Source: Clostridiaceae bacterium (GTDB lineage: Bacteria; Bacillota; Clostridia; Tissierellales; Sporanaerobacteraceae). From it: DNA of 64,000 bases. The stretch is from NCBI GenBank assembly GCA_019391515.1, contig JAHXQP010000013.1, forward strand, positions 1-64,000, written 5' to 3'. The notes beneath the pieces are model-generated. The model ran no database searches and was not told the origin of the DNA. It saw only the letters and a list, made by a program, of their open reading frames with translations. The position numbers were made by a program, and so were the translations under genes. Position 1 is the first letter of the stretch, and every line of letters begins with the position of its first letter. This document shows, one piece after another, positions 1 through 64,000 of this stretch.

Positions 1-119
1 ACGGCTTCCTTAGTAGTTCCAATCTTATCTGCAATTCCTTTAAAACTAATACGACCTTTCTCATAATCTTTGCAAGCTTTAATTTTTACTTCTTTACTGT
101 ACTTTGGTTTTCTTCCCAT
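1..119 (-). CDS. IS3-type transposase OrfA, N-terminal part (cut by window edge)
   Basis: Minus-strand reading frame starting at the ATG complementary to 117-119 and running off the window. The visible part begins MGRKPKYSKEVKIKACKDYE and continues into a helix-turn-helix typical of the OrfA protein of IS3-family elements, which binds the element ends. An AGG-rich ribosome site lies just upstream. Only about 39 residues are visible, so it cannot be judged whether the element is intact. Confidence 0.7.
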   Translation of the reverse strand, partial: MGRKPKYSKEVKIKACKDYEKGRISFKGIADKIGTTKEA

Positions 120-133
120 AAAAAATACCTCCA

Positions 134-183
134 AGTAGATAATCTAATTTTAATTAATTAGACTGTCTACTTTGGAAGTATCA
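134..183. repeat. Outer end and hairpin of the left IS3-type element
   Basis: Upstream of the partial OrfA lies an interrupted inverted repeat: AGTAGA at 134-139 pairs with TCTACT at 166-171, and TCTAA at 143-147 with TTAGA at 158-162. Read on the minus strand, the stretch 183 to 163 starts TGATACTTCC, the TG start expected of an IS3 terminal repeat. The exact boundary is inferred because the other end is outside the window. Confidence 0.45.
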
Positions 184-271
184 TATCATGCACTGCAGGG
201 CTATTTTTTCAATTTATCAAAATTCTAAAAGATAAACATTCTTAGCTTAAATATTCTAAAAAATATATTAT

Positions 272-300
272 TTGAATATTAGAAATAGTAATGATAATAT
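272..300 (+). promoter_or_regulatory. Possible sigma-A promoter of the RocR-like regulator
   Basis: TTGAAT at 272-277 and TAATAT at 295-300 are 17 bases apart, 65 bases before the regulator start. The region is very AT-rich, so chance matches are common. Nothing else is recognisable between 184 and 364. Confidence 0.3.
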
Positions 301-364
301 AAAATTAAAATATATACTACAATATTCTTCATTTCTATATAAAAAAGGGGGTATTACATAGAAT

Positions 365-1723
365 ATGCGGAAAACAGATGTAGAAATTATTCCCACACTA
401 TTTAACTATATAGATTTTCTAGTTGTTACTGACAAGGAGGGATATATAGAATACTATAAAGTATTTAGAAGTTTGGGAAGTAGAATAGTAAAGGATCCAG
501 TAGGACTCCATATATTAGAATTACATCAACATTTGGACGAAGAAACTAGTACAATCATGAGAGTGTTAAAGAATAAAGAACCAATAATAAATGAAAAGCA
601 GTACTTAAATATTTTCAAAGAAAGAACTGTAACTGTTGTATCTACTACTCTACCTATAAAAGAGGGAAATGAAGTAATAGGTGCAGTAGATATTAACAGG
701 TATATCTATAAAAGTATTCGTGACATAAAAAATAGTAAATATGAAGATATAACTAAGAAAAAAAATCATGTATTTACTATAGATGATATTCTAACCAAAA
801 ATGATGCTATGATTAAAGTGAAAAATAGGACCCTTAAAGCTGCTCAAACCAACTCACCTGTTATGATATATGGAGAGACAGGTACAGGTAAGGAACTAAT
901 AGCTCAATCAATACATAATCATAGTTTAAGAAAGGACAATCCTTTTATTGTGCAAAACTGTTCAGCAATACCATTAACATTAGGGGAAAGTACTTTTTTT
1001 GGTACTACAAGAGGAAGTTTCACAGGTGCAGAAAATAAAATGGGACTTTTTGAGATGGCAGATGGTGGTACGTTAGTATTAGATGAGATAAATTCTATGG
1101 ATATTAACTTACAACCTAAATTGTTAAGAGCTATAGAAAATGGAGTTTTCAGACGGGTTGGAGGTAAGGATTTAATCAATGTTGATGTAAAGTTGATTTC
1201 TATTTTAAATGAAGATATTGATTCAGTTTTAGATCAAAACCAAATGAGACAGGATTTCTTTTATAGATTAGGCGTAGTCCTAATCTATATACCACCACTT
1301 AGAGAAAGGAAGGAAGATATACCTCTCCTAGTAGATAGTTTTATAAATGAATACAATATGAAAATGGGAAAAAATATAAAAGGGGTCAGCAAAGATGTTA
1401 CGGATTTATTTATGGAATATAATTGGCCAGGTAATGTAAGGGAACTAAAACATGTCATTGAAAGTGCATTTAATTTTACTGAAGGAGAAATTATAAACAA
1501 AGAAGAACTACCCCACCATATAAAATTACAGAAAGATAGTTTAAACAGTATAAATATAAATAATAAGTTTTCTTTAAACGATGCTATAAAAGATTATGAA
1601 AGTAAATATATTAAATTAGCTCTTGAAGGTAGTAGTACATTAAATGAAGCTGCTAATTTATTAAAAATATCGAGACAGACTTTAAAGTATAAGATGGATA
1701 GTCTAGGAATAGAAATTGAGTAA
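365..1723 (+). CDS. Sigma-54-dependent transcriptional activator, RocR-like
   Basis: A 452-residue enhancer-binding protein. Residues 1-130 form a PAS-like sensor region. The AAA+ domain has Walker A GETGTGKE at 170-177, the sigma-54 contact loop as GSFTGA (217-222, usual form GAFTGA) and Walker B GGTLVLDE near 234-241. A Fis-type helix-turn-helix closes the protein (STLNEAANLLKISRQTLKYK). This is the architecture of RocR, which activates arginine and ornithine catabolic genes. The likely target is the sigma-54 promoter at 3361, in front of an amino-acid symporter and a RocB-like peptidase, now separated from this gene by an insertion sequence. The effector is unknown. The ribosome site (AGGGGG) is about 14 bases before the ATG, which is long. 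Confidence 0.85.
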   Translation: MRKTDVEIIPTLFNYIDFLVVTDKEGYIEYYKVFRSLGSRIVKDPVGLHILELHQHLDEETSTIMRVLKNKEPIINEKQYLNIFKERTVTVVSTTLPIKEGNEVIGAVDINRYIYKSIRDIKNSKYEDITKKKNHVFTIDDILTKNDAMIKVKNRTLKAAQTNSPVMIYGETGTGKELIAQSIHNHSLRKDNPFIVQNCSAIPLTLGESTFFGTTRGSFTGAENKMGLFEMADGGTLVLDEINSMDINLQPKLLRAIENGVFRRVGGKDLINVDVKLISILNEDIDSVLDQNQMRQDFFYRLGVVLIYIPPLRERKEDIPLLVDSFINEYNMKMGKNIKGVSKDVTDLFMEYNWPGNVRELKHVIESAFNFTEGEIINKEELPHHIKLQKDSLNSININNKFSLNDAIKDYESKYIKLALEGSSTLNEAANLLKISRQTLKYKMDSLGIEIE

Positions 1724-1752
1724 AATAGAAAACTACAGAATAAAATAAAATG

Positions 1753-1805
1753 GATCCTATATAGTAGACAATTAAAAAAAGTCTATTATTATAGGATCTT
1801 TTTTT
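1753..1805 (+). terminator. Rho-independent terminator inside the left end of the IS
   Basis: GATCCTATATAGTAGAC (1753-1769) and GTCTATTATTATAGGATC (1781-1798) form a long stem with small bulges, followed by seven T. It overlaps the IS terminal repeat, so it would block outside transcripts from entering the transposase gene and would also end the regulator transcript. Confidence 0.7.
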
Positions 1806-1846
1806 GTACAATATAGTAGAAAGACAACGGAAAGGTTGGGGATTTA

Positions 1847-3169
1847 ATGAGTAATAAATTATTTTCTGATGAAGAGATTGATGTTTTATCAAAGAATAAG
1901 TATGTAAAATCAGTAAGTAAACGTGGAATTACTTATACGGACGATTTTAAAACATTGTTTATTGCTGAATATAATAAGGGATATTTACCAACTCAAATCT
2001 TTATTGATGCTGGATTTGATGTAAATATATTAGGTAATCATAGAATCTATAGTGCAAGTAAGCGGTGGCGTAAATCATATAGAGAATCTGGGGAATTAGG
2101 ACTTAGAGATACTAGAAAATTTAATAGTGGTAGACCTTTAAGTCGTGAATTATCTGTGGAAGAAATAATAGCTAAAAAGGATGCAGAAATAGCATACTGG
2201 AAAGCTGAGGCAGAATTATTAAAAAAAATCGAGCTGCAAGAAAGGCAGGTGAAAAGAGGTGAACTAAAGGCAGCTGTTATCTTCAAACTTATTCAAGAAA
2301 TCATTTCAAAATACAACTTTAAAAATATGGTTAGTCACCTATGCAAGGTAGCAGAAGTATCAAGATCTGGTTATTACAGATACATAGAATCATCAAAAAA
2401 TAGAGATGTACGAGAACAAAGAGATTTACAACTGAAAGAAGCAATATTAAAAGCTTTTAATCATAGAGGGTATAAGAAAGGTTCTAGATCCATTAAAATG
2501 GTTCTAGAGAATGAACTCAATTTAATAGTCAATAGAAAATGTATACAGAGAATTATGAGAAAGTATAACATTAAATGCCCTATTAGAAAAGCAAATCCAT
2601 ATAGAAGAATGATGAAAGCAACTAAAGAACATACTGTTGTGCCAAATCTTTTGAATAGGAATTTTAAACAAGAGGTTGTTGGGAAAGTCCTCCTAACTGA
2701 TATAACATATCTTCCATATGGGGCTTCCTGTATGGCATATTTATCAACAATTAAAGATGCCTCAACAAATGAAATACTGTCATATAATTTGTCTAACCGT
2801 CTTACTCTTGAAATAGCAACCAAAACCATAGACAAATTAATAATACAGCATGAGAATTTATTGCATAAGGATGCATTTATACATTCAGACCAAGGGGGAC
2901 ACTATACTAGTCCCAAATTTCAAAAGTTATTAAAAGAATATAACCTTGGGCAATCCATGTCAAGAAGAGGAAATTGCTGGGATAATGCTCCTCAAGAATC
3001 ATTCTTTGGGCATATGAAGGATGAGATAGATTCTAAGGGTTGCTCTACATTTGAGGAACTACAGCTTTTAATAGATGATTATATGGAGTATTATAATAAT
3101 TTTAGATATCAATGGGGATTAAAAAAGCTGACTCCTATACAATATAGAAATCAGCTTTTATCTGCCTAG
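1847..3169 (+). CDS. IS3-family transposase, single reading frame with HTH and DDE domains
   Basis: A 440-residue transposase in one uninterrupted frame, not split into OrfA and OrfB. Residues 1-110 contain the helix-turn-helix part, followed by a short charged linker (about 105-135), an HTH_21-like region, and the rve/DDE integrase core. Catalytic residues are visible in LLTDITYLP (first Asp), HSDQGGHYTS (second Asp) and QESFFGHMKDE (Glu). The C-terminal YNNFRYQWGL and TPIQYR motifs are typical of the family. Length and motifs suggest an intact, potentially active enzyme. Confidence 0.9.
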   Translation: MSNKLFSDEEIDVLSKNKYVKSVSKRGITYTDDFKTLFIAEYNKGYLPTQIFIDAGFDVNILGNHRIYSASKRWRKSYRESGELGLRDTRKFNSGRPLSRELSVEEIIAKKDAEIAYWKAEAELLKKIELQERQVKRGELKAAVIFKLIQEIISKYNFKNMVSHLCKVAEVSRSGYYRYIESSKNRDVREQRDLQLKEAILKAFNHRGYKKGSRSIKMVLENELNLIVNRKCIQRIMRKYNIKCPIRKANPYRRMMKATKEHTVVPNLLNRNFKQEVVGKVLLTDITYLPYGASCMAYLSTIKDASTNEILSYNLSNRLTLEIATKTIDKLIIQHENLLHKDAFIHSDQGGHYTSPKFQKLLKEYNLGQSMSRRGNCWDNAPQESFFGHMKDEIDSKGCSTFEELQLLIDDYMEYYNNFRYQWGLKKLTPIQYRNQLLSA

Positions 3170-3205
3170 GCTTTTTTATAATGTCCTTGACTTAGGGACC
3201 ATTTT

Positions 3206-3249
3206 AAAAACATGAAGAGGCAAATTTTTTTTTGCCTCTTCATGTTTTT
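3206..3249 (+). terminator. Strong bidirectional hairpin terminator
   Basis: A perfect 19-base inverted repeat: 3206-3224 pairs with 3231-3249, with a six-T loop and T-rich ends. It starts right at the IS edge. It was probably the original terminator of the RocR-like gene before the IS landed in front of it. From here to 3519 the only recognisable element is the sigma-54 promoter. Confidence 0.75.
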
Positions 3250-3360
3250 TAATTTATTTTTCATTAATTAAAGAATAGTAAATATATATAAAAACAGTTC
3301 AAGTGGCTTTATTACTAAGTTATGATTATTAAAATATTCTCTAATCTGTTTTAAGATAAT

Positions 3361-3376
3361 TGGCATAATTGTTGCA
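3361..3376 (+). promoter_or_regulatory. Sigma-54 (-24/-12) promoter
   Basis: TGGCATAATTGTTGCA matches the sigma-54 consensus TGGCAC-N5-TTGCA with GG (3362) and GC (3374) exactly 12 bases apart. It lies about 145 bases upstream of the symporter gene and downstream of a sigma-54 activator gene, which makes it the likely promoter of the two-gene transport and peptidase operon. Confidence 0.85.
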
Positions 3377-3519
3377 ATATTAAATATTCAGGTAACCAAT
3401 CATTAAAAGGTTATATGTAATGACATAATTTAAACATACCTTAAAAAGGGGTGATACTAAAGAGGGTTATATTGGCAGTATTATTGTTAGATTTTATACT
3501 ATAATTTGGGAGGAGTTTT

Positions 3520-4896
3520 ATGCAAACCTTTGTAGATGGCGTTGTTAATTTTTCTAATTGGCTTTGGGGAATCCCTATGATACTTATTTTAGTTGGTGGA
3601 AGTCTAATAATGAGTTTTACATTAGGTTTTTTCCAGTTTAAATATTTTCCCTTTATAATGAGTGAAACCTTTGGGAAAATGTTTTCAAAAGAAAAGAAAG
3701 GAAAAGATGAGATTAGTCCATTTCAAGCGGTTACAGCAGCATTAGCTTCAACTGTGGGAGCTTCTAATATAGTTGGGGTACCAATTGCTATAGCTTTTGG
3801 TGGACCTGGAGCTGTTTTCTGGATGTGGATAGTTGCCCTTATAGGTAGTGCAACTAAGTTTTCAGAAATAGTACTAGGTATAAAATATAGGGAGAAGAAT
3901 GAACTGGGAGAATATGTTGGTGGACCTATGTACTATTTGAAAAAAGGATTAAATTCAAATTTCTTAGGAAAATTATTTGCATTTTGTCTGATGATTGAAA
4001 TTATACCTTCTGTAGCTACCCAATCAGCATCTGCAGTACAAACAGCAGGAACCCTTAATATATCCAATCAGGCAGCTGGCATTGCAATTGCTATTTTAGT
4101 AGGCATAGTGGTATATGGGGGGATTAAAAGAATTACACAGATAACTGAAAAATTGGTACCTTTTATGGCATTGTTATATGTAGTAGGTTCTTTAATAGTA
4201 GTATTATTTAATGCTAAAAATATACTTCCAGCTTTTAGACTTATATTTAAACATGCCTTTACTCCAGTAGCAGCAAAAGGTGGATTTCTAGGGGCCAGTG
4301 TAGCCCATGCTATGAGGTGGGGCACTGCTAGAGGAGTATATTCGAATGAAGCTGGAATGGGTACAGCACCTATTGCTCACTGTAGCGCAACTACAGACCA
4401 TCCCGTTAGACAAGCTATGTGGGGTATTTTTGAAGTAGTAGTTTCTACATTGATCATATGTACTATGACTGCCTTATTGGTTTTAACTACTGGATTATAT
4501 GAAGTAATACCAGCAGAAGAAGCTGCAAGTATTCCTGCTAGGGCGTTCCAACAAGTAATGGGTGATACATTAGGTGGAGGAATTGTAACATTAAGTATGT
4601 TTTTATTTGTACTTTCAACTATTATTGTTCTTGTATTCTACGGAGAAAAACAAGCAGAATACTTATTTGGTTCAAAGACTTCTAAGATAATGAGATTAGT
4701 TTACTTAGTAGCTATATTCTTAGGTGCCTATGGAGGCCTTGAATTTTTATATAATTTTTTAGACATACTATTGGCTACTGTAGTTATTCCTAATATGATA
4801 GGAGTAGTACTTTTAAGAAATGAAGTTAAGGACTTGAAAAATGATTTCTTCAATAACCCTGAATACTATCCAGGTGCAAAACAAGAGGTAAAATAG
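3520..4896 (+). CDS. AGCS-family amino acid (alanine/glycine):cation symporter
   Basis: A 458-residue polytopic membrane protein of the alanine/glycine:cation symporter family, about ten to eleven helices. Family signatures include the stretch around residues 70-90 (TAALASTVGASNIVGVPIA), GGPGAVFWMW, GGPMYYLKKG, and RGVYSNEAGMGTAPIAH. It should import an amino acid with Na+ or H+. The ATG follows GGGAGGAG at 3508-3515. It forms an operon with the RocB-like peptidase 49 bases downstream, behind the sigma-54 promoter. Substrate cannot be decided from sequence; an amino acid linked to the RocR/RocB context is an inference. Confidence 0.88.
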   Translation: MQTFVDGVVNFSNWLWGIPMILILVGGSLIMSFTLGFFQFKYFPFIMSETFGKMFSKEKKGKDEISPFQAVTAALASTVGASNIVGVPIAIAFGGPGAVFWMWIVALIGSATKFSEIVLGIKYREKNELGEYVGGPMYYLKKGLNSNFLGKLFAFCLMIEIIPSVATQSASAVQTAGTLNISNQAAGIAIAILVGIVVYGGIKRITQITEKLVPFMALLYVVGSLIVVLFNAKNILPAFRLIFKHAFTPVAAKGGFLGASVAHAMRWGTARGVYSNEAGMGTAPIAHCSATTDHPVRQAMWGIFEVVVSTLIICTMTALLVLTTGLYEVIPAEEAASIPARAFQQVMGDTLGGGIVTLSMFLFVLSTIIVLVFYGEKQAEYLFGSKTSKIMRLVYLVAIFLGAYGGLEFLYNFLDILLATVVIPNMIGVVLLRNEVKDLKNDFFNNPEYYPGAKQEVK

Positions 4897-4945
4897 AAAA
4901 AAATATGTTTAAATATTATTATCAACATTATTAGGAGGTATGGAC

Positions 4946-6580
4946 ATGAATGAAAGAATAGAAAAGCTTACATTGGAGTTAACAAGCATAAGAGGGGTTG
5001 TGGGAACAAAAGAAGAGAACAATGTAGCTGACAAGGTATATGAAAAATTTATGGAAATGGATTATTTTAAAAAACATCCAGAGTATGTCGACTATGTAGA
5101 TGTAATAGATGATCCTCTTGGAAGAAAAAGTGTAATGGCAATGGTTAAAGGAGAAAAAGGTAATAGTAATAAAACAGTTATCTTAATTGGTCATATAGAC
5201 ACTGTAGGAATATCTGACTATGGCGATTTAAAAGAATATGCTACTAAACCATTGGAATTAGTAGAGAAATTTAAAGGAAGACCTCTTCCAGAAGATGTAA
5301 TTAAAGATTTAGAATCTGGAGAGTATCTATTTGGCAGAGGTATATTCGATATGAAATGTGGAGTATCTACCCTTATGACTTTAGTAGAGGAAATCTCCAA
5401 CAATGTAGAAAACTTTGAAGGAAATATAGTATTTGCAGGAGTATGTGATGAAGAAGGCAACTCTGGTGGTATGCTTTCAGTAGTTCCTAAGCTAGTTAAA
5501 TTAAAAGATAAAGAAAACCTTGAATATTTAGCAGTGCTTGATACAGACTATAGTGCTCCAAGATATGAAGGGGACAATACTAGATATGTATATGTAGGTA
5601 CTGTAGGAAAGTTAATGCCTACATTCTATGTAGTTGGAGCAGAGACCCATGCAGGGGATCCTTTCAAGGGAATAGACTCTAACCTAATATCTTCAGCTAT
5701 AACCAATGAAATAGATTTAAATACTAAATACTGTGACGAAGCAGAAGGAGAAGTTACTGTACCTCCTATTACTTTGAGACAACAAGATCTAAAGCCAGAA
5801 TATTCTGTTCAAACAGCAAAGACTAGCCATCTTTATTTTAACTATGGTACCCATGTAAGTACTCCAGACGAAGTTATGGCAAAGGTAATTGAAGGAGCAG
5901 ATTTAGCTTTCCAAAAGGTAATTGACAGTTTAAATGTAGAATATAAAAAATACTGTGATTCAAATAAATTCCCTTATGAAAAACTACCTTGGAAATCAAG
6001 GGTTATGTCCTATGATGAATTGTATAAGAAGGTAAAGGAAGAAAGAGGGGAAGAAGTAGATAAGTTAATAGAAGATTTAAATAAAGAACTAATTGATGAT
6101 CCTAATGTAGATGATAGAGAATTTGCACTAAAAATAGTAGAAGGTGTTCACAATATGTGGTCGGATAAAGATCCTGTAGTTGTAGTATTCTTCTCACCAC
6201 CATATTATCCACATATATATGTAGAAGGTAAATCTAAACTAGAAGAAAAACTTTTAAATACAGTAAAGGAAACTGTTGAAAATACAGATTCTAAATACGA
6301 TATCAAAGTTAAGAAATTCTATCCTTATATTTCTGATTTAAGCTATGCAGCAGCTCCAAGAGAAGAAGAGGCTATTGAATCCTTGAAAAACAATATGCCT
6401 GGATTTGGAGTGAAATATAAATTACCTATTGAAGATTTACAAGAACTAAATCTTCCTGTACTAAACATAGGGCCTTTTGGCAAAGACGCTCATAAATTTA
6501 CAGAGAGATTGGAAAAAGACTATTCATTCAATGTTGCGCCAAAAATTGTTTACAATACTATTATAAATCTATTGAAATAG
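4946..6580 (+). CDS. M20-family metallopeptidase, RocB-like
   Basis: A 544-residue zinc-type M20 hydrolase resembling RocB, a protein of arginine catabolic operons whose exact reaction is not established. Metal-binding elements are visible in order: GHIDTVG (His-x-Asp), IFDMKCG (Asp), CDEEGNSGG (Glu pair), LDTDY (Asp) and a terminal KDAHKFTE (His). The start was set at 4946: the AGGAGG at 4933-4938 is only one base from the in-frame ATG at 4940 and seven bases from this one. It follows the symporter gene and ends before a clear terminator, so the two form one sigma-54-driven unit. Amidohydrolase or dipeptidase activity is inferred. Confidence 0.85.
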   Translation: MNERIEKLTLELTSIRGVVGTKEENNVADKVYEKFMEMDYFKKHPEYVDYVDVIDDPLGRKSVMAMVKGEKGNSNKTVILIGHIDTVGISDYGDLKEYATKPLELVEKFKGRPLPEDVIKDLESGEYLFGRGIFDMKCGVSTLMTLVEEISNNVENFEGNIVFAGVCDEEGNSGGMLSVVPKLVKLKDKENLEYLAVLDTDYSAPRYEGDNTRYVYVGTVGKLMPTFYVVGAETHAGDPFKGIDSNLISSAITNEIDLNTKYCDEAEGEVTVPPITLRQQDLKPEYSVQTAKTSHLYFNYGTHVSTPDEVMAKVIEGADLAFQKVIDSLNVEYKKYCDSNKFPYEKLPWKSRVMSYDELYKKVKEERGEEVDKLIEDLNKELIDDPNVDDREFALKIVEGVHNMWSDKDPVVVVFFSPPYYPHIYVEGKSKLEEKLLNTVKETVENTDSKYDIKVKKFYPYISDLSYAAAPREEEAIESLKNNMPGFGVKYKLPIEDLQELNLPVLNIGPFGKDAHKFTERLEKDYSFNVAPKIVYNTIINLLK

Positions 6581-6602
6581 GATATAGCGTCAGGTTAATA
6601 AC

Positions 6603-6633
6603 AAACCCACGATTAAAAAAAATCGTGGGTTTT
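6603..6633 (+). terminator. Rho-independent terminator of the symporter-peptidase operon
   Basis: AAACCCACGATT (6603-6614) pairs perfectly with AATCGTGGGTTT (6621-6632) around an A-rich loop, followed by T residues. Confidence 0.85.
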
Positions 6634-6725
6634 AGTATTTTTGAAGGGTTTATAAAATTATTTAATAATATGCTGTATCTGAAATGGTTTATTTCTGATT
6701 TTATCTTATATAATTAGAGGAATAT

Positions 6726-6740
6726 TGAAAATAATAATCA
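6726..6740 (+). promoter_or_regulatory. Fur box-like site 1
   Basis: TGAAAATAATAATCA matches the 7-1-7 Fur consensus TGATAATNATTATCA at 12 of 14 defined bases. It lies upstream of the heme operon promoter. Confidence 0.6.
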
Positions 6741-6747
6741 AAATCAA

Positions 6748-6776
6748 TTGAAAACAATTATCAATTGTGTTATAAT
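6748..6776 (+). promoter_or_regulatory. Sigma-A promoter overlapping Fur box-like site 2 (6749-6763)
   Basis: TTGAAA (6748-6753) and a perfect TATAAT (6771-6776) are 17 bases apart. TGAAAACAATTATCA at 6749-6763 matches the Fur 7-1-7 consensus at 12 of 14 defined bases and covers the -35 element, so bound Fur would block RNA polymerase. This predicts expression of the downstream NEAT/heme genes under iron limitation. Confidence 0.72.
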
Positions 6777-6820
6777 TTTTACAGTCATATTGATATAAAA
6801 AATACAAAGGAGTTGATTTC

Positions 6821-8131
6821 ATGAAAGGTCTAAAAAAGCTTCAAAATATTGTAAGCTTAACATTAGCAGCTATGCTAATAGTTGTTGGAGTAGGACAGAT
6901 AGCATTTGCTGAAGGAGGGGTTGAACATTCTCTTAAAGATGGTTTATATGAATTAGAAGTTGAAACATTGAAGGAGAAATCAGACGACCAATCGATGGCA
7001 GGTACATATTTAGATAAAAAAGTAAAGTTTGATACTAAAGATGGAAAAAGCCATATTACAATGACTATTTATAAAAGTGACTGGATGAAAAATATAAATG
7101 TGATAGTTGATGGAGAAGATACACCTTATGAAATAGTAGATAAAAAAGAGAATGTAGAAGTGAAACAAGTTCCATTTTTATCTGGGGATGATTCCATAGG
7201 AGATATAAGTACTATTAAATTTGAAGTATCAAGTATAGATTCAGAAATTAGTTTACAAATGAATGTAAAACCAATGGGAGATTCAAGAGTTACATTTAGA
7301 GTTGTTCATAAAAAAGATACATTTAAACTTATAGAAGAATACAAAGAAGATAAAAAAGATGAGACAGATAAAAAAGACCAAGTAAGTAAAAATGAAACTC
7401 TTAGAAACGGTCTATATAGTATACAAATCGAAGTATTGAAAGCAAAATTAGATGAGCCGTCAATGGCAGGCACATATATAGAAAAAAATACGAAGATTGA
7501 ATCTAAAGGCGGAAAAAACTATATGTTACTAACATTCTATAAAAGCGATTGGATGAAAGATATAAAGTTAACAATTGATGGGAAAAATGTACCTTATGAA
7601 ATAGTAGATAAAAAAGAGAATGTAGAAGTTGAACAAGTTCCATTTTTAACAGGAGAAGATAAAATAGGCAATATAACTACAATCAAATTTGAATTACCAA
7701 ATGTAGATTCAGAAATCAATGTTAAAGGAAATTCAGTACTGATGGGAAATGCAGAAGTTGAATACAGAGTTATTCTTGAAAAAGATACACTTAAACTTAT
7801 AGAAGAGTACAAAGTGGATAAAGAAGATGTAGTAGATAAAAAAGATAATGTAGTTAAAGAAGACGAGACGGTTAAAGAAAATGAAAGAAATAAAAAAGAT
7901 GAATTAAACAAGGAAGATAAAGTAGTTAAAAAAGATAAGACAAATAAAGTGTCCAAATCAGGTAACGAATTTGAATTAGTTAAAGAAAGCGAGTTAGCTA
8001 AAGAAGATGGAGGAGCTAAAACAGAAGCTAAGCCATTACCTAAAACTGGCTCATCAGCTAATGCAAACATCCTAGGCATTGTAGGTATAGCAATAAGTGG
8101 ATTAGGATTTTTCTTGATGAAAAGAAAATAA
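6821..8131 (+). CDS. Cell-wall-anchored protein with two NEAT domains
   Basis: A 436-residue surface protein. It has a signal peptide (residues 1-30, cleaved after FAEG-like sequence) and two repeats of about 130 residues (roughly 35-170 and 195-325) that share GLY-x-[LI]-x-[VI]-E-x-L-K, SMAGTY, YKSDWMK and PMG/LMG motifs, as in NEAT heme-binding domains. A Lys/Asp/Glu-rich spacer follows, then the sorting signal LPKTG, a hydrophobic segment and KRK. NEAT proteins capture heme from host or environmental hemoproteins. The YxxxY motif that supplies the heme-ligating tyrosine in classical Isd domains is not seen. First gene of the Fur-type operon; a sortase is encoded downstream. Confidence 0.85.
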   Translation: MKGLKKLQNIVSLTLAAMLIVVGVGQIAFAEGGVEHSLKDGLYELEVETLKEKSDDQSMAGTYLDKKVKFDTKDGKSHITMTIYKSDWMKNINVIVDGEDTPYEIVDKKENVEVKQVPFLSGDDSIGDISTIKFEVSSIDSEISLQMNVKPMGDSRVTFRVVHKKDTFKLIEEYKEDKKDETDKKDQVSKNETLRNGLYSIQIEVLKAKLDEPSMAGTYIEKNTKIESKGGKNYMLLTFYKSDWMKDIKLTIDGKNVPYEIVDKKENVEVEQVPFLTGEDKIGNITTIKFELPNVDSEINVKGNSVLMGNAEVEYRVILEKDTLKLIEEYKVDKEDVVDKKDNVVKEDETVKENERNKKDELNKEDKVVKKDKTNKVSKSGNEFELVKESELAKEDGGAKTEAKPLPKTGSSANANILGIVGIAISGLGFFLMKRK

Positions 8132-8150
8132 ATAAAAGGAGTGATTCTAT

Positions 8151-8858
8151 ATGAAGAATAAAATTATAAAAGGTTTAACAATTACATTATTATCTGGGAG
8201 CATGGCATTGGCATCTACACCATCTTTAGCTAGCTCCGTAGAAAATGTAAATTTAAATGAATCAAACTATAGTATATTAGTAGCAGAAAACAATACTTTA
8301 GAGGACGGCCAATACAATGTAAGTATTCAAACTTTAAAAGAAAAATCTAATGAATTGTCTATGGCAGGTCAATATATGAACGAAAAAGCTTTATTAGAAG
8401 TAAAAGGCCAAGATAAGTATATGACCTTGACATTGACTAAAATCGAATGGATGAAGGACATCGCTGTAATGGTGAACGGTTCATCTGTAAAATATGATTT
8501 AGTTAAAAAAGGTGATAGTGCGGAAACAGCAACAATTAGATTCAAAGTACCAAACGAAAAACCTGATATTAAATTCCAAATGAATGTAGAACCAATGGGA
8601 AATGCAAGGGTTATATTTAGAGTAGATGTTCAAAATGACATTACTAAAATAAGTGGAGCAGCAAAAACATCTAATGCTGAACAAAATAATAAATCTCAAA
8701 GTACAGCTGAAAACTCAGAACAAGATATAGCAAACAATAAAGATGGGAAACAGGATAATTTACCTCAAACTGGCTCACCTATTACACAAGGAAGTTTATT
8801 AGGAATAGGAGGACTAGCCTTAGTAGCAGGAACAATGACTCTAAAGAAAAGAAGTTAG
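8151..8858 (+). CDS. Cell-wall-anchored protein with one NEAT domain
   Basis: A 235-residue surface protein starting 19 bases after the two-NEAT gene. It has a signal peptide (1-27), one NEAT domain (about 45-170) with SMAGQY, LTLTKIEWMKDI and VEPMGNARV motifs matching the repeats of the upstream protein, a Ser/Asn/Gln-rich spacer and the sorting signal LPQTG followed by a hydrophobic stretch and KKRS. It probably passes heme through the wall toward the lipoprotein encoded next. As in its neighbour, the classical YxxxY heme motif is not apparent. Confidence 0.85.
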   Translation: MKNKIIKGLTITLLSGSMALASTPSLASSVENVNLNESNYSILVAENNTLEDGQYNVSIQTLKEKSNELSMAGQYMNEKALLEVKGQDKYMTLTLTKIEWMKDIAVMVNGSSVKYDLVKKGDSAETATIRFKVPNEKPDIKFQMNVEPMGNARVIFRVDVQNDITKISGAAKTSNAEQNNKSQSTAENSEQDIANNKDGKQDNLPQTGSPITQGSLLGIGGLALVAGTMTLKKRS

Positions 8859-8873
8859 TTGTCTTAAGTTTGA

Positions 8874-8910
8874 CTCTATTTTAAGAAGGTTCTACCTTCT
8901 TAAAATAGAG
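8874..8910 (+). repeat. Intercistronic 17-bp perfect hairpin
   Basis: CTCTATTTTAAGAAGGT (8874-8890) pairs with ACCTTCTTAAAATAGAG (8894-8910) over a three-base loop. No long T tract follows, so it is either a weak or partial terminator or a 3-prime stabiliser that gives the NEAT transcript a higher level than the transporter genes. Confidence 0.65.
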
Positions 8911-8940
8911 CTTATTTATGGAAGAGAGGGAGGGGTTTAT

Positions 8941-9837
8941 ATGAAGAAAAGATTTTTATCATTGATCATGCTTATTGCTATAAGCCTATTGCTAACTTCT
9001 TGTAGTACAGAACAGACAAGTCAGAGTTCTCAAGTCCAACAAAGTGAAAAGGCTAGTGAAGATATGAGAATAATTGGTGGAAGCAGGGCAGTATCTGAAA
9101 TATTAGCAAAGTTAGATATTGAAATAGTAGGAAGACCAAGTACCCAATATGAAATAATGAACGAAATAAAGGATGTTCCTGAAATAGGATTTCCAATGAA
9201 TCCTGATTTAGAAAAAATAAAGGCACTGAAGCCAGATATATATATTACATCTGGAGCATTGCAGGAGATGATAGGGGACATGTTAGTGGAGAATGGTATA
9301 AACACTATGTTTTGTGATCTGGATTCTTATGATTCTGTAAAGGAAACTATAGAAAAATTGGCTAAAGAATTTAATAAAGAAGAAAATGGCAAAGAATTAA
9401 TTGCAGAAATTGAAAAAGAAGAACAAGAGATATTGAAAGATATAAATCCAAATAAAAAGGTAAAAGTTATGATACTATTCGGTGCTCCAGGTCATTTTAT
9501 GTTGGCGAGTAATAACTCTTTTGCAGGAAGTTTGATTGAAAAGTTAGGTGCAGAAAATATTGCCTCAAAAGCAGATATTAGTGGCCAGTACGTTCCTTTT
9601 TCTTTGGAAACTGCATTGAAAGAAAATCCAGATATAATTTTTAGAATGTACCATGGAGATATAGAAGAAGCAAAAAAACAAGCAAATGAAGAGTTTAAAA
9701 ATAATCCTCAATGGGAAAAGTTTAAAGCTGTCAAAGAAGGTAAGATATACGATTTAGATCCAGAGTGTTTTGGAGTAACAGGAGATATAAAAATAGTGGA
9801 ATCTTTGAAAAAAATGAAAGAATACTTATATGAATAA
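8941..9837 (+). CDS. isdE: Heme-binding lipoprotein of an ABC importer, IsdE-like
   Basis: A 298-residue substrate-binding lipoprotein with lipobox LLTSC (Cys21). The fold is that of class III binding proteins for siderophores and heme. Two residues match the heme ligands known for IsdE: Met86 in GFPMNPD, and His238 in FRMYHGD (Met78 and His229 in the staphylococcal protein). It should receive heme from the NEAT proteins and deliver it to the permease encoded just downstream. Those aligned ligands argue for heme over a siderophore. The gene symbol is by analogy. Confidence 0.8.
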   Translation: MKKRFLSLIMLIAISLLLTSCSTEQTSQSSQVQQSEKASEDMRIIGGSRAVSEILAKLDIEIVGRPSTQYEIMNEIKDVPEIGFPMNPDLEKIKALKPDIYITSGALQEMIGDMLVENGINTMFCDLDSYDSVKETIEKLAKEFNKEENGKELIAEIEKEEQEILKDINPNKKVKVMILFGAPGHFMLASNNSFAGSLIEKLGAENIASKADISGQYVPFSLETALKENPDIIFRMYHGDIEEAKKQANEEFKNNPQWEKFKAVKEGKIYDLDPECFGVTGDIKIVESLKKMKEYLYE

Positions 9838-9857
9838 TTAAGGAAATGGTGAAAAAT

Positions 9858-10853
9858 ATGATAAAGACCAAGGATAAAACTAAAATTTTCATAATACTTT
9901 TTTCTATTTTACTTCTATTTATTTTAATGATATTAACCATTGGTATAGGAAGTGTAAATATACCCGTAAAAGGAATAATAGATATCTTTCTAGGAAAAGG
10001 GGATGAAATAAATAGAAGCATAGTCATGGATATGAGGCTACCTAGAATCATACTTGCAGTATTTGTAGGAGCAAGCCTTTCTATATCAGGTGCTCTTTTG
10101 CAATCTGTTATGAAAAACCCTTTAGCTGATCCAGGAATTACAGGGGTTTCTTCTGGCGCAAGTTTGGTAGCTATTTTAATAATGATTTATTTCCCCAACC
10201 TTCAAAGGGTATTACCTTTAATGGCCTTTTTAGGTGCTATGACGGCTTGTGCAATAGTATTTCTCCTTTCATGGGACAATGGCTTAAATTCTTTAAGAAT
10301 CATTCTAGCAGGAGTAGCTGTAAATGCTATGTTTTTAGGAGCAACTTCATTGCTTTCTATTTTAAATAGTGAAAAGATACAAGGGGTTTTGCTTTGGATA
10401 AATGGTAGCTTAGCCTATAGGGGTTGGAGAGAAGTTAGCTACTTTGTTCCATATAGTATATTAGGAATAGTATTGTCCCTATTTTGCATAAAAGGTGCTA
10501 ATCTATTGTCATTAGGGGATAATGCAGCTATCAATCTAGGGGTGAATGTAAATAGGACTAGATTGTTATTGTCATTAGTAGCAGTATTTTTAGCAGGAAT
10601 AAGTACTTCTGTAGTTGGAATTATAGGATTTATAGGCCTTATAGTACCCCATATAAGCAGATTATTACTTGGCTATGATTATAAATATTTGATACCTATG
10701 AGTGGGGTTTTAGGAGGTATTTTATTGCTTTTAGCAGATACTTTAGCGAGATTTATAGCTAGACCATTAGAATTGCCAGTAGGTGTCATAATGTCCATGA
10801 TAGGTGGACCATTCTTTTTATTCCTTCTAAGGAGGCGAAAAAGCAATGCTTAA
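9858..10853 (+). CDS. isdF: Heme ABC transporter permease (FecCD family), IsdF-like
   Basis: A 331-residue permease of the FecCD/BtuC family with about nine to ten membrane helices. Recognisable motifs are DMRLPRIILAVFVGASLSISG near the N-terminus and GFIGLIVPHISRLLLG near the C-terminus (coupling helix region). The start at 9858 is preferred because GGTGA at 9848-9852 gives proper spacing; the in-frame ATG at 9846 sits against the upstream AAGGA. The gene overlaps the ATPase gene by eight bases, indicating translational coupling. Confidence 0.83.
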   Translation: MIKTKDKTKIFIILFSILLLFILMILTIGIGSVNIPVKGIIDIFLGKGDEINRSIVMDMRLPRIILAVFVGASLSISGALLQSVMKNPLADPGITGVSSGASLVAILIMIYFPNLQRVLPLMAFLGAMTACAIVFLLSWDNGLNSLRIILAGVAVNAMFLGATSLLSILNSEKIQGVLLWINGSLAYRGWREVSYFVPYSILGIVLSLFCIKGANLLSLGDNAAINLGVNVNRTRLLLSLVAVFLAGISTSVVGIIGFIGLIVPHISRLLLGYDYKYLIPMSGVLGGILLLLADTLARFIARPLELPVGVIMSMIGGPFFLFLLRRRKSNA

Positions 10854-11637
10854 GATAAATGAACTTTCAATAGGGTACAATAGCAAACCTATTGTAGAAA
10901 ATTTTAATTTACATATTGAAAAGGGAGATATGCTCACTATAATAGGACCCAATGGCTCAGGCAAATCAACTATATTGAAAGGGATAGGAAGATTGTTAAA
11001 ATCTATGGGGGGAACAGTCTATTTAGATGGAAAACTACTTTGGGAAATGAGTAATAAAGATATAGCCAAAGAAATGGCCTGTCTTTCTCAACACAATACA
11101 GCTCCTAAGGATATGACTATTAGGAAACTAGTAGGCTTTGGAAGAACACCTCATAAGACGTGGTTTGAAAGTTTAAATGAAGAGGACGAAGAAATAATTG
11201 ATTGGGCCATTAAAAGGACAAATCTCAAAGATATAGAAGATAAAAAAATCGTAAATACTTCTGGGGGAGAAAGACAGAGAGCATGGATGGCTATGGCACT
11301 TGCCCAAGAACCTAAGATATTGTTGTTAGACGAGCCTACTACTTATTTAGATATAAACAATCAAATAGAAATATTAGATTTAGTAAAGGAACTAAATGAA
11401 AAATTAAAACTTACAGTCGTAATGGTTTTACATGATTTAAACCAAGCGGCAAAATATAGCAGTAAGGTCCTAGTGTTGAAATCAGGAGAAGTACAAGCAG
11501 TAGGTGAGCCAGAAGAGATTTTAGACAAAGAATTAATGAGAAATGTTTATAACGTAGATGTAGATATATTGAAGAATCAATTTGGAGAAAAACTTATCCT
11601 TATTCCAAAAAAAATTCATAAATGGAGTAAGGAGTAG
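10846..11637 (+). CDS. Heme ABC transporter ATP-binding protein
   Basis: A 263-residue ABC ATPase of the FecE/BtuD type. Walker A GPNGSGKST starts near residue 33, the signature is TSGGERQRAWMAMAL, Walker B is KILLLDEPTTYLD, and the switch histidine is in VLHDLNQAAKYS. It powers the permease encoded immediately upstream and overlaps it by eight bases. The C-terminal region is of the short iron/heme-uptake type. Confidence 0.85.
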   Translation: MLKINELSIGYNSKPIVENFNLHIEKGDMLTIIGPNGSGKSTILKGIGRLLKSMGGTVYLDGKLLWEMSNKDIAKEMACLSQHNTAPKDMTIRKLVGFGRTPHKTWFESLNEEDEEIIDWAIKRTNLKDIEDKKIVNTSGGERQRAWMAMALAQEPKILLLDEPTTYLDINNQIEILDLVKELNEKLKLTVVMVLHDLNQAAKYSSKVLVLKSGEVQAVGEPEEILDKELMRNVYNVDVDILKNQFGEKLILIPKKIHKWSKE

Positions 11638-11642
11638 AGAAC

Positions 11643-12242
11643 ATGAAGAAAAGTATTGTATCAAAAATACTAATAACTCTAGGATTAGTATTGATTATAA
11701 CGTCTTTTGGCTTAAAAATATATTCCAAAAATAAAGAGGTACAAGCAATGGAAGAGTTTAACAAGAAAATAGCTTTACAGCAAAAAGAAGAAGATGAAGG
11801 AAAAAAAGAAGAAATAGATATGACAAAGAAAAAAAGTACTGGAAACAAAAAGATAGCGATTCAAATAGCTCTTATAGAAATTCCTTCTATAGATTTAGAA
11901 TCGGTAATAGTAGAAGGGGTTGAAAAAGAAAAATTGCGATATTATCTATGCCATTTTGAGGAGACGGCAAGACCGGGAGAAATAGGCAATTTTTCAATTT
12001 CAGGCCATAGTAGTGTTATTTACAATGAAATTTTAAACAATCTTCACAAAGTCAAAATAGGTGATGAGATAAAGATTAAAACAGAAAAGGATGATTTCAT
12101 CTATACTATAACGGAAAAGTTTATTGTAGAACCAACAGAAATAGGTGTATTAGATCAAGATACAAATAAAAGGATGATGACCATAGTAACTTGTACCGAC
12201 AAGGGGAAAAGAAGGCTTATAGTTAAAGCAGAAATGAAATAG
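11643..12242 (+). CDS. Sortase (class D-like)
   Basis: A 199-residue transpeptidase with an N-terminal membrane anchor (residues 7-27), a charged linker and the sortase barrel. The catalytic triad is visible as His122 in ISGHSS, Cys184 in IVTCT and Arg190/191 in GKRRLIVKA. It starts six bases after the ATPase gene. Small size and the TIVTC motif suit class D or a related class that recognises LPXTG motifs; class assignment is not certain. It is the obvious candidate to anchor the two NEAT proteins (LPKTG, LPQTG) of the same operon. Confidence 0.82.
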   Translation: MKKSIVSKILITLGLVLIITSFGLKIYSKNKEVQAMEEFNKKIALQQKEEDEGKKEEIDMTKKKSTGNKKIAIQIALIEIPSIDLESVIVEGVEKEKLRYYLCHFEETARPGEIGNFSISGHSSVIYNEILNNLHKVKIGDEIKIKTEKDDFIYTITEKFIVEPTEIGVLDQDTNKRMMTIVTCTDKGKRRLIVKAEMK

Positions 12243-12261
12243 TGGAGGTGAACTATTTAAA

Positions 12262-14004
12262 ATGCTAAATAAGAGATTAATAAACTTAGTAAAGGATTCT
12301 AAAAAATGGATTTTTCTAACAGTATTAGCGAAATGGATAAGCCTATTATTTAATATAGTAACTATATTTGTTATAGCCAATTGTATTGAATATGTATATT
12401 CCAATGGCTTTGATTCAAGTAAGGTTCTAATGGCTTTTGCAATGTTGATTGGAGCCTTGATAGCAAGATTTATATGTAATTATATGTCTGTAAAGTTTTC
12501 TAGCAGGTGTTCCCAATCGGCAAAACTATCATTAAGAAATACAATATATAAAAAACTATTAGACTTAGGTGTAGGCTATAATGAAATGACATCAACATCA
12601 GAAGCTACACAAATAGCTACAGATGGAATAGAACAGCTAGAATTATATTTTGGAAAGTATTTACCCCAGTTTTTCTATAGTTTGTTAGCGCCTCTAACCC
12701 TATTTATAATAATAAGCTTTATCAGTTTTAAAGCAGCGTTAGTATTGTTAATATGTGTCCCTCTAATACCAATATCCATAGTAGCAGTTATGAAAACAGC
12801 TAAAAGGATTTTATCCGACTATTGGGGGATATATGTAAACCTTGGAGATACTTTTTTAGAAAATCTTAGGGGTCTTACAACCCTTAAAATCTATGACAGG
12901 GATGAAGAAAAAAATGAACAAATGAATTTAGAAGCAGAAAGATTTAGAAAGATAACTATGAGAGTTTTATCTATGCAATTAAATTCTATAGTTATAATGG
13001 ATTTAATTGCATTTGGAGGAAGTGCCATAGGTATAATAATAAGCTTGAAACAATTAGCAGCAGGTAATATAAGTATGGCAGGAGCCCTTTCAATAATGTT
13101 ATTGTCTTCTGAATTTTTCATACCATTAAGGCTATTAGGTTCATTTTTCCATGTAGCTATGAATGGAATAGCTGCTTCAGAAAAAATATTTAAAATAATA
13201 GATACTCCTGTAGTTGAACATAGAACCAATATAGTTAAAGATTTCAATAATATAGATATAGAATTTAAAAATGTAAGTTTCTCCTACGAAAAAGACAGGA
13301 AAATACTAGATAATGTAAATATAGATATAAAAAACGGAGAAATAACAGCATTAGTAGGTCCTTCAGGCTGTGGAAAAAGTACTATATCTAATATAATAAT
13401 GGGTTTTTATAAGAATTATGAAGGTGAAATATTGTTAAACAACAATGAACTTAAATCTATTGATGAAGGTCAACTTAGAAAGAAGATAAATCTAGTAACC
13501 CATGATAGCTATAATTTTACAGGAACATTTGAGGAAAATTTAAAAATGGGAAAACCAGATGCAACAGAAGATGAAATGTATGAAGTTTTGAAAAAAGTAA
13601 ATCTATACGATTTTGTTATATCACTAGACAAAGGATTGAAATCAGAAATAAAAGAAGCGGGATCAAATCTTTCAGGAGGACAGAAACAAAGACTTGCCCT
13701 AGCAAGAGCACTATTATATGATAGCGAAATCTATATATTTGATGAAGCAACATCAAATATAGATGTAGAAAGTGAAAATGAAATTATGAATGTAATACAT
13801 GAACTTGCAAAAGAAAAAACTGTGCTTTTAATATCCCATAGACTCTATAATGTGAGACAAGCAGATACTATATATGTATTGTCAGATGGCAAAGTCAATG
13901 AATGGGGAAATCATCAAGAGCTTATGTACAAAAAAGGGATCTATTTTGAATTGGTCAATGAACAAAATCAATTAGAAGAGATAGGAAGTGAAAGCTGTGC
14001 GTAG
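12262..14004 (+). CDS. ABC transporter ATP-binding/permease protein, first half of a heterodimer (CydD-like)
   Basis: A 580-residue fused exporter-type ABC protein: six membrane helices in residues 1-315, then an ATPase with Walker A GPSGCGKST at about 366, signature LSGGQKQRLALARAL near 470 and Walker B IYIFDEATSNID. It resembles CydD. CydDC exports thiols or, in some bacteria, moves heme. Its place at the end of a Fur-type heme operon and coupling to the next gene suggest a heme or cofactor role. No cytochrome bd genes are in the window. Substrate is unknown. Confidence 0.75.
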   Translation: MLNKRLINLVKDSKKWIFLTVLAKWISLLFNIVTIFVIANCIEYVYSNGFDSSKVLMAFAMLIGALIARFICNYMSVKFSSRCSQSAKLSLRNTIYKKLLDLGVGYNEMTSTSEATQIATDGIEQLELYFGKYLPQFFYSLLAPLTLFIIISFISFKAALVLLICVPLIPISIVAVMKTAKRILSDYWGIYVNLGDTFLENLRGLTTLKIYDRDEEKNEQMNLEAERFRKITMRVLSMQLNSIVIMDLIAFGGSAIGIIISLKQLAAGNISMAGALSIMLLSSEFFIPLRLLGSFFHVAMNGIAASEKIFKIIDTPVVEHRTNIVKDFNNIDIEFKNVSFSYEKDRKILDNVNIDIKNGEITALVGPSGCGKSTISNIIMGFYKNYEGEILLNNNELKSIDEGQLRKKINLVTHDSYNFTGTFEENLKMGKPDATEDEMYEVLKKVNLYDFVISLDKGLKSEIKEAGSNLSGGQKQRLALARALLYDSEIYIFDEATSNIDVESENEIMNVIHELAKEKTVLLISHRLYNVRQADTIYVLSDGKVNEWGNHQELMYKKGIYFELVNEQNQLEEIGSESCA

Positions 14005-15664
14005 AAGTGGAATAGTCATAATGGCAAAACTCATAGGCCTTGTTAAACCTTTAATCCATATAATGTTTATAACGATAATAATGGGGGTTTTAGGATTTTT
14101 AGCTGCCATTTTCTTATCCGTTTATGGAGCTATAGGTGTTAGTCAAATAATGGGATTTGATATGGGACTTCCTATTGAAAAAATATTTAAAATAATATTA
14201 TTCTTAGCAGTTATAAGGGGGGTACTAAGATATCTAGAACAATATACTGGCCACTACATAGCTTTTAAACTTTTAGTTATTTTAAGGGATAAGATATTTA
14301 AAAAGCTTAGAGAACTTTCACCAGCAAAACTAGAAGGGAAAGAAAAGGGAAATCTAATATCTATTATAACTAGTGATATAGAAATGTTAGAAGTTTTCTA
14401 TGCCCATACTATTGCTCCTATAATGATAGCCATATTGACATCTATAGTGATGAGCATATACATTGGGAAAATACATATAGGGCTTGGCATAGTAGCTATT
14501 CTAGGATACTTTACTATAGGATTTATAATACCATATTGTTCCTTTAAAATAGGGGAAAACTCAGGAGCAAACTATAGAAATTCCTTTGGAAAGATGAATA
14601 GCTTTGTGCTAGATTCATTAAAAGGAATGAAAGAAATAACAATGTTTAATATAGGAGAAAAAAGGCTTTTTGAAATTGATAAAAAAGGGAAAGAATTAAA
14701 TAGGGAGCTAAATGGAATTAAAAAACACGAAGCCATAATAACATCTTTTACAGATTCAACAATATTGATATTTACATTTATCATGTTGTTTTCAGGACTA
14801 TACCTTTTAAATAAAAATACAATCGGTTTTCAACATGTTATAATTTCAATAGTGGCTATGATGAGTTCCTTTGGTCCAGTTGTAGCTTTGAGCAATCTAT
14901 CCAACAATTTACTCCATACCTTTGCTTCAGGAAATAGGGTTTTAGACCTACTGGAAGAGGAAGCGGCAGTTGCAGAAGTATATCATGGAGAAGATATAAA
15001 CTCTGGTGATATAGAAACTAATAATCTAATGTTTAAATATGATGAACACAATACAGTTCTAGAAGATGTTAATATTAAGTTAGATGAAGGAAAGATCATA
15101 GGAATAGTAGGAGAAAGTGGCTCAGGGAAAAGTACCCTTTTAAAACTATTTATGAGATTTTGGGACCCAACAGAAGGAAGTATAAAAATAAATAATAAAG
15201 ATATAAAAAATATAAATACAGATTCTTTAAGAAATATAGAAAGCTTTGTAACCCAGGAGACCTTCCTATTCAATGACACTATAGAAGAGAATATTAAAAT
15301 AGGTAAAAAAGATGCAACTTTAGAAGAAGTAAAAGAAGCTGCAAGGAAAGCTTCTATCCATGATTTCATAGAAGCTCTCCCACAAGGATACAAAACCAAT
15401 GTAGGGGAACTTGGAGGAAGTCTGTCAGGTGGAGAAAGACAAAGGTTGGGAATTGCAAGAGCCTTTTTACATGATGGAGATATAATCCTATTAGATGAAC
15501 CTACAAGTAATTTAGACAGTTTAAATGAAAAAGTCATTATAAAAACTCTTAAAGATGAAACTGAGAATAAAACAGTAATACTAGTTTCTCATAGAATGTC
15601 AACAGTATCCATTGCAGATGAAATATATAATTTCAACAATAGGGTAGTAACTAAATTAGGTTAA
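13997..15664 (+). CDS. ABC transporter ATP-binding/permease protein, second half of the heterodimer (CydC-like)
   Basis: A 555-residue partner of the upstream ABC protein, overlapping it by eight bases. The GTG at 13997 is preferred because AGGAAGTG lies six bases before it; GTG 13988 and ATG 14021 are alternatives. Six helices occupy residues 1-310. The ATPase has Walker A GESGSGKST at about 372, signature LSGGERQRLGIARAF near 476 and Walker B IILLDEPTSNLD, then the switch His in VSHRMS. Sequence is CydC-like. Last gene of the heme operon. Confidence 0.75.
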   Translation: MRRSGIVIMAKLIGLVKPLIHIMFITIIMGVLGFLAAIFLSVYGAIGVSQIMGFDMGLPIEKIFKIILFLAVIRGVLRYLEQYTGHYIAFKLLVILRDKIFKKLRELSPAKLEGKEKGNLISIITSDIEMLEVFYAHTIAPIMIAILTSIVMSIYIGKIHIGLGIVAILGYFTIGFIIPYCSFKIGENSGANYRNSFGKMNSFVLDSLKGMKEITMFNIGEKRLFEIDKKGKELNRELNGIKKHEAIITSFTDSTILIFTFIMLFSGLYLLNKNTIGFQHVIISIVAMMSSFGPVVALSNLSNNLLHTFASGNRVLDLLEEEAAVAEVYHGEDINSGDIETNNLMFKYDEHNTVLEDVNIKLDEGKIIGIVGESGSGKSTLLKLFMRFWDPTEGSIKINNKDIKNINTDSLRNIESFVTQETFLFNDTIEENIKIGKKDATLEEVKEAARKASIHDFIEALPQGYKTNVGELGGSLSGGERQRLGIARAFLHDGDIILLDEPTSNLDSLNEKVIIKTLKDETENKTVILVSHRMSTVSIADEIYNFNNRVVTKLG

Positions 15665-15671
15665 GGTATAG

Positions 15672-15713
15672 AAATAGGGCAGACTGATTTGTATAGTTTG
15701 CCTTATTTTTTTT
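15672..15713 (+). terminator. Terminator of the heme operon
   Basis: AAATAGGGCAGACT (15672-15685) pairs with AGTTTGCCTTATTT (15695-15708), with one or two mismatches, and runs into a T tract. Confidence 0.8.
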
Positions 15714-15729
15714 AACCATAAATTAATAT

Positions 15730-15757
15730 TTGAAAATTAAAAAAGATATGGTATAAT
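15730..15757 (+). promoter_or_regulatory. Sigma-A promoter of the maltodextrin operon
   Basis: TTGAAA (15730-15735), 16-base spacer, perfect TATAAT (15752-15757), 77 bases before the LacI-type regulator gene. Confidence 0.75.
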
Positions 15758-15773
15758 GATATTAAAAGAAATT

Positions 15774-15809
15774 GGAAACGTTTCCGGTAACGATTTCAGT
15801 GACGTTTTC
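15774..15809 (+). promoter_or_regulatory. LacI-family operator cluster
   Basis: GGAAACGTTTCC at 15774-15785 is a perfect palindrome with the central CG typical of LacI-family operators. GGTAACGATTTC (15786-15797, 9 of 12 matches) follows directly, and AGTGACGTTTTC (15798-15809, 8 of 12) after that. Located just downstream of the -10, they would let the repressor encoded next control its own operon. CcpA could also bind such a sequence. Confidence 0.7.
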
Positions 15810-15833
15810 TAAAATATATGGAAGAGTGATGCT

Positions 15834-16853
15834 ATGGCTGATTTAAGTATAAAAGATATTGCAGAGATAGCAGGTGTTGGAGTAAGTACTGTATCTCGGG
15901 TTCTAAACGATCATCCAGATGTTGGAGCCAAGACTAGAGAAAAAGTTTTGCAAATAATTGAAGAATACAACTATATTCCTAACAATAGTGCAAGGAATTT
16001 AAAGAGGAGTAGTACAAACAATATCGGGGTTTTAGTTAAAGGTATCCATAACCCATTTTTCTCACAGATGATAAAGGCTGTGGAAGAAGAAATAAATAAA
16101 AAAGATTATTCTATGATACTCCATTATAATGAGAAAAACTCCAATGATATTGAAGTTGCTATAGAACTTATTAAGGAAAAGAAGCTAAAAGGCTTGATCT
16201 GCCTTGGAGGAGATTTTGATGATTTAGAAAACAATCAGCTGCTAAACTTAAAAACTCCTATAGTTCTAACATCTATAAATATAACTGAAGAAGTAAATAA
16301 GGATGTATTCTCCAGTGTCATAATAGAAAATGAAGTTGCAGCTTTTGAAGCAGTAGACTATCTATGTAAGCTAGGTCACAAAAAGATTGGACTAGTTAGT
16401 ACTGGAGAAGGGGACAAAAACGTAGGAAGGCTTAGACATGAAGGATACAAAAGGGCCTTAAAAGCAAATGGCTTAGAATATAATGAAGATTTCATATCAT
16501 TTGCCCATTATACCTTTAAATCTGGCTATGAATCTATGAATAGATTGTTGGACAAGGATTTAGACATAACAGCAGTATTTGTTACTTCAGACATAATGGC
16601 AATAGGTGCTTCAAAGGCAATCTTAAGCAGAGGTTTAAGGATTCCTGAAGATATATCGGTAGTTGGATTTGATGGAATTGAATACTCAGAGTATTTCCAT
16701 CCATCTATAACTACAGTGAAACAACCAGTAGAAGAAATGGGTAGGAAAAGTACAGAAATATTATTTCATTTAATAGAAGATAAAAAAGAACAACAACATA
16801 TAGTATTTAAAACTGAACTACTAGAAAGAGAATCTTGTAAAAAATTAAAATAG
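15834..16853 (+). CDS. LacI-family transcriptional regulator of maltodextrin use
   Basis: A 339-residue repressor. Residues 3-25 carry the LacI helix-turn-helix (IKDIAEIAGVGVSTVSRVLN) and hinge, followed by a periplasmic-binding-protein-like sugar sensor with typical motifs VGFDGIEYSEYFHPSITTVKQP. It is the first gene behind the operator cluster at 15774 and precedes transporter and starch-degradation genes by 12 bases, so autoregulated local control by a malto-oligosaccharide or glucose-type ligand is likely. Similar to MalR-type regulators; ligand inferred from context. Confidence 0.85.
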   Translation: MADLSIKDIAEIAGVGVSTVSRVLNDHPDVGAKTREKVLQIIEEYNYIPNNSARNLKRSSTNNIGVLVKGIHNPFFSQMIKAVEEEINKKDYSMILHYNEKNSNDIEVAIELIKEKKLKGLICLGGDFDDLENNQLLNLKTPIVLTSINITEEVNKDVFSSVIIENEVAAFEAVDYLCKLGHKKIGLVSTGEGDKNVGRLRHEGYKRALKANGLEYNEDFISFAHYTFKSGYESMNRLLDKDLDITAVFVTSDIMAIGASKAILSRGLRIPEDISVVGFDGIEYSEYFHPSITTVKQPVEEMGRKSTEILFHLIEDKKEQQHIVFKTELLERESCKKLK

Positions 16854-16865
16854 GGGGACTATTTT

Positions 16866-18002
16866 ATGTCGAATGTAGTATTGAAAGGTGTTGAAAAAGT
16901 TTATCCCAATGGTTTTAAAGCTGTTCATGGAATTGATTTAGAAATTGAAGATGGTGAATTCATGGTTTTAGTAGGACCTTCAGGTTGTGCAAAATCTACT
17001 ACCCTAAGGATGGTAGCAGGATTAGAAGATATCAGTGGAGGTACTATTAGTATAGATGATAAGGTAGTGAATGATATTCCGCCTAAGGATAGAGGAATAG
17101 CCATGGTATTCCAAAACTATGCTCTATATCCTCATATGACAGTATATGAAAATATGGGGTTTTCCCTTAAGATGAAGAAAACACCTAAAAATATTATTGA
17201 TGGAAAAGTAAGAGGGGCTGCAAAGATATTGGATATAGAAGATTTATTGGATAGAAAACCTAAAGAACTGTCAGGAGGACAGAGACAAAGAGTAGCTGTA
17301 GGTAGAGCCATAGTGAGAGATCCGAAAGTTTTCCTATTTGATGAGCCACTATCCAACCTAGATGCAAAACTAAGAGTTCATATGAGGGTTCAACTATCTC
17401 AGCTTCATCAAAGACTTAAATCTACTATGATCTATGTAACCCATGACCAAGTAGAAGCTATGACTATGGGGGATAGGATATGTGTTATGAACCTAGGAAA
17501 GATAATGCAAGTAGATACCCCACTAAATATATATCAATATCCAGCAAATAAATTTGTAGCAGGTTTTATTGGCTCGCCACCTATGAATTTTATGGAAGGG
17601 GAAATAATTGCAACAAATAATAATATAAAAATTAAAATTAAAATCAAGGAGGTGGAGCTGAAACTACCATTAGATAAGGCTAAAAATTTAAAAGACCATA
17701 TTGGCAAGAAAGTATGGTTTGGCATTAGGGCAGAAGATATAATTATAGGAAATTCAGATGGAGAAAATACAATGAAAGGAAAAGTAAAAGTAATTGAATT
17801 TATGGGAAGTGAAGCCTTTGTATATTCTCAAATGGAAGATGAAGAGTTTATATCCAAAGTGGATTTCTTAGAAGCCAAAGATTTAAAGAATGGTAGTGAA
17901 TGTTTCTTTTCTATTAATATGGACAAATGTCATATCTTTGATTATGACAGTGAAAAAAATATAAGCCTAGGGCTTAAAATTAAGGGGGAGTTCGATGTTT
18001 AA
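16866..18002 (+). CDS. Sugar ABC transporter ATPase, MsmK/UgpC-like
   Basis: A 378-residue MalK/MsmX-type ATPase: ABC domain (1-235) with signature LSGGQRQRVAVGRAI, Walker B VFLFDEPLSNLD and a C-terminal TOBE regulatory region. The Walker A reads GPSGCAKST: residue 42 is Ala (codon GCA at 16989) where Gly precedes the invariant Lys in nearly all family members. All other motifs are normal. It should energise the two permeases encoded downstream. It overlaps the binding-protein gene by eight bases. Confidence 0.88.
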   Translation: MSNVVLKGVEKVYPNGFKAVHGIDLEIEDGEFMVLVGPSGCAKSTTLRMVAGLEDISGGTISIDDKVVNDIPPKDRGIAMVFQNYALYPHMTVYENMGFSLKMKKTPKNIIDGKVRGAAKILDIEDLLDRKPKELSGGQRQRVAVGRAIVRDPKVFLFDEPLSNLDAKLRVHMRVQLSQLHQRLKSTMIYVTHDQVEAMTMGDRICVMNLGKIMQVDTPLNIYQYPANKFVAGFIGSPPMNFMEGEIIATNNNIKIKIKIKEVELKLPLDKAKNLKDHIGKKVWFGIRAEDIIIGNSDGENTMKGKVKVIEFMGSEAFVYSQMEDEEFISKVDFLEAKDLKNGSECFFSINMDKCHIFDYDSEKNISLGLKIKGEFDV

Positions 18003-19353
18003 GTCAAAAAAAGTCTTGACATTAGCAATTGTCATGGTACTTGCTCTATCATTAGTAGTAACAGGTTGTTCAAACGATGCAAAAGATGAAAAAGCTAATA
18101 GTGGAAATGAAGGAGCTACAACTGAAAAGTCAGGAGAAAAAGCAGAAATAGATATATTCCAATTTAAAGTTGAAATAGCTAAAGAATTGGAAGAAGCAGC
18201 AAAAGCTTATGAGGAAGAAAATCCAAATGTAAAAATAAATATTCAAACAGTTGGCGGTGGAGATGACTATGGTGCTGCACTAAAGGCTGCATTCCAATCA
18301 GGAAATGAACCAGATATATTCAATGTTGGTGGTCCACAAGATATTAAAGACTGGATGGACAAGCTAGAAGATCTATCAGATCAACCTTGGGTAGATAAAG
18401 CATTGGAAGGGGTATTATCAGGAGCGACTGTAGATGACAAGGTATATGCATTGCCTTTCAATCTTGAAGGCTATGGTTTTGTTTACAATAAAGAAATATT
18501 TAAAGCTGCAGGTATAGATGCAGAAAAAATAGTAGATTTCAAAAGCTTGGAAGAGGCGGTTAAAACTTTAGACAAGAAAATTAAAGATGGAGAATTAGAA
18601 GAAGAATTTCCACTACTTGAATCTGTATTTGAATTTCCAGCAAAAGAAACTTGGATCACTGGATTACATACATCAAATGTAGCATTAGGACAAGAATTTG
18701 ACAGCTCTATAGATGCTTTCAATGCAGAAGAAGTAGAGTTTAAATATGGAGATTCACTAAAGAAAATAATAGATTTACAAGCAGACTATTCAATGCATAG
18801 GGATGACAAACAAAAATTAAATGCTGTAGACTATACAACACAAGCAGAAGAAGGAATAGCAATAGAACGTGTAGCTATTATACAACAAGGAAACTGGGTA
18901 TATGGATTAGCTGAAGGTGTAGACGAAGAAGTAGCAGAAAAACTAGATATACTACCTATACCTTTAGAAGGTGGAAAAGAAGATTCTATACCAGTTGGAG
19001 TTCCAATGCACTGGGTAGTAAATAAAGATAGTGATGACGCAGTAAAAGATGCAGCTAAAGATTTCTTAAACTGGCTATATACATCTGAAAAAGGAAAAGA
19101 ATATGTAGTAAATGAATTCCATTTCATACCTCCACTAACTGGATATGAAGATTTAGAAGTAGAAGATCCTCTGGGAAGAGCAGTTTCAAGATATGCAGAA
19201 GCAGGAAAGACAACTCCTTGGGTATTCATGGGCTATCCAACAGCATGGGGCATGGAAGGCTTAGGAAATAATATACAAAAATACTTATCTGGAGAATTTA
19301 CTTGGGAACAAGTAATATCTGAGTCACAAGCTCAATGGAAAGAAATGAGATAA
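17995..19353 (+). CDS. Extracellular sugar-binding lipoprotein (maltodextrin type)
   Basis: A 452-residue solute-binding lipoprotein of the MalE-like cluster with lipobox VVTGC (Cys25), an acidic linker, and motifs such as SGNEPDIFNVGGPQD, YALPFNLEGYGFVYNKEIF and ARAVSRYAEAG-like C-terminal helices. It captures an oligosaccharide at the outer face of the membrane and hands it to the two permeases. Maltodextrin is inferred from the GH31, GH77 and phosphorylase genes in the same operon. Followed by a hairpin that may raise its expression relative to the permeases. Confidence 0.85.
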   Translation: MFKSKKVLTLAIVMVLALSLVVTGCSNDAKDEKANSGNEGATTEKSGEKAEIDIFQFKVEIAKELEEAAKAYEEENPNVKINIQTVGGGDDYGAALKAAFQSGNEPDIFNVGGPQDIKDWMDKLEDLSDQPWVDKALEGVLSGATVDDKVYALPFNLEGYGFVYNKEIFKAAGIDAEKIVDFKSLEEAVKTLDKKIKDGELEEEFPLLESVFEFPAKETWITGLHTSNVALGQEFDSSIDAFNAEEVEFKYGDSLKKIIDLQADYSMHRDDKQKLNAVDYTTQAEEGIAIERVAIIQQGNWVYGLAEGVDEEVAEKLDILPIPLEGGKEDSIPVGVPMHWVVNKDSDDAVKDAAKDFLNWLYTSEKGKEYVVNEFHFIPPLTGYEDLEVEDPLGRAVSRYAEAGKTTPWVFMGYPTAWGMEGLGNNIQKYLSGEFTWEQVISESQAQWKEMR

Positions 19354-19365
19354 GAATAAAACTTA

Positions 19366-19392
19366 AGGGATATACATTTAATGTATATCCCT
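19366..19392 (+). repeat. Intercistronic hairpin after the binding-protein gene
   Basis: AGGGATATACAT (19366-19377) and ATGTATATCCCT (19381-19392) form a perfect 12-bp stem with a three-base loop. There is no T tract. Hairpins at this place in sugar ABC operons commonly protect the upstream mRNA so that more binding protein than permease is made. Confidence 0.65.
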
Positions 19393-19418
19393 AAATAATA
19401 TATGGAAAGGGGATCAAT

Positions 19419-20285
19419 ATGAAAAATTCAAAAGGTTGGTTCTGGATTTTTGTAGGTCCAGTACTATTAGCATTTGTCATTGTGGTTATTGTCCCCATGA
19501 TTACAGGAATATATTATTCCTTTACAGATTGGAACGGAATAGGCAATGATGCAAACTGGGTAGGCCTTAAAAACTATACAAAAATATTTACTGAAGATAA
19601 GGACTTTTTAAATGCCTTCCTATTTACAGCAAAATTTGCCTTAGTGTCTTTAATAACCATAAATGTAATAGGCTTTGGCCTAGCACTTTTAATGACCAAG
19701 GATTTTAAATTGACTAATTTCTTTAGAAGTATATTCTTTATGCCCAATATGATAGGTGGACTTATACTAGGATTTGTTTGGCAGTTTATATTTACAAAAG
19801 GGTTTGACTCACTAGGAAAACTATTAAATTGGAGTTTTCTAAGAGGTTGGCTAGCTGATCCAACAACAGGATTTTGGGGATTGGTAATACTTATGTCTTG
19901 GCAGATGTCAGGCTATATGATGGTTATCTACATAGCCGCAATAGAAAACATACCAGAGTCATCCCTTGAAGCAGCAAAGATAGATGGAGCCAATGCTTGG
20001 CAAAGGCTTAGATATATAATAATGCCACTGGTAGCACCAGCTTTCACAGTAGGATTATTTTTAACATTGTCAAATTCCTTTAAACTATATGATCAAAACC
20101 TATCGTTAACAGCAGGTGGTCCTCACAATTCCACCCAGATGTTGGCTATGAATATATACAATACAGCTTTTAAATTTAATAAACTAGGACTAGCTCAGGC
20201 AAAAGCAGTTATATTCTTAATCACTGTAGCAGTTATTACATTGACACAGATTTATTATAGCAAGAGAAGAGAGGTGGAAATGTAA
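19419..20285 (+). CDS. Sugar ABC transporter permease, MalF-like
   Basis: A 288-residue inner-membrane permease with six helices. The EAA loop that contacts the ATPase reads EAAKIDGANAWQRLRYIIMP. The N-terminus GWFWIFVGPVLLAFVIV and the MSWQMSGYMMVIYIA segment are typical of the MalF/LacF type. It pairs with the MalG-like permease, whose ATG overlaps this stop codon (TAATG). Confidence 0.87.
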   Translation: MKNSKGWFWIFVGPVLLAFVIVVIVPMITGIYYSFTDWNGIGNDANWVGLKNYTKIFTEDKDFLNAFLFTAKFALVSLITINVIGFGLALLMTKDFKLTNFFRSIFFMPNMIGGLILGFVWQFIFTKGFDSLGKLLNWSFLRGWLADPTTGFWGLVILMSWQMSGYMMVIYIAAIENIPESSLEAAKIDGANAWQRLRYIIMPLVAPAFTVGLFLTLSNSFKLYDQNLSLTAGGPHNSTQMLAMNIYNTAFKFNKLGLAQAKAVIFLITVAVITLTQIYYSKRREVEM

Positions 20286-21112
20286 TGGAAGGAAAAAAGA
20301 AAAGTAAAAGAGGAACTTTGATACTCACTATATTCTTGGCTATTATATTCCTATTGCCTTTTTATATAGTGTTGACCAACTCATTTAAAACCCAAAAAGG
20401 GATATTCCTAAATGTAACAGGACTTCCTTTTGGCAAGTTCTTCACTTTAGAAAACTATGTAAATGCTTTTAAAGAATTGGATTTTGTACATTCATTCTTT
20501 AATTCACTTTTAATAACAATAGTTAGTACAGTTTTAATTGTCATATTTTCATCTATGGCAGCTTGGATGCTGGTTAGGACTAAATCAAAATTAAGTAGCT
20601 TCCTATACTTTTTATTTGCTGCAGCTATGCTCATACCATTCCAATCGGTAATGCTACCCCTTATAAATTTAATGGGGAGAATAGGATTTTTAAATAGGGG
20701 TGGATTGATCTTCATGTATGTTGGTTTTGGAGCCAGTCTATCTATAATGCTCTACCATGGATTTATAAAGAGTATACCTGTAGAATTAGAAGAAGCTGCA
20801 ACTATAGATGGATGCAATAAGTTCCAAATATTTTGGTACATTATATTCCCAATGCTTAAGCCAATAACGGTAACAGTTAGTATATTAAATGCTATGTGGA
20901 TATGGAATGACTTCTTGCTACCACAGTTAGTAATCAATAGACCAGAATCCCATACAATACCACTAAAGATGTTCTACTTCTTTGGACAGCATTCCAAACA
21001 ATGGCATCTAGCATTGGCAGGCCTTGTAATCGGCATGATACCTATAATCATATTCTATATACTAGCACAAAAACATATTATAAAAGGGGTTACAAAAGGC
21101 TCAATAAAATAG
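20285..21112 (+). CDS. Sugar ABC transporter permease, MalG-like
   Basis: A 275-residue permease with six helices and the EAA loop EAATIDGCNKFQIFWYIIFP. N-terminus LPFYIVLTNSFKTQ and C-terminus GLVIGMIPIIIFYILAQKHIIKG-type sequence, ending KGSIK, are characteristic of the MalG group. Translationally coupled to the upstream permease through a one-base overlap. Forms the membrane channel together with it. Confidence 0.87.
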   Translation: MEGKKKSKRGTLILTIFLAIIFLLPFYIVLTNSFKTQKGIFLNVTGLPFGKFFTLENYVNAFKELDFVHSFFNSLLITIVSTVLIVIFSSMAAWMLVRTKSKLSSFLYFLFAAAMLIPFQSVMLPLINLMGRIGFLNRGGLIFMYVGFGASLSIMLYHGFIKSIPVELEEAATIDGCNKFQIFWYIIFPMLKPITVTVSILNAMWIWNDFLLPQLVINRPESHTIPLKMFYFFGQHSKQWHLALAGLVIGMIPIIIFYILAQKHIIKGVTKGSIK

Positions 21113-21126
21113 TTTGGAGGGATACG

Positions 21127-23277
21127 GTGAAGGTTTATAAGATAGTAGACAATATTTTAAAATATAGATTTGGAACTCCCTTTCCTACAGATGCAGTAGT
21201 GAAAGCTGGGGAAGGAATAGAAAAAGACAGTATAGATTATTTTCAAATAGAAGAAAAGGAAGAATTAAAACTTCTTTATAAAATGGCTCCTAAAGATATA
21301 GTATTTGGCCTAGGAGAAAATCAAAGAGGTATCAATAAAAGGGGAGGAAAGTATATATCCTTCTGTTCCGATGACCCAAACCATACTCCAGGGAAAAGAT
21401 CCCTATATGGCGCCCATAATTTTATAATAATAGATGGGATGGAGAACTTTGGAGTATTTATAGACTATCCAGGTAAGGTAGTATTTGATATAGGATTTAA
21501 TTACAAGAACTATCTAGAAATAACCATTGAAGATAAAAATTTTGACCTATATATAATAGAGGGAAATAGCCCTAGGGAAATAGTTAGTAGTTTTTTAAAT
21601 ATTATTGGAGAAGGCTATGTACCACCAAAATGGGCCTTTGGATATCAACAGTCCAGGTGGAGCTATCCAGATGTAGAAAAGGTAGAAGAAATAGCAGACA
21701 AATTTATTGAAAACAATATCCCCTGTGATGCCATATACTTAGATATAGACTATATGGAAGACTATAAAAACTTTACAGTAAGTAAGGAGAGATTTCCTGA
21801 TTTCAAAGAATTTGTGGAGAAGATGAAGGCCAAAGGATTTAGGCTAATCCCTATAATAGATGCAGGGGTGAAAATAGAGGATGGCTATGAGGTATATGAA
21901 GAAGGGGTAGAAAAAGGATATTTCTGTGTAGATAGTAAAGAGGAGCCCTTTATAGCAGCAGTATGGCCAGGTAAGGTACATTTTCCAGATTTTTTAAATA
22001 GTGAATCTAGGCTATGGTTTGGGAAGAAATATGGAAAGTTAATTGACTGTGGCATAGAAGGATTTTGGAATGATATGAATGAGCCAGCTATTTTCTATAC
22101 AAATAGGGGAATAGAGCAGGCTATAAAAGAAGCTAAAAATGCTGAAGGCAAGAACTTAAATATAGATAGCTTCTTTGGTCTTAAAGATGAGTTTAGGGAT
22201 ATATCAAATAATATAGAAGACTATAAATCCTTCTATCACAATATAGAGGGCAAACTAGTGAACCACTATGATGTGCACAATCTATATGGCTACAATATGA
22301 CTAGGTCTGCTGATGAAGGTTTTAAGAATATAGCCCCTAATAAGAGATTTTTACTAATCTCCAGATCTTCCTATATAGGAATGCATAGACATTCAGGGAT
22401 ATGGACTGGGGACAACCACTCTTGGTGGGAACATATCCTATTGAATATAAAGATGATGCCTTCATTAAATATGTGTGGATTCCTATACTCTGGAGCAGAT
22501 ACAGGAGGATTTAGTGATGATGCCAATGGAGAGCTTGCTGTAAGATGGACCCAGTTTAGTATATTTACACCACTATTTAGGAACCACTCTGCCAAAGGTA
22601 CAAGACATCAAGAACCCTTTGCCTTTGATGAAGAGAGCAATTCTATTATGAAAGAGGCTATACAGCTTAGATATGGACTTATACATTATATTTATTCTGA
22701 ATATATGAAGGCAATTATAAATAAGGATATCTACTTTGCACCAATAGCCTTTGAATACAATGATGAATACTCAAGAAGGGTAGAAGACCAACTTCTAGTT
22801 GGAGATTCACTGATGATTAGCCCTATATATGAAGAAAACAGTAGAGGAAGATATATATGGCTGCCAGAGGATATGCTCCTATGGAAAGCCAAGGACTATA
22901 GTGAAAGAAAGTATGAAATTGTAGAAAAGGACCATAGGTATTTAGATATTGATATAGATGAAATACCTATATTTATTAGGAAAAATAAAGTATTGGTACT
23001 AGGAAAACATGCCAATACTGTTGATGATATAGATAATGAAGAGTTAGTAGTCATAGCCTTTGTAGAAGACAAGGCTAGCTATACCTATTATGATGATGAC
23101 GGAAGATCCTTAGACTATAGGGATGGAATATATTCAAAAATCATTATTGAAATTGAAAAGAGAGAAGATGACTTCCATATAAATGTAGAAAACCATGGCA
23201 ACAAGTATATTAAGAGATTGAAACTAGAAATAGTAGATAGAGAAGGGAAAGTAACTAAGAAAACTATCAATATTTAA
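21127..23277 (+). CDS. Glycoside hydrolase family 31 alpha-glucosidase
   Basis: A 716-residue cytoplasmic GH31 enzyme with no signal peptide. The GTG start at 21127 follows TTGGAGGG at 21114-21121; the frame is open further upstream but only within the permease gene. The nucleophile motif is GFWNDMNEPA and the acid/base Asp lies in SGIWTGDNHSWWEH. Other GH31 marks are FGYQQSRWSYP and FRNHSAKGTR. It should cut glucose from the ends of imported malto-oligosaccharides or isomalto-type linkages. It sits between the permease and the glucanotransferase in the operon. Confidence 0.88.
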   Translation: MKVYKIVDNILKYRFGTPFPTDAVVKAGEGIEKDSIDYFQIEEKEELKLLYKMAPKDIVFGLGENQRGINKRGGKYISFCSDDPNHTPGKRSLYGAHNFIIIDGMENFGVFIDYPGKVVFDIGFNYKNYLEITIEDKNFDLYIIEGNSPREIVSSFLNIIGEGYVPPKWAFGYQQSRWSYPDVEKVEEIADKFIENNIPCDAIYLDIDYMEDYKNFTVSKERFPDFKEFVEKMKAKGFRLIPIIDAGVKIEDGYEVYEEGVEKGYFCVDSKEEPFIAAVWPGKVHFPDFLNSESRLWFGKKYGKLIDCGIEGFWNDMNEPAIFYTNRGIEQAIKEAKNAEGKNLNIDSFFGLKDEFRDISNNIEDYKSFYHNIEGKLVNHYDVHNLYGYNMTRSADEGFKNIAPNKRFLLISRSSYIGMHRHSGIWTGDNHSWWEHILLNIKMMPSLNMCGFLYSGADTGGFSDDANGELAVRWTQFSIFTPLFRNHSAKGTRHQEPFAFDEESNSIMKEAIQLRYGLIHYIYSEYMKAIINKDIYFAPIAFEYNDEYSRRVEDQLLVGDSLMISPIYEENSRGRYIWLPEDMLLWKAKDYSERKYEIVEKDHRYLDIDIDEIPIFIRKNKVLVLGKHANTVDDIDNEELVVIAFVEDKASYTYYDDDGRSLDYRDGIYSKIIIEIEKREDDFHINVENHGNKYIKRLKLEIVDREGKVTKKTINI

Positions 23278-23292
23278 TAAAGGAGAAAGAAT

Positions 23293-24771
23293 ATGACTGG
23301 AAGAAGTAGCGGAATACTAATGCATATTACATCCTTGCCAAGTCCCTATGGTATTGGCACCTTTGGCAAGGGTGCTTATAGATTTGTAGATTTTTTAGAA
23401 AAAGCAGGACAAGGCTACTGGCAAGTATTGCCCCTAGGCCTAACTGGATATGGAGATTCTCCTTACCAATCCTTTTCATCCTTTGCTGGAAACCCTTATT
23501 TCATAGACTTAGAACTATTAAGAGAGGAAGGACTCCTTGAAAAAACTGATTACCAAGGACTAGATTTTGGTAGTGATGATGAAAAGGTTGACTATAAAAA
23601 GATTTTCCAACATAAGATGCCTGTTCTAAGGACTGCCTATGAAAGAGGGAAGGAAAAATATATAGAAGAAATAAAAACATTCCGAGAAGAAAACAAAGAT
23701 TGGATTGAAGATTTCGCCCTATATATGGCTGTGAAAAAAGAATTTGATTTAAAATCCTGGCAAGAATGGGATGATAATATTAAGCTGAGGAAAGAATCTG
23801 CTCTAGCCTATTATAGTAAAAAACTAGAAGATGAAATAGACTATTGGATATTTCTACAATATATATTTGCTAAACAATGGAAGGAACTTAAATCCTATGC
23901 CAATAGCAAAGGGATTAAGATAATTGGAGATATACCTATATATGTAGCCCCAGATAGTGTAGATACTTGGGCAAATAGTGAACTATTCTTATTAGATAAA
24001 GATAGGAAGCCTATTGTAGTAGGAGGCTGTCCTCCAGATGCCTTTTCAAGTACTGGTCAACTATGGGGAAACCCTATATACAATTGGGAGCTATTAGAAG
24101 AAATGGGCTTTGACTGGTGGATTAGAAGGATTGAAAACAATATGAAGCTATTTGATGTAACAAGGATAGACCATTTTAGAGGTTTTGAATCCTACTGGGA
24201 AGTACCTTTTGAAGAAGAGACTGCAATAAATGGCAGATGGAAAAAGGGACCAGGTATGAAACTATTCCATGCAATTAACAAGGCATTAGGTAATGTAGAT
24301 ATTATTGCTGAAGACTTAGGGTTTTTAACTGAAGGAGTAATAAGCCTTAGAGAAGAAACTGGCTATCCTGGTATGAAGGTCCTTCAATTTGCTTTTGATA
24401 CAAGGGAGGAAAGTGACTATCTACCCCATAACTATGATAGCAACTGTGTTGTATATACTGGAACCCATGATAATGATACAGTAGGTGGATGGCTGAAAAA
24501 TGCTGGAGCTTCAGATGTAGAACATGCTATTAAATATTTAAAGTTAAATGAAGATGAAGGGTACCATTGGGGATTTATTAGGGGAGCCTGGAGTTCAGTA
24601 GCCAATCTTTCAATAGCCCAAATGCAAGATTTCTTAGGTTTAGGAAGTGAAGCTAGGATGAATATACCTTCAACAATAGGTGGAAACTGGCAATGGCGAG
24701 TGAAACTTGAATATTTAACCGATGAATTGGCAGAAAAAATTCACGATATGACTAAGTTATATGGGAGGTAG
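23293..24771 (+). CDS. malQ: 4-alpha-glucanotransferase (GH77)
   Basis: A 492-residue GH77 enzyme. Diagnostic motifs are SSGILMHITSLPSPYGIGTFG at the N-terminus, YQSFSSFAGNPYFIDLE, the catalytic RIDHFRGFE (nucleophile Asp), DIIAEDLGF (acid/base Glu) and YTGTHDNDTV (transition-state Asp). It transfers glucan segments between maltodextrins, releasing glucose and making chains long enough for the phosphorylase encoded five bases downstream. Length is normal for the family. Confidence 0.93.
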   Translation: MTGRSSGILMHITSLPSPYGIGTFGKGAYRFVDFLEKAGQGYWQVLPLGLTGYGDSPYQSFSSFAGNPYFIDLELLREEGLLEKTDYQGLDFGSDDEKVDYKKIFQHKMPVLRTAYERGKEKYIEEIKTFREENKDWIEDFALYMAVKKEFDLKSWQEWDDNIKLRKESALAYYSKKLEDEIDYWIFLQYIFAKQWKELKSYANSKGIKIIGDIPIYVAPDSVDTWANSELFLLDKDRKPIVVGGCPPDAFSSTGQLWGNPIYNWELLEEMGFDWWIRRIENNMKLFDVTRIDHFRGFESYWEVPFEEETAINGRWKKGPGMKLFHAINKALGNVDIIAEDLGFLTEGVISLREETGYPGMKVLQFAFDTREESDYLPHNYDSNCVVYTGTHDNDTVGGWLKNAGASDVEHAIKYLKLNEDEGYHWGFIRGAWSSVANLSIAQMQDFLGLGSEARMNIPSTIGGNWQWRVKLEYLTDELAEKIHDMTKLYGR

Positions 24772-24776
24772 AGGAT

Positions 24777-27152
24777 TTGTTTGATAAGGTAAGGTTTAAA
24801 GAAACTGTAGAAACCATATTGAAAGTAGACTATGGGAAAACCATTGAAAGTGCAGAAGGACATGAGAAATACAATAGTATATCCAAGGCAATAATGGAGC
24901 AGATAGCAGATAACTGGAATGGAACGGAAAAACTATATTCAAAAGGTAAACAAGCCTATTATTTCTCAGCAGAATATCTAATAGGAAGAGCCTTAGGTAA
25001 CAATCTATTAAACTTAGGTATATATGAAGAAGTGGAAGATACCCTAAAAGGGTTGAATATAGATATAAATAGTATAGAGGAAATAGAAGAAGACGCAGGT
25101 CTAGGAAATGGAGGACTAGGAAGACTGGCAGCTTGTTTCATGGATTCAGCAGCAACTATGAACCTCCCTCTTACTGGCTATGGAATTAGATACCAATATG
25201 GAATATTCAAGCAGAAGTTTGAAAATGGATTTCAAGTAGAGAGTGGGGACAATTGGCAAAAATATGGGGACCCTTGGTCTATTAGGAGGACTGAAGATAC
25301 AGTCATAGTAGAATTTGGAGATGGAAAGATAAAGGCTGTTCCCTATGATATGTCTATTGTAGGATATAATACTAAAAATATAAATACCCTAAGGCTTTGG
25401 AGTGCAGAACCTATAGAAGAGTTTGACTTCCAACTATTCAATGAGCAGAAATATGATGAATCGGTGAAAGAGAAGAATAGGGCAGAAGACATATCTAGAG
25501 TCCTATATCCTAATGATTCAAATGAAGAAGGGAAGCTACTTAGGCTTAAACAACAGTACTTCTTCGTATCGGCTTCATTAAAGGATTTAGTAGGTAAATA
25601 TAAGGCTAGATTTGGAGAGGATTTTAGTAAGTTTTCAGAGTACCATGCAATACAGCTTAACGACACCCATCCAGTAGTAGCAATACCTGAGCTAATGAGA
25701 ATATTAATAGATGAGGAGAATATGGCATGGGAAGATACCTGGAACATAGTTAAAAATACTTTCTCCTATACCAATCATACAATATTGGCTGAAGCACTGG
25801 AGCAGTGGGATATAGAGCTATTCAAAAAAGTACTGCCAAGGGTATATGAAATAGTAGAGGAAATAGATAGGAGATTTGTACTAGAACTAGAAGAAAAAGA
25901 TTATCCTCTTGAGAAGATACAGGAAATGAGGATAATATCTAACAATACAATTAAAATGGCTTGGTTGGCAATCCATGGTACCCATACAACTAATGGAGTA
26001 GCACAGCTCCATACAGATATATTGAAGAATAAAGAGCTAAAGGATTGGAACAAGCTATATCCAGAGAGATTTCAAAACAAGACCAATGGTATAACCCCTA
26101 GAAGATGGATAGCATTGTGCAATAGGGAGTTAACAGGAATGATAACGGAACTACTTGGTACAGAAGAATGGATAACAGATCTATCTATGTTGAGCAAATT
26201 AGAAAAATATATAGATAATGAGGAAGTTTTAAATAGGTTATTGGCTATAAAGATGGAGAAGAAGGAAGAATTGGCAGACTATATACTTGAAAAAGAAGGA
26301 ATAGGGATAGATCCAAATTCCATATTCGATATTCAAATAAAGAGACTCCATGAGTATAAAAGGCAACTTTTAAATGCTTTCCACATATTAGACCTATACT
26401 ACAGGCTTAAAGAAGAACCAGATATGGATATGCTGCCAAGAACCTTCATATTTGGAGCAAAGGCAGCACCAGGATATTTCAGGGCTAAGGGAATAATAAA
26501 ATATATAAACGAGATAGCTAAATTGGTAAACAATGATCCAGATATAGATGGAAAGATTAAAATTGTATTTGTCCAAAACTACAATGTATCCTATGGAGAA
26601 AGACTATTCCCTGCTGCAGATATATCAGAACAGATATCCACTGCTGGCAAAGAAGCCTCAGGTACTGGAAATATGAAATTCATGCTAAATGGTACCCCTA
26701 CATTGGGAACCTATGACGGAGCAAATTTAGAAATAGTGAAAGAAGCAGGGGAAGAGAACAACTTCATCTTTGGTGCTAGGGTAGAAGAACTGGAAGAAAT
26801 TGAACAAAGCTACAATCCAGTAGAATACTATGAAAATACTCCAGGACTAAAAAGGGTAGTAGATACCTTAATAGATGGAACCTTTGATGATGGTGGCACA
26901 GGTATGTTTAAAGAGCTATACGACTCCTTACTAATAGGTGCCCATTGGCATAGACCAGATAATTATTTCATATTTAGAGATTTTGATGAATATAGAGAAG
27001 CCCATAAGAAGGTTGACAAGGCTTATAGAGATAGACTTGATTGGGCAAGGAAGTGTTTAAAAAACATAGTCAATGCTGGAAAATTCTCCAGTGATAGAAC
27101 CATATTAGAATATGGCAAGGAAATATGGCGTATAGAAGAGAGGAAATTATAA
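24777..27152 (+). CDS. malP: Glycogen/maltodextrin phosphorylase (GT35)
   Basis: A 791-residue GT35 enzyme that releases glucose-1-phosphate from maltodextrin or glycogen with PLP. The PLP-lysine motif EASGTGNMKFMLNGTPTLGT is present, with DNA for FGAKAAPGYFRAK, IQLNDTHPVVAIPELMR and NGGLGRLAACFMDSAA also typical. The start is the TTG at 24777, placed after AGAGGA and five bases behind malQ. It lacks the long extensions of eukaryotic enzymes. Last gene of the operon, before a strong terminator. Confidence 0.93.
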   Translation: MFDKVRFKETVETILKVDYGKTIESAEGHEKYNSISKAIMEQIADNWNGTEKLYSKGKQAYYFSAEYLIGRALGNNLLNLGIYEEVEDTLKGLNIDINSIEEIEEDAGLGNGGLGRLAACFMDSAATMNLPLTGYGIRYQYGIFKQKFENGFQVESGDNWQKYGDPWSIRRTEDTVIVEFGDGKIKAVPYDMSIVGYNTKNINTLRLWSAEPIEEFDFQLFNEQKYDESVKEKNRAEDISRVLYPNDSNEEGKLLRLKQQYFFVSASLKDLVGKYKARFGEDFSKFSEYHAIQLNDTHPVVAIPELMRILIDEENMAWEDTWNIVKNTFSYTNHTILAEALEQWDIELFKKVLPRVYEIVEEIDRRFVLELEEKDYPLEKIQEMRIISNNTIKMAWLAIHGTHTTNGVAQLHTDILKNKELKDWNKLYPERFQNKTNGITPRRWIALCNRELTGMITELLGTEEWITDLSMLSKLEKYIDNEEVLNRLLAIKMEKKEELADYILEKEGIGIDPNSIFDIQIKRLHEYKRQLLNAFHILDLYYRLKEEPDMDMLPRTFIFGAKAAPGYFRAKGIIKYINEIAKLVNNDPDIDGKIKIVFVQNYNVSYGERLFPAADISEQISTAGKEASGTGNMKFMLNGTPTLGTYDGANLEIVKEAGEENNFIFGARVEELEEIEQSYNPVEYYENTPGLKRVVDTLIDGTFDDGGTGMFKELYDSLLIGAHWHRPDNYFIFRDFDEYREAHKKVDKAYRDRLDWARKCLKNIVNAGKFSSDRTILEYGKEIWRIEERKL

Positions 27153-27164
27153 TAGAATAATCTT

Positions 27165-27211
27165 AAACAGCTAAAATCTAATGTTACATTAGATTTTAGC
27201 TGTTTAATTTT
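27165..27211 (+). terminator. Terminator of the maltodextrin operon
   Basis: AAACAGCTAAAATCTAAT (27165-27182) pairs perfectly with ATTAGATTTTAGCTGTTT (27188-27205), followed by a T-rich tail. Confidence 0.9.
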
Positions 27212-27308
27212 TATACTTATAAAAGTAACCATTATGTTTTATAATAGTTTAAGTGTATACTAAATATTAGGAATGTAGTGCTAACAGTATTTTTATTTTA
27301 TATATGTA

Positions 27309-27337
27309 TTGACAAGGAACAGATATGTTGATAGCAT
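27309..27337 (+). promoter_or_regulatory. Sigma-A promoter of the DeoR-aldolase-kinase unit
   Basis: Perfect TTGACA at 27309-27314 with TAGCAT at 27332-27337, 17-base spacer. The promoter at 30094 has the same layout with an operator-like site at nearly the same distance. Confidence 0.65.
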
Positions 27338-27347
27338 TTACATAAAA

Positions 27348-27371
27348 GAACAAAACGTAACAACATATAAC
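27348..27371 (+). promoter_or_regulatory. Operator-like site for the DeoR-type repressor, copy 1
   Basis: GAACAAAACGTAACAACATA and the next four bases resemble the site at 30131-30155 (AACAAAA, CG, AACAA, ATATA in the same order). Both lie about 15 bases after a -10 element, where a repressor would block initiation. The AACAAAAC-type direct repeats resemble known DeoR-family sugar operators. Confidence 0.55.
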
Positions 27372-27401
27372 ACGTAGTAAAGTAATTAGAGGGGTGATAT
27401 T

Positions 27402-28154
27402 TTGTTAAAAGCTGAAAGACTTGACAAGATATTGGAAATGTTTAATGAAAACAATGTCATTAGGATATCTGAAATAAGTAAATTGCTCGATGTAAGTGAA
27501 ATGACTGTTAGAAGAGATTTAAGAATATTAGAGGAACTTGGACATGTAATCTGTATTCATGGTGGTGCTAAAAAGAAAGAACATAATATGTTTAGAGAGT
27601 TATCCCATAATGAAAAAAAATATATAATGGTTGAAGAAAAAAAACATATTGCAGAGATGGCTGCTAGTTTAATAGAAGAAAATGATATTGTATTTATTGG
27701 TCCTGGTACTACGAATGAGTTTATATATGATTATCTTAATATTTCTTATGCAAAGATAATTACGAACTCTATATCAGTTTTTTCAAAGTTTGCTAACGAT
27801 AATCGATTCGAGTTGATTCTTGTTGGAGGAAGGATACGTTCTAGAACAGGTGCATTTGTTGGAAGTTTTGCTAATGAAATGTTGTCAAAGATAAAAGTAA
27901 AATTAGCTTTTGTAGGAGCCAATGGAATTTCTGAGAATTATATCACTAATTCTAATGAGGAAGAAGGGGTATGCCAAAAAATTATTTTAAACAATGCTAA
28001 TGAAAGATATATTTTATGTGATAATAGTAAATTTGATAGAGATGATTTTTATAGATTTTATAATTTAGAAGATGCAACAGGTGTAATCACAGATGATAAG
28101 ATTGATTCTAATATTAAAGAAAAATATAGTCAATATGTTAAGATAATTAATTAA
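27402..28154 (+). CDS. DeoR-family sugar regulator (LacR-like)
   Basis: A 250-residue repressor starting at TTG 27402 after AGAGGGGTGAT. The N-terminal helix-turn-helix (RLDKILEMFN..ISKLLDVSEMTVRRDLR) is followed by a DeoRC sugar-phosphate sensor with the motifs FIGPGTTNEFI, ITNSISVFSKF and GGRIRSRTGAFVG. Such proteins usually respond to a phosphorylated sugar; here tagatose-6-phosphate or a tagatose bisphosphate is plausible because the next genes encode the tagatose pathway. It should bind the two matching sites at 27348 and 30131. Confidence 0.85.
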   Translation: MLKAERLDKILEMFNENNVIRISEISKLLDVSEMTVRRDLRILEELGHVICIHGGAKKKEHNMFRELSHNEKKYIMVEEKKHIAEMAASLIEENDIVFIGPGTTNEFIYDYLNISYAKIITNSISVFSKFANDNRFELILVGGRIRSRTGAFVGSFANEMLSKIKVKLAFVGANGISENYITNSNEEEGVCQKIILNNANERYILCDNSKFDRDDFYRFYNLEDATGVITDDKIDSNIKEKYSQYVKIIN

Positions 28155-28173
28155 TAATAAGGGAGGAAAAAAT

Positions 28174-29028
28174 ATGGATATTGTATCAACTAAAGAAATG
28201 CTTCTAGATGCAAAGAAGAATAATTATGCTATTCCAGCTTTTAACATTCATAATTTAGAGACTATGCAAGCAGTATTAGAAGGTGCATGGGAAATGAAGT
28301 CACCGATAATTATAGCAACTACTCCAGGAACCGTTAATTATGCAGGAGTAGATTTTTTAGTTAATATGGCAAAAGCAGGTGCCAAAAATTTTGATATCCC
28401 TATTGCAATTCATTTAGATCATTGTAGTGATGTAGATTTTGTAAAAAAATGTATACTAGCAGGCTATAAATCTGTAATGATAGATGCTTCAATAAAAGAA
28501 TATGAAGAGAATATTAGATTGACAAGGGAAGTAGTTGAATTTAGCAAAAAGTATGGTGTAACTGTAGAATCGGAATTGGGAGTAGTGGGCGGCCAAGAAG
28601 ATGAAAGAAAAGTAGATGAAAAAGATGCACTATATACTGATCCCAATGTAGCTTTGGATTTTCTGGAAAAAACAGAAGTTGATTCTTTAGCAGTAGCCAT
28701 AGGAACAGCTCATGGAGTATATAAATTAGAACCAGAGCTTGATATAAATAGATTAGATGAAATACGCAATGAAGTTTATGTTCCATTAGTTCTTCATGGT
28801 GCTTCGGGAGTTCCAGAAGAAAGTGTAATAGAAGCTATAAAACACGGCATTTGTAAAATAAATATTAGTACTGAATTAAAAATGGCCTTTATTAAAGAGA
28901 TTAGAAAATATTTAGCAGAAAATCCTTCTGCAAATGACCCACGAAACTATTTAACACCTGGTAAAGAAGCTATTAAGGAAGTTGTAATGAATAAGATTAG
29001 AATTTGTGGATGTGAAAACAGGGCATAA
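28174..29028 (+). CDS. Class II tagatose/fructose-bisphosphate aldolase (GatY/KbaY-like)
   Basis: A 284-residue zinc-dependent ketose-bisphosphate aldolase. Motifs: PAFNIHNLETMQAVLEGA, AIHLDHCSDVDF (catalytic Asp and zinc His), VESELGVVGG (Glu), IGTAHGVYK and LHGASGVPEE (zinc His). It should split tagatose-1,6-bisphosphate into dihydroxyacetone phosphate and glyceraldehyde-3-phosphate, completing the pathway fed by LacAB and the kinase. Streptococci and staphylococci use a class I aldolase, LacD, for this step, so the cluster here differs. Fructose-bisphosphate activity cannot be excluded. Confidence 0.85.
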   Translation: MDIVSTKEMLLDAKKNNYAIPAFNIHNLETMQAVLEGAWEMKSPIIIATTPGTVNYAGVDFLVNMAKAGAKNFDIPIAIHLDHCSDVDFVKKCILAGYKSVMIDASIKEYEENIRLTREVVEFSKKYGVTVESELGVVGGQEDERKVDEKDALYTDPNVALDFLEKTEVDSLAVAIGTAHGVYKLEPELDINRLDEIRNEVYVPLVLHGASGVPEESVIEAIKHGICKINISTELKMAFIKEIRKYLAENPSANDPRNYLTPGKEAIKEVVMNKIRICGCENRA

Positions 29029-29044
29029 TTTGGAGGTGAATTCT

Positions 29045-29977
29045 TTGATATTAACTATAACATTAAATCCTTCTATAGATAGAAGGTATTATATTAAGGG
29101 ATTTGAAAAGGACAAAGTTGTTAGAGCAGAAGATGTTCAGTATACTCCTGGAGGCAAAGGGTTGAATGTAACTAAAGTAATTAAGAAATTTAGTAATTCA
29201 GTAATGGCTACTGGTTTCATAGGAGGTAAAAGTGGTTCTTTTATAAAAGAAAAATTAGATGAATTAGAAATTAACAATAAATTTATTCCTATTAGTGGGG
29301 AGACAAGAAGCTGTTTAGCTATTCATTCAGATGATGGAAGTAAGACTGAAATATTAGAAAAGGGACCAGTTATATCTAATAAAGAAATATTGAAATTTAA
29401 TGATTTATATAATGAGCTGTTGGAAGAAAGTGAAATAATATGTGCTTCAGGAAGTTTACCTCAGGGGTTACCAATAGAAACATATAAAGATATGATATCT
29501 GTGGCTAAAGCTAAAAATAAAAAATTTATACTTGATACTAGTGGTGATGCCTTAAAAACAGGTATAGAAGCTTCGCCTTTTTTAGTTAAACCTAATAAAG
29601 AAGAATTAGAAAAACTTGCAGGTCATGCTATAACTTCTAATGATGAAGTGATTAGAGCATCAAAATATTTATTAGAAAATGATATTGAAATTATAGTTGT
29701 TTCACTTGGTAAAGATGGTGCAATAGTTTTCAATAGAGGTTATGCTTATAAAATAAATATACCAAATATAAAGGCAATAAATTCTGTAGGCTCTGGAGAT
29801 TCTATGATTGCAGGGTTTGCTATTTCATTGCTAGAAAAATATGATTTTGAATATATGTTAAAATTAGCAGCAGCATGTGGTACGGCAAATGCTATGGAAG
29901 AAGAAACGGGTAAAGTAGATGTATATAATGTTAAAAATATTATTAATGAGGTTAGTATTACAAAATTGAAATTATAA
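29045..29977 (+). CDS. lacC: Tagatose-6-phosphate kinase / 1-phosphofructokinase family (LacC-like)
   Basis: A 310-residue PfkB-type sugar-phosphate kinase. The TTG at 29045 is the start: GGAGGTG at 29032-29038 fits it, and the conserved beginning ILTITLNPSIDRRYYI follows. An upstream in-frame ATG at 29006 overlaps the aldolase gene and lacks a ribosome site. Later motifs are YTPGGKGLNVTKVIKKF, KPNKEEL and NSVGSGDSMIAGF, with catalytic Asp. Context (LacAB, aldolase) points to phosphorylation of tagatose-6-phosphate; fructose-1-phosphate remains possible. Confidence 0.82.
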   Translation: MILTITLNPSIDRRYYIKGFEKDKVVRAEDVQYTPGGKGLNVTKVIKKFSNSVMATGFIGGKSGSFIKEKLDELEINNKFIPISGETRSCLAIHSDDGSKTEILEKGPVISNKEILKFNDLYNELLEESEIICASGSLPQGLPIETYKDMISVAKAKNKKFILDTSGDALKTGIEASPFLVKPNKEELEKLAGHAITSNDEVIRASKYLLENDIEIIVVSLGKDGAIVFNRGYAYKINIPNIKAINSVGSGDSMIAGFAISLLEKYDFEYMLKLAAACGTANAMEEETGKVDVYNVKNIINEVSITKLKL

Positions 29978-29992
29978 TACTATATTTAACAA

Positions 29993-30062
29993 ATATATCG
30001 CCTATATATTTAACTTTGTTGAATTATTTATGAGGTTAAGATGTATAGGCGATATATTTTTA
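29993..30062 (+). terminator. Terminator after lacC
   Basis: ATATATCGCCTATA (29993-30006) pairs perfectly with TATAGGCGATATAT (30044-30057), followed by T residues; the loop is long (37 bases). Confidence 0.7.
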
Positions 30063-30093
30063 TATAAATTATAAATAATATGTTAAAAACATA

Positions 30094-30122
30094 TTGACAA
30101 ATAATAATCATATTGATATTCT
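30094..30122 (+). promoter_or_regulatory. Sigma-A promoter of the lacAB unit
   Basis: Perfect TTGACA at 30094-30099 and TATTCT at 30117-30122, 17-base spacer. Confidence 0.65.
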
Positions 30123-30130
30123 TAACATAA

Positions 30131-30155
30131 GGTAACAAAAACGAACAATATATAC
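30131..30155 (+). promoter_or_regulatory. Operator-like site for the DeoR-type repressor, copy 2
   Basis: GGTAACAAAAACGAACAATA and the next five bases share order and spacing of elements with 27348-27371. It lies just after the predicted transcription start of lacAB. Confidence 0.55.
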
Positions 30156-30184
30156 CAATATATTTTATAAAGGAGTGGATTTAT

Positions 30185-30613
30185 TTGAAGGTTATTATTG
30201 GTTCTGATACTAAAGGTTTTGAGTTAAAGGCGTATTTAGTAAACTTTCTAAGTTCAGAAGGATATAAAGTCATGGATATGACACCAGATCCTAATTTAAA
30301 CTTTGTTGAATCAGCTAGATTGGTAAGTGAGGAGGTTTTAAAAGAAGAAGATAATTTTGGAATTGTAATTGATGAGTATGGTGCAGGATCTTTTATGGTT
30401 GCTAACAAAATAAAAGGGGTTGTTTGTGCAGAAGTATCTGATGAGCATTCTGCCCGTATGACAAAAGAACATAACAATGCTAATATTATTTCCTTGGGTT
30501 CTGGCATAGTAGGGAAAACACTTGCAAAAAATGTAGTTATGAGTTTTTTAAATAATAATTATAGTGGTGGGAGACATCAAATAAGAGTAGATATGTTAAA
30601 TAGACTAGCATAG
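30185..30613 (+). CDS. lacA: Galactose-6-phosphate isomerase subunit LacA
   Basis: A 142-residue RpiB/LacAB-family protein, start TTG at 30185 after AAGGAGTG. It begins [18 protein letters not shown] and carries the family fold with [17 protein letters not shown]. LacA lacks the complete catalytic Cys/His set of RpiB and works as a heteromer with LacB, converting galactose-6-phosphate to tagatose-6-phosphate. LacB is encoded 11 bases downstream, which supports the assignment. Confidence 0.87.
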
Positions 30614-30624
30614 GAGTGATAAAT

Positions 30625-31140
30625 ATGAAAATTTCTATTGGATGTGACCATATTGTCACAGATATTAAAAATCATATTGTAAAGTATTTAGAAGATAAAG
30701 GACATGAAGTAATTGATAATGGGACATATGATAATGTGAGAACACATTATCCTATATATGGCAAAAAAACTGCTAAAAAAGTAGTAAACAAAGAGGCAGA
30801 TCTTGGTATTGTAATTTGTGGAACTGGTGTAGGGATTACAACATCAGCTAATAAAATAAAAGGAATTAGAGCAGCTTTAGTAAGAGATGTATCTACTGCC
30901 AAGTATGCTAAAGAAGAATTAAATGCAAATGTTATTGGTATTGGTGGAAGAATTACAGGTATAGGATTGATGGAAGAAATCATAGATACATTTATATCTA
31001 CTAAATATAAAGAGACAGAAGAAAATAAAGAACTTATTAAATCTATTGATGACATGATAGAAGATGGCAGCTACGTAAATGATGAGCATTTATTTGATGA
31101 CCTTCTTGAGAAGTGGGACAAGGGTTATTATCATGACTAA
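30625..31140 (+). CDS. lacB: Galactose-6-phosphate isomerase subunit LacB
   Basis: A 171-residue RpiB/LacAB-family protein. The ATG at 30625 follows TAGGAGTGA at 30611-30619; a GTG nine bases earlier is less well placed. It has the active-site segment [14 protein letters not shown], and [21 protein letters not shown] with the catalytic Cys, then [22 protein letters not shown]. Partner of LacA in the tagatose-6-phosphate pathway. Confidence 0.88.
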
Positions 31141-31276
31141 TAGAATTGCTGGATAAGTAGATAAAGAGTTGGTTAGAAGAGAAAACGTATCCTATAGGTA
31201 TGAACATGAAATTTGTACAACTATTTATTTAATTGTAGTAACTAAAAATAAGCAGAAGTAGAAACGGAGCGGATAA

Positions 31277-31318
31277 ATGAACAAAAAAGTAATGAAGATG
31301 ATTGGGTTTAAATTGTAG
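31277..31318 (+). pseudogene. Possible remnant of the lacF start
   Basis: A 13-codon frame, MNKKVMKMIGFKL then stop, preceded by GGAGCGGA. It aligns without gaps to the first 13 residues of the LacF encoded at 34628 (MDRKEINMLGMEI): M, K, M and G are identical and most others similar. In classical lac operons lacF lies directly before lacE, exactly this position. The stop comes where VAYAG should follow, and no later similarity is seen, so this would be a truncated relic. The region 31141-31351 holds nothing else recognisable. Confidence 0.4.
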
Positions 31319-31351
31319 CATATAAAACCCAAGATTTTAGGAGGAGATAAA

Positions 31352-33055
31352 ATGAATAAAGTTATGGATTGCTTAATCGACCGAATAAAAAAATGGCAAC
31401 CATATTTCGATGCATTTGCAGCGAATAAATATGTAAGCGGAATGCGAAATGGTTTGATTGCACCGATGTACGTACTTTTATTCTCAAGTATTTTTATGGT
31501 TATTACATATGTACCAAATATTTTAGGGTTCTATTGGAGTGAATCAGTTGAATCGATGCTTCTTCGCCCATATGATTTAACAATGGGTGTTTATGGCCTA
31601 ATTGTTTCAGCAACTGTTGCAAAAGCATTTACAGATATTTTGAATCAAGAACAAGAAACAGGTAAAAGTATTAGTGCTTTAGCCACAATGGTATCAGCAC
31701 TATCAGTATACTTAATTTTAATGGGAGATCCGGTTGAGGGCGGTATTTCTACAGAATATCTTGGTGCTTCAGGAATGATTGTTGGAATTATTATTGGTTT
31801 GGTAATTCCAAAGATCTTCAAGTTCTCTATTGATCATAATCTAACGATTAAATTGCCGAAAGAAGTTCCACCAAACCTTTCAGAATCATTTGCGAGTGTT
31901 ATTGCATATGGTTTAGCTATTACAGTATTTTGGATTTTTGATATTATTTTTAAAAATTTTAGTGGAGGAACGAATGTTGCTGAAGCTTTAATGAATGTTT
32001 TAAATCCTATATTCATGGCAGCTGAATCCTATATTGGGATGTCACTTATTTATGGGGCAACAGCATTTTTCCAATTCCTTGGAATGAATGGTCCTGATAT
32101 TGTGTTCCCGGCTGTCAAACCTGCGATGTTTCAGCACTTAGCTGAAAACCAAGAGCTGTATCGACAAGGTTTACATTCATTTCACGCAATGACTAACGCA
32201 TCCTATGATATGGCAATTGCATTCGGCGGTACAGGTGCAACGTTAATGGTTACATTGATGTTTGCATTTTTATCTAAATCAAAAGGAAACCGGGCGGTCG
32301 GTCGAGCGGCGATTGTGCCGGTGCTGTTTAACGTAAACGAGCCAATTACATTCGGAGCTCCACTTATTTTAAGTCCGATTTTCTTGGTTCCATTTATCTT
32401 AGCACCAATCGCAAATACGATTTTATTGCGACTTTTCATAACGACATTGGGAATGAATGGATTTATTATGGAGGTTCCATGGACGACACCAGGATTTATT
32501 GGAACGATCCTGGGAACGAATTTCGACCCACTTTCGTTCTTGCTAGTGCCGTTGATTGCAATAGTTGATGCGATTATCTACTATCCATTCTTCAGAGTTT
32601 ACGACCAAAAAGTACTAGAAGATGAGAAAGCAAAAGAAGAATTAGTATTAGCTGGCGCTGACGAGTTAACTGTAATAACTGAAGAATTAGCAGAAAAACC
32701 AACTGGCGATTCTATTGGAAAAGATAAATTGAACGTTCTTGTTTTATGTGCAGGTGGTGGTACAAGTGGTATGCTAGCTAATGCTTTAAATGATAGCAGA
32801 GAAGAACTTAAAGAAGAGTATGGGGTAGAATTTACTGCCAGAGGTGGACATTATGGACAGCACTCCGAATTCATGTCAGAAACGGATGTAGTTATCTTAG
32901 CGCCACAGGTTTCAAGTCATTTAACAAATATGCAAAATGAAGCAGTGCGACACGATGCAATTGCTTTAGGTACAGGAGGTTCAGAGTATATTAAATATAC
33001 ACAAGATCCAAAATCTGCTGCAGAGTTTATTTTAAATTCTGTTTCTAAACAATAA
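31352..33055 (+). CDS. lacE: PTS lactose/galactoside-type EIICB permease (LacE-like)
   Basis: A 567-residue membrane protein: IIC domain of the lactose/cellobiose family (residues 1-430, about ten helices, with FNVNEPITFGAPLILSP signature), a linker, then a IIB domain (about 460-567) with the phosphorylated Cys466 in VLVLCAGGGTSGML. This fused IIC-IIB order is that of LacE; cellobiose systems encode them apart. It imports and phosphorylates the sugar using IIA (34628). Codon choice differs from neighbours: arginine is often CGN and GC is higher, for example around 32290-32330, suggesting recent transfer. Confidence 0.85.
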   Translation: MNKVMDCLIDRIKKWQPYFDAFAANKYVSGMRNGLIAPMYVLLFSSIFMVITYVPNILGFYWSESVESMLLRPYDLTMGVYGLIVSATVAKAFTDILNQEQETGKSISALATMVSALSVYLILMGDPVEGGISTEYLGASGMIVGIIIGLVIPKIFKFSIDHNLTIKLPKEVPPNLSESFASVIAYGLAITVFWIFDIIFKNFSGGTNVAEALMNVLNPIFMAAESYIGMSLIYGATAFFQFLGMNGPDIVFPAVKPAMFQHLAENQELYRQGLHSFHAMTNASYDMAIAFGGTGATLMVTLMFAFLSKSKGNRAVGRAAIVPVLFNVNEPITFGAPLILSPIFLVPFILAPIANTILLRLFITTLGMNGFIMEVPWTTPGFIGTILGTNFDPLSFLLVPLIAIVDAIIYYPFFRVYDQKVLEDEKAKEELVLAGADELTVITEELAEKPTGDSIGKDKLNVLVLCAGGGTSGMLANALNDSREELKEEYGVEFTARGGHYGQHSEFMSETDVVILAPQVSSHLTNMQNEAVRHDAIALGTGGSEYIKYTQDPKSAAEFILNSVSKQ

Positions 33056-34519
<1,464 letters not shown>

Positions 34520-34627
34520 GTAACCATATTCAATCGTGAGAATAGTGTGAAACATGTTTGGCTTATGTTCGAATATGTGCTATAACTTACTTATATTATA
34601 AATATAAACATTAGGGAGGGTCAAAAT

Positions 34628-34939
34628 ATGGACAGAAAAGAAATAAACATGCTTGGTATGGAAATTGTTGCCTATGCAGGCGAAGCAAGAACAAAGCTAT
34701 TGAATGCCGTTAAAGAGGCGCAAAAAGGTAATAAAGAGAAGTCAAAGAGCTTGATTGAGGAAGCAAAGGAAAGCTTGAATAAAGCACATAATGTCCATGC
34801 GAAGGCGCTTACGGATGAAGCTAGAGGCGAACTTGAAGAAATGGGACTTATCATGATTCATGGACAAGATCATTTGATGACAACTATACTGTTGAGCGAT
34901 ATCGTTGAGCACTTGTGTAATATATACTATGAAAAGTAA
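34628..34939 (+). CDS. lacF: PTS lactose-type EIIA (LacF)
   Basis: A 103-residue cytoplasmic phosphocarrier of the lactose/cellobiose IIA family, all-helical. Family motifs are GMEIVAYAGEAR and MIHGQDHLM, with the phosphorylated His78 at the same number as in staphylococcal LacF. It passes phosphate from HPr to the IIB domain encoded at 31352. The gene lies after the glycosidase and not before lacE, where a remnant copy start is found. ATG follows AGGGAGGG. Last gene before the shared terminator. Confidence 0.88.
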   Translation: MDRKEINMLGMEIVAYAGEARTKLLNAVKEAQKGNKEKSKSLIEEAKESLNKAHNVHAKALTDEARGELEEMGLIMIHGQDHLMTTILLSDIVEHLCNIYYEK

Positions 34940-35015
34940 TAAGAGTTAATAAACTTATTTTTGAAAAGTTATCACTAAATGTTTACTCAAGAATCTAGGT
35001 ACAACTACTAACATA

Positions 35016-35065
35016 AAAATGCTCTTTTCTGGTTTTTATTTTGATTTTGCCAGAAAAGAGCATTT
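35016..35065. terminator. Bidirectional terminator between lacF and panD
   Basis: AAAATGCTCTTTTCTGG (35016-35032) pairs with CCAGAAAAGAGCATTT (35050-35065); A- and T-rich ends on both sides allow it to stop both converging transcripts. Confidence 0.85.
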
Positions 35066-35072
35066 ATTTTGA

Positions 35073-35432
35073 CTACTTTGTAATATCTATGGCTTCATTT
35101 TTTTCATTTACAAAGACAATAGTAGGTTTAAAACCTATTGCCTTTTCTTGCTCGATACTGCAATAAGACATTATAATAACCTTGTCCTTTGGTTGAACCA
35201 ACCTAGCTGCAGCACCATTTAAACATATATCACCTTTTCCAGATTCACCTTTAATAACATAAGTTTCAAACCTTTCACCATTGTTAATATTGACTATCTG
35301 TACCTTTTCATTTTCAAGTATATTTGCTTTGTCCATTATTTCTTCATCTATAGTTATACTTCCTACATAGTCTAGATTGGCATCAGTTACTGTAGCTCTG
35401 TGGATTTTTGATTTTAGCATGGTGATATTCAT
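35073..35432 (-). CDS. panD: Aspartate 1-decarboxylase
   Basis: A 119-residue pyruvoyl enzyme precursor that makes beta-alanine from aspartate. The self-cleavage site Gly-Ser is in YVGSITID near residues 24-25, and the C-terminal region has [19 protein letters not shown]. The start codon overlaps the panC stop by four bases, so the two are translationally coupled. Normal length. Confidence 0.95.
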
Positions 35433-36289
35433 ATAGCTTTCTCCCTTAAATCAATAAAAATATTATCTATTAGACGAGTATTGCCAACCTTTACAGCCAA
35501 TGCTATAAGTATATTATCTTCAACTTTTGAAACTGGTTTTAATGTCTTACTGTTTACAATTTCAATATAATCTATAGAAGTATTCTTTCCTGAGTTTATT
35601 GTATTCTCCATTTCCTTCTTGATTACTTCAATATTTTTTTCTCCATTGAGGATTAAATTCTTTGCCAGGGTTAAAGACTTGTATAACAACAGTCCATCTT
35701 TTCTTTCTTCGTCATTTAAATAGGTATTCCTTGAACTAAGGGCCAGTCCGTCATTTTCCCTAACAGTAGAACAGCCTATTATTTCAATATCCATATTTAA
35801 ATCTTCTACCATTTTTTTAACTATTATAAGTTGTTGAGCATCTTTTTGTCCAAAATAAGCCCTAGTGGCCTTGGTTATATTGAATAGCTTAGTTAAAATA
35901 GTTGTAACACCCCTAAAATGAGTAGGTCTAGAAATTCCACACAATACTTTTCCCAAGCTTTTCACTTCAACAAAGGTTAGGAAATCTTCAGGATACATTT
36001 CATCACTTTGAGGCAACAACACAAAATCACAACTATTAGTTCGACATATTTCTAAATCTTTTTTCCTTGTTCTTGGATATTTATCAAAATCTTCATTAGG
36101 TCCAAATTGGGTTGGATTTACAAATATACTTACTATAACTATGTCATTTTCTTCTATAGCTTTTTTAATAAGGCTTATATGTCCAGCATGGAGACAGCCC
36201 ATTGTAGGAACCAATCCTATAGAAAGACCTTTTTCTTTATAAGCAGTGATTTCATTTTTCATCTTATCTATAGATTCTATGATTACCAT
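35429..36289 (-). CDS. panC: Pantoate--beta-alanine ligase
   Basis: A 286-residue ATP-dependent ligase joining pantoate and beta-alanine to pantothenate. Motifs include [18 protein letters not shown] (nucleotide-binding HIGH-like), [30 protein letters not shown] and SSRNTYL. Part of the panG-B-C-D minus-strand operon, 14 bases after panB. Confidence 0.95.
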
Positions 36290-36303
36290 TTTTAGCCTCC
36301 TAA

Positions 36304-37131
36304 TTATTTAAATTCATTTATTATTTCTGGATCTATTTTAAAAGTATGTTTTTTTTCTGGGAAAGAACTATTTTTTACTTCTTTTATATAGCTTTTTATA
36401 GCTCCATCTATATCGTCTTTAAGATTTTTATACTGTTTAACAAATTTTGGAACAAAGTCAGAGTACATTCCCAACATATCATTAACTACTAATATTTGAC
36501 CATCACAATACTTTCCAGCACCTATACCAATAGTAGGGATAGATACTTTCTCCGAAATAATTTTAGAAACTTCTTCAGGAATACATTCTAAAACTATAGC
36601 AAATGCTCCGGCATCTTCTAAATACTTAGCATCATCTATAAGCTTTTGAATCTGTTCTTTGCTCTTACCTTGTACTTTAAATCCTCCAAATGCATTGATA
36701 GATTGAGGGGTTAATCCTATATGTCCCATTACAGGTATTTGAGCTTTCACAATTGCTTTCACCTTATCTAAAACATCATAGCCACCTTCTAATTTAACAG
36801 CATGAGCATGACCTTCTTGTATCAATCTACCAGCATTTCTAATAGTATTTTCTGTATTCACATGGTAGGATAAGAAAGGTAAATCCGCTACTATCAAAGC
36901 ATTTTTTGTTCCACGACTTACAGCTTTTGTATGGTGTACCATATCATCTACAGTTACAGATAGGGTATCATCATAGCCTAAAGTCACCATTCCTAAAGAG
37001 TCTCCAACCAATATTCCATCTATTCCTGCATCATCTACTAATTTAGCCATGGAATAATCATAAGAGGTAATCATAGTCAATTTTTCTTTATTGTTTTTTG
37101 CTTCTCTGAATGTTGCCACAGTCTTCTTCAT
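36304..37131 (-). CDS. panB: 3-methyl-2-oxobutanoate hydroxymethyltransferase
   Basis: A 275-residue enzyme that adds a hydroxymethyl group from methylene-tetrahydrofolate to ketoisovalerate, giving ketopantoate. Motifs: [42 protein letters not shown] and [14 protein letters not shown]. The ATG at 37131 is preferred over a GTG nine bases earlier because AAGGAG lies at the right distance from it. It overlaps the upstream DUF2520 gene by 44 bases. Confidence 0.94.
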
Positions 37132-37966
37132 TAGAATCACTCCTTAAAATTTTATATATTTCTTCTATCTTTTCATCAGACAAATGTCCACTTTCTCTTG
37201 CTATTTCCAATGCTACCAGTCCTAAATTTTCATATATTTCCTTGTATTTAGGAAGGTTTTTCATATGGAGTTTTACTGTACTAGCATCTCCCCTAATTAT
37301 TGGACCAGTTAAAGAATCATTAATACCTTTTTGGCCAATATTTAATAAAGTACTTTCCATCAATGGAAGTATTCCATCAGTAGATAAGTTCTTATCTAAA
37401 CCACATTGTAACAATAGATTCTGCCCTATTTTAGCCAATGAAACTATATAGTTTGAAACAAATACTGCAGAAGCATGGTACAGTGGTTTGTCCTTTTTAT
37501 TCATTACAAAATATTTAATATTGGCGTTGTGAAGGAATTTTTCTACTTTTTCAATATTGTCTCCCTCAATTGAAAAAATAACCTTCTCTAAATCAGATGA
37601 TTTTTTATCTGCAAAGGAAAATAACGGGTGAAGAGAATAACACAGTGCACCTTTATGTTTGCAACCAGTAAAAATTGCAGAAGATAAACAACCACTCATA
37701 TGGAATACCTTTTTGTCAGATAGATTAAAATCTACCATTTTATTCCATGCATGTCCTATCTGGTCATCTGGTGTTGTGATAAAAATATAATTGGATTTTT
37801 TGATTAGTTCCCCAAAATGTAAAGGCGAACTTCTTGTTAGATTTGCTGCATAAAAGGAAGATTCTCTTGATCGACTATGATAGCCAACAATAGAGAAACC
37901 TTGCTGTTTGAGGTAGTGTCCGAAGGAACAGCCAACCTTTCCGGCACCTATAAAACCTATATTCAT
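37088..37966 (-). CDS. panG: Rossmann-like/DUF2520 oxidoreductase, probable ketopantoate reductase (PanG-like)
   Basis: A 292-residue protein with an N-terminal NAD(P)-binding fold ([19 protein letters not shown], GxGxxG) and a C-terminal DUF2520 helical domain (about 155-285, [16 protein letters not shown]). It is the first gene of the pan operon and overlaps panB. No panE of the usual family is in the cluster, and ketopantoate reduction is the one missing step. An alternative reductase family, PanG, has been described in Francisella, Enterococcus and Clostridioides; I recall it as this type but could not verify. Function is therefore context-based. Confidence 0.7.
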
Positions 37967-38021
37967 TTTTTAGCACTCCTTATACTATAGTCCCATTCCA
38001 AAAAGGATATGAGCTACATAA

Positions 38022-38050
38022 ATTATAACATGATTTTTTTATTTTTGTAA
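38022..38050 (-). promoter_or_regulatory. Sigma-A promoter of the pan operon
   Basis: On the minus strand TTACAA (38050-38045) and a perfect TATAAT (38027-38022) are 17 bases apart, 56 bases before the first pan gene. The rest of the 37967-38358 gap is AT-rich with no further clear element besides a weak plus-strand promoter. Confidence 0.65.
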
Positions 38051-38167
38051 ATAATTCAAATGCTAAAGTTTTCTTCAAAATCAAACATAAAATAGCTGTA
38101 GGCTAGTTATAGAAATAAATTAGTTATTATTATTTGTTGTGATTCCTTCTTTTAAAATCTTGTTAAA

Positions 38168-38196
38168 TTGATTCAATATGTAAGCTATGATATTCT
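38168..38196 (+). promoter_or_regulatory. Possible sigma-A promoter of the LevR-type activator
   Basis: TTGATT (38168-38173) and TATTCT (38191-38196) with 17-base spacing, about 160 bases upstream of the activator gene. Weak match in AT-rich DNA. Confidence 0.35.
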
Positions 38197-38358
38197 ATAA
38201 ATGAAATTTGTAAAAACAATCCACATTAAATAAATACTTTTTAGTCTATTAAAAAATAAAAAAATAAGTAAAGAATATATGTAATAGCTATGAATACCGC
38301 AAGATAGAAAATTGGGCTATTAAACTTTTTATAAAAAGCTATGGAAGGATGGGGATAA

Positions 38359-41076
38359 ATGAGTAGAATCAAGGAAGTATTAGATACATTGGAAAGATTA
38401 AGAGAAGAAAATCCTGAGGGGATTTCTGCCATAGATGTTGCTCAAATACTAGACATAGATAGATCCAATATAAGTAGATATTTAAATATTTTATATAGAG
38501 ATGGGAAGGTTGAAAAACTAGAAGGCAGACCTGTATTGTATAGAACTATAGATATAGAAAAAGATACTTTTAAAGAGAGAAATACTCCTATTAGTAAGAA
38601 TAAAAATAGCTTAGATAAAATGGTTGGTGCAAATCAAAGTTTAGCTATTTCCATTGACAAGGCTAAAGCGGCTATAATGTATCCGCCAAAAGGACTTCAT
38701 ACATTGATATTAGGAGAAACAGGAGTAGGCAAGTCTATGTTTGCTGAGCTGATGTATCAATTTTCCATAGAAACCAATATTCTTGGGAAAGATGCTCCTT
38801 TTATAAGGTTTAATTGTGCAGATTATGCTAGCAACCAAAATCTTTTAACAGCTCAGATATTTGGAGTAAAAAAAGGTGCTTATACTGGTGCTACAAAAGA
38901 TAGGGAAGGGTTGCTTAAAAAGGCAGATGGAGGATTTATATTTTTAGATGAAATCCACAGGTTATCTCCTCAGGGGCAGGAAATGTTATTTACATACATA
39001 GATAATGGATTCTTCAGACCATTAGGAGAAACGGAAAATTTGTCTTATGTAGATGTGAGGATCATTGCTGCAACTACAGAAGATCCAAAATCCAATTTAT
39101 TAAAAACTTTCACTCGTCGAATACCCATGGTAATTACATTGCCTCCAATTAGAGATAGAGGTTTATCTGAAAGATATGATTTTATAGAGACTTTTATTAA
39201 AGAGGAATCTCATCGCCTAGGAAAAAGTATTTATATAAATAAAAATGCTATTATTTCTTATTTATTATATGATTGTCCCAATAATATAGGGCAACTTAAA
39301 TCTGACATTCAATTAGCTTGTGCTAAAGCTTTTTTAAATTACAAATCCCAAAACAACAATTATATATTAATAACCCAATGTGATTTACCTAATCATGTTA
39401 AAAAGGGAATTATGAATATTAATCAATATAGAAATGAAGTAGAGCAGCTATTGAATTTTAATTATGATATATTAAAATTCAATCAGAGTGAAAAACCACC
39501 TTTATTGATGGAAATAGATAAATATACTACAGAGGATTTTTATAATAGTATTGAAGAGAAATTGAAGTCCTTAAAGAATATGGGGATATCTGAACAAGAT
39601 ATAAATGAAATAATAAATATAGATATAGAGACTCATTTTAAGGAATACATAGGCAGTATATCTAGACATTTCCATAAGGAAGAAATATCTAATATAGTAG
39701 ATAATAAAATTTTAGAAGTAGTGGAAGAAATACTTCTGTTAGGAGAGAAAAAATTAAATAAACATTTTAGTGAAAAGGTTTATTTTGCTTTATCTTTTCA
39801 TCTAGAAAGAAGTATAAATAGAATAAAAAATGGAGAAAAAATCTATAATCCAAAATTAAATTTTATTAGAATAAACTATGAAGAAGAATTTTTATTTGCA
39901 ATGAAAATAACAAGAATCATAGATGAAAGATTTGGAATTGAAACTCCAGTAGATGAAATAGGTTATTTAGCTATGTTTTTTGCAACCGATTCTTATAAGT
40001 TTGATAAGGTAGAAGTACCTAAGGTAGGAATTCTTGTTATTATGCACGGTAAAACTACGGCTAGTTCCATGGTGGAAGTAGCCAATAGCCTAATAGGGAC
40101 TGATCATGCTATAGCCCTAGACATGCCCTTAAATATGAAACCAGAGACTATGTATTCCATAGCTAAAAGAAAGGTGGAGGAAATAAATAAGGGGGAAGGT
40201 GTGATTATTTTAGTAGATATGGGTTCTTTGACTACTTTTGGAGATATGATTTGGGAAGAAACTGGCATAGAAGTAAGAACTATTGAAATGGTCAGCACTT
40301 CTATGGTTTTGGAGGTTTTAAGAAAATCAATAGTAGGATATAGCATAGATGAAATAATGGAAGCCTTTAAAAATAAACATGTATATAAGTATAGAAGTAA
40401 TGTATTAGAAGAAGGCAATAATATAAAGGATATTATTGTTACTGCTTGTTTTACTGGAGACGGTGCTTCAAAAAAGATTGCAAATATTATTGGAAAAGAA
40501 ATATCTAATAAAAATATAGATATATTTACCATAAATATAATAGATGAAAATAACTTAGAAAATAGATTGTATAAGTTAAAAGATAAATATAATATATTAG
40601 CAATAATATCTACTATATCATTAGATATATCTTGGGCACCAGTATTTCTTGCTGTAGATATATTTACAAATGAAGGAATAGATAAATTGAATAATGTTTT
40701 TGAAGAAAATGAAATGTGTCTAAAAATCTCACAATCTTTAACAGAACATTTACCAAATATAAAGGATAAGAAAATTGTAAAAGAAATTAGATATATTTTA
40801 TATGAAGTAGAATACAAATTAGGATTAAAAGTATCCATAGATGTAAGGATGGGAATCATGCTCCATATATGTTTTTTAATAGATAATTTGATAAAAGGGG
40901 TTATACCACGGAAATTTAATGATTTGGAAGAATACAAGAAAACATATAAGAAGGAAATGAAGATTTTGAGAGAAATATTTTCTCCTATAGAAAATAAATA
41001 TGAAATTGTTATAGGAGAAAATGAGATAGGGTATATATTAAAAACATTTTTATCAAACCAAATTAGTGTGTATTAG
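38359..41076 (+). CDS. LevR-type sigma-54 activator with PTS regulation domains
   Basis: A 905-residue activator. Domains in order: N-terminal winged helix-turn-helix (1-65), sigma-54 AAA+ domain (about 85-340) with Walker A GETGVGKS (119-126), GAYTGA loop (173-178) and Walker B GGFIFLDE (191-198), PRD1 (about 430-540), a mannose-type EIIA-like domain (about 560-690, VIMHGKTTAS with the candidate phospho-His), an EIIB-like region (about 705-790) and PRD2 (about 800-905). Activity is expected to be set by PTS phosphorylation through HPr and the cognate IIB. The target is the sigma-54 promoter at 41201 right behind its own terminator. ATG follows AAGGATGGGG. Confidence 0.9.
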   Translation: MSRIKEVLDTLERLREENPEGISAIDVAQILDIDRSNISRYLNILYRDGKVEKLEGRPVLYRTIDIEKDTFKERNTPISKNKNSLDKMVGANQSLAISIDKAKAAIMYPPKGLHTLILGETGVGKSMFAELMYQFSIETNILGKDAPFIRFNCADYASNQNLLTAQIFGVKKGAYTGATKDREGLLKKADGGFIFLDEIHRLSPQGQEMLFTYIDNGFFRPLGETENLSYVDVRIIAATTEDPKSNLLKTFTRRIPMVITLPPIRDRGLSERYDFIETFIKEESHRLGKSIYINKNAIISYLLYDCPNNIGQLKSDIQLACAKAFLNYKSQNNNYILITQCDLPNHVKKGIMNINQYRNEVEQLLNFNYDILKFNQSEKPPLLMEIDKYTTEDFYNSIEEKLKSLKNMGISEQDINEIINIDIETHFKEYIGSISRHFHKEEISNIVDNKILEVVEEILLLGEKKLNKHFSEKVYFALSFHLERSINRIKNGEKIYNPKLNFIRINYEEEFLFAMKITRIIDERFGIETPVDEIGYLAMFFATDSYKFDKVEVPKVGILVIMHGKTTASSMVEVANSLIGTDHAIALDMPLNMKPETMYSIAKRKVEEINKGEGVIILVDMGSLTTFGDMIWEETGIEVRTIEMVSTSMVLEVLRKSIVGYSIDEIMEAFKNKHVYKYRSNVLEEGNNIKDIIVTACFTGDGASKKIANIIGKEISNKNIDIFTINIIDENNLENRLYKLKDKYNILAIISTISLDISWAPVFLAVDIFTNEGIDKLNNVFEENEMCLKISQSLTEHLPNIKDKKIVKEIRYILYEVEYKLGLKVSIDVRMGIMLHICFLIDNLIKGVIPRKFNDLEEYKKTYKKEMKILREIFSPIENKYEIVIGENEIGYILKTFLSNQISVY

Positions 41077-41107
41077 TGTGTAGATATCTGCACACTAATT
41101 TATTTTT
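41072..41107 (+). terminator. Terminator of the LevR-type gene, overlapping its stop codon
   Basis: ATTAGTGTG (41072-41080) pairs with CACACTAAT (41091-41099), inner AGAT/ATCT pairing, followed by TTATTTTTTT. The stop TAG (41074-41076) is inside the stem. Confidence 0.7.
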
Positions 41108-41113
41108 TTACAC

Positions 41114-41137
41114 ACTAAATTTGAAATGTAATTTAGT
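41114..41137 (+). promoter_or_regulatory. Candidate upstream activating sequence for the LevR-type activator
   Basis: Perfect inverted repeat ACTAAATT (41114-41121) / AATTTAGT (41130-41137) with an eight-base spacer, centred about 90 bases upstream of the -12 element. Enhancer sites of LevR-like activators usually lie around 100 bases upstream, so the distance fits. Confidence 0.5.
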
Positions 41138-41200
41138 TCTCAAACCCATGAGATATCATAATATAAACTATTTTATTTTATTTTTGAACATACAAGTATT

Positions 41201-41216
41201 TGGCAAGGTAATTGCA
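41201..41216 (+). promoter_or_regulatory. Sigma-54 (-24/-12) promoter of the PTS/glycosyltransferase operon
   Basis: TGGCAAGGTAATTGCA fits the consensus with GG (41202) and GC (41214) 12 bases apart. It lies 84 bases before the IIB gene and directly downstream of a sigma-54 activator gene. Confidence 0.87.
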
Positions 41217-41299
41217 ATTATAATATATAGTACCAGGGGATATAGGAGGTAATGTGGGGTAGAGAAACATAAAACATTATATGGAAAGGAATGATAGTT

Positions 41300-41611
41300 A
41301 TGTTAAACATTATGTTGGTCTGTTCAGCAGGAATGTCTACTAGTCTATTGGTCAATAAAATGAATAAAGTAGTAAAAGAAAAAGAGCTAGATGTAAATAT
41401 AGTAGCTGTAGCAGAAGCAGATGTAAAAAGTAATATGGATAAGGTAGATGTCATGTTGTTAGGTCCACAAGTCAGATACTTATTACCAAATATGAAGGGG
41501 TTAATGGAACCAAAAGGGGTACCAGTAGAAGTGGTAGATACTGTAGATTATGGAACTATGAATGGGGAGAAGGTTTTGGAATATGCTTTAAGCTTGGCTA
41601 AAGAACTATAA
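41300..41611 (+). CDS. PTS lactose/cellobiose-type EIIB
   Basis: A 103-residue IIB protein that carries phosphate on Cys8 (MLVCSAGMSTSLL). ATG 41300 is preferred: GGAAAGGA at 41282-41289 is nine to ten bases away, while the in-frame ATG at 41291 abuts it. Later residues include DVMLLGPQVRYLLPNM, usual in cellobiose-type IIB. First gene behind the sigma-54 promoter; IIC follows 23 bases downstream, while the matching IIA is encoded three genes later. Confidence 0.9.
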   Translation: MLNIMLVCSAGMSTSLLVNKMNKVVKEKELDVNIVAVAEADVKSNMDKVDVMLLGPQVRYLLPNMKGLMEPKGVPVEVVDTVDYGTMNGEKVLEYALSLAKEL

Positions 41612-41634
41612 AAATACTAGTAAGGGGGATTAGT

Positions 41635-42903
41635 ATGAAAAAGTTTATGGATTTTATGGAGAAAAAGTTTGTTCCAGTGGCAGCAAAGATTGGAGGACAG
41701 AGACATTTAGTTGCAATCCGTGATGGATTTGCAAGTATTATGCCTTTAATACTTGCAGGTTCTATGTCAGTTTTATTAAAAAACACTATATTTGAATGGA
41801 TTACTCCATTAAATGGATTAATTCCTATATGTGATCAAGTATGGTGGGGTTCATTAGCAATAATGACTTTATTAATTGTATTTTCTGTGGGATATAACTT
41901 AGCTAAATTTTATGAAGTAGATCCATTAGCAGCAGGACTTATTGCTGTTGGATCCTACTTTGCTACATTACCTCAATCTCATGGAGAGGCTGGTTGGGGA
42001 TATATTCACTGGGGTTATTTACAAGCTACAGGATTGTTTACAGGATTAATAGTAGCATTAATTGCTACGGAAATATTCGTGAAACTAATAAAGAAAGATT
42101 TAACAATTAAAATGCCAGAAGAAGTTCCTCCCGCAGTAGGAAAGGCTTTTGCAGCTGTTATACCAGGTACAATTACTATTCTTATTTTCGGTATTTTATT
42201 TCTCGTAATAGACAATTTGGGAGGGGTAAGTCTATATGATGTAATAGAAAATTCTATACAAAAGCCATTACAGAATTTAAGCCAAGGGGTTGGATCTGCA
42301 ATTTTAGCAGCTGTGTTGATTAATCTATTTTGGTTCTTTGGATTACATGGTGCTAATATATTGGATCCTGTAATGAATGCATTATATTTGCCTGCTCTTA
42401 CTGCTAATGAACAAGCTATTGCAGCAGGATTAGAGGCACCAAATATAATAACTAGAGCTTTCTTTGATACTTACGTTCATCTAGGTGGGGCTGGAGCAAC
42501 TTTAGCTTTAATAATAGCTATATTTATTGCCTCTAAAAACAGAAAAGAATATAGAGAAGTAGCTAAATTATCTGCACCAGCAGGAATATTCCAAATTAAT
42601 GAACCTGTGATGTTTGGAATTCCTATAGTCCTTAATCCAATATTATTTATTCCATTTTTAATTACGCCTGCAATACTGACTTTAATAGCGTATATAGGGA
42701 CGGCAACTGGTTTTGCACCTCCTACTTATTTAGTTGTTCCTTGGACTACACCTCCTATTATAGGAGCATTTCTAGCAACAGGAGCTACATCAGCAAGTTG
42801 GAGAGCAGCTGTATTGGCAGCTATAAATTTAGTAGTAGCAGTATTGATATATTTACCATTTGTTAAATTAGCTGATAGACAGAGACAAAAACAAACTGAA
42901 TAG
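41635..42903 (+). CDS. PTS lactose/cellobiose-type EIIC permease
   Basis: A 422-residue membrane permease with about ten helices and the family signature FQINEPVMFGIPIVLNP, plus FWFFGLHGANILDPVM. It takes up a beta-linked disaccharide or related sugar while the IIB encoded upstream phosphorylates it. The exact substrate cannot be read. The MupG-family hydrolase in the same operon suggests an amino-sugar disaccharide such as a MurNAc-containing or GlcNAc-containing one; that is inference. Confidence 0.88.
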   Translation: MKKFMDFMEKKFVPVAAKIGGQRHLVAIRDGFASIMPLILAGSMSVLLKNTIFEWITPLNGLIPICDQVWWGSLAIMTLLIVFSVGYNLAKFYEVDPLAAGLIAVGSYFATLPQSHGEAGWGYIHWGYLQATGLFTGLIVALIATEIFVKLIKKDLTIKMPEEVPPAVGKAFAAVIPGTITILIFGILFLVIDNLGGVSLYDVIENSIQKPLQNLSQGVGSAILAAVLINLFWFFGLHGANILDPVMNALYLPALTANEQAIAAGLEAPNIITRAFFDTYVHLGGAGATLALIIAIFIASKNRKEYREVAKLSAPAGIFQINEPVMFGIPIVLNPILFIPFLITPAILTLIAYIGTATGFAPPTYLVVPWTTPPIIGAFLATGATSASWRAAVLAAINLVVAVLIYLPFVKLADRQRQKQTE

Positions 42904-42948
42904 AGTGAATAACATTTTCTAATACTAAAGGGATTTAGAAACATCTAT

Positions 42949-43009
42949 GTAAGAAGTAGAGAAGAAATAGAGGAAACAGGTATTAATTAGAGTTATCTCT
43001 ACTTCTTAC
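42949..43009 (+). repeat. Intercistronic inverted repeat between IIC and glycosyltransferase genes
   Basis: GTAAGAAGTAGAGA (42949-42962) pairs perfectly with TCTCTACTTCTTAC (42996-43009), 14 bp, loop 33 bases. No T tract follows. It may limit readthrough into, or separate by processing, the glycosyltransferase part of the operon. Confidence 0.6.
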
Positions 43010-43072
43010 TAATGTTTTATATAAAAATATATCTGACTATTTATATCCCTCATATTAAGAGGAGATGATAAA

Positions 43073-45088
43073 GTGGCTTATTATATTGGTCTTACATTTG
43101 TTATTCTTCTTATTTTAATAAGTTTAGATGATTTTATATGGGATGTATATTATTTTTTTAGTCCAAAAAGAAAAAAGAACAATACTAATGCTATATCTTA
43201 TAAAGATCTAACAGATACAGTTCCCGGTTTACTTGCTATTATAGTACCAGCCTATCGTGAAGAGGATGTATTAGAAGATGTTATAGAAAATTTAATAGAT
43301 ACAAACCATTATCCCAATGCAATGTATCATATTTTTCTGGGGGTATATCCAAACGATCCTGATACCTTAGATATAGCAGATAATTTATCTAAAAATCATA
43401 AAAATGTTCATAGAGTTATTCACATAATAGATGGACCTAGTTCTAAAGCTGATAATATAAATAATGTAATAAAAAATATTTTAGAATATGAAAACAAAAA
43501 AGGTATTAGATTTAAGGGTATTATAGTACACGACTCAGAAGATGTAATTCATCCTTATGAAATATTAGTTGAAAATTATCTTTTGAATTTTCATAAGGCC
43601 ATCCAAATGCCTGTATTTCCACTACAAAGAATGCCTAGAATAGGAAATATTTTTAAAAATATGATATCTGGAACATATGCAGATGAGTTTGCAGAAAATC
43701 ATTATAGTATGCTTGTGGCTAGAAATGTTACTAAATCTTTTGTGCCTTCAGCAGGAACAGGTTTTGTGATTTCTAGGGATATAATAGATTGCTTCCCTGA
43801 TTTCAATATATTCCCAGTAGGGAGTTTAACAGAAGATTATAAACTTTCATTATTGCTTAAACAAAAGGGATTTCATCTTTATTATGCATTAGAAGAGGTA
43901 GAAAGACTTAAAGGAGATGGAAAAATGGAAAGAGAATTTATAGCTACCAGAAGTATATTTCCATCAACTTATAGTGCTGCTGTAAGACAAAAATCTAGGT
44001 GGATATATGGGATAACTATGCAGTCTTTTAAACTTAGAGATATATTAAAAAATAAAAATTTATCATTTGGTTCTAAACATAGTTTATATAAAGACTGGAA
44101 AGCGAAATTTAGCAATATATTACTTGTACCAAGTTATTTAATTTTTATATATTTTATATTTTCTTTGTTTTTAAATATTCCAATAATTTATCCTAAGTTT
44201 AGTTTATCATGGTATCTCATGTTATTTGTAACTATTATGATGATAGAAAGACAAATTTTAAGGGGAAGAGCTGTAAAAAACGTATATGGATATAAAAGTA
44301 CCTTTATAAGTGTATTGTTTCCACCTATATTGCCTTTTAGGATGGTTATTGGGAATATAATAAATTTTCATGCAACCTTAAAGGCTTGGAAGATGAATCT
44401 TTTTAAATCTAGTGCTAAAAAAAGAAAGAAAAAGCCTAGTTGGAATAAAACTGATCATGAATTTTTAGAAAAAGAAGTCTTAAATACTTTTAGAAGAAAA
44501 TTAGGGGATGTTCTTCTATGTAAAAACCTAATATCACCAAATGAATTAAAAAAATCTCTTGAAAAATCAAAAACTAATGGAATGAGGCTTGGAGAAACTT
44601 TAATAACGGAAGGCATAGTATCGGAAGAGGATATAGTTATCTCTTTATGTAAAATAAATAAAGAGATCTATTTTGAAATTAAACCTAATATGGTTTCAAA
44701 AGAGGGCATAGATTTTTTTGGAAAAGATTTTCTATTGCAAAATTTTATGGCACCTATTATGAAAACAAGAAATACGGCAGTATTTGCTATTTCAAATCCT
44801 GATGATAAAGAAAGAATAATAAATTTATTAAAGGATAAAAAAATTGAAAAAGAGGTTATTCAGTTTATCTATTCTACAAAAGAGAATATAACAAATTCTT
44901 TAGAAAAAATGGATAAAGAATATTTAGATGAAATAAAAATTATAGAAAAATTAATAGAAGAAGATATTTTGTTTTTAGAAGAAGGGCTTATAGCTTTGGG
45001 ATATCAGAATACAGAAAAAAATATTAATGAAATACTATATGATATGGGATTTGAAGAACAAGGAAATAAGGGTCTTATATTTAATTGA
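43073..45088 (+). CDS. NfrB-like processive GT2 glycosyltransferase with C-terminal MshEN domain
   Basis: A 671-residue membrane enzyme starting at GTG 43073 after AGAGGAGATGAT. One N-terminal helix (about 4-22) is followed by a family 2 glycosyltransferase domain (50-315) with IIVPAYREED, DSED (154-157), TED (253-255) and QKSRW (306-310), the QxxRW mark of processive synthases. Two to four membrane segments lie at about 345-435, then a basic linker and an MshEN/GspE-N domain (about 475-600) with KLGDVLL..LI and RLGETLITEGIV repeats, which resemble the c-di-GMP-binding motif. This is the layout of NfrB, which builds a c-di-GMP-controlled surface glycan in E. coli. Its place inside a PTS operon is unusual. 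Confidence 0.8.
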   Translation: MAYYIGLTFVILLILISLDDFIWDVYYFFSPKRKKNNTNAISYKDLTDTVPGLLAIIVPAYREEDVLEDVIENLIDTNHYPNAMYHIFLGVYPNDPDTLDIADNLSKNHKNVHRVIHIIDGPSSKADNINNVIKNILEYENKKGIRFKGIIVHDSEDVIHPYEILVENYLLNFHKAIQMPVFPLQRMPRIGNIFKNMISGTYADEFAENHYSMLVARNVTKSFVPSAGTGFVISRDIIDCFPDFNIFPVGSLTEDYKLSLLLKQKGFHLYYALEEVERLKGDGKMEREFIATRSIFPSTYSAAVRQKSRWIYGITMQSFKLRDILKNKNLSFGSKHSLYKDWKAKFSNILLVPSYLIFIYFIFSLFLNIPIIYPKFSLSWYLMLFVTIMMIERQILRGRAVKNVYGYKSTFISVLFPPILPFRMVIGNIINFHATLKAWKMNLFKSSAKKRKKKPSWNKTDHEFLEKEVLNTFRRKLGDVLLCKNLISPNELKKSLEKSKTNGMRLGETLITEGIVSEEDIVISLCKINKEIYFEIKPNMVSKEGIDFFGKDFLLQNFMAPIMKTRNTAVFAISNPDDKERIINLLKDKKIEKEVIQFIYSTKENITNSLEKMDKEYLDEIKIIEKLIEEDILFLEEGLIALGYQNTEKNINEILYDMGFEEQGNKGLIFN

Positions 45089-45142
45089 TATGAAAATATA
45101 TTTTAGGATAAAAACATCTAAATTATTAAAGGAGAGAGTGAT

Positions 45143-45472
45143 ATGGATTTAGAGATGATAATAATCAATATTATAAATTATAGTGGTGAGGCTAGGAGCT
45201 TAAGTATGGAAGCTATGCAATATGGAAAAAAAGGAGATTTTGAGAAAGCAAGACATAACTTAAATGAGGCCAATAAAAATATTTCTAAGTCCCATAAAAG
45301 TCAAACGGAATTGATTCAATCAGAGGCTAGAGGAGATAAACAAGAAGTATCTTTATTACTTATTCATGCTCAAGATCACTTAATGAATGCTATAACTATT
45401 AGGGATATGGCTAAAGAATTTATTGACTTATATGAAATGATCTCAGAGGAAAAAGGTGATATAAATGCGTAA
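45143..45472 (+). CDS. PTS lactose/cellobiose-type EIIA
   Basis: A 109-residue all-helical IIA protein with NYSGEARSLSMEA and LLLIHAQDHLMNA; the phospho-acceptor His is 75. It should serve the IIB and IIC encoded at 41300 and 41635, although the glycosyltransferase gene lies between them. Its stop overlaps the MupG-family gene by eight bases. Related to but clearly distinct from the LacF at 34628. Confidence 0.88.
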   Translation: MDLEMIIINIINYSGEARSLSMEAMQYGKKGDFEKARHNLNEANKNISKSHKSQTELIQSEARGDKQEVSLLLIHAQDHLMNAITIRDMAKEFIDLYEMISEEKGDINA

Positions 45473-46547
45473 ATTAGGAGTATCAATTTATCCAGATAGG
45501 TCATCTTTAGAAGAGAACAAAAAATACTTGGATTTGGCATCAAAGTATAACTTTACTAGAGTTTTTACAAATTTATTATCTGTTGATATGAATGAAAGCC
45601 ATTCTTTTAATGATTTTAAGAAGATTGTAAAATATGCATCTAATTTAGGTATGGAAGTAATAGCTGACGTTTCCCCTGCAGTATTTAAAACTTTAGATAT
45701 TCACTATACTGAATTAAAGTTTTTTAAAGATATAGGTCTATCCGGTATTAGGCTGGATTTGGGGTTTAGTGGAAAAGAGGAAAGTGTTATGAGTTTTAAT
45801 CCTTATAATTTGAAAATAGAAGTAAATATGAGCAGTGGAACTAAATATATAGAAAACATAATGAGTTATATTCCAAATAAGGATAATATTATAGGATGTC
45901 ATAATTTTTATCCGCATAAATATACTGGATTGTCTAGAAAACATTTCATGGAAACCTCTAATATTTTCAAAAAACATGGTCTAAGAACTGCTGCTTTTGT
46001 TTCGTCTTCTAATGGAAACTTTGGACCTTGGTCTGTAAACGAAGGTTTACCAACATTAGAAGATCATAGAATGCTTCCTATTGAAGTTCAAGCTAAGGAC
46101 TTGTTCAATACTGGTCTTATAGACGATGTAATTGTTTCTAATTGTTATGCTTCTGAAGAGGAATTAAAATCCCTTAAAGAAATAGATAAGGATATTTTAA
46201 CCTTAAAAGTCAAACTAATAGATGGATTACCAAAAATGGAAAGAAAGATTGTATTAGAAGAACCACATTTCAGTAGAGGTGATGTTTCGGAATATATGAT
46301 AAGGTCAACTGAAAGTAGGGTGAAATATAAAGACTATGATTTTCAACTAATAAATTCTAAAGATATAAAAAAAGGAGATATATTAATTGATAGTAGTTTA
46401 TATACTCATTATTCAGGAGAATTGCAAATAGCATTAAAATCTATGAAAAATAGTGGTAGAACTAGCGTAGTGGGTAAGATTGTAGATGAAGAAATGTATC
46501 TGTTAGATTATATTAAACCTTGGCAAAAATTTAAGTTTTCTTTGTGA
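45465..46547 (+). CDS. MupG-family (DUF871) 6-phospho-glycosidase
   Basis: A 360-residue protein: TIM-barrel part (1-235) with LGVSIYPDRSSLEENKKYL, VIADVSPAVF and GCHNFYPHKYTGLS, and a C-terminal cyclophilin-like part (about 240-355). The family includes S. aureus MupG, a 6-phospho-N-acetylmuramidase that splits MurNAc-6-phosphate-GlcNAc inside the cell. Coupled to a PTS IIA gene by an eight-base overlap, so it probably hydrolyses the phosphorylated disaccharide imported by this PTS. Whether the sugar is MurNAc-GlcNAc or another amino-sugar dimer is unknown. Confidence 0.82.
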   Translation: MRKLGVSIYPDRSSLEENKKYLDLASKYNFTRVFTNLLSVDMNESHSFNDFKKIVKYASNLGMEVIADVSPAVFKTLDIHYTELKFFKDIGLSGIRLDLGFSGKEESVMSFNPYNLKIEVNMSSGTKYIENIMSYIPNKDNIIGCHNFYPHKYTGLSRKHFMETSNIFKKHGLRTAAFVSSSNGNFGPWSVNEGLPTLEDHRMLPIEVQAKDLFNTGLIDDVIVSNCYASEEELKSLKEIDKDILTLKVKLIDGLPKMERKIVLEEPHFSRGDVSEYMIRSTESRVKYKDYDFQLINSKDIKKGDILIDSSLYTHYSGELQIALKSMKNSGRTSVVGKIVDEEMYLLDYIKPWQKFKFSL

Positions 46548-46685
46548 TGTATAGGATAAAATATATTAAAAATGTACTAAGGTAGACATATTAAAAAATA
46601 TAAATTACAATAAAAACTATAAATTAACTATTGAAACATTCTAGATTTTCTATCAACAAGTTTATAAATGTGCTAGAAAATTTCC

Positions 46686-46714
46686 TTGACATATCTTATA
46701 CTTGATGTTAGTAT
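46686..46714 (+). promoter_or_regulatory. Sigma-A promoter of the methionine leader RNA
   Basis: Perfect TTGACA (46686-46691), 17-base spacer, TAGTAT (46709-46714). It starts a leader of about 350 bases containing two structured regions and two terminators. The stretch 46548-46685 before it shows no clear feature. Confidence 0.65.
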
Positions 46715-46739
46715 ATTTACAACAATTAAATAGTATAAC

Positions 46740-46839
46740 TTATCCAGAATTAGGGTAGAGAATTAGCTCGTTGACCCTATACCAACCTGTTATATTTTTA
46801 ATAAGGTGGTTCTGCTAATGTCGATAAGATGGATGATAA
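46740..46839 (+). ncRNA. Unrecognised structured leader RNA (possible riboswitch)
   Basis: A compact set of complementary segments: P1 ATCCA (46742-46746) with TGGAT (46830-46834); P2 TAGGGT (46751-46756) with ACCCTA (46774-46779); P3 ACCA/CCT (46781-46788) with AGG/TGGT (46804-46810), one bulged A; and a pseudoknot between the P2 loop, ATTAGC (46762-46767), and GCTAAT (46814-46819). It ends just before a strong terminator. This is the look of a ligand-sensing aptamer with an expression platform. I do not recognise it as SAM, cobalamin, T-box, TPP, FMN, THF, glycine or ZTP class. Confidence 0.55.
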
Positions 46840-46849
46840 AAAAGAGATT

Positions 46850-46882
46850 AAATCCTTCCTAAGACATTAGGAAGGATTTTTT
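46850..46882 (+). terminator. First leader terminator
   Basis: AAATCCTTCCTAA (46850-46862) pairs perfectly with TTAGGAAGGATTT (46867-46879), loop GACA, followed by T residues. It stops transcription before the SAM-I riboswitch unless prevented. Confidence 0.85.
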
Positions 46883-46890
46883 GATGGATA

Positions 46891-46995
46891 ATCTTATCAA
46901 GAGAGGTGGAGGGACTGGCCCTATGAAGCCCGGCAACAGCCAGTTTATACTGGAAATGTGCCAATTCCTGCAGCCATTGGCTGAAAGATAAGAAG
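46891..46995 (+). promoter_or_regulatory. SAM-I riboswitch (S-box)
   Basis: Core conserved sequence runs from CTTATCAAGAGAGGTGGAGG through GGCCCTATGAAGCCCGGCAA, then GTGCCAATTCCTGC and CTGAAAGATAAG. P1 is CTTATC (46893-46898) with GATAAG (46987-46992). ATAAGAAG (46988-46995) is complementary to CTTCTTAT (47020-47027) and would form the antiterminator when SAM is absent. Confidence 0.95.
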
Positions 46996-47014
46996 GTCTT
47001 ATATTTATTTATTT

Positions 47015-47050
47015 AGACACTTCTTATTTATAGGAAGTGTCTTTTATTTT
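47015..47050 (+). terminator. SAM-I riboswitch terminator
   Basis: AGACACTTC (47015-47023) pairs with GAAGTGTCT (47034-47042), followed by TTTTATTTTTT. Its 5-prime arm overlaps the antiterminator segment, so SAM binding would favour termination before metY. Confidence 0.88.
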
Positions 47051-47074
47051 TTAAAATTGAAGGGAGAGATATAC

Positions 47075-48352
47075 ATGAAAAAAGATTGTAAACAAGGGAC
47101 AATATGTGTTCAAGGAGGATATTCTCCAAAACCAGGAGAGCCAAGAGTGCTTCCCATTTATCAAAGTACAACATATAAGTATGAAGATCCTGATCAACTT
47201 GCAAATATATTTGATTTGAAAGAAGAAGGTCATATGTATTCAAGGATAAGTAATCCAACTGTTGCTGCCTTTGAGGAAAAGATAAATCAACTTGAAGGTG
47301 GAGTAGGAGCACTAGCCACTTCGTCGGGGCAAGCAGCTACAACTATTGGAGTACTAAATATATGTGGACAAAATCAACATATATTGGCTTTATCTACATT
47401 GTATGGCGGTACTTATACATTGTTATCCACAACTTTAAAAAAATATGGTATAGAAGTAACCTTTATTGATCCAAATATGGATGTGGAAGAAATACTAAAT
47501 TATTCTAAACCAAATACTAGGGCTATATATGCAGAGACTATAGGAAATCCTGCATTGAATGTTTTAGATTTTGAAAAATATTCTAAGGTAGCAAAGATAT
47601 TAGATATACCTTTTATTGTTGACAATACATTTCCTACTCCATATCTTTGTCAGCCTTTTAAACATGGAGCCAATATTATAATTCACTCAGCAACTAAATA
47701 TATAGATGGCCATGCAAATAATATAGGCGGTGTAATAATAGATGGAGGTAATTTCAATTGGGATAATGGGAAATATCCAGAACTTACAGAACCTGATGAA
47801 AGCTATCATGGTATTAGATATTATAAAGAGTTTAAGGAAAAAGCATATATAACAAAAGCCAGAACCCAATTATTAAGAGACATAGGTTGTTCTCTAAGCC
47901 CTTTTAATAGTTTTATGTTTAATTTAGGATTAGAAACCCTCCATTTAAGAATGGAAAAACATAGCCAAAATGCTTTAGAATTAGCTAAATATTTAGAAAA
48001 TCATGAAAAAGTTTCTTGGGTTAATTATCCTAAATTGGAGAGTCATCCTGACTATGAATTAAGCCAAAAATATTTACCCTTAGGTGGAAGTGGTATACTT
48101 ACTTTTGGAATAGAAGGAGGAAAAGATGCAGCTAAAAAATTTATGACTAATTTAAACCTTGTTTCTTTAGTAGTCCACTTAGGTGATGTAAGGACTTCCA
48201 TACTCCATCCTGCTTCAACTACCCATAGACAACTTAGTATTAAAGAGTTGAAAAAGGCTGGAATTAAAGAAGACATGATAAGAGTATCGGTAGGAATAGA
48301 AGATATTTCAGATATAATAGAGGATTTCCGTAGCGCTTTAAAATTAATTTAA
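47075..48352 (+). CDS. metY: O-acetylhomoserine sulfhydrylase
   Basis: A 425-residue PLP enzyme of the Cys/Met metabolism family that makes homocysteine from O-acetylhomoserine and sulfide. ATG 47075 follows AGGGAGAG; an ATG 18 bases earlier lacks a ribosome site. The PLP lysine is in IHSATKYIDGH; YSRISNPT and ATSSGQAATT are family marks. The extended length (about 425 versus 380-400) is typical of MetY over MetB/MetC. First gene behind the SAM-I riboswitch, with metA next. Confidence 0.93.
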   Translation: MKKDCKQGTICVQGGYSPKPGEPRVLPIYQSTTYKYEDPDQLANIFDLKEEGHMYSRISNPTVAAFEEKINQLEGGVGALATSSGQAATTIGVLNICGQNQHILALSTLYGGTYTLLSTTLKKYGIEVTFIDPNMDVEEILNYSKPNTRAIYAETIGNPALNVLDFEKYSKVAKILDIPFIVDNTFPTPYLCQPFKHGANIIIHSATKYIDGHANNIGGVIIDGGNFNWDNGKYPELTEPDESYHGIRYYKEFKEKAYITKARTQLLRDIGCSLSPFNSFMFNLGLETLHLRMEKHSQNALELAKYLENHEKVSWVNYPKLESHPDYELSQKYLPLGGSGILTFGIEGGKDAAKKFMTNLNLVSLVVHLGDVRTSILHPASTTHRQLSIKELKKAGIKEDMIRVSVGIEDISDIIEDFRSALKLI

Positions 48353-48365
48353 AAAGGTGATAAAA

Positions 48366-49181
48366 ATGAGTATTTGTTTAGAAAGGGAGAAAAAGGTTCC
48401 CAAGATAGGGATTTTGAATTTAATGCCAAATAAAATTGAAACGGAAATACATTTTTTAGATCTTTTATCCCAAGTTTCTATAGATATTTGTATATATTTT
48501 ATTCGTCTTGAAAGTTATATTTCTAAAAATTGTAGTTTTAAGTATTTAAAAGATAATTATATAACTTTAAAAGATATAGAAAATAATTTTTTAGATGGAT
48601 TGATAATAACAGGTGCTCCTTTAGAATTAAAAGAATTTGAAGATGTAGAATACTGGCAAGAACTTAGTTCTATAATGGAGTTTTCCAAAAAAAACATAAA
48701 ATCCACCATATATATATGTTGGGGAGCTTTAGCTGGATTTTATTATCATTATGGAATACCTAAATATAATTTAGAAGAAAAGATATTTGGGGTTTTTCCA
48801 CACAATGTTCTTAATAAAAATCATAGATTGTTGAAAGGTTTTGATGATGAGTTTTTAGTTCCTCATTCTAGATATTCATTAGTGAGAGAAGAAGATATAA
48901 GAAAAGAGAAAGATCTTGAAATATTATCAACTTCAGATGAAACAGGAATATTTTTAGTAGCTGATAAAGGTTGTAATAAAATCTTTTTAACAGGTCATCT
49001 TGAATATGGGTCAGAAACATTGAAAAAAGAATATGAAAGAGATACTAAATTAGGAAAATCAATAAAAATTCCTAAATATTATTTTTACAAGGATGATTTA
49101 AATACTAAATTAAAATCAAGATGGAGAGCTCATGCTACTTTATTTTATACAAATTGGATATATGAATATTTACTAAGGTAG
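48366..49181 (+). CDS. metA: Homoserine O-acetyltransferase (MetA family)
   Basis: A 271-residue enzyme of the MetA glutamine-amidotransferase-like fold. ATG 48366 is chosen because AAAAGGTGA sits six bases upstream; a GTG nine bases earlier is possible. The catalytic Cys is in YICWGALAGFYY, His and Glu in LTGHLEYGSE. In ITGAPLELKEFEDVEYW a Glu stands where E. coli MetA has Gly111; that Glu is linked to acetyl-CoA use in Bacillus-type enzymes. This matches the MetY upstream, which uses O-acetylhomoserine. Somewhat shorter than the usual 300 residues. Confidence 0.88.
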   Translation: MSICLEREKKVPKIGILNLMPNKIETEIHFLDLLSQVSIDICIYFIRLESYISKNCSFKYLKDNYITLKDIENNFLDGLIITGAPLELKEFEDVEYWQELSSIMEFSKKNIKSTIYICWGALAGFYYHYGIPKYNLEEKIFGVFPHNVLNKNHRLLKGFDDEFLVPHSRYSLVREEDIRKEKDLEILSTSDETGIFLVADKGCNKIFLTGHLEYGSETLKKEYERDTKLGKSIKIPKYYFYKDDLNTKLKSRWRAHATLFYTNWIYEYLLR

Positions 49182-49191
49182 GTGTATATAA

Positions 49192-50433
49192 ATGATAAAT
49201 ATTGGACTTATGGGACTTGGTACAGTTGGTTCAGGAGTATATGAAATAATTAATAAAAGGAGAAGATTTTTTGAAGATGAAATAGGAGAGAGAATAAAAA
49301 TTAAAAAAGTATTAGTTAAAAATTTAAATAAAAATAGAAATATTGATATTAATAACAAATTACTAACTTTAAATCCTAAAGATATATTGGATGATCCAGA
49401 AGTTGATATAGTAATAGATGTTTTAAGTGAAAAAGAAATTGCTTATGATTATTTAAAATATGCTTTAGAAAACAAGAAACATGTTGTTACAGCCAATAAA
49501 GCAGTTGTATCTTCCAAAATGGAGGAATTGTTATATTTGTCAAAGGAAAATAATAAGGCATTTCTTTTTGAAGCTAGTGTAGGTGGGGGAATACCTATAA
49601 TAAATTCTTTAAAACAAGGAATAAATGCTGATGATATATTCCAAATTCAAGGAATATTAAATGGCACAACAAATTATATACTTACAAAAATGTATGAAAA
49701 GGGTATTTCTTTTGAAGAAGCATTAAAAGATGCACAAGATAAAGGATATGCCGAAGCAGATCCTACAGATGATATTAAAGGATATGATACTGGAAGAAAA
49801 CTAGCTATATTATCCACTATTGCTTACAATCAACCAGTAGGTTTAAAGTTTATTAATTGTCGTGGAATTGATGAAATAAGTATTGAAGATATAAATGAGT
49901 TTAAAAAATTGAAACTTGTTCCCAAACTTATTGGTAGTTCACAAAGATCTGATAATCATATTTATGCAAGTGTGGAGCCACTATTAGTAAGGGATGAATC
50001 TTTCTTTTCTAATGTTAAAGATGCTTTCAATATCATTTCCTTAAGAGGCTATAATACTGGAGAATTACGTTTTTATGGTCAAGGAGCTGGGAAAAATCCT
50101 ACAGCCAATTCTGTAGTGCTAGATGTATTGGACATAGTTAAGGGGACTTATATAAACGGAAAAGTTTATAAAAATAGAAAAATAAATGGAGATAAATATT
50201 TAACATTTGACGGAGAGTATTATCTTAGACTTAGTTCAAAAGATAGAAAAGATAATAACTACCTTTTAAATATACTTAATAGATATAATTCTAAGTACAG
50301 AGTGATAAATGATAAAGAAAGTTTAATTGTAATACTCCCTTGGACTTCAGAAAAATTGATTAATAAAATGATAAATGAAATTAAATTAAATTTAGAAGAT
50401 ATAAGGTATTTTTATTCTGGAATATATGGTTAG
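49192..50433 (+). CDS. hom: Homoserine dehydrogenase
   Basis: A 413-residue NAD(P)-dependent enzyme reducing aspartate semialdehyde to homoserine. N-terminal GLMGLGTVGSGVYEI is the nucleotide-binding loop. Catalytic-domain motifs are HVVTANKAVVS, EASVGGGIPI, GILNGTTNYILTKM and GYAEADPTDDIKGYDTGRKLAI. A C-terminal ACT-like extension is short. Operon: 10 bases after metA and 16 bases before the aspartokinase gene; co-control by SAM fits methionine supply. Confidence 0.94.
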   Translation: MINIGLMGLGTVGSGVYEIINKRRRFFEDEIGERIKIKKVLVKNLNKNRNIDINNKLLTLNPKDILDDPEVDIVIDVLSEKEIAYDYLKYALENKKHVVTANKAVVSSKMEELLYLSKENNKAFLFEASVGGGIPIINSLKQGINADDIFQIQGILNGTTNYILTKMYEKGISFEEALKDAQDKGYAEADPTDDIKGYDTGRKLAILSTIAYNQPVGLKFINCRGIDEISIEDINEFKKLKLVPKLIGSSQRSDNHIYASVEPLLVRDESFFSNVKDAFNIISLRGYNTGELRFYGQGAGKNPTANSVVLDVLDIVKGTYINGKVYKNRKINGDKYLTFDGEYYLRLSSKDRKDNNYLLNILNRYNSKYRVINDKESLIVILPWTSEKLINKMINEIKLNLEDIRYFYSGIYG

Positions 50434-50449
50434 AAGGGATTGATAGTAA

Positions 50450-51652
50450 ATGGATGTAGTTGTTCAAAAGTATGGAGGTTCCTCAGTAGAGAATATTGAA
50501 AGAATAAAATATATTGCTAAAAGAATAATTGCTAAAAAACAAGAAAAAAAGAATTTAGTTGTGGTAGTATCAGCTATGGGAAATACCACAAATAAATTAG
50601 TATGCCTGTCTAAAGAGGTATCTAATATACCAGATAAAAGGGAATTAGATGTGTTATTGTCCACAGGAGAACAGCAAACAGCATCCTTGTTATCTATGGT
50701 CTTAAAAGAATTAGGATGTGATTCTATTTCTTTAATGGGATATCAAGCCAAAATATATACAGAAGGTGAGCATACTAGATCTACTATAAAAGATATTGAT
50801 AAAAGCAGTATTTTAAGATATTTAAAACAGGGAAAAGTAGTTATAGTTCCAGGTTTTCAGGGAATTGATAATAAAGGAGATATAACAACATTGGGCAGGG
50901 GAGGTTCGGATATTACTGCTGTAGCTCTAGCAGGAAGACTTAATTGTAAATGTGAGATATATACTGATGTAGAAGGTATATATTCTGTAGATCCAAGAAT
51001 ATTTCCTAATGGAAAGAAAATAGAATACATTGACTATAATGAAATGCTTTCTCTATCTGCTTCTGGTACGAAAGTATTAGATAAAAGAGCTATAAAATTA
51101 GCTAAACAATATAATGTACCAATTTATTTAGCTTCAAGTTTTACTGATAAGAAGGGTACTTTTATAGGGGAGGTTAGTAAAGTGGAAGAAAGCAAGATAA
51201 CAGGATTATCAATAGATGAAAATTGTATTTTAATAAATATTTTAAATGTTGCTAATGATGAGTATAAAATAATAAATTTCCTAAATGCTTTAATTCATAT
51301 TGGAACAGATATAAATATAGTTAACATTTCTAATATTTCAAGTAAGGCTGTAAACGTATCATTTATATGTTCAAAAGATGATTATGGATTAATTGATAGT
51401 ATAGAAGGGCTAATTTATTCAGAAATTAATTCAGCAGAATTTGTTAAAGATGAAGATTCAATGAAAATAACTTTAATTGGAACAGGAATTAATCAAGTAA
51501 CAGATTATCATTCTAGAATATTGAAAATATTCTTTAATAATAATATAAGTATAAAACAGATGATTAATACAGAATTTAGCATATCTTATATTATCAACAA
51601 AACAGATAAAAACAAGTTTATTTCAGATATAATTGAAGAGTTTAATCTATAA
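50450..51652 (+). CDS. lysC: Aspartate kinase
   Basis: A 400-residue aspartokinase: kinase domain with VVVQKYGGSSVENIERI at the start, STGEQQTASLLSM, TLGRGGSDITAVALA and YTDVEGIYSVDPRI, then two ACT domains (about 260-400) for allosteric control. It supplies aspartyl phosphate. Its place in the SAM-riboswitch operon suggests an isoenzyme dedicated to methionine, but the feedback effector cannot be read from sequence. Confidence 0.93.
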   Translation: MDVVVQKYGGSSVENIERIKYIAKRIIAKKQEKKNLVVVVSAMGNTTNKLVCLSKEVSNIPDKRELDVLLSTGEQQTASLLSMVLKELGCDSISLMGYQAKIYTEGEHTRSTIKDIDKSSILRYLKQGKVVIVPGFQGIDNKGDITTLGRGGSDITAVALAGRLNCKCEIYTDVEGIYSVDPRIFPNGKKIEYIDYNEMLSLSASGTKVLDKRAIKLAKQYNVPIYLASSFTDKKGTFIGEVSKVEESKITGLSIDENCILINILNVANDEYKIINFLNALIHIGTDINIVNISNISSKAVNVSFICSKDDYGLIDSIEGLIYSEINSAEFVKDEDSMKITLIGTGINQVTDYHSRILKIFFNNNISIKQMINTEFSISYIINKTDKNKFISDIIEEFNL

Positions 51653-51774
51653 AATACCATTTCATATTGATAATTTTTTTGGACAACTAGGTTTATGTTT
51701 AGTAAAATAGAGATATAATAGTTTATATAATATATTGATTATTAATATTTTAAAATAAAAAGGAAGTGTTTTTT

Positions 51775-52320
51775 ATGGATAAATTAGGAACTATAAAGAA
51801 GGACTTTATAATTGCAGTAGAAGAATTATTGAAGGTAGCCAATTTAAAGGAAGAAGATATTCTAGTGATAGGATGTAGTACTAGTGAAATCAGTGGAAAA
51901 TCTATTGGCTCTAGTTCTGTTCCAGACATTGCCAATGAACTTATTGACGCTATAATGCCTATTGTTAAAAGAAAAAATATATTTTTGGCTACCCAATCCT
52001 GTGAACATTTAAATAGAGCTTTAGTTGTAGATGAAGCCTGTGCAAAAAAGTACAATCTATCACCTGTAACTGTAGTACCTTATCCTAAAGCTGGAGGTTC
52101 ACTAAGCTCTGCTTATTATAGATATTTAGACAATCCAATAGTAGTTGAAGAAATACAAGCAGATGCTGGCTTAGATATGGGGGATACTTTCATTGGAATG
52201 CATCTAAAAAAGGTAGCAGTTCCAGTAAGATTATCTGTTAAAGAAATTGGTGAAGCTCATTTAACTGCAGCAAGGGTAAGACCAAAGTTAATTGGAGGAG
52301 CAAGGGCAAAATACGAATAG
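51775..52320 (+). CDS. YwlG-family conserved protein (DUF436 / TIGR01440)
   Basis: A 181-residue protein of a widespread Firmicutes family with unknown biochemical role. Conserved stretches are LVIGCSTSEISGKSIGS, ATQSCEHLNRALVVDE and VVPYPKAGGSLSSAYYR, with invariant Cys and His residues that look suitable for a catalytic or metal site. ATG 51775 follows AGGAAG. It stands alone between lysC and a terminator. Confidence 0.85.
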   Translation: MDKLGTIKKDFIIAVEELLKVANLKEEDILVIGCSTSEISGKSIGSSSVPDIANELIDAIMPIVKRKNIFLATQSCEHLNRALVVDEACAKKYNLSPVTVVPYPKAGGSLSSAYYRYLDNPIVVEEIQADAGLDMGDTFIGMHLKKVAVPVRLSVKEIGEAHLTAARVRPKLIGGARAKYE

Positions 52321-52327
52321 ATAATAT

Positions 52328-52368
52328 AAAAAATTAGCAAGTTAGACTTAACTAACTTGCTAATTTTT
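52328..52368. terminator. Bidirectional terminator
   Basis: AAATTAGCAAGTTAG (52331-52345) pairs perfectly with CTAACTTGCTAATTT (52352-52366), with A and T runs outside. It serves the YwlG-type gene and the converging DUF1015 gene. Confidence 0.88.
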
Positions 52369-52384
52369 ATACTTAATATGGTAC

Positions 52385-53629
52385 TTATAACCTATGTATG
52401 AAAATACCACTTCTTAACTTTGGTTCAAACCAAGTTGACTTTGGAGGCATGGTTTTATTTAAATCTGCCAATGTCATCAATTCTTCAATAGTAGTGGGAT
52501 ATAGGGAAAAACCTACCTTCATATCAGTATCTACCCTATACTCTATCTCTTTCAAACCTCGAATACCACCTATAAAATCAATACGTTCATCTGTTCTAGG
52601 ATCCTGTATTCCTAAAATTGGAGACAATAGATACTTCTGCAAAATAAAGACATCTAAAGAGAAAAGGGAATTAGATCTATCTATTATCTCTTCCTTAGCT
52701 TTAAGGATATACCATTGATTTTCTAGATACATTCCAAAGGAATGAGGAGTTTCAGGATGATAGGGTCCCTTTCCATCCCAAATATTCACAGTAAAACAAG
52801 ATTCAATGGCAGATAGAAATCCTTTTTTAGTTAATCCATTTAAATCCTTTACAACCCTATTATAGTCTAAAATCTTAAGTTGCTTGTCAGGGAAAAGAAC
52901 GGCTAAGAAATAATTAAACTCTTCTTCTCCTGTATAATTTGGATTTTCCCTTCGTCTCTGTAGTCCTACCTGGACTGCTGCAGCTGCCCTATGGTGACCA
53001 TCGGCAATATATAAATTAGGTACCTTCTTAAAGGCAGCTTGAATTTTTTCAATATATTCCTTAGAAGAAATATGCCATACTTCATGTCTAACTTTGTCAG
53101 AAGAGACGAAGTTGTAAACTGGCTCATATCTATCTACATATTCCTCAATTATTTCATCAATATTTAACTCCTGATTATATGTTAGAAAAATAGGTCCAGT
53201 ATGGGCATTACATGTATCTACATGGTTGATCCTATCCTGCTCCTTGTCTGCTCTTGTTAATTCATGTTTTTTAATATTATTTTTAATATAAGCGTCAATA
53301 GGGACACAACCTACAACCCCTATTTGAGAATGTTCACCCATTGTTAGTCTATATAGATACAAGGAAGGGGTAGAATCTTGTTCATATATACCTTCCTCAA
53401 TCATTTTGTCTAGATATTTTTTTGCGTGTTCATAGATTTCACTTTTATCATGTTTTTCACTATCTTCAAAATAGATTTCAGGTTTATCAATATTTAAAAA
53501 AGAATAAGGATTATTTTTTACACTATCTTTTGCTTCCTGTTTATTCATAACATCATAGGGCAATGCTGATACCTTAGAAACAATATATGGTTTAGGTCGA
53601 AATGCTGAAAAAGTTTTTAATACTGTCAA
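52385..53629 (-). CDS. DUF1015 family protein
   Basis: A 414-residue protein of unknown function, starting at TTG (53629) behind AGGAGAGA. Family marks: FSAFRPKPYIVSKVSALPYDV at the N-terminus, NPYSFLNIDKPEIYFED, ADGHHRAAAA near the middle and FIGGIRGLKEIEYRVD. It is the third gene of a serC-serA-DUF1015 operon, an arrangement seen in other Clostridia, which hints at a role linked to serine or phosphoserine. The conserved ADGHHR could be an active site; no function is established. Confidence 0.85.
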   Translation of the reverse strand: MTVLKTFSAFRPKPYIVSKVSALPYDVMNKQEAKDSVKNNPYSFLNIDKPEIYFEDSEKHDKSEIYEHAKKYLDKMIEEGIYEQDSTPSLYLYRLTMGEHSQIGVVGCVPIDAYIKNNIKKHELTRADKEQDRINHVDTCNAHTGPIFLTYNQELNIDEIIEEYVDRYEPVYNFVSSDKVRHEVWHISSKEYIEKIQAAFKKVPNLYIADGHHRAAAAVQVGLQRRRENPNYTGEEEFNYFLAVLFPDKQLKILDYNRVVKDLNGLTKKGFLSAIESCFTVNIWDGKGPYHPETPHSFGMYLENQWYILKAKEEIIDRSNSLFSLDVFILQKYLLSPILGIQDPRTDERIDFIGGIRGLKEIEYRVDTDMKVGFSLYPTTIEELMTLADLNKTMPPKSTWFEPKLRSGIFIHRL

Positions 53630-53652
53630 TCATATCTCTCCTCTACAATAAA

Positions 53653-54819
53653 TTACAAGACTCTAACCCTAATAATACCTTCAATATTTTCTATACTATT
53701 TATAACCTCCTTTGTAGGTTGTTCTGCAACATCCAGCAAAGTATATGCATATTTATCCTTACTTTTATTTAATAAATTATCAATATTAATATGGGCATCG
53801 GCTAATAGTGTAGTAATTTGGCCTACCATATTAGGAATATTGTGATTGACTATTGAAATACGATAGGAAGGGTTTCTCCTTGGCATCACACATTCTGGAT
53901 AGTTAACAGAGTTTCTAATATTCCCATTTTCCAAATAGTCTTTTAGTTCATTAACAGCCATTATAGCACAGTTTTCCTCAGATTCATCAGTGGAAGCTCC
54001 TAAATGGGGTACACAAAGGACTTCATCCAGTCCCAATATTTCTTTTTCAGGAAAATCTGTAACATACTTAGCTACAATATCTTTTTCAATAGCATCTTTA
54101 AGTGCTACTACATCTATTAATTCATTTCTTGAAAAGTTTAATAATTTAACCCCTTTTTTCATTAGAGAAAATTCTTTTTGTCCAATCATATATTTTGTTT
54201 GCTCCAACAATGGTACATGGATAGTGATAAAGTCAGATTTCTCTAATAGCTCTTGTAAACTTTCAGCTTTATCAACACCTCTGGAAAGATTCCAAGCTGA
54301 ATCAATTGACATAAAAGGGTCATAGCCTAGGACTTCCATGTCTAAGGAGTGAGCTGCATTAGCTACTAATACACCAATAGCCCCTAAACCAATAACTCCT
54401 AATGTTTTACCTTTTATTTCACCGCCTTTAAAAGCTTTTTTCCCTTGTTCTACCTTCTTATCAATGGCTCCACCTTCATTAGAAAGGGAATTTGCCCATT
54501 CAATTCCTTCTATGACCTTCCTAGAAGACAATAGAAGTCCACAGATAGTCAACTCCTTAACTGCGTTGGCATTTGCTCCTGGAGTATTGAATACTATGAT
54601 GCCACTTTCAGAGCAACTATCTATTGGAATATTGTTGACACCTACACCAGCCCTTGCAATAGCTTTTAAAGAACTGGGTAAGCTCATATTTTTTAGCTCT
54701 TGGCTCCTTAATAAAATACCATCTGGTTCTTGTATATCTGTTTCTAGAATATATTTATCTTTTTCCAATAGCTCTAATCCCTTTTGGGAAATCTTATTAA
54801 ATACTTGTATTTTATACAA
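53653..54819 (-). CDS. serA: D-3-phosphoglycerate dehydrogenase
   Basis: A 388-residue NAD-dependent enzyme, the first step of serine synthesis. The TTG at 54819 is preferred: AGGGTGAT is well spaced from it; a GTG three codons upstream overlaps that site. Substrate domain with GVGVNNIPID, NAD loop LGVIGLGAIGVLVANAA, catalytic Arg and Glu region and PHLGASTDESEENCA, and a C-terminal ACT domain (about 315-388) that usually senses serine. Located 27 bases after serC. Confidence 0.92.
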   Translation of the reverse strand: MYKIQVFNKISQKGLELLEKDKYILETDIQEPDGILLRSQELKNMSLPSSLKAIARAGVGVNNIPIDSCSESGIIVFNTPGANANAVKELTICGLLLSSRKVIEGIEWANSLSNEGGAIDKKVEQGKKAFKGGEIKGKTLGVIGLGAIGVLVANAAHSLDMEVLGYDPFMSIDSAWNLSRGVDKAESLQELLEKSDFITIHVPLLEQTKYMIGQKEFSLMKKGVKLLNFSRNELIDVVALKDAIEKDIVAKYVTDFPEKEILGLDEVLCVPHLGASTDESEENCAIMAVNELKDYLENGNIRNSVNYPECVMPRRNPSYRISIVNHNIPNMVGQITTLLADAHINIDNLLNKSKDKYAYTLLDVAEQPTKEVINSIENIEGIIRVRVL

Positions 54820-54846
54820 TAATATCACCCTATCTATTATATATAT

Positions 54847-55929
54847 TTATATATTTTTTTCTTCAAATGCTTTCATAAAATCTACTAACGCTTGTACTCC
54901 TTCTATAGGCATAGCATTGTAAATACTTGCCCGCATTCCACCTATACTTCTATGGCCTTTTAAATTTATAAGTCCTTTTTTAGCTGCTTTTTCAATAAAA
55001 GCTGCATCTAATTCTTTAGTAGGTAGAACAAATGTAACATTCATCAGTGAACGGTCTTTTTTATCTGCAGTTCCTTTAAATAGTGAAGACCTATCTATAT
55101 AGTCATAGAGAAGTTTGGCTTTTTTTCTGTTTTTCTCAGCTATGGCTTCTAAACCGCCCTGTTTTTTAATCCATTCAAATACTAATTTAGCAATATATAT
55201 ACTATATGTAGGAGGAGTGTTATACATAGAATCAGCATCTACATGAATCTTATAGTTAAACATAGTAGGTGTAATATCCATAGCTTGTCCAATTAGATCA
55301 TCTCGGATGATCACAACTGTTAGGCCTGCAGGGCCTATATTCTTCTGAGCTCCTGCAAAGATAATTCCAAATTTAGATACATCACAAGGCTCTGATAAAA
55401 TATTGGAAGACATATCTGCTATCAATGGCACATCTTTAGTATTAGGCAATGTAGTATATCTTGTTCCATAGATAGTATTGTTTGTTGTAATGTAAAAATA
55501 GTCTGCATCTTCATCAAAAGGAGAAGGGTCTAAGTCTGGAATATGGTTAAAATTCTCTTCTTTAGAAGAGGCAACTATTCTAACTTTTCCATATTTTTTA
55601 GCTTCTTCAATTGCTTTCTGTGACCATCTTCCCGTGTTTACATAGTCTGCCTTACAAGAATTTCTAAATAAATTCAGGGGAACCATAGCAAATTGACTAG
55701 AAGCTCCACCTTGTAAAAAGAGTACCTTATAATTTGAAGGAATACCCATCAATTCTCTTAAGAGATTTTCTGCTTCTAGAATAATATCTTTAAATTCTTT
55801 AGACCTATGGCTCATTTCCATTATAGATATTCCCGTATCTTTATAGCACAACATCTCTTCTTGAGCTTTCTTTAGCACGGCTTCTGGCAATATAGCAGGG
55901 CCGGCTGAAAAATTATATACCTGTTTCAT
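54847..55929 (-). CDS. serC: Phosphoserine aminotransferase
   Basis: A 360-residue PLP enzyme converting phosphohydroxypyruvate to phosphoserine. VYNFSAGPAILPEAVL at the start, LFLQGGASSQFAMVP, and the PLP lysine motif IIFAGAQKNIGPAG are diagnostic; RGMRASIYNA-like C-terminal motif is present as GGMRASIYNAMP. ATG follows AGGAGAG. First gene of the operon. No serB is in the window. The 293-base gap to 56222 holds only AT-rich DNA with possible promoter boxes. Confidence 0.94.
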   Translation of the reverse strand: MKQVYNFSAGPAILPEAVLKKAQEEMLCYKDTGISIMEMSHRSKEFKDIILEAENLLRELMGIPSNYKVLFLQGGASSQFAMVPLNLFRNSCKADYVNTGRWSQKAIEEAKKYGKVRIVASSKEENFNHIPDLDPSPFDEDADYFYITTNNTIYGTRYTTLPNTKDVPLIADMSSNILSEPCDVSKFGIIFAGAQKNIGPAGLTVVIIRDDLIGQAMDITPTMFNYKIHVDADSMYNTPPTYSIYIAKLVFEWIKKQGGLEAIAEKNRKKAKLLYDYIDRSSLFKGTADKKDRSLMNVTFVLPTKELDAAFIEKAAKKGLINLKGHRSIGGMRASIYNAMPIEGVQALVDFMKAFEEKNI

Positions 55930-56222
55930 AGCAACTCTCCTTTGTATATTAGATTATGTTTTAGAATTAAAATCTACGGCATATTACTTTAAGGGTTTTT
56001 AACTTTAACGTATAAAAGAATATAATATACCATTATAACATAATTTTCTGAATATACCAGTTAAATTGAAAATTAAAGAAATTATTTTATTTTTCAAGTG
56101 TATTATAAAAGTTTATCTATAATTAGCTATTGATTAATATTCTTGATAATTGATATTAAAGAAGATATACTTATAATGAAATATTATTAGATTATGGGAT
56201 TGGTTTTTAGGAAGGTGATATA

Positions 56223-57050
56223 TTGGATGATAATATTTTACTTCAAATACAAAATAAATATTTGTCGTTTTCAGAAAAAGAAAGAATGATAGCTAATTAT
56301 ATAATTAAACATAGCAATACTTTGAGAAATATTAATATTAATGATTTAGCAAAGAAAACGCATACATCTAATTCTACTATTACTAGGTTTTGTAAGAAGA
56401 TAGGCTGTGAAAGTTTTATTGAAATGAAGATGCGTTTATGTGTATCTAATGGCATAGAAAATAAACCAGATACTGATGATATTTTCCAAAAAGTATTTTC
56501 TTATTATAATACTACTATTAGTGGAACTAATGAAATACTAGATAAGAAAGTAGTTATGAGGTTTTTGGAGGAAATTAAGAAAGCTGATAAGATATTTATA
56601 TATGGACTTGGAAGCTCTGGTTTAACAGCTTTTGAAATGAAATATAGATTGCAGAGAATGGGAATGGTAGTAGATGCTATAACAGATCCTCATATCATGG
56701 TAATGACTAGTAGCCTTTTAACAGAAGATGATATGGTTATAGGAATATCTAATTCTGGTTCCACAGTTGAAGTAATTAAAGGGTTGGAAGAAGCTAAAAA
56801 TAACAAAGCTTTTGTTTTAGCAATAACAAGTTTTGATGACAGCACTATTAATAAATATGCTGATTTATCAATAATAACATATAATACAAAATTTGTAGGG
56901 GAAAAAAATTTTATAAATAGTCAACTTTCAATAATTTATTTAGTAGATATTTTATCTCTTTTATTATTGGAAGATAAAAGATTATCTTTGCATATGGATA
57001 ATACATTAAAAGCGGTAGATAAATATAAAAAGAAGACAAATAATGACTGA
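56223..57050 (+). CDS. RpiR/MurR-family transcriptional regulator
   Basis: A 275-residue regulator with start TTG at 56223 behind AGGAAGGTGA. The N-terminal HTH_6 domain (residues 1-75, LSFSEKERMIANYIIKHS, INDLAKKTHTSNSTITRFCKKIG) is followed by a SIS phosphosugar-binding domain (about 110-250, IYGLGSSGLTAFEMKYRLQR, GISNSGSTVEVIKGLE). It likely senses a phosphorylated amino sugar and controls the PTS and NanE genes downstream through the 17-bp palindrome at 57176. It has its own terminator. Confidence 0.87.
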   Translation: MDDNILLQIQNKYLSFSEKERMIANYIIKHSNTLRNININDLAKKTHTSNSTITRFCKKIGCESFIEMKMRLCVSNGIENKPDTDDIFQKVFSYYNTTISGTNEILDKKVVMRFLEEIKKADKIFIYGLGSSGLTAFEMKYRLQRMGMVVDAITDPHIMVMTSSLLTEDDMVIGISNSGSTVEVIKGLEEAKNNKAFVLAITSFDDSTINKYADLSIITYNTKFVGEKNFINSQLSIIYLVDILSLLLLEDKRLSLHMDNTLKAVDKYKKKTNND

Positions 57051-57051
57051 T

Positions 57052-57114
57052 ATTCTCCCTTTAGGATAAACAGATTAAAAAGTAAAAATCTGATATCTTA
57101 AGGGAGAATTTTTT
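57052..57114 (+). terminator. Terminator after the RpiR-type gene
   Basis: ATTCTCCCTT at 57052 pairs with AAGGGAGAAT near 57100, with an inner CAGATT/AATCTG stem, followed by six T. Confidence 0.82.
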
Positions 57115-57134
57115 ATATATTTAAAGTAGATTCA

Positions 57135-57171
57135 TAAAAACGCTTGCAAAAACCATTTTCTTTGATATAAT
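57135..57171 (+). promoter_or_regulatory. Sigma-A promoter with overlapping cre-like site
   Basis: TTGCAA (57144-57149), 16-base spacer, perfect TATAAT (57166-57171). TAAAAACGCTTGCA at 57135-57148 matches the CcpA cre consensus TGWAANCGNTNWCA except at two positions and overlaps the -35, suggesting catabolite repression. Confidence 0.65.
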
Positions 57172-57175
57172 ATTC

Positions 57176-57192
57176 ATGAAAATGATTTTCAT
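57176..57192 (+). promoter_or_regulatory. 17-bp palindromic operator
   Basis: ATGAAAATGATTTTCAT is a perfect palindrome around a central G (57184), five bases after the -10 element, covering the predicted transcription start. Best candidate for binding by the RpiR-type regulator. Confidence 0.65.
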
Positions 57193-57211
57193 AAACAAGG
57201 AGTGAAAGAAA

Positions 57212-58750
57212 ATGAATAATGCTTTTAGTAAGGCTCAAAAATTTGGTAAAGCTTTTATGCTTCCAATAGCAGTTTTACCAGCGGCTGGACTTTTATTAGG
57301 TATTGGAGGAGCATTGTCAAATCCTAATACTATAGAAGCTTACCCGTTTTTAAATATAGGTTGGTTACAAACATTATTTACTATAATGAGTATGTGTGGA
57401 GAAATTGTTTTCGCTAATTTACCAGTTTTGTTTGCTGTAGGAATTGCAGTAGGATTAGCTAAATCAGATAGAGGAACAGCTGGTCTTGCAGCAATATTGT
57501 CTTATCTTGTTATGAATACTGCTATAAAAGCGCTACTGATTATAACGGGTAAATTGGCTACTGATAATATTGCATCTGCTGGTCAAGGAATGGCACTTGG
57601 TATTCAAACCCTTGAAACAGGAGTTTTAGGTGGAATATTAATAGGAACAGTAACATCAATTATTCATAATAAATACAATAAAACCCAATTACCTGAATTT
57701 TTAGGTTTTTTTAGTGGTTCAAGATTCATACCTATAATATCATCAGGGGTTGCAATTTTAGTTGGTATTATCTTATTTTTCATATGGCCCCCAATTCAAC
57801 ATGGTATTGCAGCTATGGGTAAGACTGTTACTGCCACTGGTTATATAGGGACATTTCTTTATGGATTTATTTTAAGAATGCTAGGGCCTCTTGGATTACA
57901 TCATATATTCTATATGCCATTTTGGACTACTGGCCTTGGAGGTTCGGAAGTTATAAATGGAACTTTAGTTGAGGGAACCCAAAAAATATTCTTTGCTCAA
58001 TTAGCAGATCCAAATGTAAATAAATTTTTTATTGGAACATCAAGATTTATGTCTGGAAGATTTTTAACCATGATGTTTGGCCTTGTAGGGGCTGCTTTAG
58101 CCATGTATCATACAGCCAAGCCAGAAAACAAGAAAAAAGTGGCAGGATTTATCATGTCAGCTGCTTTAACTTCGTTCTTAACAGGTATTACAGAACCATT
58201 AGAGTTTTCTTTCTTATTTGTTGCACCATATCTATATGTAATACATGCATTATTTGATGGTTTATCTTTTATGTTGGCACATATATTTAAAATAACTATT
58301 GGACAGACATTTTCAGGTGGATTTATAGACTTTATATTATTTGGAATATTGCAAGGAAATTTAAAAACTAACTGGATTATGGTTCCAATATTAGGTGTAG
58401 GCATGTTTCTACTTTATTATGTAACCTTTAGAATTTTAATAACTAAATTTGACATAAAAACTCCAGGAAGAGAAGAACAGACTTCGGAAAAAGGATCAAG
58501 TGTTAATGTAGTCAATAATAGGGCAGAGTCTATAATTGAAGCTTTGGGTGGAATAGAAAATCTTGATGAAGTAGATTGTTGTGCCACAAGATTGAGAGTT
58601 ACTGTAAAAGATGCAAATTTAGTTAATGAAGAATTGCTTAAAGATACTGGGGCAAGAGGAACTTTAATAAAAGGTAATGGGATACAAGTAATTTACGGTC
58701 CTTCTGTAAGCATAATAAAAAATGAAATTGAGGAGCTTATTGGAGAATAA
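57212..58750 (+). CDS. PTS glucose-superfamily EIICB, probable amino-sugar permease
   Basis: A 512-residue membrane protein: IIC domain (1-400) starting KFGKAFMLPIAVLPAAGLLLG, with GITEPLEFSFLF signature, and IIB domain (about 430-512) with phosphorylated Cys457 in DCCATRLRV. No IIA domain is fused or encoded nearby, so a glucose-type IIA from elsewhere must serve it. Family relatives transport glucose, maltose, GlcNAc or MurNAc. The NanE gene 18 bases downstream and the RpiR regulator upstream suggest N-acetylmannosamine or a similar amino sugar. Confidence 0.82.
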   Translation: MNNAFSKAQKFGKAFMLPIAVLPAAGLLLGIGGALSNPNTIEAYPFLNIGWLQTLFTIMSMCGEIVFANLPVLFAVGIAVGLAKSDRGTAGLAAILSYLVMNTAIKALLIITGKLATDNIASAGQGMALGIQTLETGVLGGILIGTVTSIIHNKYNKTQLPEFLGFFSGSRFIPIISSGVAILVGIILFFIWPPIQHGIAAMGKTVTATGYIGTFLYGFILRMLGPLGLHHIFYMPFWTTGLGGSEVINGTLVEGTQKIFFAQLADPNVNKFFIGTSRFMSGRFLTMMFGLVGAALAMYHTAKPENKKKVAGFIMSAALTSFLTGITEPLEFSFLFVAPYLYVIHALFDGLSFMLAHIFKITIGQTFSGGFIDFILFGILQGNLKTNWIMVPILGVGMFLLYYVTFRILITKFDIKTPGREEQTSEKGSSVNVVNNRAESIIEALGGIENLDEVDCCATRLRVTVKDANLVNEELLKDTGARGTLIKGNGIQVIYGPSVSIIKNEIEELIGE

Positions 58751-58768
58751 ATAGAAAAGAGGGATACA

Positions 58769-59452
58769 ATGGATTTAAATCAGATAAAAAACGAACTAAT
58801 AGTTTCTTGTCAAGCTCTTGAAGGAGAACCATTACACAGTTCATATATAATGAAAAAAATGGCGTTAGCAGCAAAGGAAGGTGGAGCTATAGGTATAAGA
58901 GCAAATTCCAAAGAAGATATATCTCAAATAAAAAAAGAGGTAGATTTACCTATAATTGGTATAGTAAAAAGAGATTATGAAGATTCCAGTGTTTATATTA
59001 CTCCTACAATGAAAGAAATAGATGAACTTGCAGAAGTAGGAGTAGATATAATATCTATTGATGCTACAAATAGAAAAAGACCAAATAACAAAAGTATAGA
59101 TGAGTTTGTTAAAGAAGTAAGGAAGAAATATCCCAATATATTATTAATGGGAGATATATCTAATCTTGAGGAAGCAATAAAAGCAGAACAACTTGGTTTT
59201 GATATTATAGCTACTACATTAGTAGGTTATACGGAATATACTAAAGGGATGAATATAGCTGAAAATGATTTTGAGCTTTTGAAAAGGATTATAAAAAGTG
59301 TAAACACTCCAGTTATAGCAGAAGGAAAAATAGATACTCCCCAAAAAGCAAAAAGATGTTTAGAATTAGGAACGTACTCTGTAGTAGTAGGAAGTGCTAT
59401 AACAAGACCTCAAATAATAACGAAAAAATTTGTTGAAGAAATAAAAAAATAA
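58769..59452 (+). CDS. nanE: N-acetylmannosamine-6-phosphate 2-epimerase
   Basis: A 227-residue TIM-barrel epimerase converting ManNAc-6-phosphate to GlcNAc-6-phosphate. Family marks: [19 protein letters not shown] at the N-terminus, [52 protein letters not shown] and [17 protein letters not shown] follows AGAGGGATAC. No sialate lyase or ManNAc kinase gene is adjacent, which fits uptake of ManNAc already phosphorylated by the PTS. Confidence 0.92.
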
Positions 59453-59493
59453 ATACTAAAAAGGGACTGAAGAAACAGTCCCTTTTTAGTATT
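59453..59493. terminator. Bidirectional terminator between nanE and namA
   Basis: AATACTAAAAAGGGACTG pairs perfectly with CAGTCCCTTTTTAGTATT over a six-base loop. It can stop both converging transcripts; the flanking A and T runs lie within the stem ends. Confidence 0.88.
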
Positions 59494-59501
59494 AGTATTT
59501 A

Positions 59502-60524
59502 TTAAATTTTAGCTCTTCTATAGGAGTGAGGCCATTCTATATCTTCCTTTAATTTATTGGCTGCTTCCAATGGCCAATAGGGATTTCTAAGTAATTCCCT
59601 ACCTAAAAATATAAAATCTGCCCTGTTATTTTTGAGTATTTCTTCAGCCATTTCTGGTTCTGTAATTAAACCACCAGCTATAACTGGTAATCCAGTACCC
59701 TTTTTAATAGTTTCTGCAAAAGGAACTTGGTAGCCAGGGTATGCATCGATATTAGCATGAACAACAGCTCCAGAGCTTACATTTATTATATCTATACCTT
59801 CACCCTTTACTAAATTTATAATATCTACTAAATCTTCTGGATGATTTCCATCACTAACATATTCTTCGCCAGACACCCTTAATATTATAGGTTTATCTTT
59901 AGGCCATACTGTATTTATTTCCCTTATTATTTCTCTTAAAAATCTAGTCCTATTTTCTAGACTTCCACCATAGTCATCTTTCCTTTTATTAGTAAGAGGT
60001 GATAAGAATTCATTAATTAAATATCCATGGGCACCATGAATTTCAATAGTATCGAATCCAGCTTCATTAGCCCTTATAGCACCTTCTTTAAAGGCATTTA
60101 TTACAATATTTATGTCATCCTTAGTCATTTCTTCAGGAGTAGAATAGCTATTATCAAAAGCTATAGGTGATGGAGCAATGATTTTTTCGGATTTTACTTC
60201 ACATTTCCTTCCAGCATGGGCTAATTGGATCCCAACTTTTGCACCAAGAACTTTAGAAGTTTTAACTATTCTAGATAGTCCTTCTATATGTGAATCATCC
60301 CAAATACCTAAATCTCCATTTTTTATTCTGCCCCTACTTTCTACTGCTGTGGCTTCCAATATTATAAGACCAGTACCTCCAATAGCTCTAGAACCATAGT
60401 GGATTTCATGCCAATCTTTAACATAGCCTTTATCATCAGAAGCAACCATGCACATTGGAGCCATTACTATACGGTTTTTCAATTCTAAATTTTTAATTTT
60501 AGCACTTGAAAAAAGTTTGCTCAT
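59502..60524 (-). CDS. Old yellow enzyme-type NAD(P)H:flavin oxidoreductase (NamA/YqjM-like)
   Basis: A 340-residue FMN-dependent ene-reductase of the YqjM class. Motifs: LFSSAKIKNLELKNRIVMAPM, IQLAHAGRK, FDTIEIHGAHGYLINEFLSP (substrate-binding His pair), NRTRFLREIIREI, LRVSGEEY and VIAGGLITEPEMAEEIL with FLGRELLRNPYWPL. It reduces activated C=C bonds; the physiological substrate is usually unknown. Monocistronic, with an unusual inverted repeat upstream. Confidence 0.9.
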   Translation of the reverse strand: MSKLFSSAKIKNLELKNRIVMAPMCMVASDDKGYVKDWHEIHYGSRAIGGTGLIILEATAVESRGRIKNGDLGIWDDSHIEGLSRIVKTSKVLGAKVGIQLAHAGRKCEVKSEKIIAPSPIAFDNSYSTPEEMTKDDINIVINAFKEGAIRANEAGFDTIEIHGAHGYLINEFLSPLTNKRKDDYGGSLENRTRFLREIIREINTVWPKDKPIILRVSGEEYVSDGNHPEDLVDIINLVKGEGIDIINVSSGAVVHANIDAYPGYQVPFAETIKKGTGLPVIAGGLITEPEMAEEILKNNRADFIFLGRELLRNPYWPLEAANKLKEDIEWPHSYRRAKI

Positions 60525-60581
60525 ATAAAATCCTCCTCTACTACTATTATCTTATACCCAATGTTAATATACTTATAATAA

Positions 60582-60616
60582 TTTTACCAAATAAAAGTAT
60601 ATTTTATTTGGTAAAA
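60582..60616. repeat. 15-bp perfect inverted repeat upstream of namA
   Basis: TTTTACCAAATAAAA (60582-60596) and TTTTATTTGGTAAAA (60602-60616) are exact complements with a five-base spacer. Position 58 bases before the namA start fits an operator for a dimeric repressor of the MarR or TetR kind. No regulator gene is adjacent. Confidence 0.55.
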
Positions 60617-60643
60617 AAATAGAACCCTGTTAAGGTCCTATTT
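60612..60643 (-). terminator. Terminator of the minus-strand coiled-coil gene
   Basis: On the minus strand AAAATAGGACC pairs with GGTTCTATTTT around TTAACAG with one mismatch and runs into seven T. It lies 28 bases after the stop at 60671. Confidence 0.7.
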
Positions 60644-60670
60644 TACTGATTTCAGTTTTGTTATATCATT

Positions 60671-60935
60671 CTAATTTTTAGATGTCACAATTTCTACGGT
60701 ATTTAAATCTTCTATTAATGTATCAATTTTGCCATTGATTTCTTCTCTAAATTCTGTGAGATTAGAAGTTTGCTCTATTACAGCTTTTAAATCTTTTTTA
60801 ATTTCTCCCTGTCCTATCTTCAAGAGCCTTTTGTCCTGTTTCAAGATTTTTTTGGCTTATTGCAAGGTTTTTCTGTCCTGTCTCAAGGATCTCTAATTTT
60901 TTCAGTACTATTTGTTGAAACTTTTCATTTGTCAT
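60671..60935 (-). pseudogene. Frameshifted small coiled-coil protein gene
   Basis: The frame from ATG 60935 reads MTNEKFQQIVLKKLEILETG and continues with the repeat LETGQK up to ALEDRTGRN, then stop. One base later the next frame carries on as GQGEIKKDLKAVIEQTSNLT to a stop at 60671, giving an 88-residue Glu/Lys/Gln-rich helical protein in total. The join is near 60815-60822. The total is 265 bases, one more than a multiple of three. Similar short LExGQK-repeat coiled-coil proteins are common in Clostridia, with no known function. Sequencing error or a true recent frameshift cannot be told apart. Confidence 0.55.
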
Positions 60936-61075
60936 AGCTACTTACTATACCACCTTGCCGCTTATATTTTATTATTACTATTATTATACCATATTAATTT
61001 AATACTTATCTATTGTCATATATTAATAATGGTGATAATATGAAAACAAATTATAGTGTATTAAAGGAGGGAGCC

Positions 61076-61519
61076 ATGAAAAGGGATATTAGAGTATTTT
61101 TAATTATTTTAGTTTTAACAGCTATGGCTATGACTGGATGTACTTCTGGGAGTAGATATCAGAAGAGTGTGTTTAACGATGATGATAAAATAATTAATGG
61201 AGAAGACAGTTATACATATAAAAAGAGAATAGGCAATATGGTTAAAGATAAAATAGATATGAAGTTTGGTATTTTCACAGGTATAGAGACTGTTAACAAG
61301 ATTAAAGCAGAAAAAGATGGTGAATTATTATTTACTTTCCAGTCAAAAATAAATGAGGGGGATTTCAAAGTAGTATTAATAACCCCAGATGATGAAATTA
61401 TTAATATCCTAGAAGGCACAAGTGAAGGAACAAAAACTATCCCTATTAAAAAAGGAGTAAATAGGATAAGGCTAGTGGGCAGAGAAGCAAAGGGAAAGGT
61501 TAAGATTGAGATTGATTAG
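61076..61519 (+). CDS. Unknown lipoprotein
   Basis: A 147-residue protein with an N-terminal export signal and lipobox AMTGC (Cys at about residue 22). ATG 61076 follows AAAGGAGG; the frame is open 63 bases further upstream without a better start. The mature part is predicted mainly beta, with a segment GELLFTFQSKINEGDFKVVL and NRIRLVGREAKGKVKIEID that resembles a small beta-sandwich. I recognise no family. It stands alone before an MgtC gene, about 130 bases away. Confidence 0.65.
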   Translation: MKRDIRVFLIILVLTAMAMTGCTSGSRYQKSVFNDDDKIINGEDSYTYKKRIGNMVKDKIDMKFGIFTGIETVNKIKAEKDGELLFTFQSKINEGDFKVVLITPDDEIINILEGTSEGTKTIPIKKGVNRIRLVGREAKGKVKIEID

Positions 61520-61646
61520 ATTTCACTAAAGAGTAAGCAAAAAAACATAGTTAGAACAGTGTGAAAAATATAACGAATAGTGGAACGTTGTAAATTTTAT
61601 GGGATATAATAAATAAAGAAGTAAAAAATATTTAAGGTGATTATAT

Positions 61647-62357
61647 ATGACTAGTTATAAAGAAATAATAATAAGACTTGCTTTATCAGCTTTAATTGGC
61701 GGTTTAATTGGAGTGGAAAGAGAAGTAAATAATAGACCAGCAGGTCTTAGAACCCATATTTTAGTAAGTGTTAGTTCAGCTTTAATGATGCTAGTATCTA
61801 TAAATGGATTTTATGATGCTGAAACAGGATTGAGAACAGGAGATTCAGCAAGACTAGCAGCTCAAGTAATAAGTGGTATGGGATTTTTAGGAGCTGGAAC
61901 TATAATTAAGACAGGTAACAATATACAAGGTTTAACTACTGCTGCTAGCTTGTGGACATGTGCAGGCATAGGTCTAGCTATTGGCAATGGTTACTACCTT
62001 GGAGGATTGTTGACTTCTATCATTGTTCTATTCACTTTAATGAGTTTGAGTTCTTTTGAAAAAAAGATAGCTAAAAAGAAATATAAAGTACTAGAAATTA
62101 TAGGTGTTAATAGGCCTGGACTTATTGGTGAAATAGGTACTATGTTAGGTAAACATGATGTGATTATAAGAAATATAAATATTGTAAATAATGGAGCTGA
62201 AGAGGATGAAGAAGGATACAGTACTATGGAAATACATTTTATGCTAGATATACAGAAATACTTTAATCCTAGTATTCTCTTTTGTGAAATTTGTGAAGTA
62301 GATGGAATACTTGAGGCTGTTTTTGATGGAAAGAAGGTGCTATGTAATTTTCTTTAA
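61647..62357 (+). CDS. MgtC/SapB-family membrane protein
   Basis: A 236-residue protein with about four N-terminal helices and a C-terminal cytoplasmic ACT-like domain (about 150-236). Family marks: LIGGLIGVEREVNNRPAGLR, GMGFLGAGTI and TTAASLWTCAGIGLAIG. MgtC proteins are linked to growth at low magnesium and to membrane-potential control; their direct activity is not settled. ATG follows AAGGTGAT. A TATAAT at 61605-61610 is a possible -10, without a good -35. Confidence 0.88.
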   Translation: MTSYKEIIIRLALSALIGGLIGVEREVNNRPAGLRTHILVSVSSALMMLVSINGFYDAETGLRTGDSARLAAQVISGMGFLGAGTIIKTGNNIQGLTTAASLWTCAGIGLAIGNGYYLGGLLTSIIVLFTLMSLSSFEKKIAKKKYKVLEIIGVNRPGLIGEIGTMLGKHDVIIRNINIVNNGAEEDEEGYSTMEIHFMLDIQKYFNPSILFCEICEVDGILEAVFDGKKVLCNFL

Positions 62358-62388
62358 TAACTATGAGGAAACTGTTGATAACTTTGGC

Positions 62389-62619
62389 CTATATTTTATA
62401 CTTATCCACATATAAAGTAACCGAAGGATAAAATTCTTTTTTCATTTCATCAATTAGGTTATGGGTTTTAGAAGCGTTGTTTATACCCATGATATCTACC
62501 ATATGGTCTAAATGGTTTACCAAATGTCCTAAATCCTGTTTATCCTTTCTTTTATTTAGGCTTTCTTTCAAATAAGTTATTTTTTGATATAATAAAGGAG
62601 AAATTTTATGGAGATTCAT
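62389..62619 (-). CDS. Small hypothetical protein
   Basis: A 76-residue frame, mostly helical, rich in Lys, His and Asn (LGHLVNHLDHMVDIMGINN). Codon use is like that of neighbouring genes, and it fills an otherwise empty gap between mgtC and the HAD gene. There is no ribosome site before the ATG at 62619 and an in-frame stop lies just upstream, so it may be spurious. No family recognised. Confidence 0.35.
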   Translation of the reverse strand: MNLHKISPLLYQKITYLKESLNKRKDKQDLGHLVNHLDHMVDIMGINNASKTHNLIDEMKKEFYPSVTLYVDKYKI

Positions 62620-62642
62620 TTAACAAAATAAGGGGGAAAATT

Positions 62643-63455
62643 ATGTATAAAATACTTGCATTAGATTTAGACGGTACACTTTTAAACGTAGACCATAAGG
62701 TATCTAAAACTAATATGAAATATATAAATAAGTTAGTAGAAAAAGGTGCGAAAATTATATTAGTTTCAGGAAGAGAAGCTTCGTCTGTATCACCTATTGG
62801 TAGAGAATTGGGACTAAAGGATTGTTTAGTTGGACTAAATGGAGCAATAATTACAGACTATACAGGAGAAGAAGTAATATATGAGAAAAATATAGAACCT
62901 ATGGTGACAAGAGAGATAGTTGAAGCATGTGAAGAAAAAGGTATTTATAATGTAGTCTTTATAAGAAATAAACTTTATGTTTCTAATAAAAAGGACGAAG
63001 GATTTAAAATATTTAAAAAATATACTACTTCTAAAATAGAAGAGGTAGGACCTTTATCTGAATTTCTTAGTAAAAATAATTTGTGGAATAGTGTAGGAAA
63101 GTTATTGCAGTCGGGGGATAATGAAACATTGTCTACATTTAAAGAGGAAAAATTATTAAAATATAAAGATGATATTACAGCTGAGTTTTCGCTTCCATTT
63201 TTTCTAGAAGTCTACAATAGTAGTGCTAGTAAAGGACATGCTCTAGCCAAAATAGGAGAAACTTATGGTATAGATAAAGATGAAATAATAGCTATAGGAG
63301 ATGGAGAAAATGATATCTCCATGCTTGAATACGCAAAAATAGGAATAGCAATGGAAAATGCATTAGATATAGTTAAAAATAAAGCAGATTTTATAACCCT
63401 ATCAAATGAAGAAGATGGTGTAAGTTATGCTATTAAAAAGTATTGGGGGGAATAA
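62643..63455 (+). CDS. Cof-type HAD-IIB phosphatase
   Basis: A 270-residue haloacid-dehalogenase-type hydrolase. Motif I LDLDGTLLN (nucleophile Asp), motif II VSGRE, motif III Lys in the region around 195, and motif IV IAIGDGENDISMLEYA are all present, with a C2-type cap domain between (about 85-185). Such enzymes dephosphorylate sugar phosphates or flavin/PLP precursors; the substrate is not predictable. ATG follows AAGGGGGAAA. Confidence 0.9.
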   Translation: MYKILALDLDGTLLNVDHKVSKTNMKYINKLVEKGAKIILVSGREASSVSPIGRELGLKDCLVGLNGAIITDYTGEEVIYEKNIEPMVTREIVEACEEKGIYNVVFIRNKLYVSNKKDEGFKIFKKYTTSKIEEVGPLSEFLSKNNLWNSVGKLLQSGDNETLSTFKEEKLLKYKDDITAEFSLPFFLEVYNSSASKGHALAKIGETYGIDKDEIIAIGDGENDISMLEYAKIGIAMENALDIVKNKADFITLSNEEDGVSYAIKKYWGE

Positions 63456-63473
63456 ATATTCCCTCTTTTTTTA
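63446..63473 (+). terminator. Terminator overlapping the HAD gene stop codon
   Basis: GGGGAATA (63447-63454) pairs with TATTCCC (63457-63463), followed by a T tract; the stop codon TAA at 63453-63455 is inside the hairpin. Confidence 0.75.
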
Positions 63474-63531
63474 TGGGTTTTAAAATATTTTTTGAATATT
63501 TAGTCAAAGATAGTTAAAAAATAAACATAAC

Positions 63532-63560
63532 TTGACTATTAGACATAGTATGAGTAAAAT
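63532..63560 (+). promoter_or_regulatory. Sigma-A promoter of the SorC-type regulator
   Basis: TTGACT (63532-63537) and TAAAAT (63555-63560), 17-base spacer, 55 bases before the gene. Confidence 0.65.
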
Positions 63561-63615
63561 ATATATGAAAATAGTTTTGAAGCGTGAAAATAATTTCAAG
63601 GATGAGTGAATAGAT

Positions 63616-64000
63616 ATGAGCAAAAAAAAATATGATACGAGATTGATGGTTAAATGTGCACAAATGTATTATGATGAGTCATTAAATCAAGCAGATATAG
63701 CAGAGAAACTTCAAATTTCTAAATCTTCTGTTTCTAGAATATTATCTGCTGCTAGAGAAGAAGGTGTAGTAGAAGTTATAGTAAATAATCCATTTAAAAC
63801 TGAACATATAAAACTTGAAAAACAATTAGAAGAAAAGTTTAATCTAAAAGAAGTAATAATTGTTGATAGTAAATCTAATGATATTGAAGAAATAAAGAAA
63901 GAATTAGCTAAGGCCAGTGCTGATTATCTTGAAAGGGTAATTAAAGGTGGTCAGATTATAGGTGTAACAATGGGAACAACTTTATGTAAAATTCCCACAT
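63616..64000 (+). CDS. SorC-family transcriptional regulator, N-terminal part (cut by window edge)
   Basis: ATG 63616 opens a frame that leaves the window after 128 codons. Residues 1-50 form a helix-turn-helix (MVKCAQMYYDESLNQADIAE, SKSSVSRILSAAREEG) and residues from about 60 onward start a SorC-type sugar-binding domain (EEKFNLKEVIIVDSKS, GVTMGTTL). SorC regulators respond to phosphorylated sugars and usually control adjacent sugar or central glycolytic genes, so a sugar operon may lie beyond the window. Confidence 0.82.
   Translation, partial: MSKKKYDTRLMVKCAQMYYDESLNQADIAEKLQISKSSVSRILSAAREEGVVEVIVNNPFKTEHIKLEKQLEEKFNLKEVIIVDSKSNDIEEIKKELAKASADYLERVIKGGQIIGVTMGTTLCKIPT

Follow-up and report, generated by a model that had tools for sequence, protein, structure and literature searches.

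An operon for a lactose/cellobiose-family phosphotransferase system (PTS) was found to carry the gene of an NfrB-like polysaccharide synthase between its IIC and IIA genes, in the slot that a GH4 glycosidase has in three relatives. The operon lies in the window, the 64,000-nucleotide stretch of DNA analysed here, and is best explained as a LevR/DagR-type, sigma-54-dependent disaccharide PTS operon of the cellobiose/chitobiose class. We observed its gene content, a promoter and gene order conserved in relatives, the identity of the slot, intact synthase motifs and purifying selection. The reading that we prefer, and to which we give an even chance, is sugar-induced co-expression, in which a disaccharide PTS operon would drive the synthase in its IIC-IIA slot to make a ManNAc-type glycan.

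On the forward strand, the IIB gene (41291..41611; PF02302, 2e-20; TIGR00853 above cut-off) is followed by IIC (41635..42903; PF02378, 3e-55; TIGR00410 above cut-off), the NfrB-like processive glycosyltransferase with GT2 and MshEN domains (43073..45088; Glyco_tranf_2_3, 9e-41; GTG start), IIA (45143..45472; PF02255, 1e-37) and a predicted 6-phospho-glycosidase of the MupG/GH170 family (45465..46547; PF19200 (MupG_N), 6e-97; PF05913, 1e-38; PDB 1x7f, 1.5e-118). The IIA and MupG reading frames overlap by 8 bases. Pfam and NCBIfam were concordant on the domain assignments, placing IIB, IIC and IIA of a lactose/cellobiose-family PTS all together in the operon, and the gene set and order of the original prediction held. 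To that gene list we add the LevR/DagR-type sigma-54 activator upstream (38359..41076, forward strand; Pfam Sigma54_activat 2.8e-41, PRD 2e-33, EIIA-man 5.7e-15).

The sigma-54 promoter that had been placed ahead of IIB was borne out by a perfect consensus, an adjacent activator gene and conservation in relatives. The -24/-12 element TTGGCAaggtaaTTGCA (41200..41216, forward strand) fits the consensus perfectly, as does just one other site in the 64 kb window, and the promoter TTGGCAAGGTAATTGCA has GG-N10-GC spacing. The element also stands 5' of IIB in the sister species, G058, G051, G030 and G042, which with the window's own genome makes six. The activator combines PRD domains and an EIIA-Man domain with an AAA+ domain that has the GAYTGA loop. 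It scored 509 bits against the NCBIfam DagR model, under its cut-off of 1400, and is probably the regulator of the operon; in G002, G058, G051, G030, G042 and G031, a relative of it precedes this operon. The activator gene of the sister genome is broken into two ORFs. Repeats of the form TAGTGTGTA / T(A,G)CACACTA (41064..41117) lie about 80-140 bases 5' of the promoter, two of the copies direct and two inverted. They resemble repeats in relatives and are candidate activator-binding sites; the inner pair also forms a hairpin (41072-41099) that looks like the terminator of the activator gene. LevR/DagR-regulated sigma-54 PTS operons of Firmicutes consist of an activator, an adjacent sigma-54 promoter and PTS structural genes. 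The operon described here resembles them in all of these, including the activator domains, but differs in containing a polysaccharide synthase gene. No sigma-70-type promoter stood out before the synthase (28 matches region-wide, against a shuffle mean of 36), and a promoter of that type belonging to nfrB was rejected, the candidates being consensus matches at or under chance level. The gap of 169 bases between IIC and nfrB contains a palindrome with 14-base arms (GTAAGAAGTAGAGA...TCTCTACTTCTTAC, 42949..43009, forward strand), at which processing or attenuation is possible.

The closest relative is Anaerosalibacter sp. ND1 (L002/G002), with a synthase at 89% identity and the same gene order including nfrB; the window genome is assigned to the same genus on the placement given by the search tool. 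The order is not unique to the window genome, and a synonymous divergence of about 0.25 changes per site separates the two species that have nfrB in the slot. As such, the claim that the synthase is not just a neighbour stands: a sigma-54 PTS operon carries its gene between IIC and IIA, and the order is kept in a second species. The genus has a third genome, G001, in which the search found no nfrB and no MupG closely related to that of the window. Other relatives have the operon without nfrB, as activator, IIB, IIC, IIA and MupG (L071, L073) or with an additional small HPr-like gene (L074), and a GH4 glycosidase was located between IIC and IIA in L069 (G058), L070 (G051; PF02056, 1e-65) and L072 (G052), the stretch compared in L072 beginning past the activator and IIB. 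Both Anaerosalibacter-type genomes have the palindrome following IIC, and so does G051, where GH4 comes after it and 42 of 47 bases are identical (E 5e-15); among the loci compared, it is restricted to this operon. The region preceding IIA, AAATTATTAAAGGAGAGAGTGATATG in the window, recurs with little change in L069 and L070. Considering the GH4 gene between IIC and IIA of relatives, the shared palindrome and the similar region before IIA, nfrB occupies the GH4 slot. GH4 may have been swapped directly or lost earlier; no GH4 remnant was detected within the operon, and a genome search run without a positive control found no GH4 relative elsewhere.

The original prediction of an NfrB-like synthase with a QxxRW motif and an MshEN domain agrees with the GT2 Pfam domain, the QKSRW motif and a score above the cut-off of NF053729. 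Aligned with E. coli NfrB, the synthase retains HDSED (153-157), LTED (252-255) and QKSRW (306-310). Since it scored 327.5 bits against the E. coli NfrB equivalog model NF008411, under the curated cut-off of 1170, it is an NfrB homologue and not an equivalog. The AlphaFold model (mean pLDDT 82, pTM 0.85, 14 sequences) resembles bacterial cellulose synthase (BcsA) and hyaluronan synthase in structure comparison, and also matches MshE with c-di-GMP (5htl, TMt 0.73). The enzyme is probably the builder of a surface sugar polymer. Between the two species, dN/dS of nfrB is 0.20 (GT part 0.14, MshEN part 0.28), with 0.15 for IIC and 0.10 for MupG, and nfrB is under purifying selection. Compared with the E. 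coli NfrB/NfrBA-YbcH N4 glycan receptor system, the synthase shares the GT2 domain with HD(S/A)ED, TED and QKSRW, the transmembrane helices and the C-terminal MshEN domain, whereas NfrA and YbcH are missing from the operon, the protein has 671 instead of 745 residues, its gene is within a PTS operon under sigma-54, the MshEN Gln residues are lost and the NfrB equivalog cut-off is not reached.

The MshEN domain stays under the Pfam cut-off (17.8 against 23.1 bits) and passes the NCBIfam c-di-GMP-motif model NF053729 (50.3 bits, cut-off 38). Its 53-residue motif retains 17 of 22 conserved positions, against a mean of 7 and a maximum of 11 in shuffled tails, and E. coli NfrB keeps about 18 of 22 in a hand count from the alignment that includes the four-residue spacer. 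Both RLG glycines (G478, G507) are retained, and loss of these glycines was the most damaging change in E. coli NfrB and, for the first glycine, in MshE (PMC8669472, PMC5013675). Ser and Ile stand in place of the two ligand-contacting glutamines at the motif ends, and motif 1 has Lys instead of its first Arg (Asn in the sister species). Motif 1 of E. coli NfrB also lacks the Arg and the Gln, yet that protein binds c-di-GMP at 1 uM. Considering the retained glycines and the binding by E. coli NfrB despite an imperfect motif, c-di-GMP binding by the synthase is plausible. The genome encodes one GGDEF protein, which has PAS domains and reads GGDEL; the genome search found no EAL domain and three matches to the HD_5 profile, which do not imply HD-GYP identity. 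A c-di-GMP input in this genome is possible, though it would be a small one.

Among 249 genomes of the order, 5 had genes like nfrB; the corresponding counts were 4 of 391 for the class sample and 8 of 398 for the phylum sample, each including the window's own genome. We compared 34 nfrB loci, mostly from Gram-positive-type phyla and some with flanks of only 1.5 kb or ended by the contig; apart from L002, none of the 33 other loci had an intact lactose-type PTS or mupG beside nfrB. The search for a conserved neighbourhood of NfrB-like, lactose-type PTS and DUF871 genes, proposed in the original prediction, thus found the arrangement in the two Anaerosalibacter-type genomes only, and a conserved PTS-nfrB module in Firmicutes was rejected. 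The one further case is L096 (G638), in which a decayed IIC fragment lies near nfrB on the opposite strand; in L114 (G078), sequence reading placed transposase-like genes next to the nfrB copy. In the tree, the Anaerosalibacter pair clusters with L003, L004 and L114 (100/99), three loci with unrelated gene neighbourhoods. The synthase gene of this operon was most likely acquired in this genus. In 7 of the 34 loci (L009, L012, L016, L020, L021, L093 and L094), wecB adjoins nfrB or lies close by. The nfrB-wecB link had been reported mainly for Proteobacteria and is extended here outside that group, a further likeness to the E. coli system. It is the main reason for proposing UDP-ManNAc as the substrate, as was proposed for E. 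coli NfrB, for which c-di-GMP binding was shown (PMC8669469, PMC8669472). A WecB-type epimerase is encoded in the window genome.

The genome encodes three full-length MupG paralogues. At another site (G000:C4), murQ lies beside a second mupG, with a MurP-like EIIBC and an RpiR-type regulator by sequence reading; this locus corresponds to the recycling operon mupG-murQ-murP-murR of S. aureus, and its MupG is 38% identical to that of the window. S. aureus MupG acts on MurNAc-GlcNAc, the peptidoglycan disaccharide (PMC6262408), and in G054 and G046, relatives of the window's MupG with 57-60% identity have genes like murQ and anmK beside them (by sequence reading; the G054 murQ by search), so that the operon could be read as one for MurNAc-GlcNAc recycling joined to a cell-wall glycan synthase. 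While the S. aureus operon likewise combines a MupG-family hydrolase with a PTS (PMC6262408), the operon here has a lactose-type PTS and no murQ, the separate murQ-murP-mupG-murR-type operon at G000:C4 holds that gene, the IIC of murQ-linked lactose-type operons is only about 33% identical to that of the window, and relatives pair this operon with GH4 instead. We regard the recycling reading as quite improbable. In L. paracasei, genetic data show that GH170 and a cellobiose-class PTS serve diacetylchitobiose (PMC12791066). Considering this case and the separate murQ-linked operon for recycling, a chitobiose-like sugar is favoured over the peptidoglycan disaccharide as the likely substrate of the window's MupG. 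The predicted 6-phospho-glycosidase is upheld as to family (PF19200, PF05913), and its role needs refining, as the murQ-linked MupG is a different paralogue. The chb genes of L. paracasei and the chb operon of E. coli similarly bring together a cellobiose-class PTS and a phospho-glycosidase, of family GH170 in L. paracasei and GH4 in E. coli (PMC12791066); the operon here differs in its sigma-54 LevR/DagR-type activator and in the synthase in the GH4 slot.

From these features we infer an inducer, a substrate, a polymer and control by c-di-GMP. Under sugar-induced co-expression, disaccharide import would lead the PRD/EIIA-type activator to turn on uptake, cleavage by MupG/GH170 and the synthase together; the released amino sugar would probably enter UDP-GlcNAc, WecB would convert this to UDP-ManNAc, and the synthase would polymerise and export a ManNAc-type glycan, with c-di-GMP as a probable second, allosteric control. 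Sugar sensing that triggers glycan synthesis, one of two models offered originally, fits the promoter, activator and gene order best, and its inducer and polymer are inferred. The arrangement occurs in two genomes only and so gives a weak test of whether co-expression has selective value. The palindrome-bearing gap of 169 bases could weaken read-through into nfrB, and the replaced MshEN Gln residues, the Lys at the first Arg, the GGDEL of the sole GGDEF protein and the split activator of the sister also count against this explanation.

A serious rival is opportunistic insertion, in which a horizontally gained nfrB displaced a dispensable GH4 gene by chance and PTS co-regulation has no physiological meaning beyond giving expression. 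The patchy occurrence of nfrB, its differing contexts everywhere, the transposase-like genes flanking the G078 copy and the decayed nfrB remnants in G011 agree with it, while the order retained in two species that far apart, the purifying selection on nfrB and its taking the place of GH4 with the rest of the operon intact speak against it; we rather doubt insertion alone, possible as it is. The other model offered originally, that fragments of a surface amino-sugar polymer are retaken as disaccharides by this PTS and cut by MupG, would suit the gene order and two halves that both plausibly handle hexosamines. PTS-mupG operons without nfrB in many relatives and nfrB without an intact PTS or mupG at all other loci compared show that these two parts have not evolved together as a single system, and a depolymerase gene is absent from the operon; this model was not sustained and is very improbable. 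A dedicated circuit of an anaerobic Bacillota genus, in which an external amino-sugar disaccharide induces its own breakdown and a c-di-GMP-gated ManNAc-polymer synthase through one sigma-54 operon, is a tentative and unlikely extension of sugar-induced co-expression; if true, a nutrient would be converted directly into a surface coat.

The usual neighbours of synthases controlled by c-di-GMP are genes for export or signalling. A synthase in the catabolic slot of a substrate-induced PTS operon would couple nutrient sensing to a surface glycan transcriptionally, and c-di-GMP could act on the enzyme while transcription follows the nutrient, here with an NfrB-like enzyme amid little c-di-GMP machinery. 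Our literature search found no paper that connects a polysaccharide synthase under c-di-GMP to a PTS operon. The case is a clean change of gene slot in one genus, among known families and with a testable consequence. Rfam gave no element inside the operon, which ends at 46547; downstream and outside it, the next unit opens with two SAM riboswitches.

When the IIA gene of the operon (45143-45472) was compared with that of the sister species, Anaerosalibacter sp. ND1, dS was 0.07, while the neighbouring genes gave values of 0.22-0.25. The low dS of IIA possibly reflects recombination, or chance given the shortness of the gene. In the sister genome, the gene for the activator (L082:11368-14081) is present as two ORFs, split near residue 464, and the split is either a real break or an assembly error.

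Within the 64-kb window, the other perfect match to a sigma-54 site lies at 3360-3376 on the forward strand, where it precedes a transporter-like gene, and the ORF upstream of this site (365-1720) is a relative of sigma-54 activators. Downstream of the main operon, two SAM riboswitches (46737-46830, 46.5 bits; 46891-46994, 94.6 bits) are arranged in tandem, 5' of a sulfhydrylase-like/methionine gene cluster. In G051, one of the relatives that carry a GH4 glycosidase in the operon, a second hairpin, which is long and A+T-rich, is located between IIC and GH4 (L070:6480-6600), and this stretch has a z-score of -10.

Among loci outside the two-species operon, L096 of genome G638 holds a decayed lac-type IIC fragment (positions 9-541), with an nfrB-like gene on the opposite strand. 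Locus L030 of genome G011 contains short nfrB pieces with stops in between, one matching over 32 residues at 75% identity, and YHKAIQMPVFP is found close to that piece in the identical frame. These pieces represent a decayed nfrB in a different family of the same order. The nfrB genes of loci L114 and L003 are nearly identical, and the search tool assigned their host genomes to different families; this points to either a recent transfer or a mis-binned contig. The L114 copy lies on a 5 kb contig and adjoins transposase-like genes.
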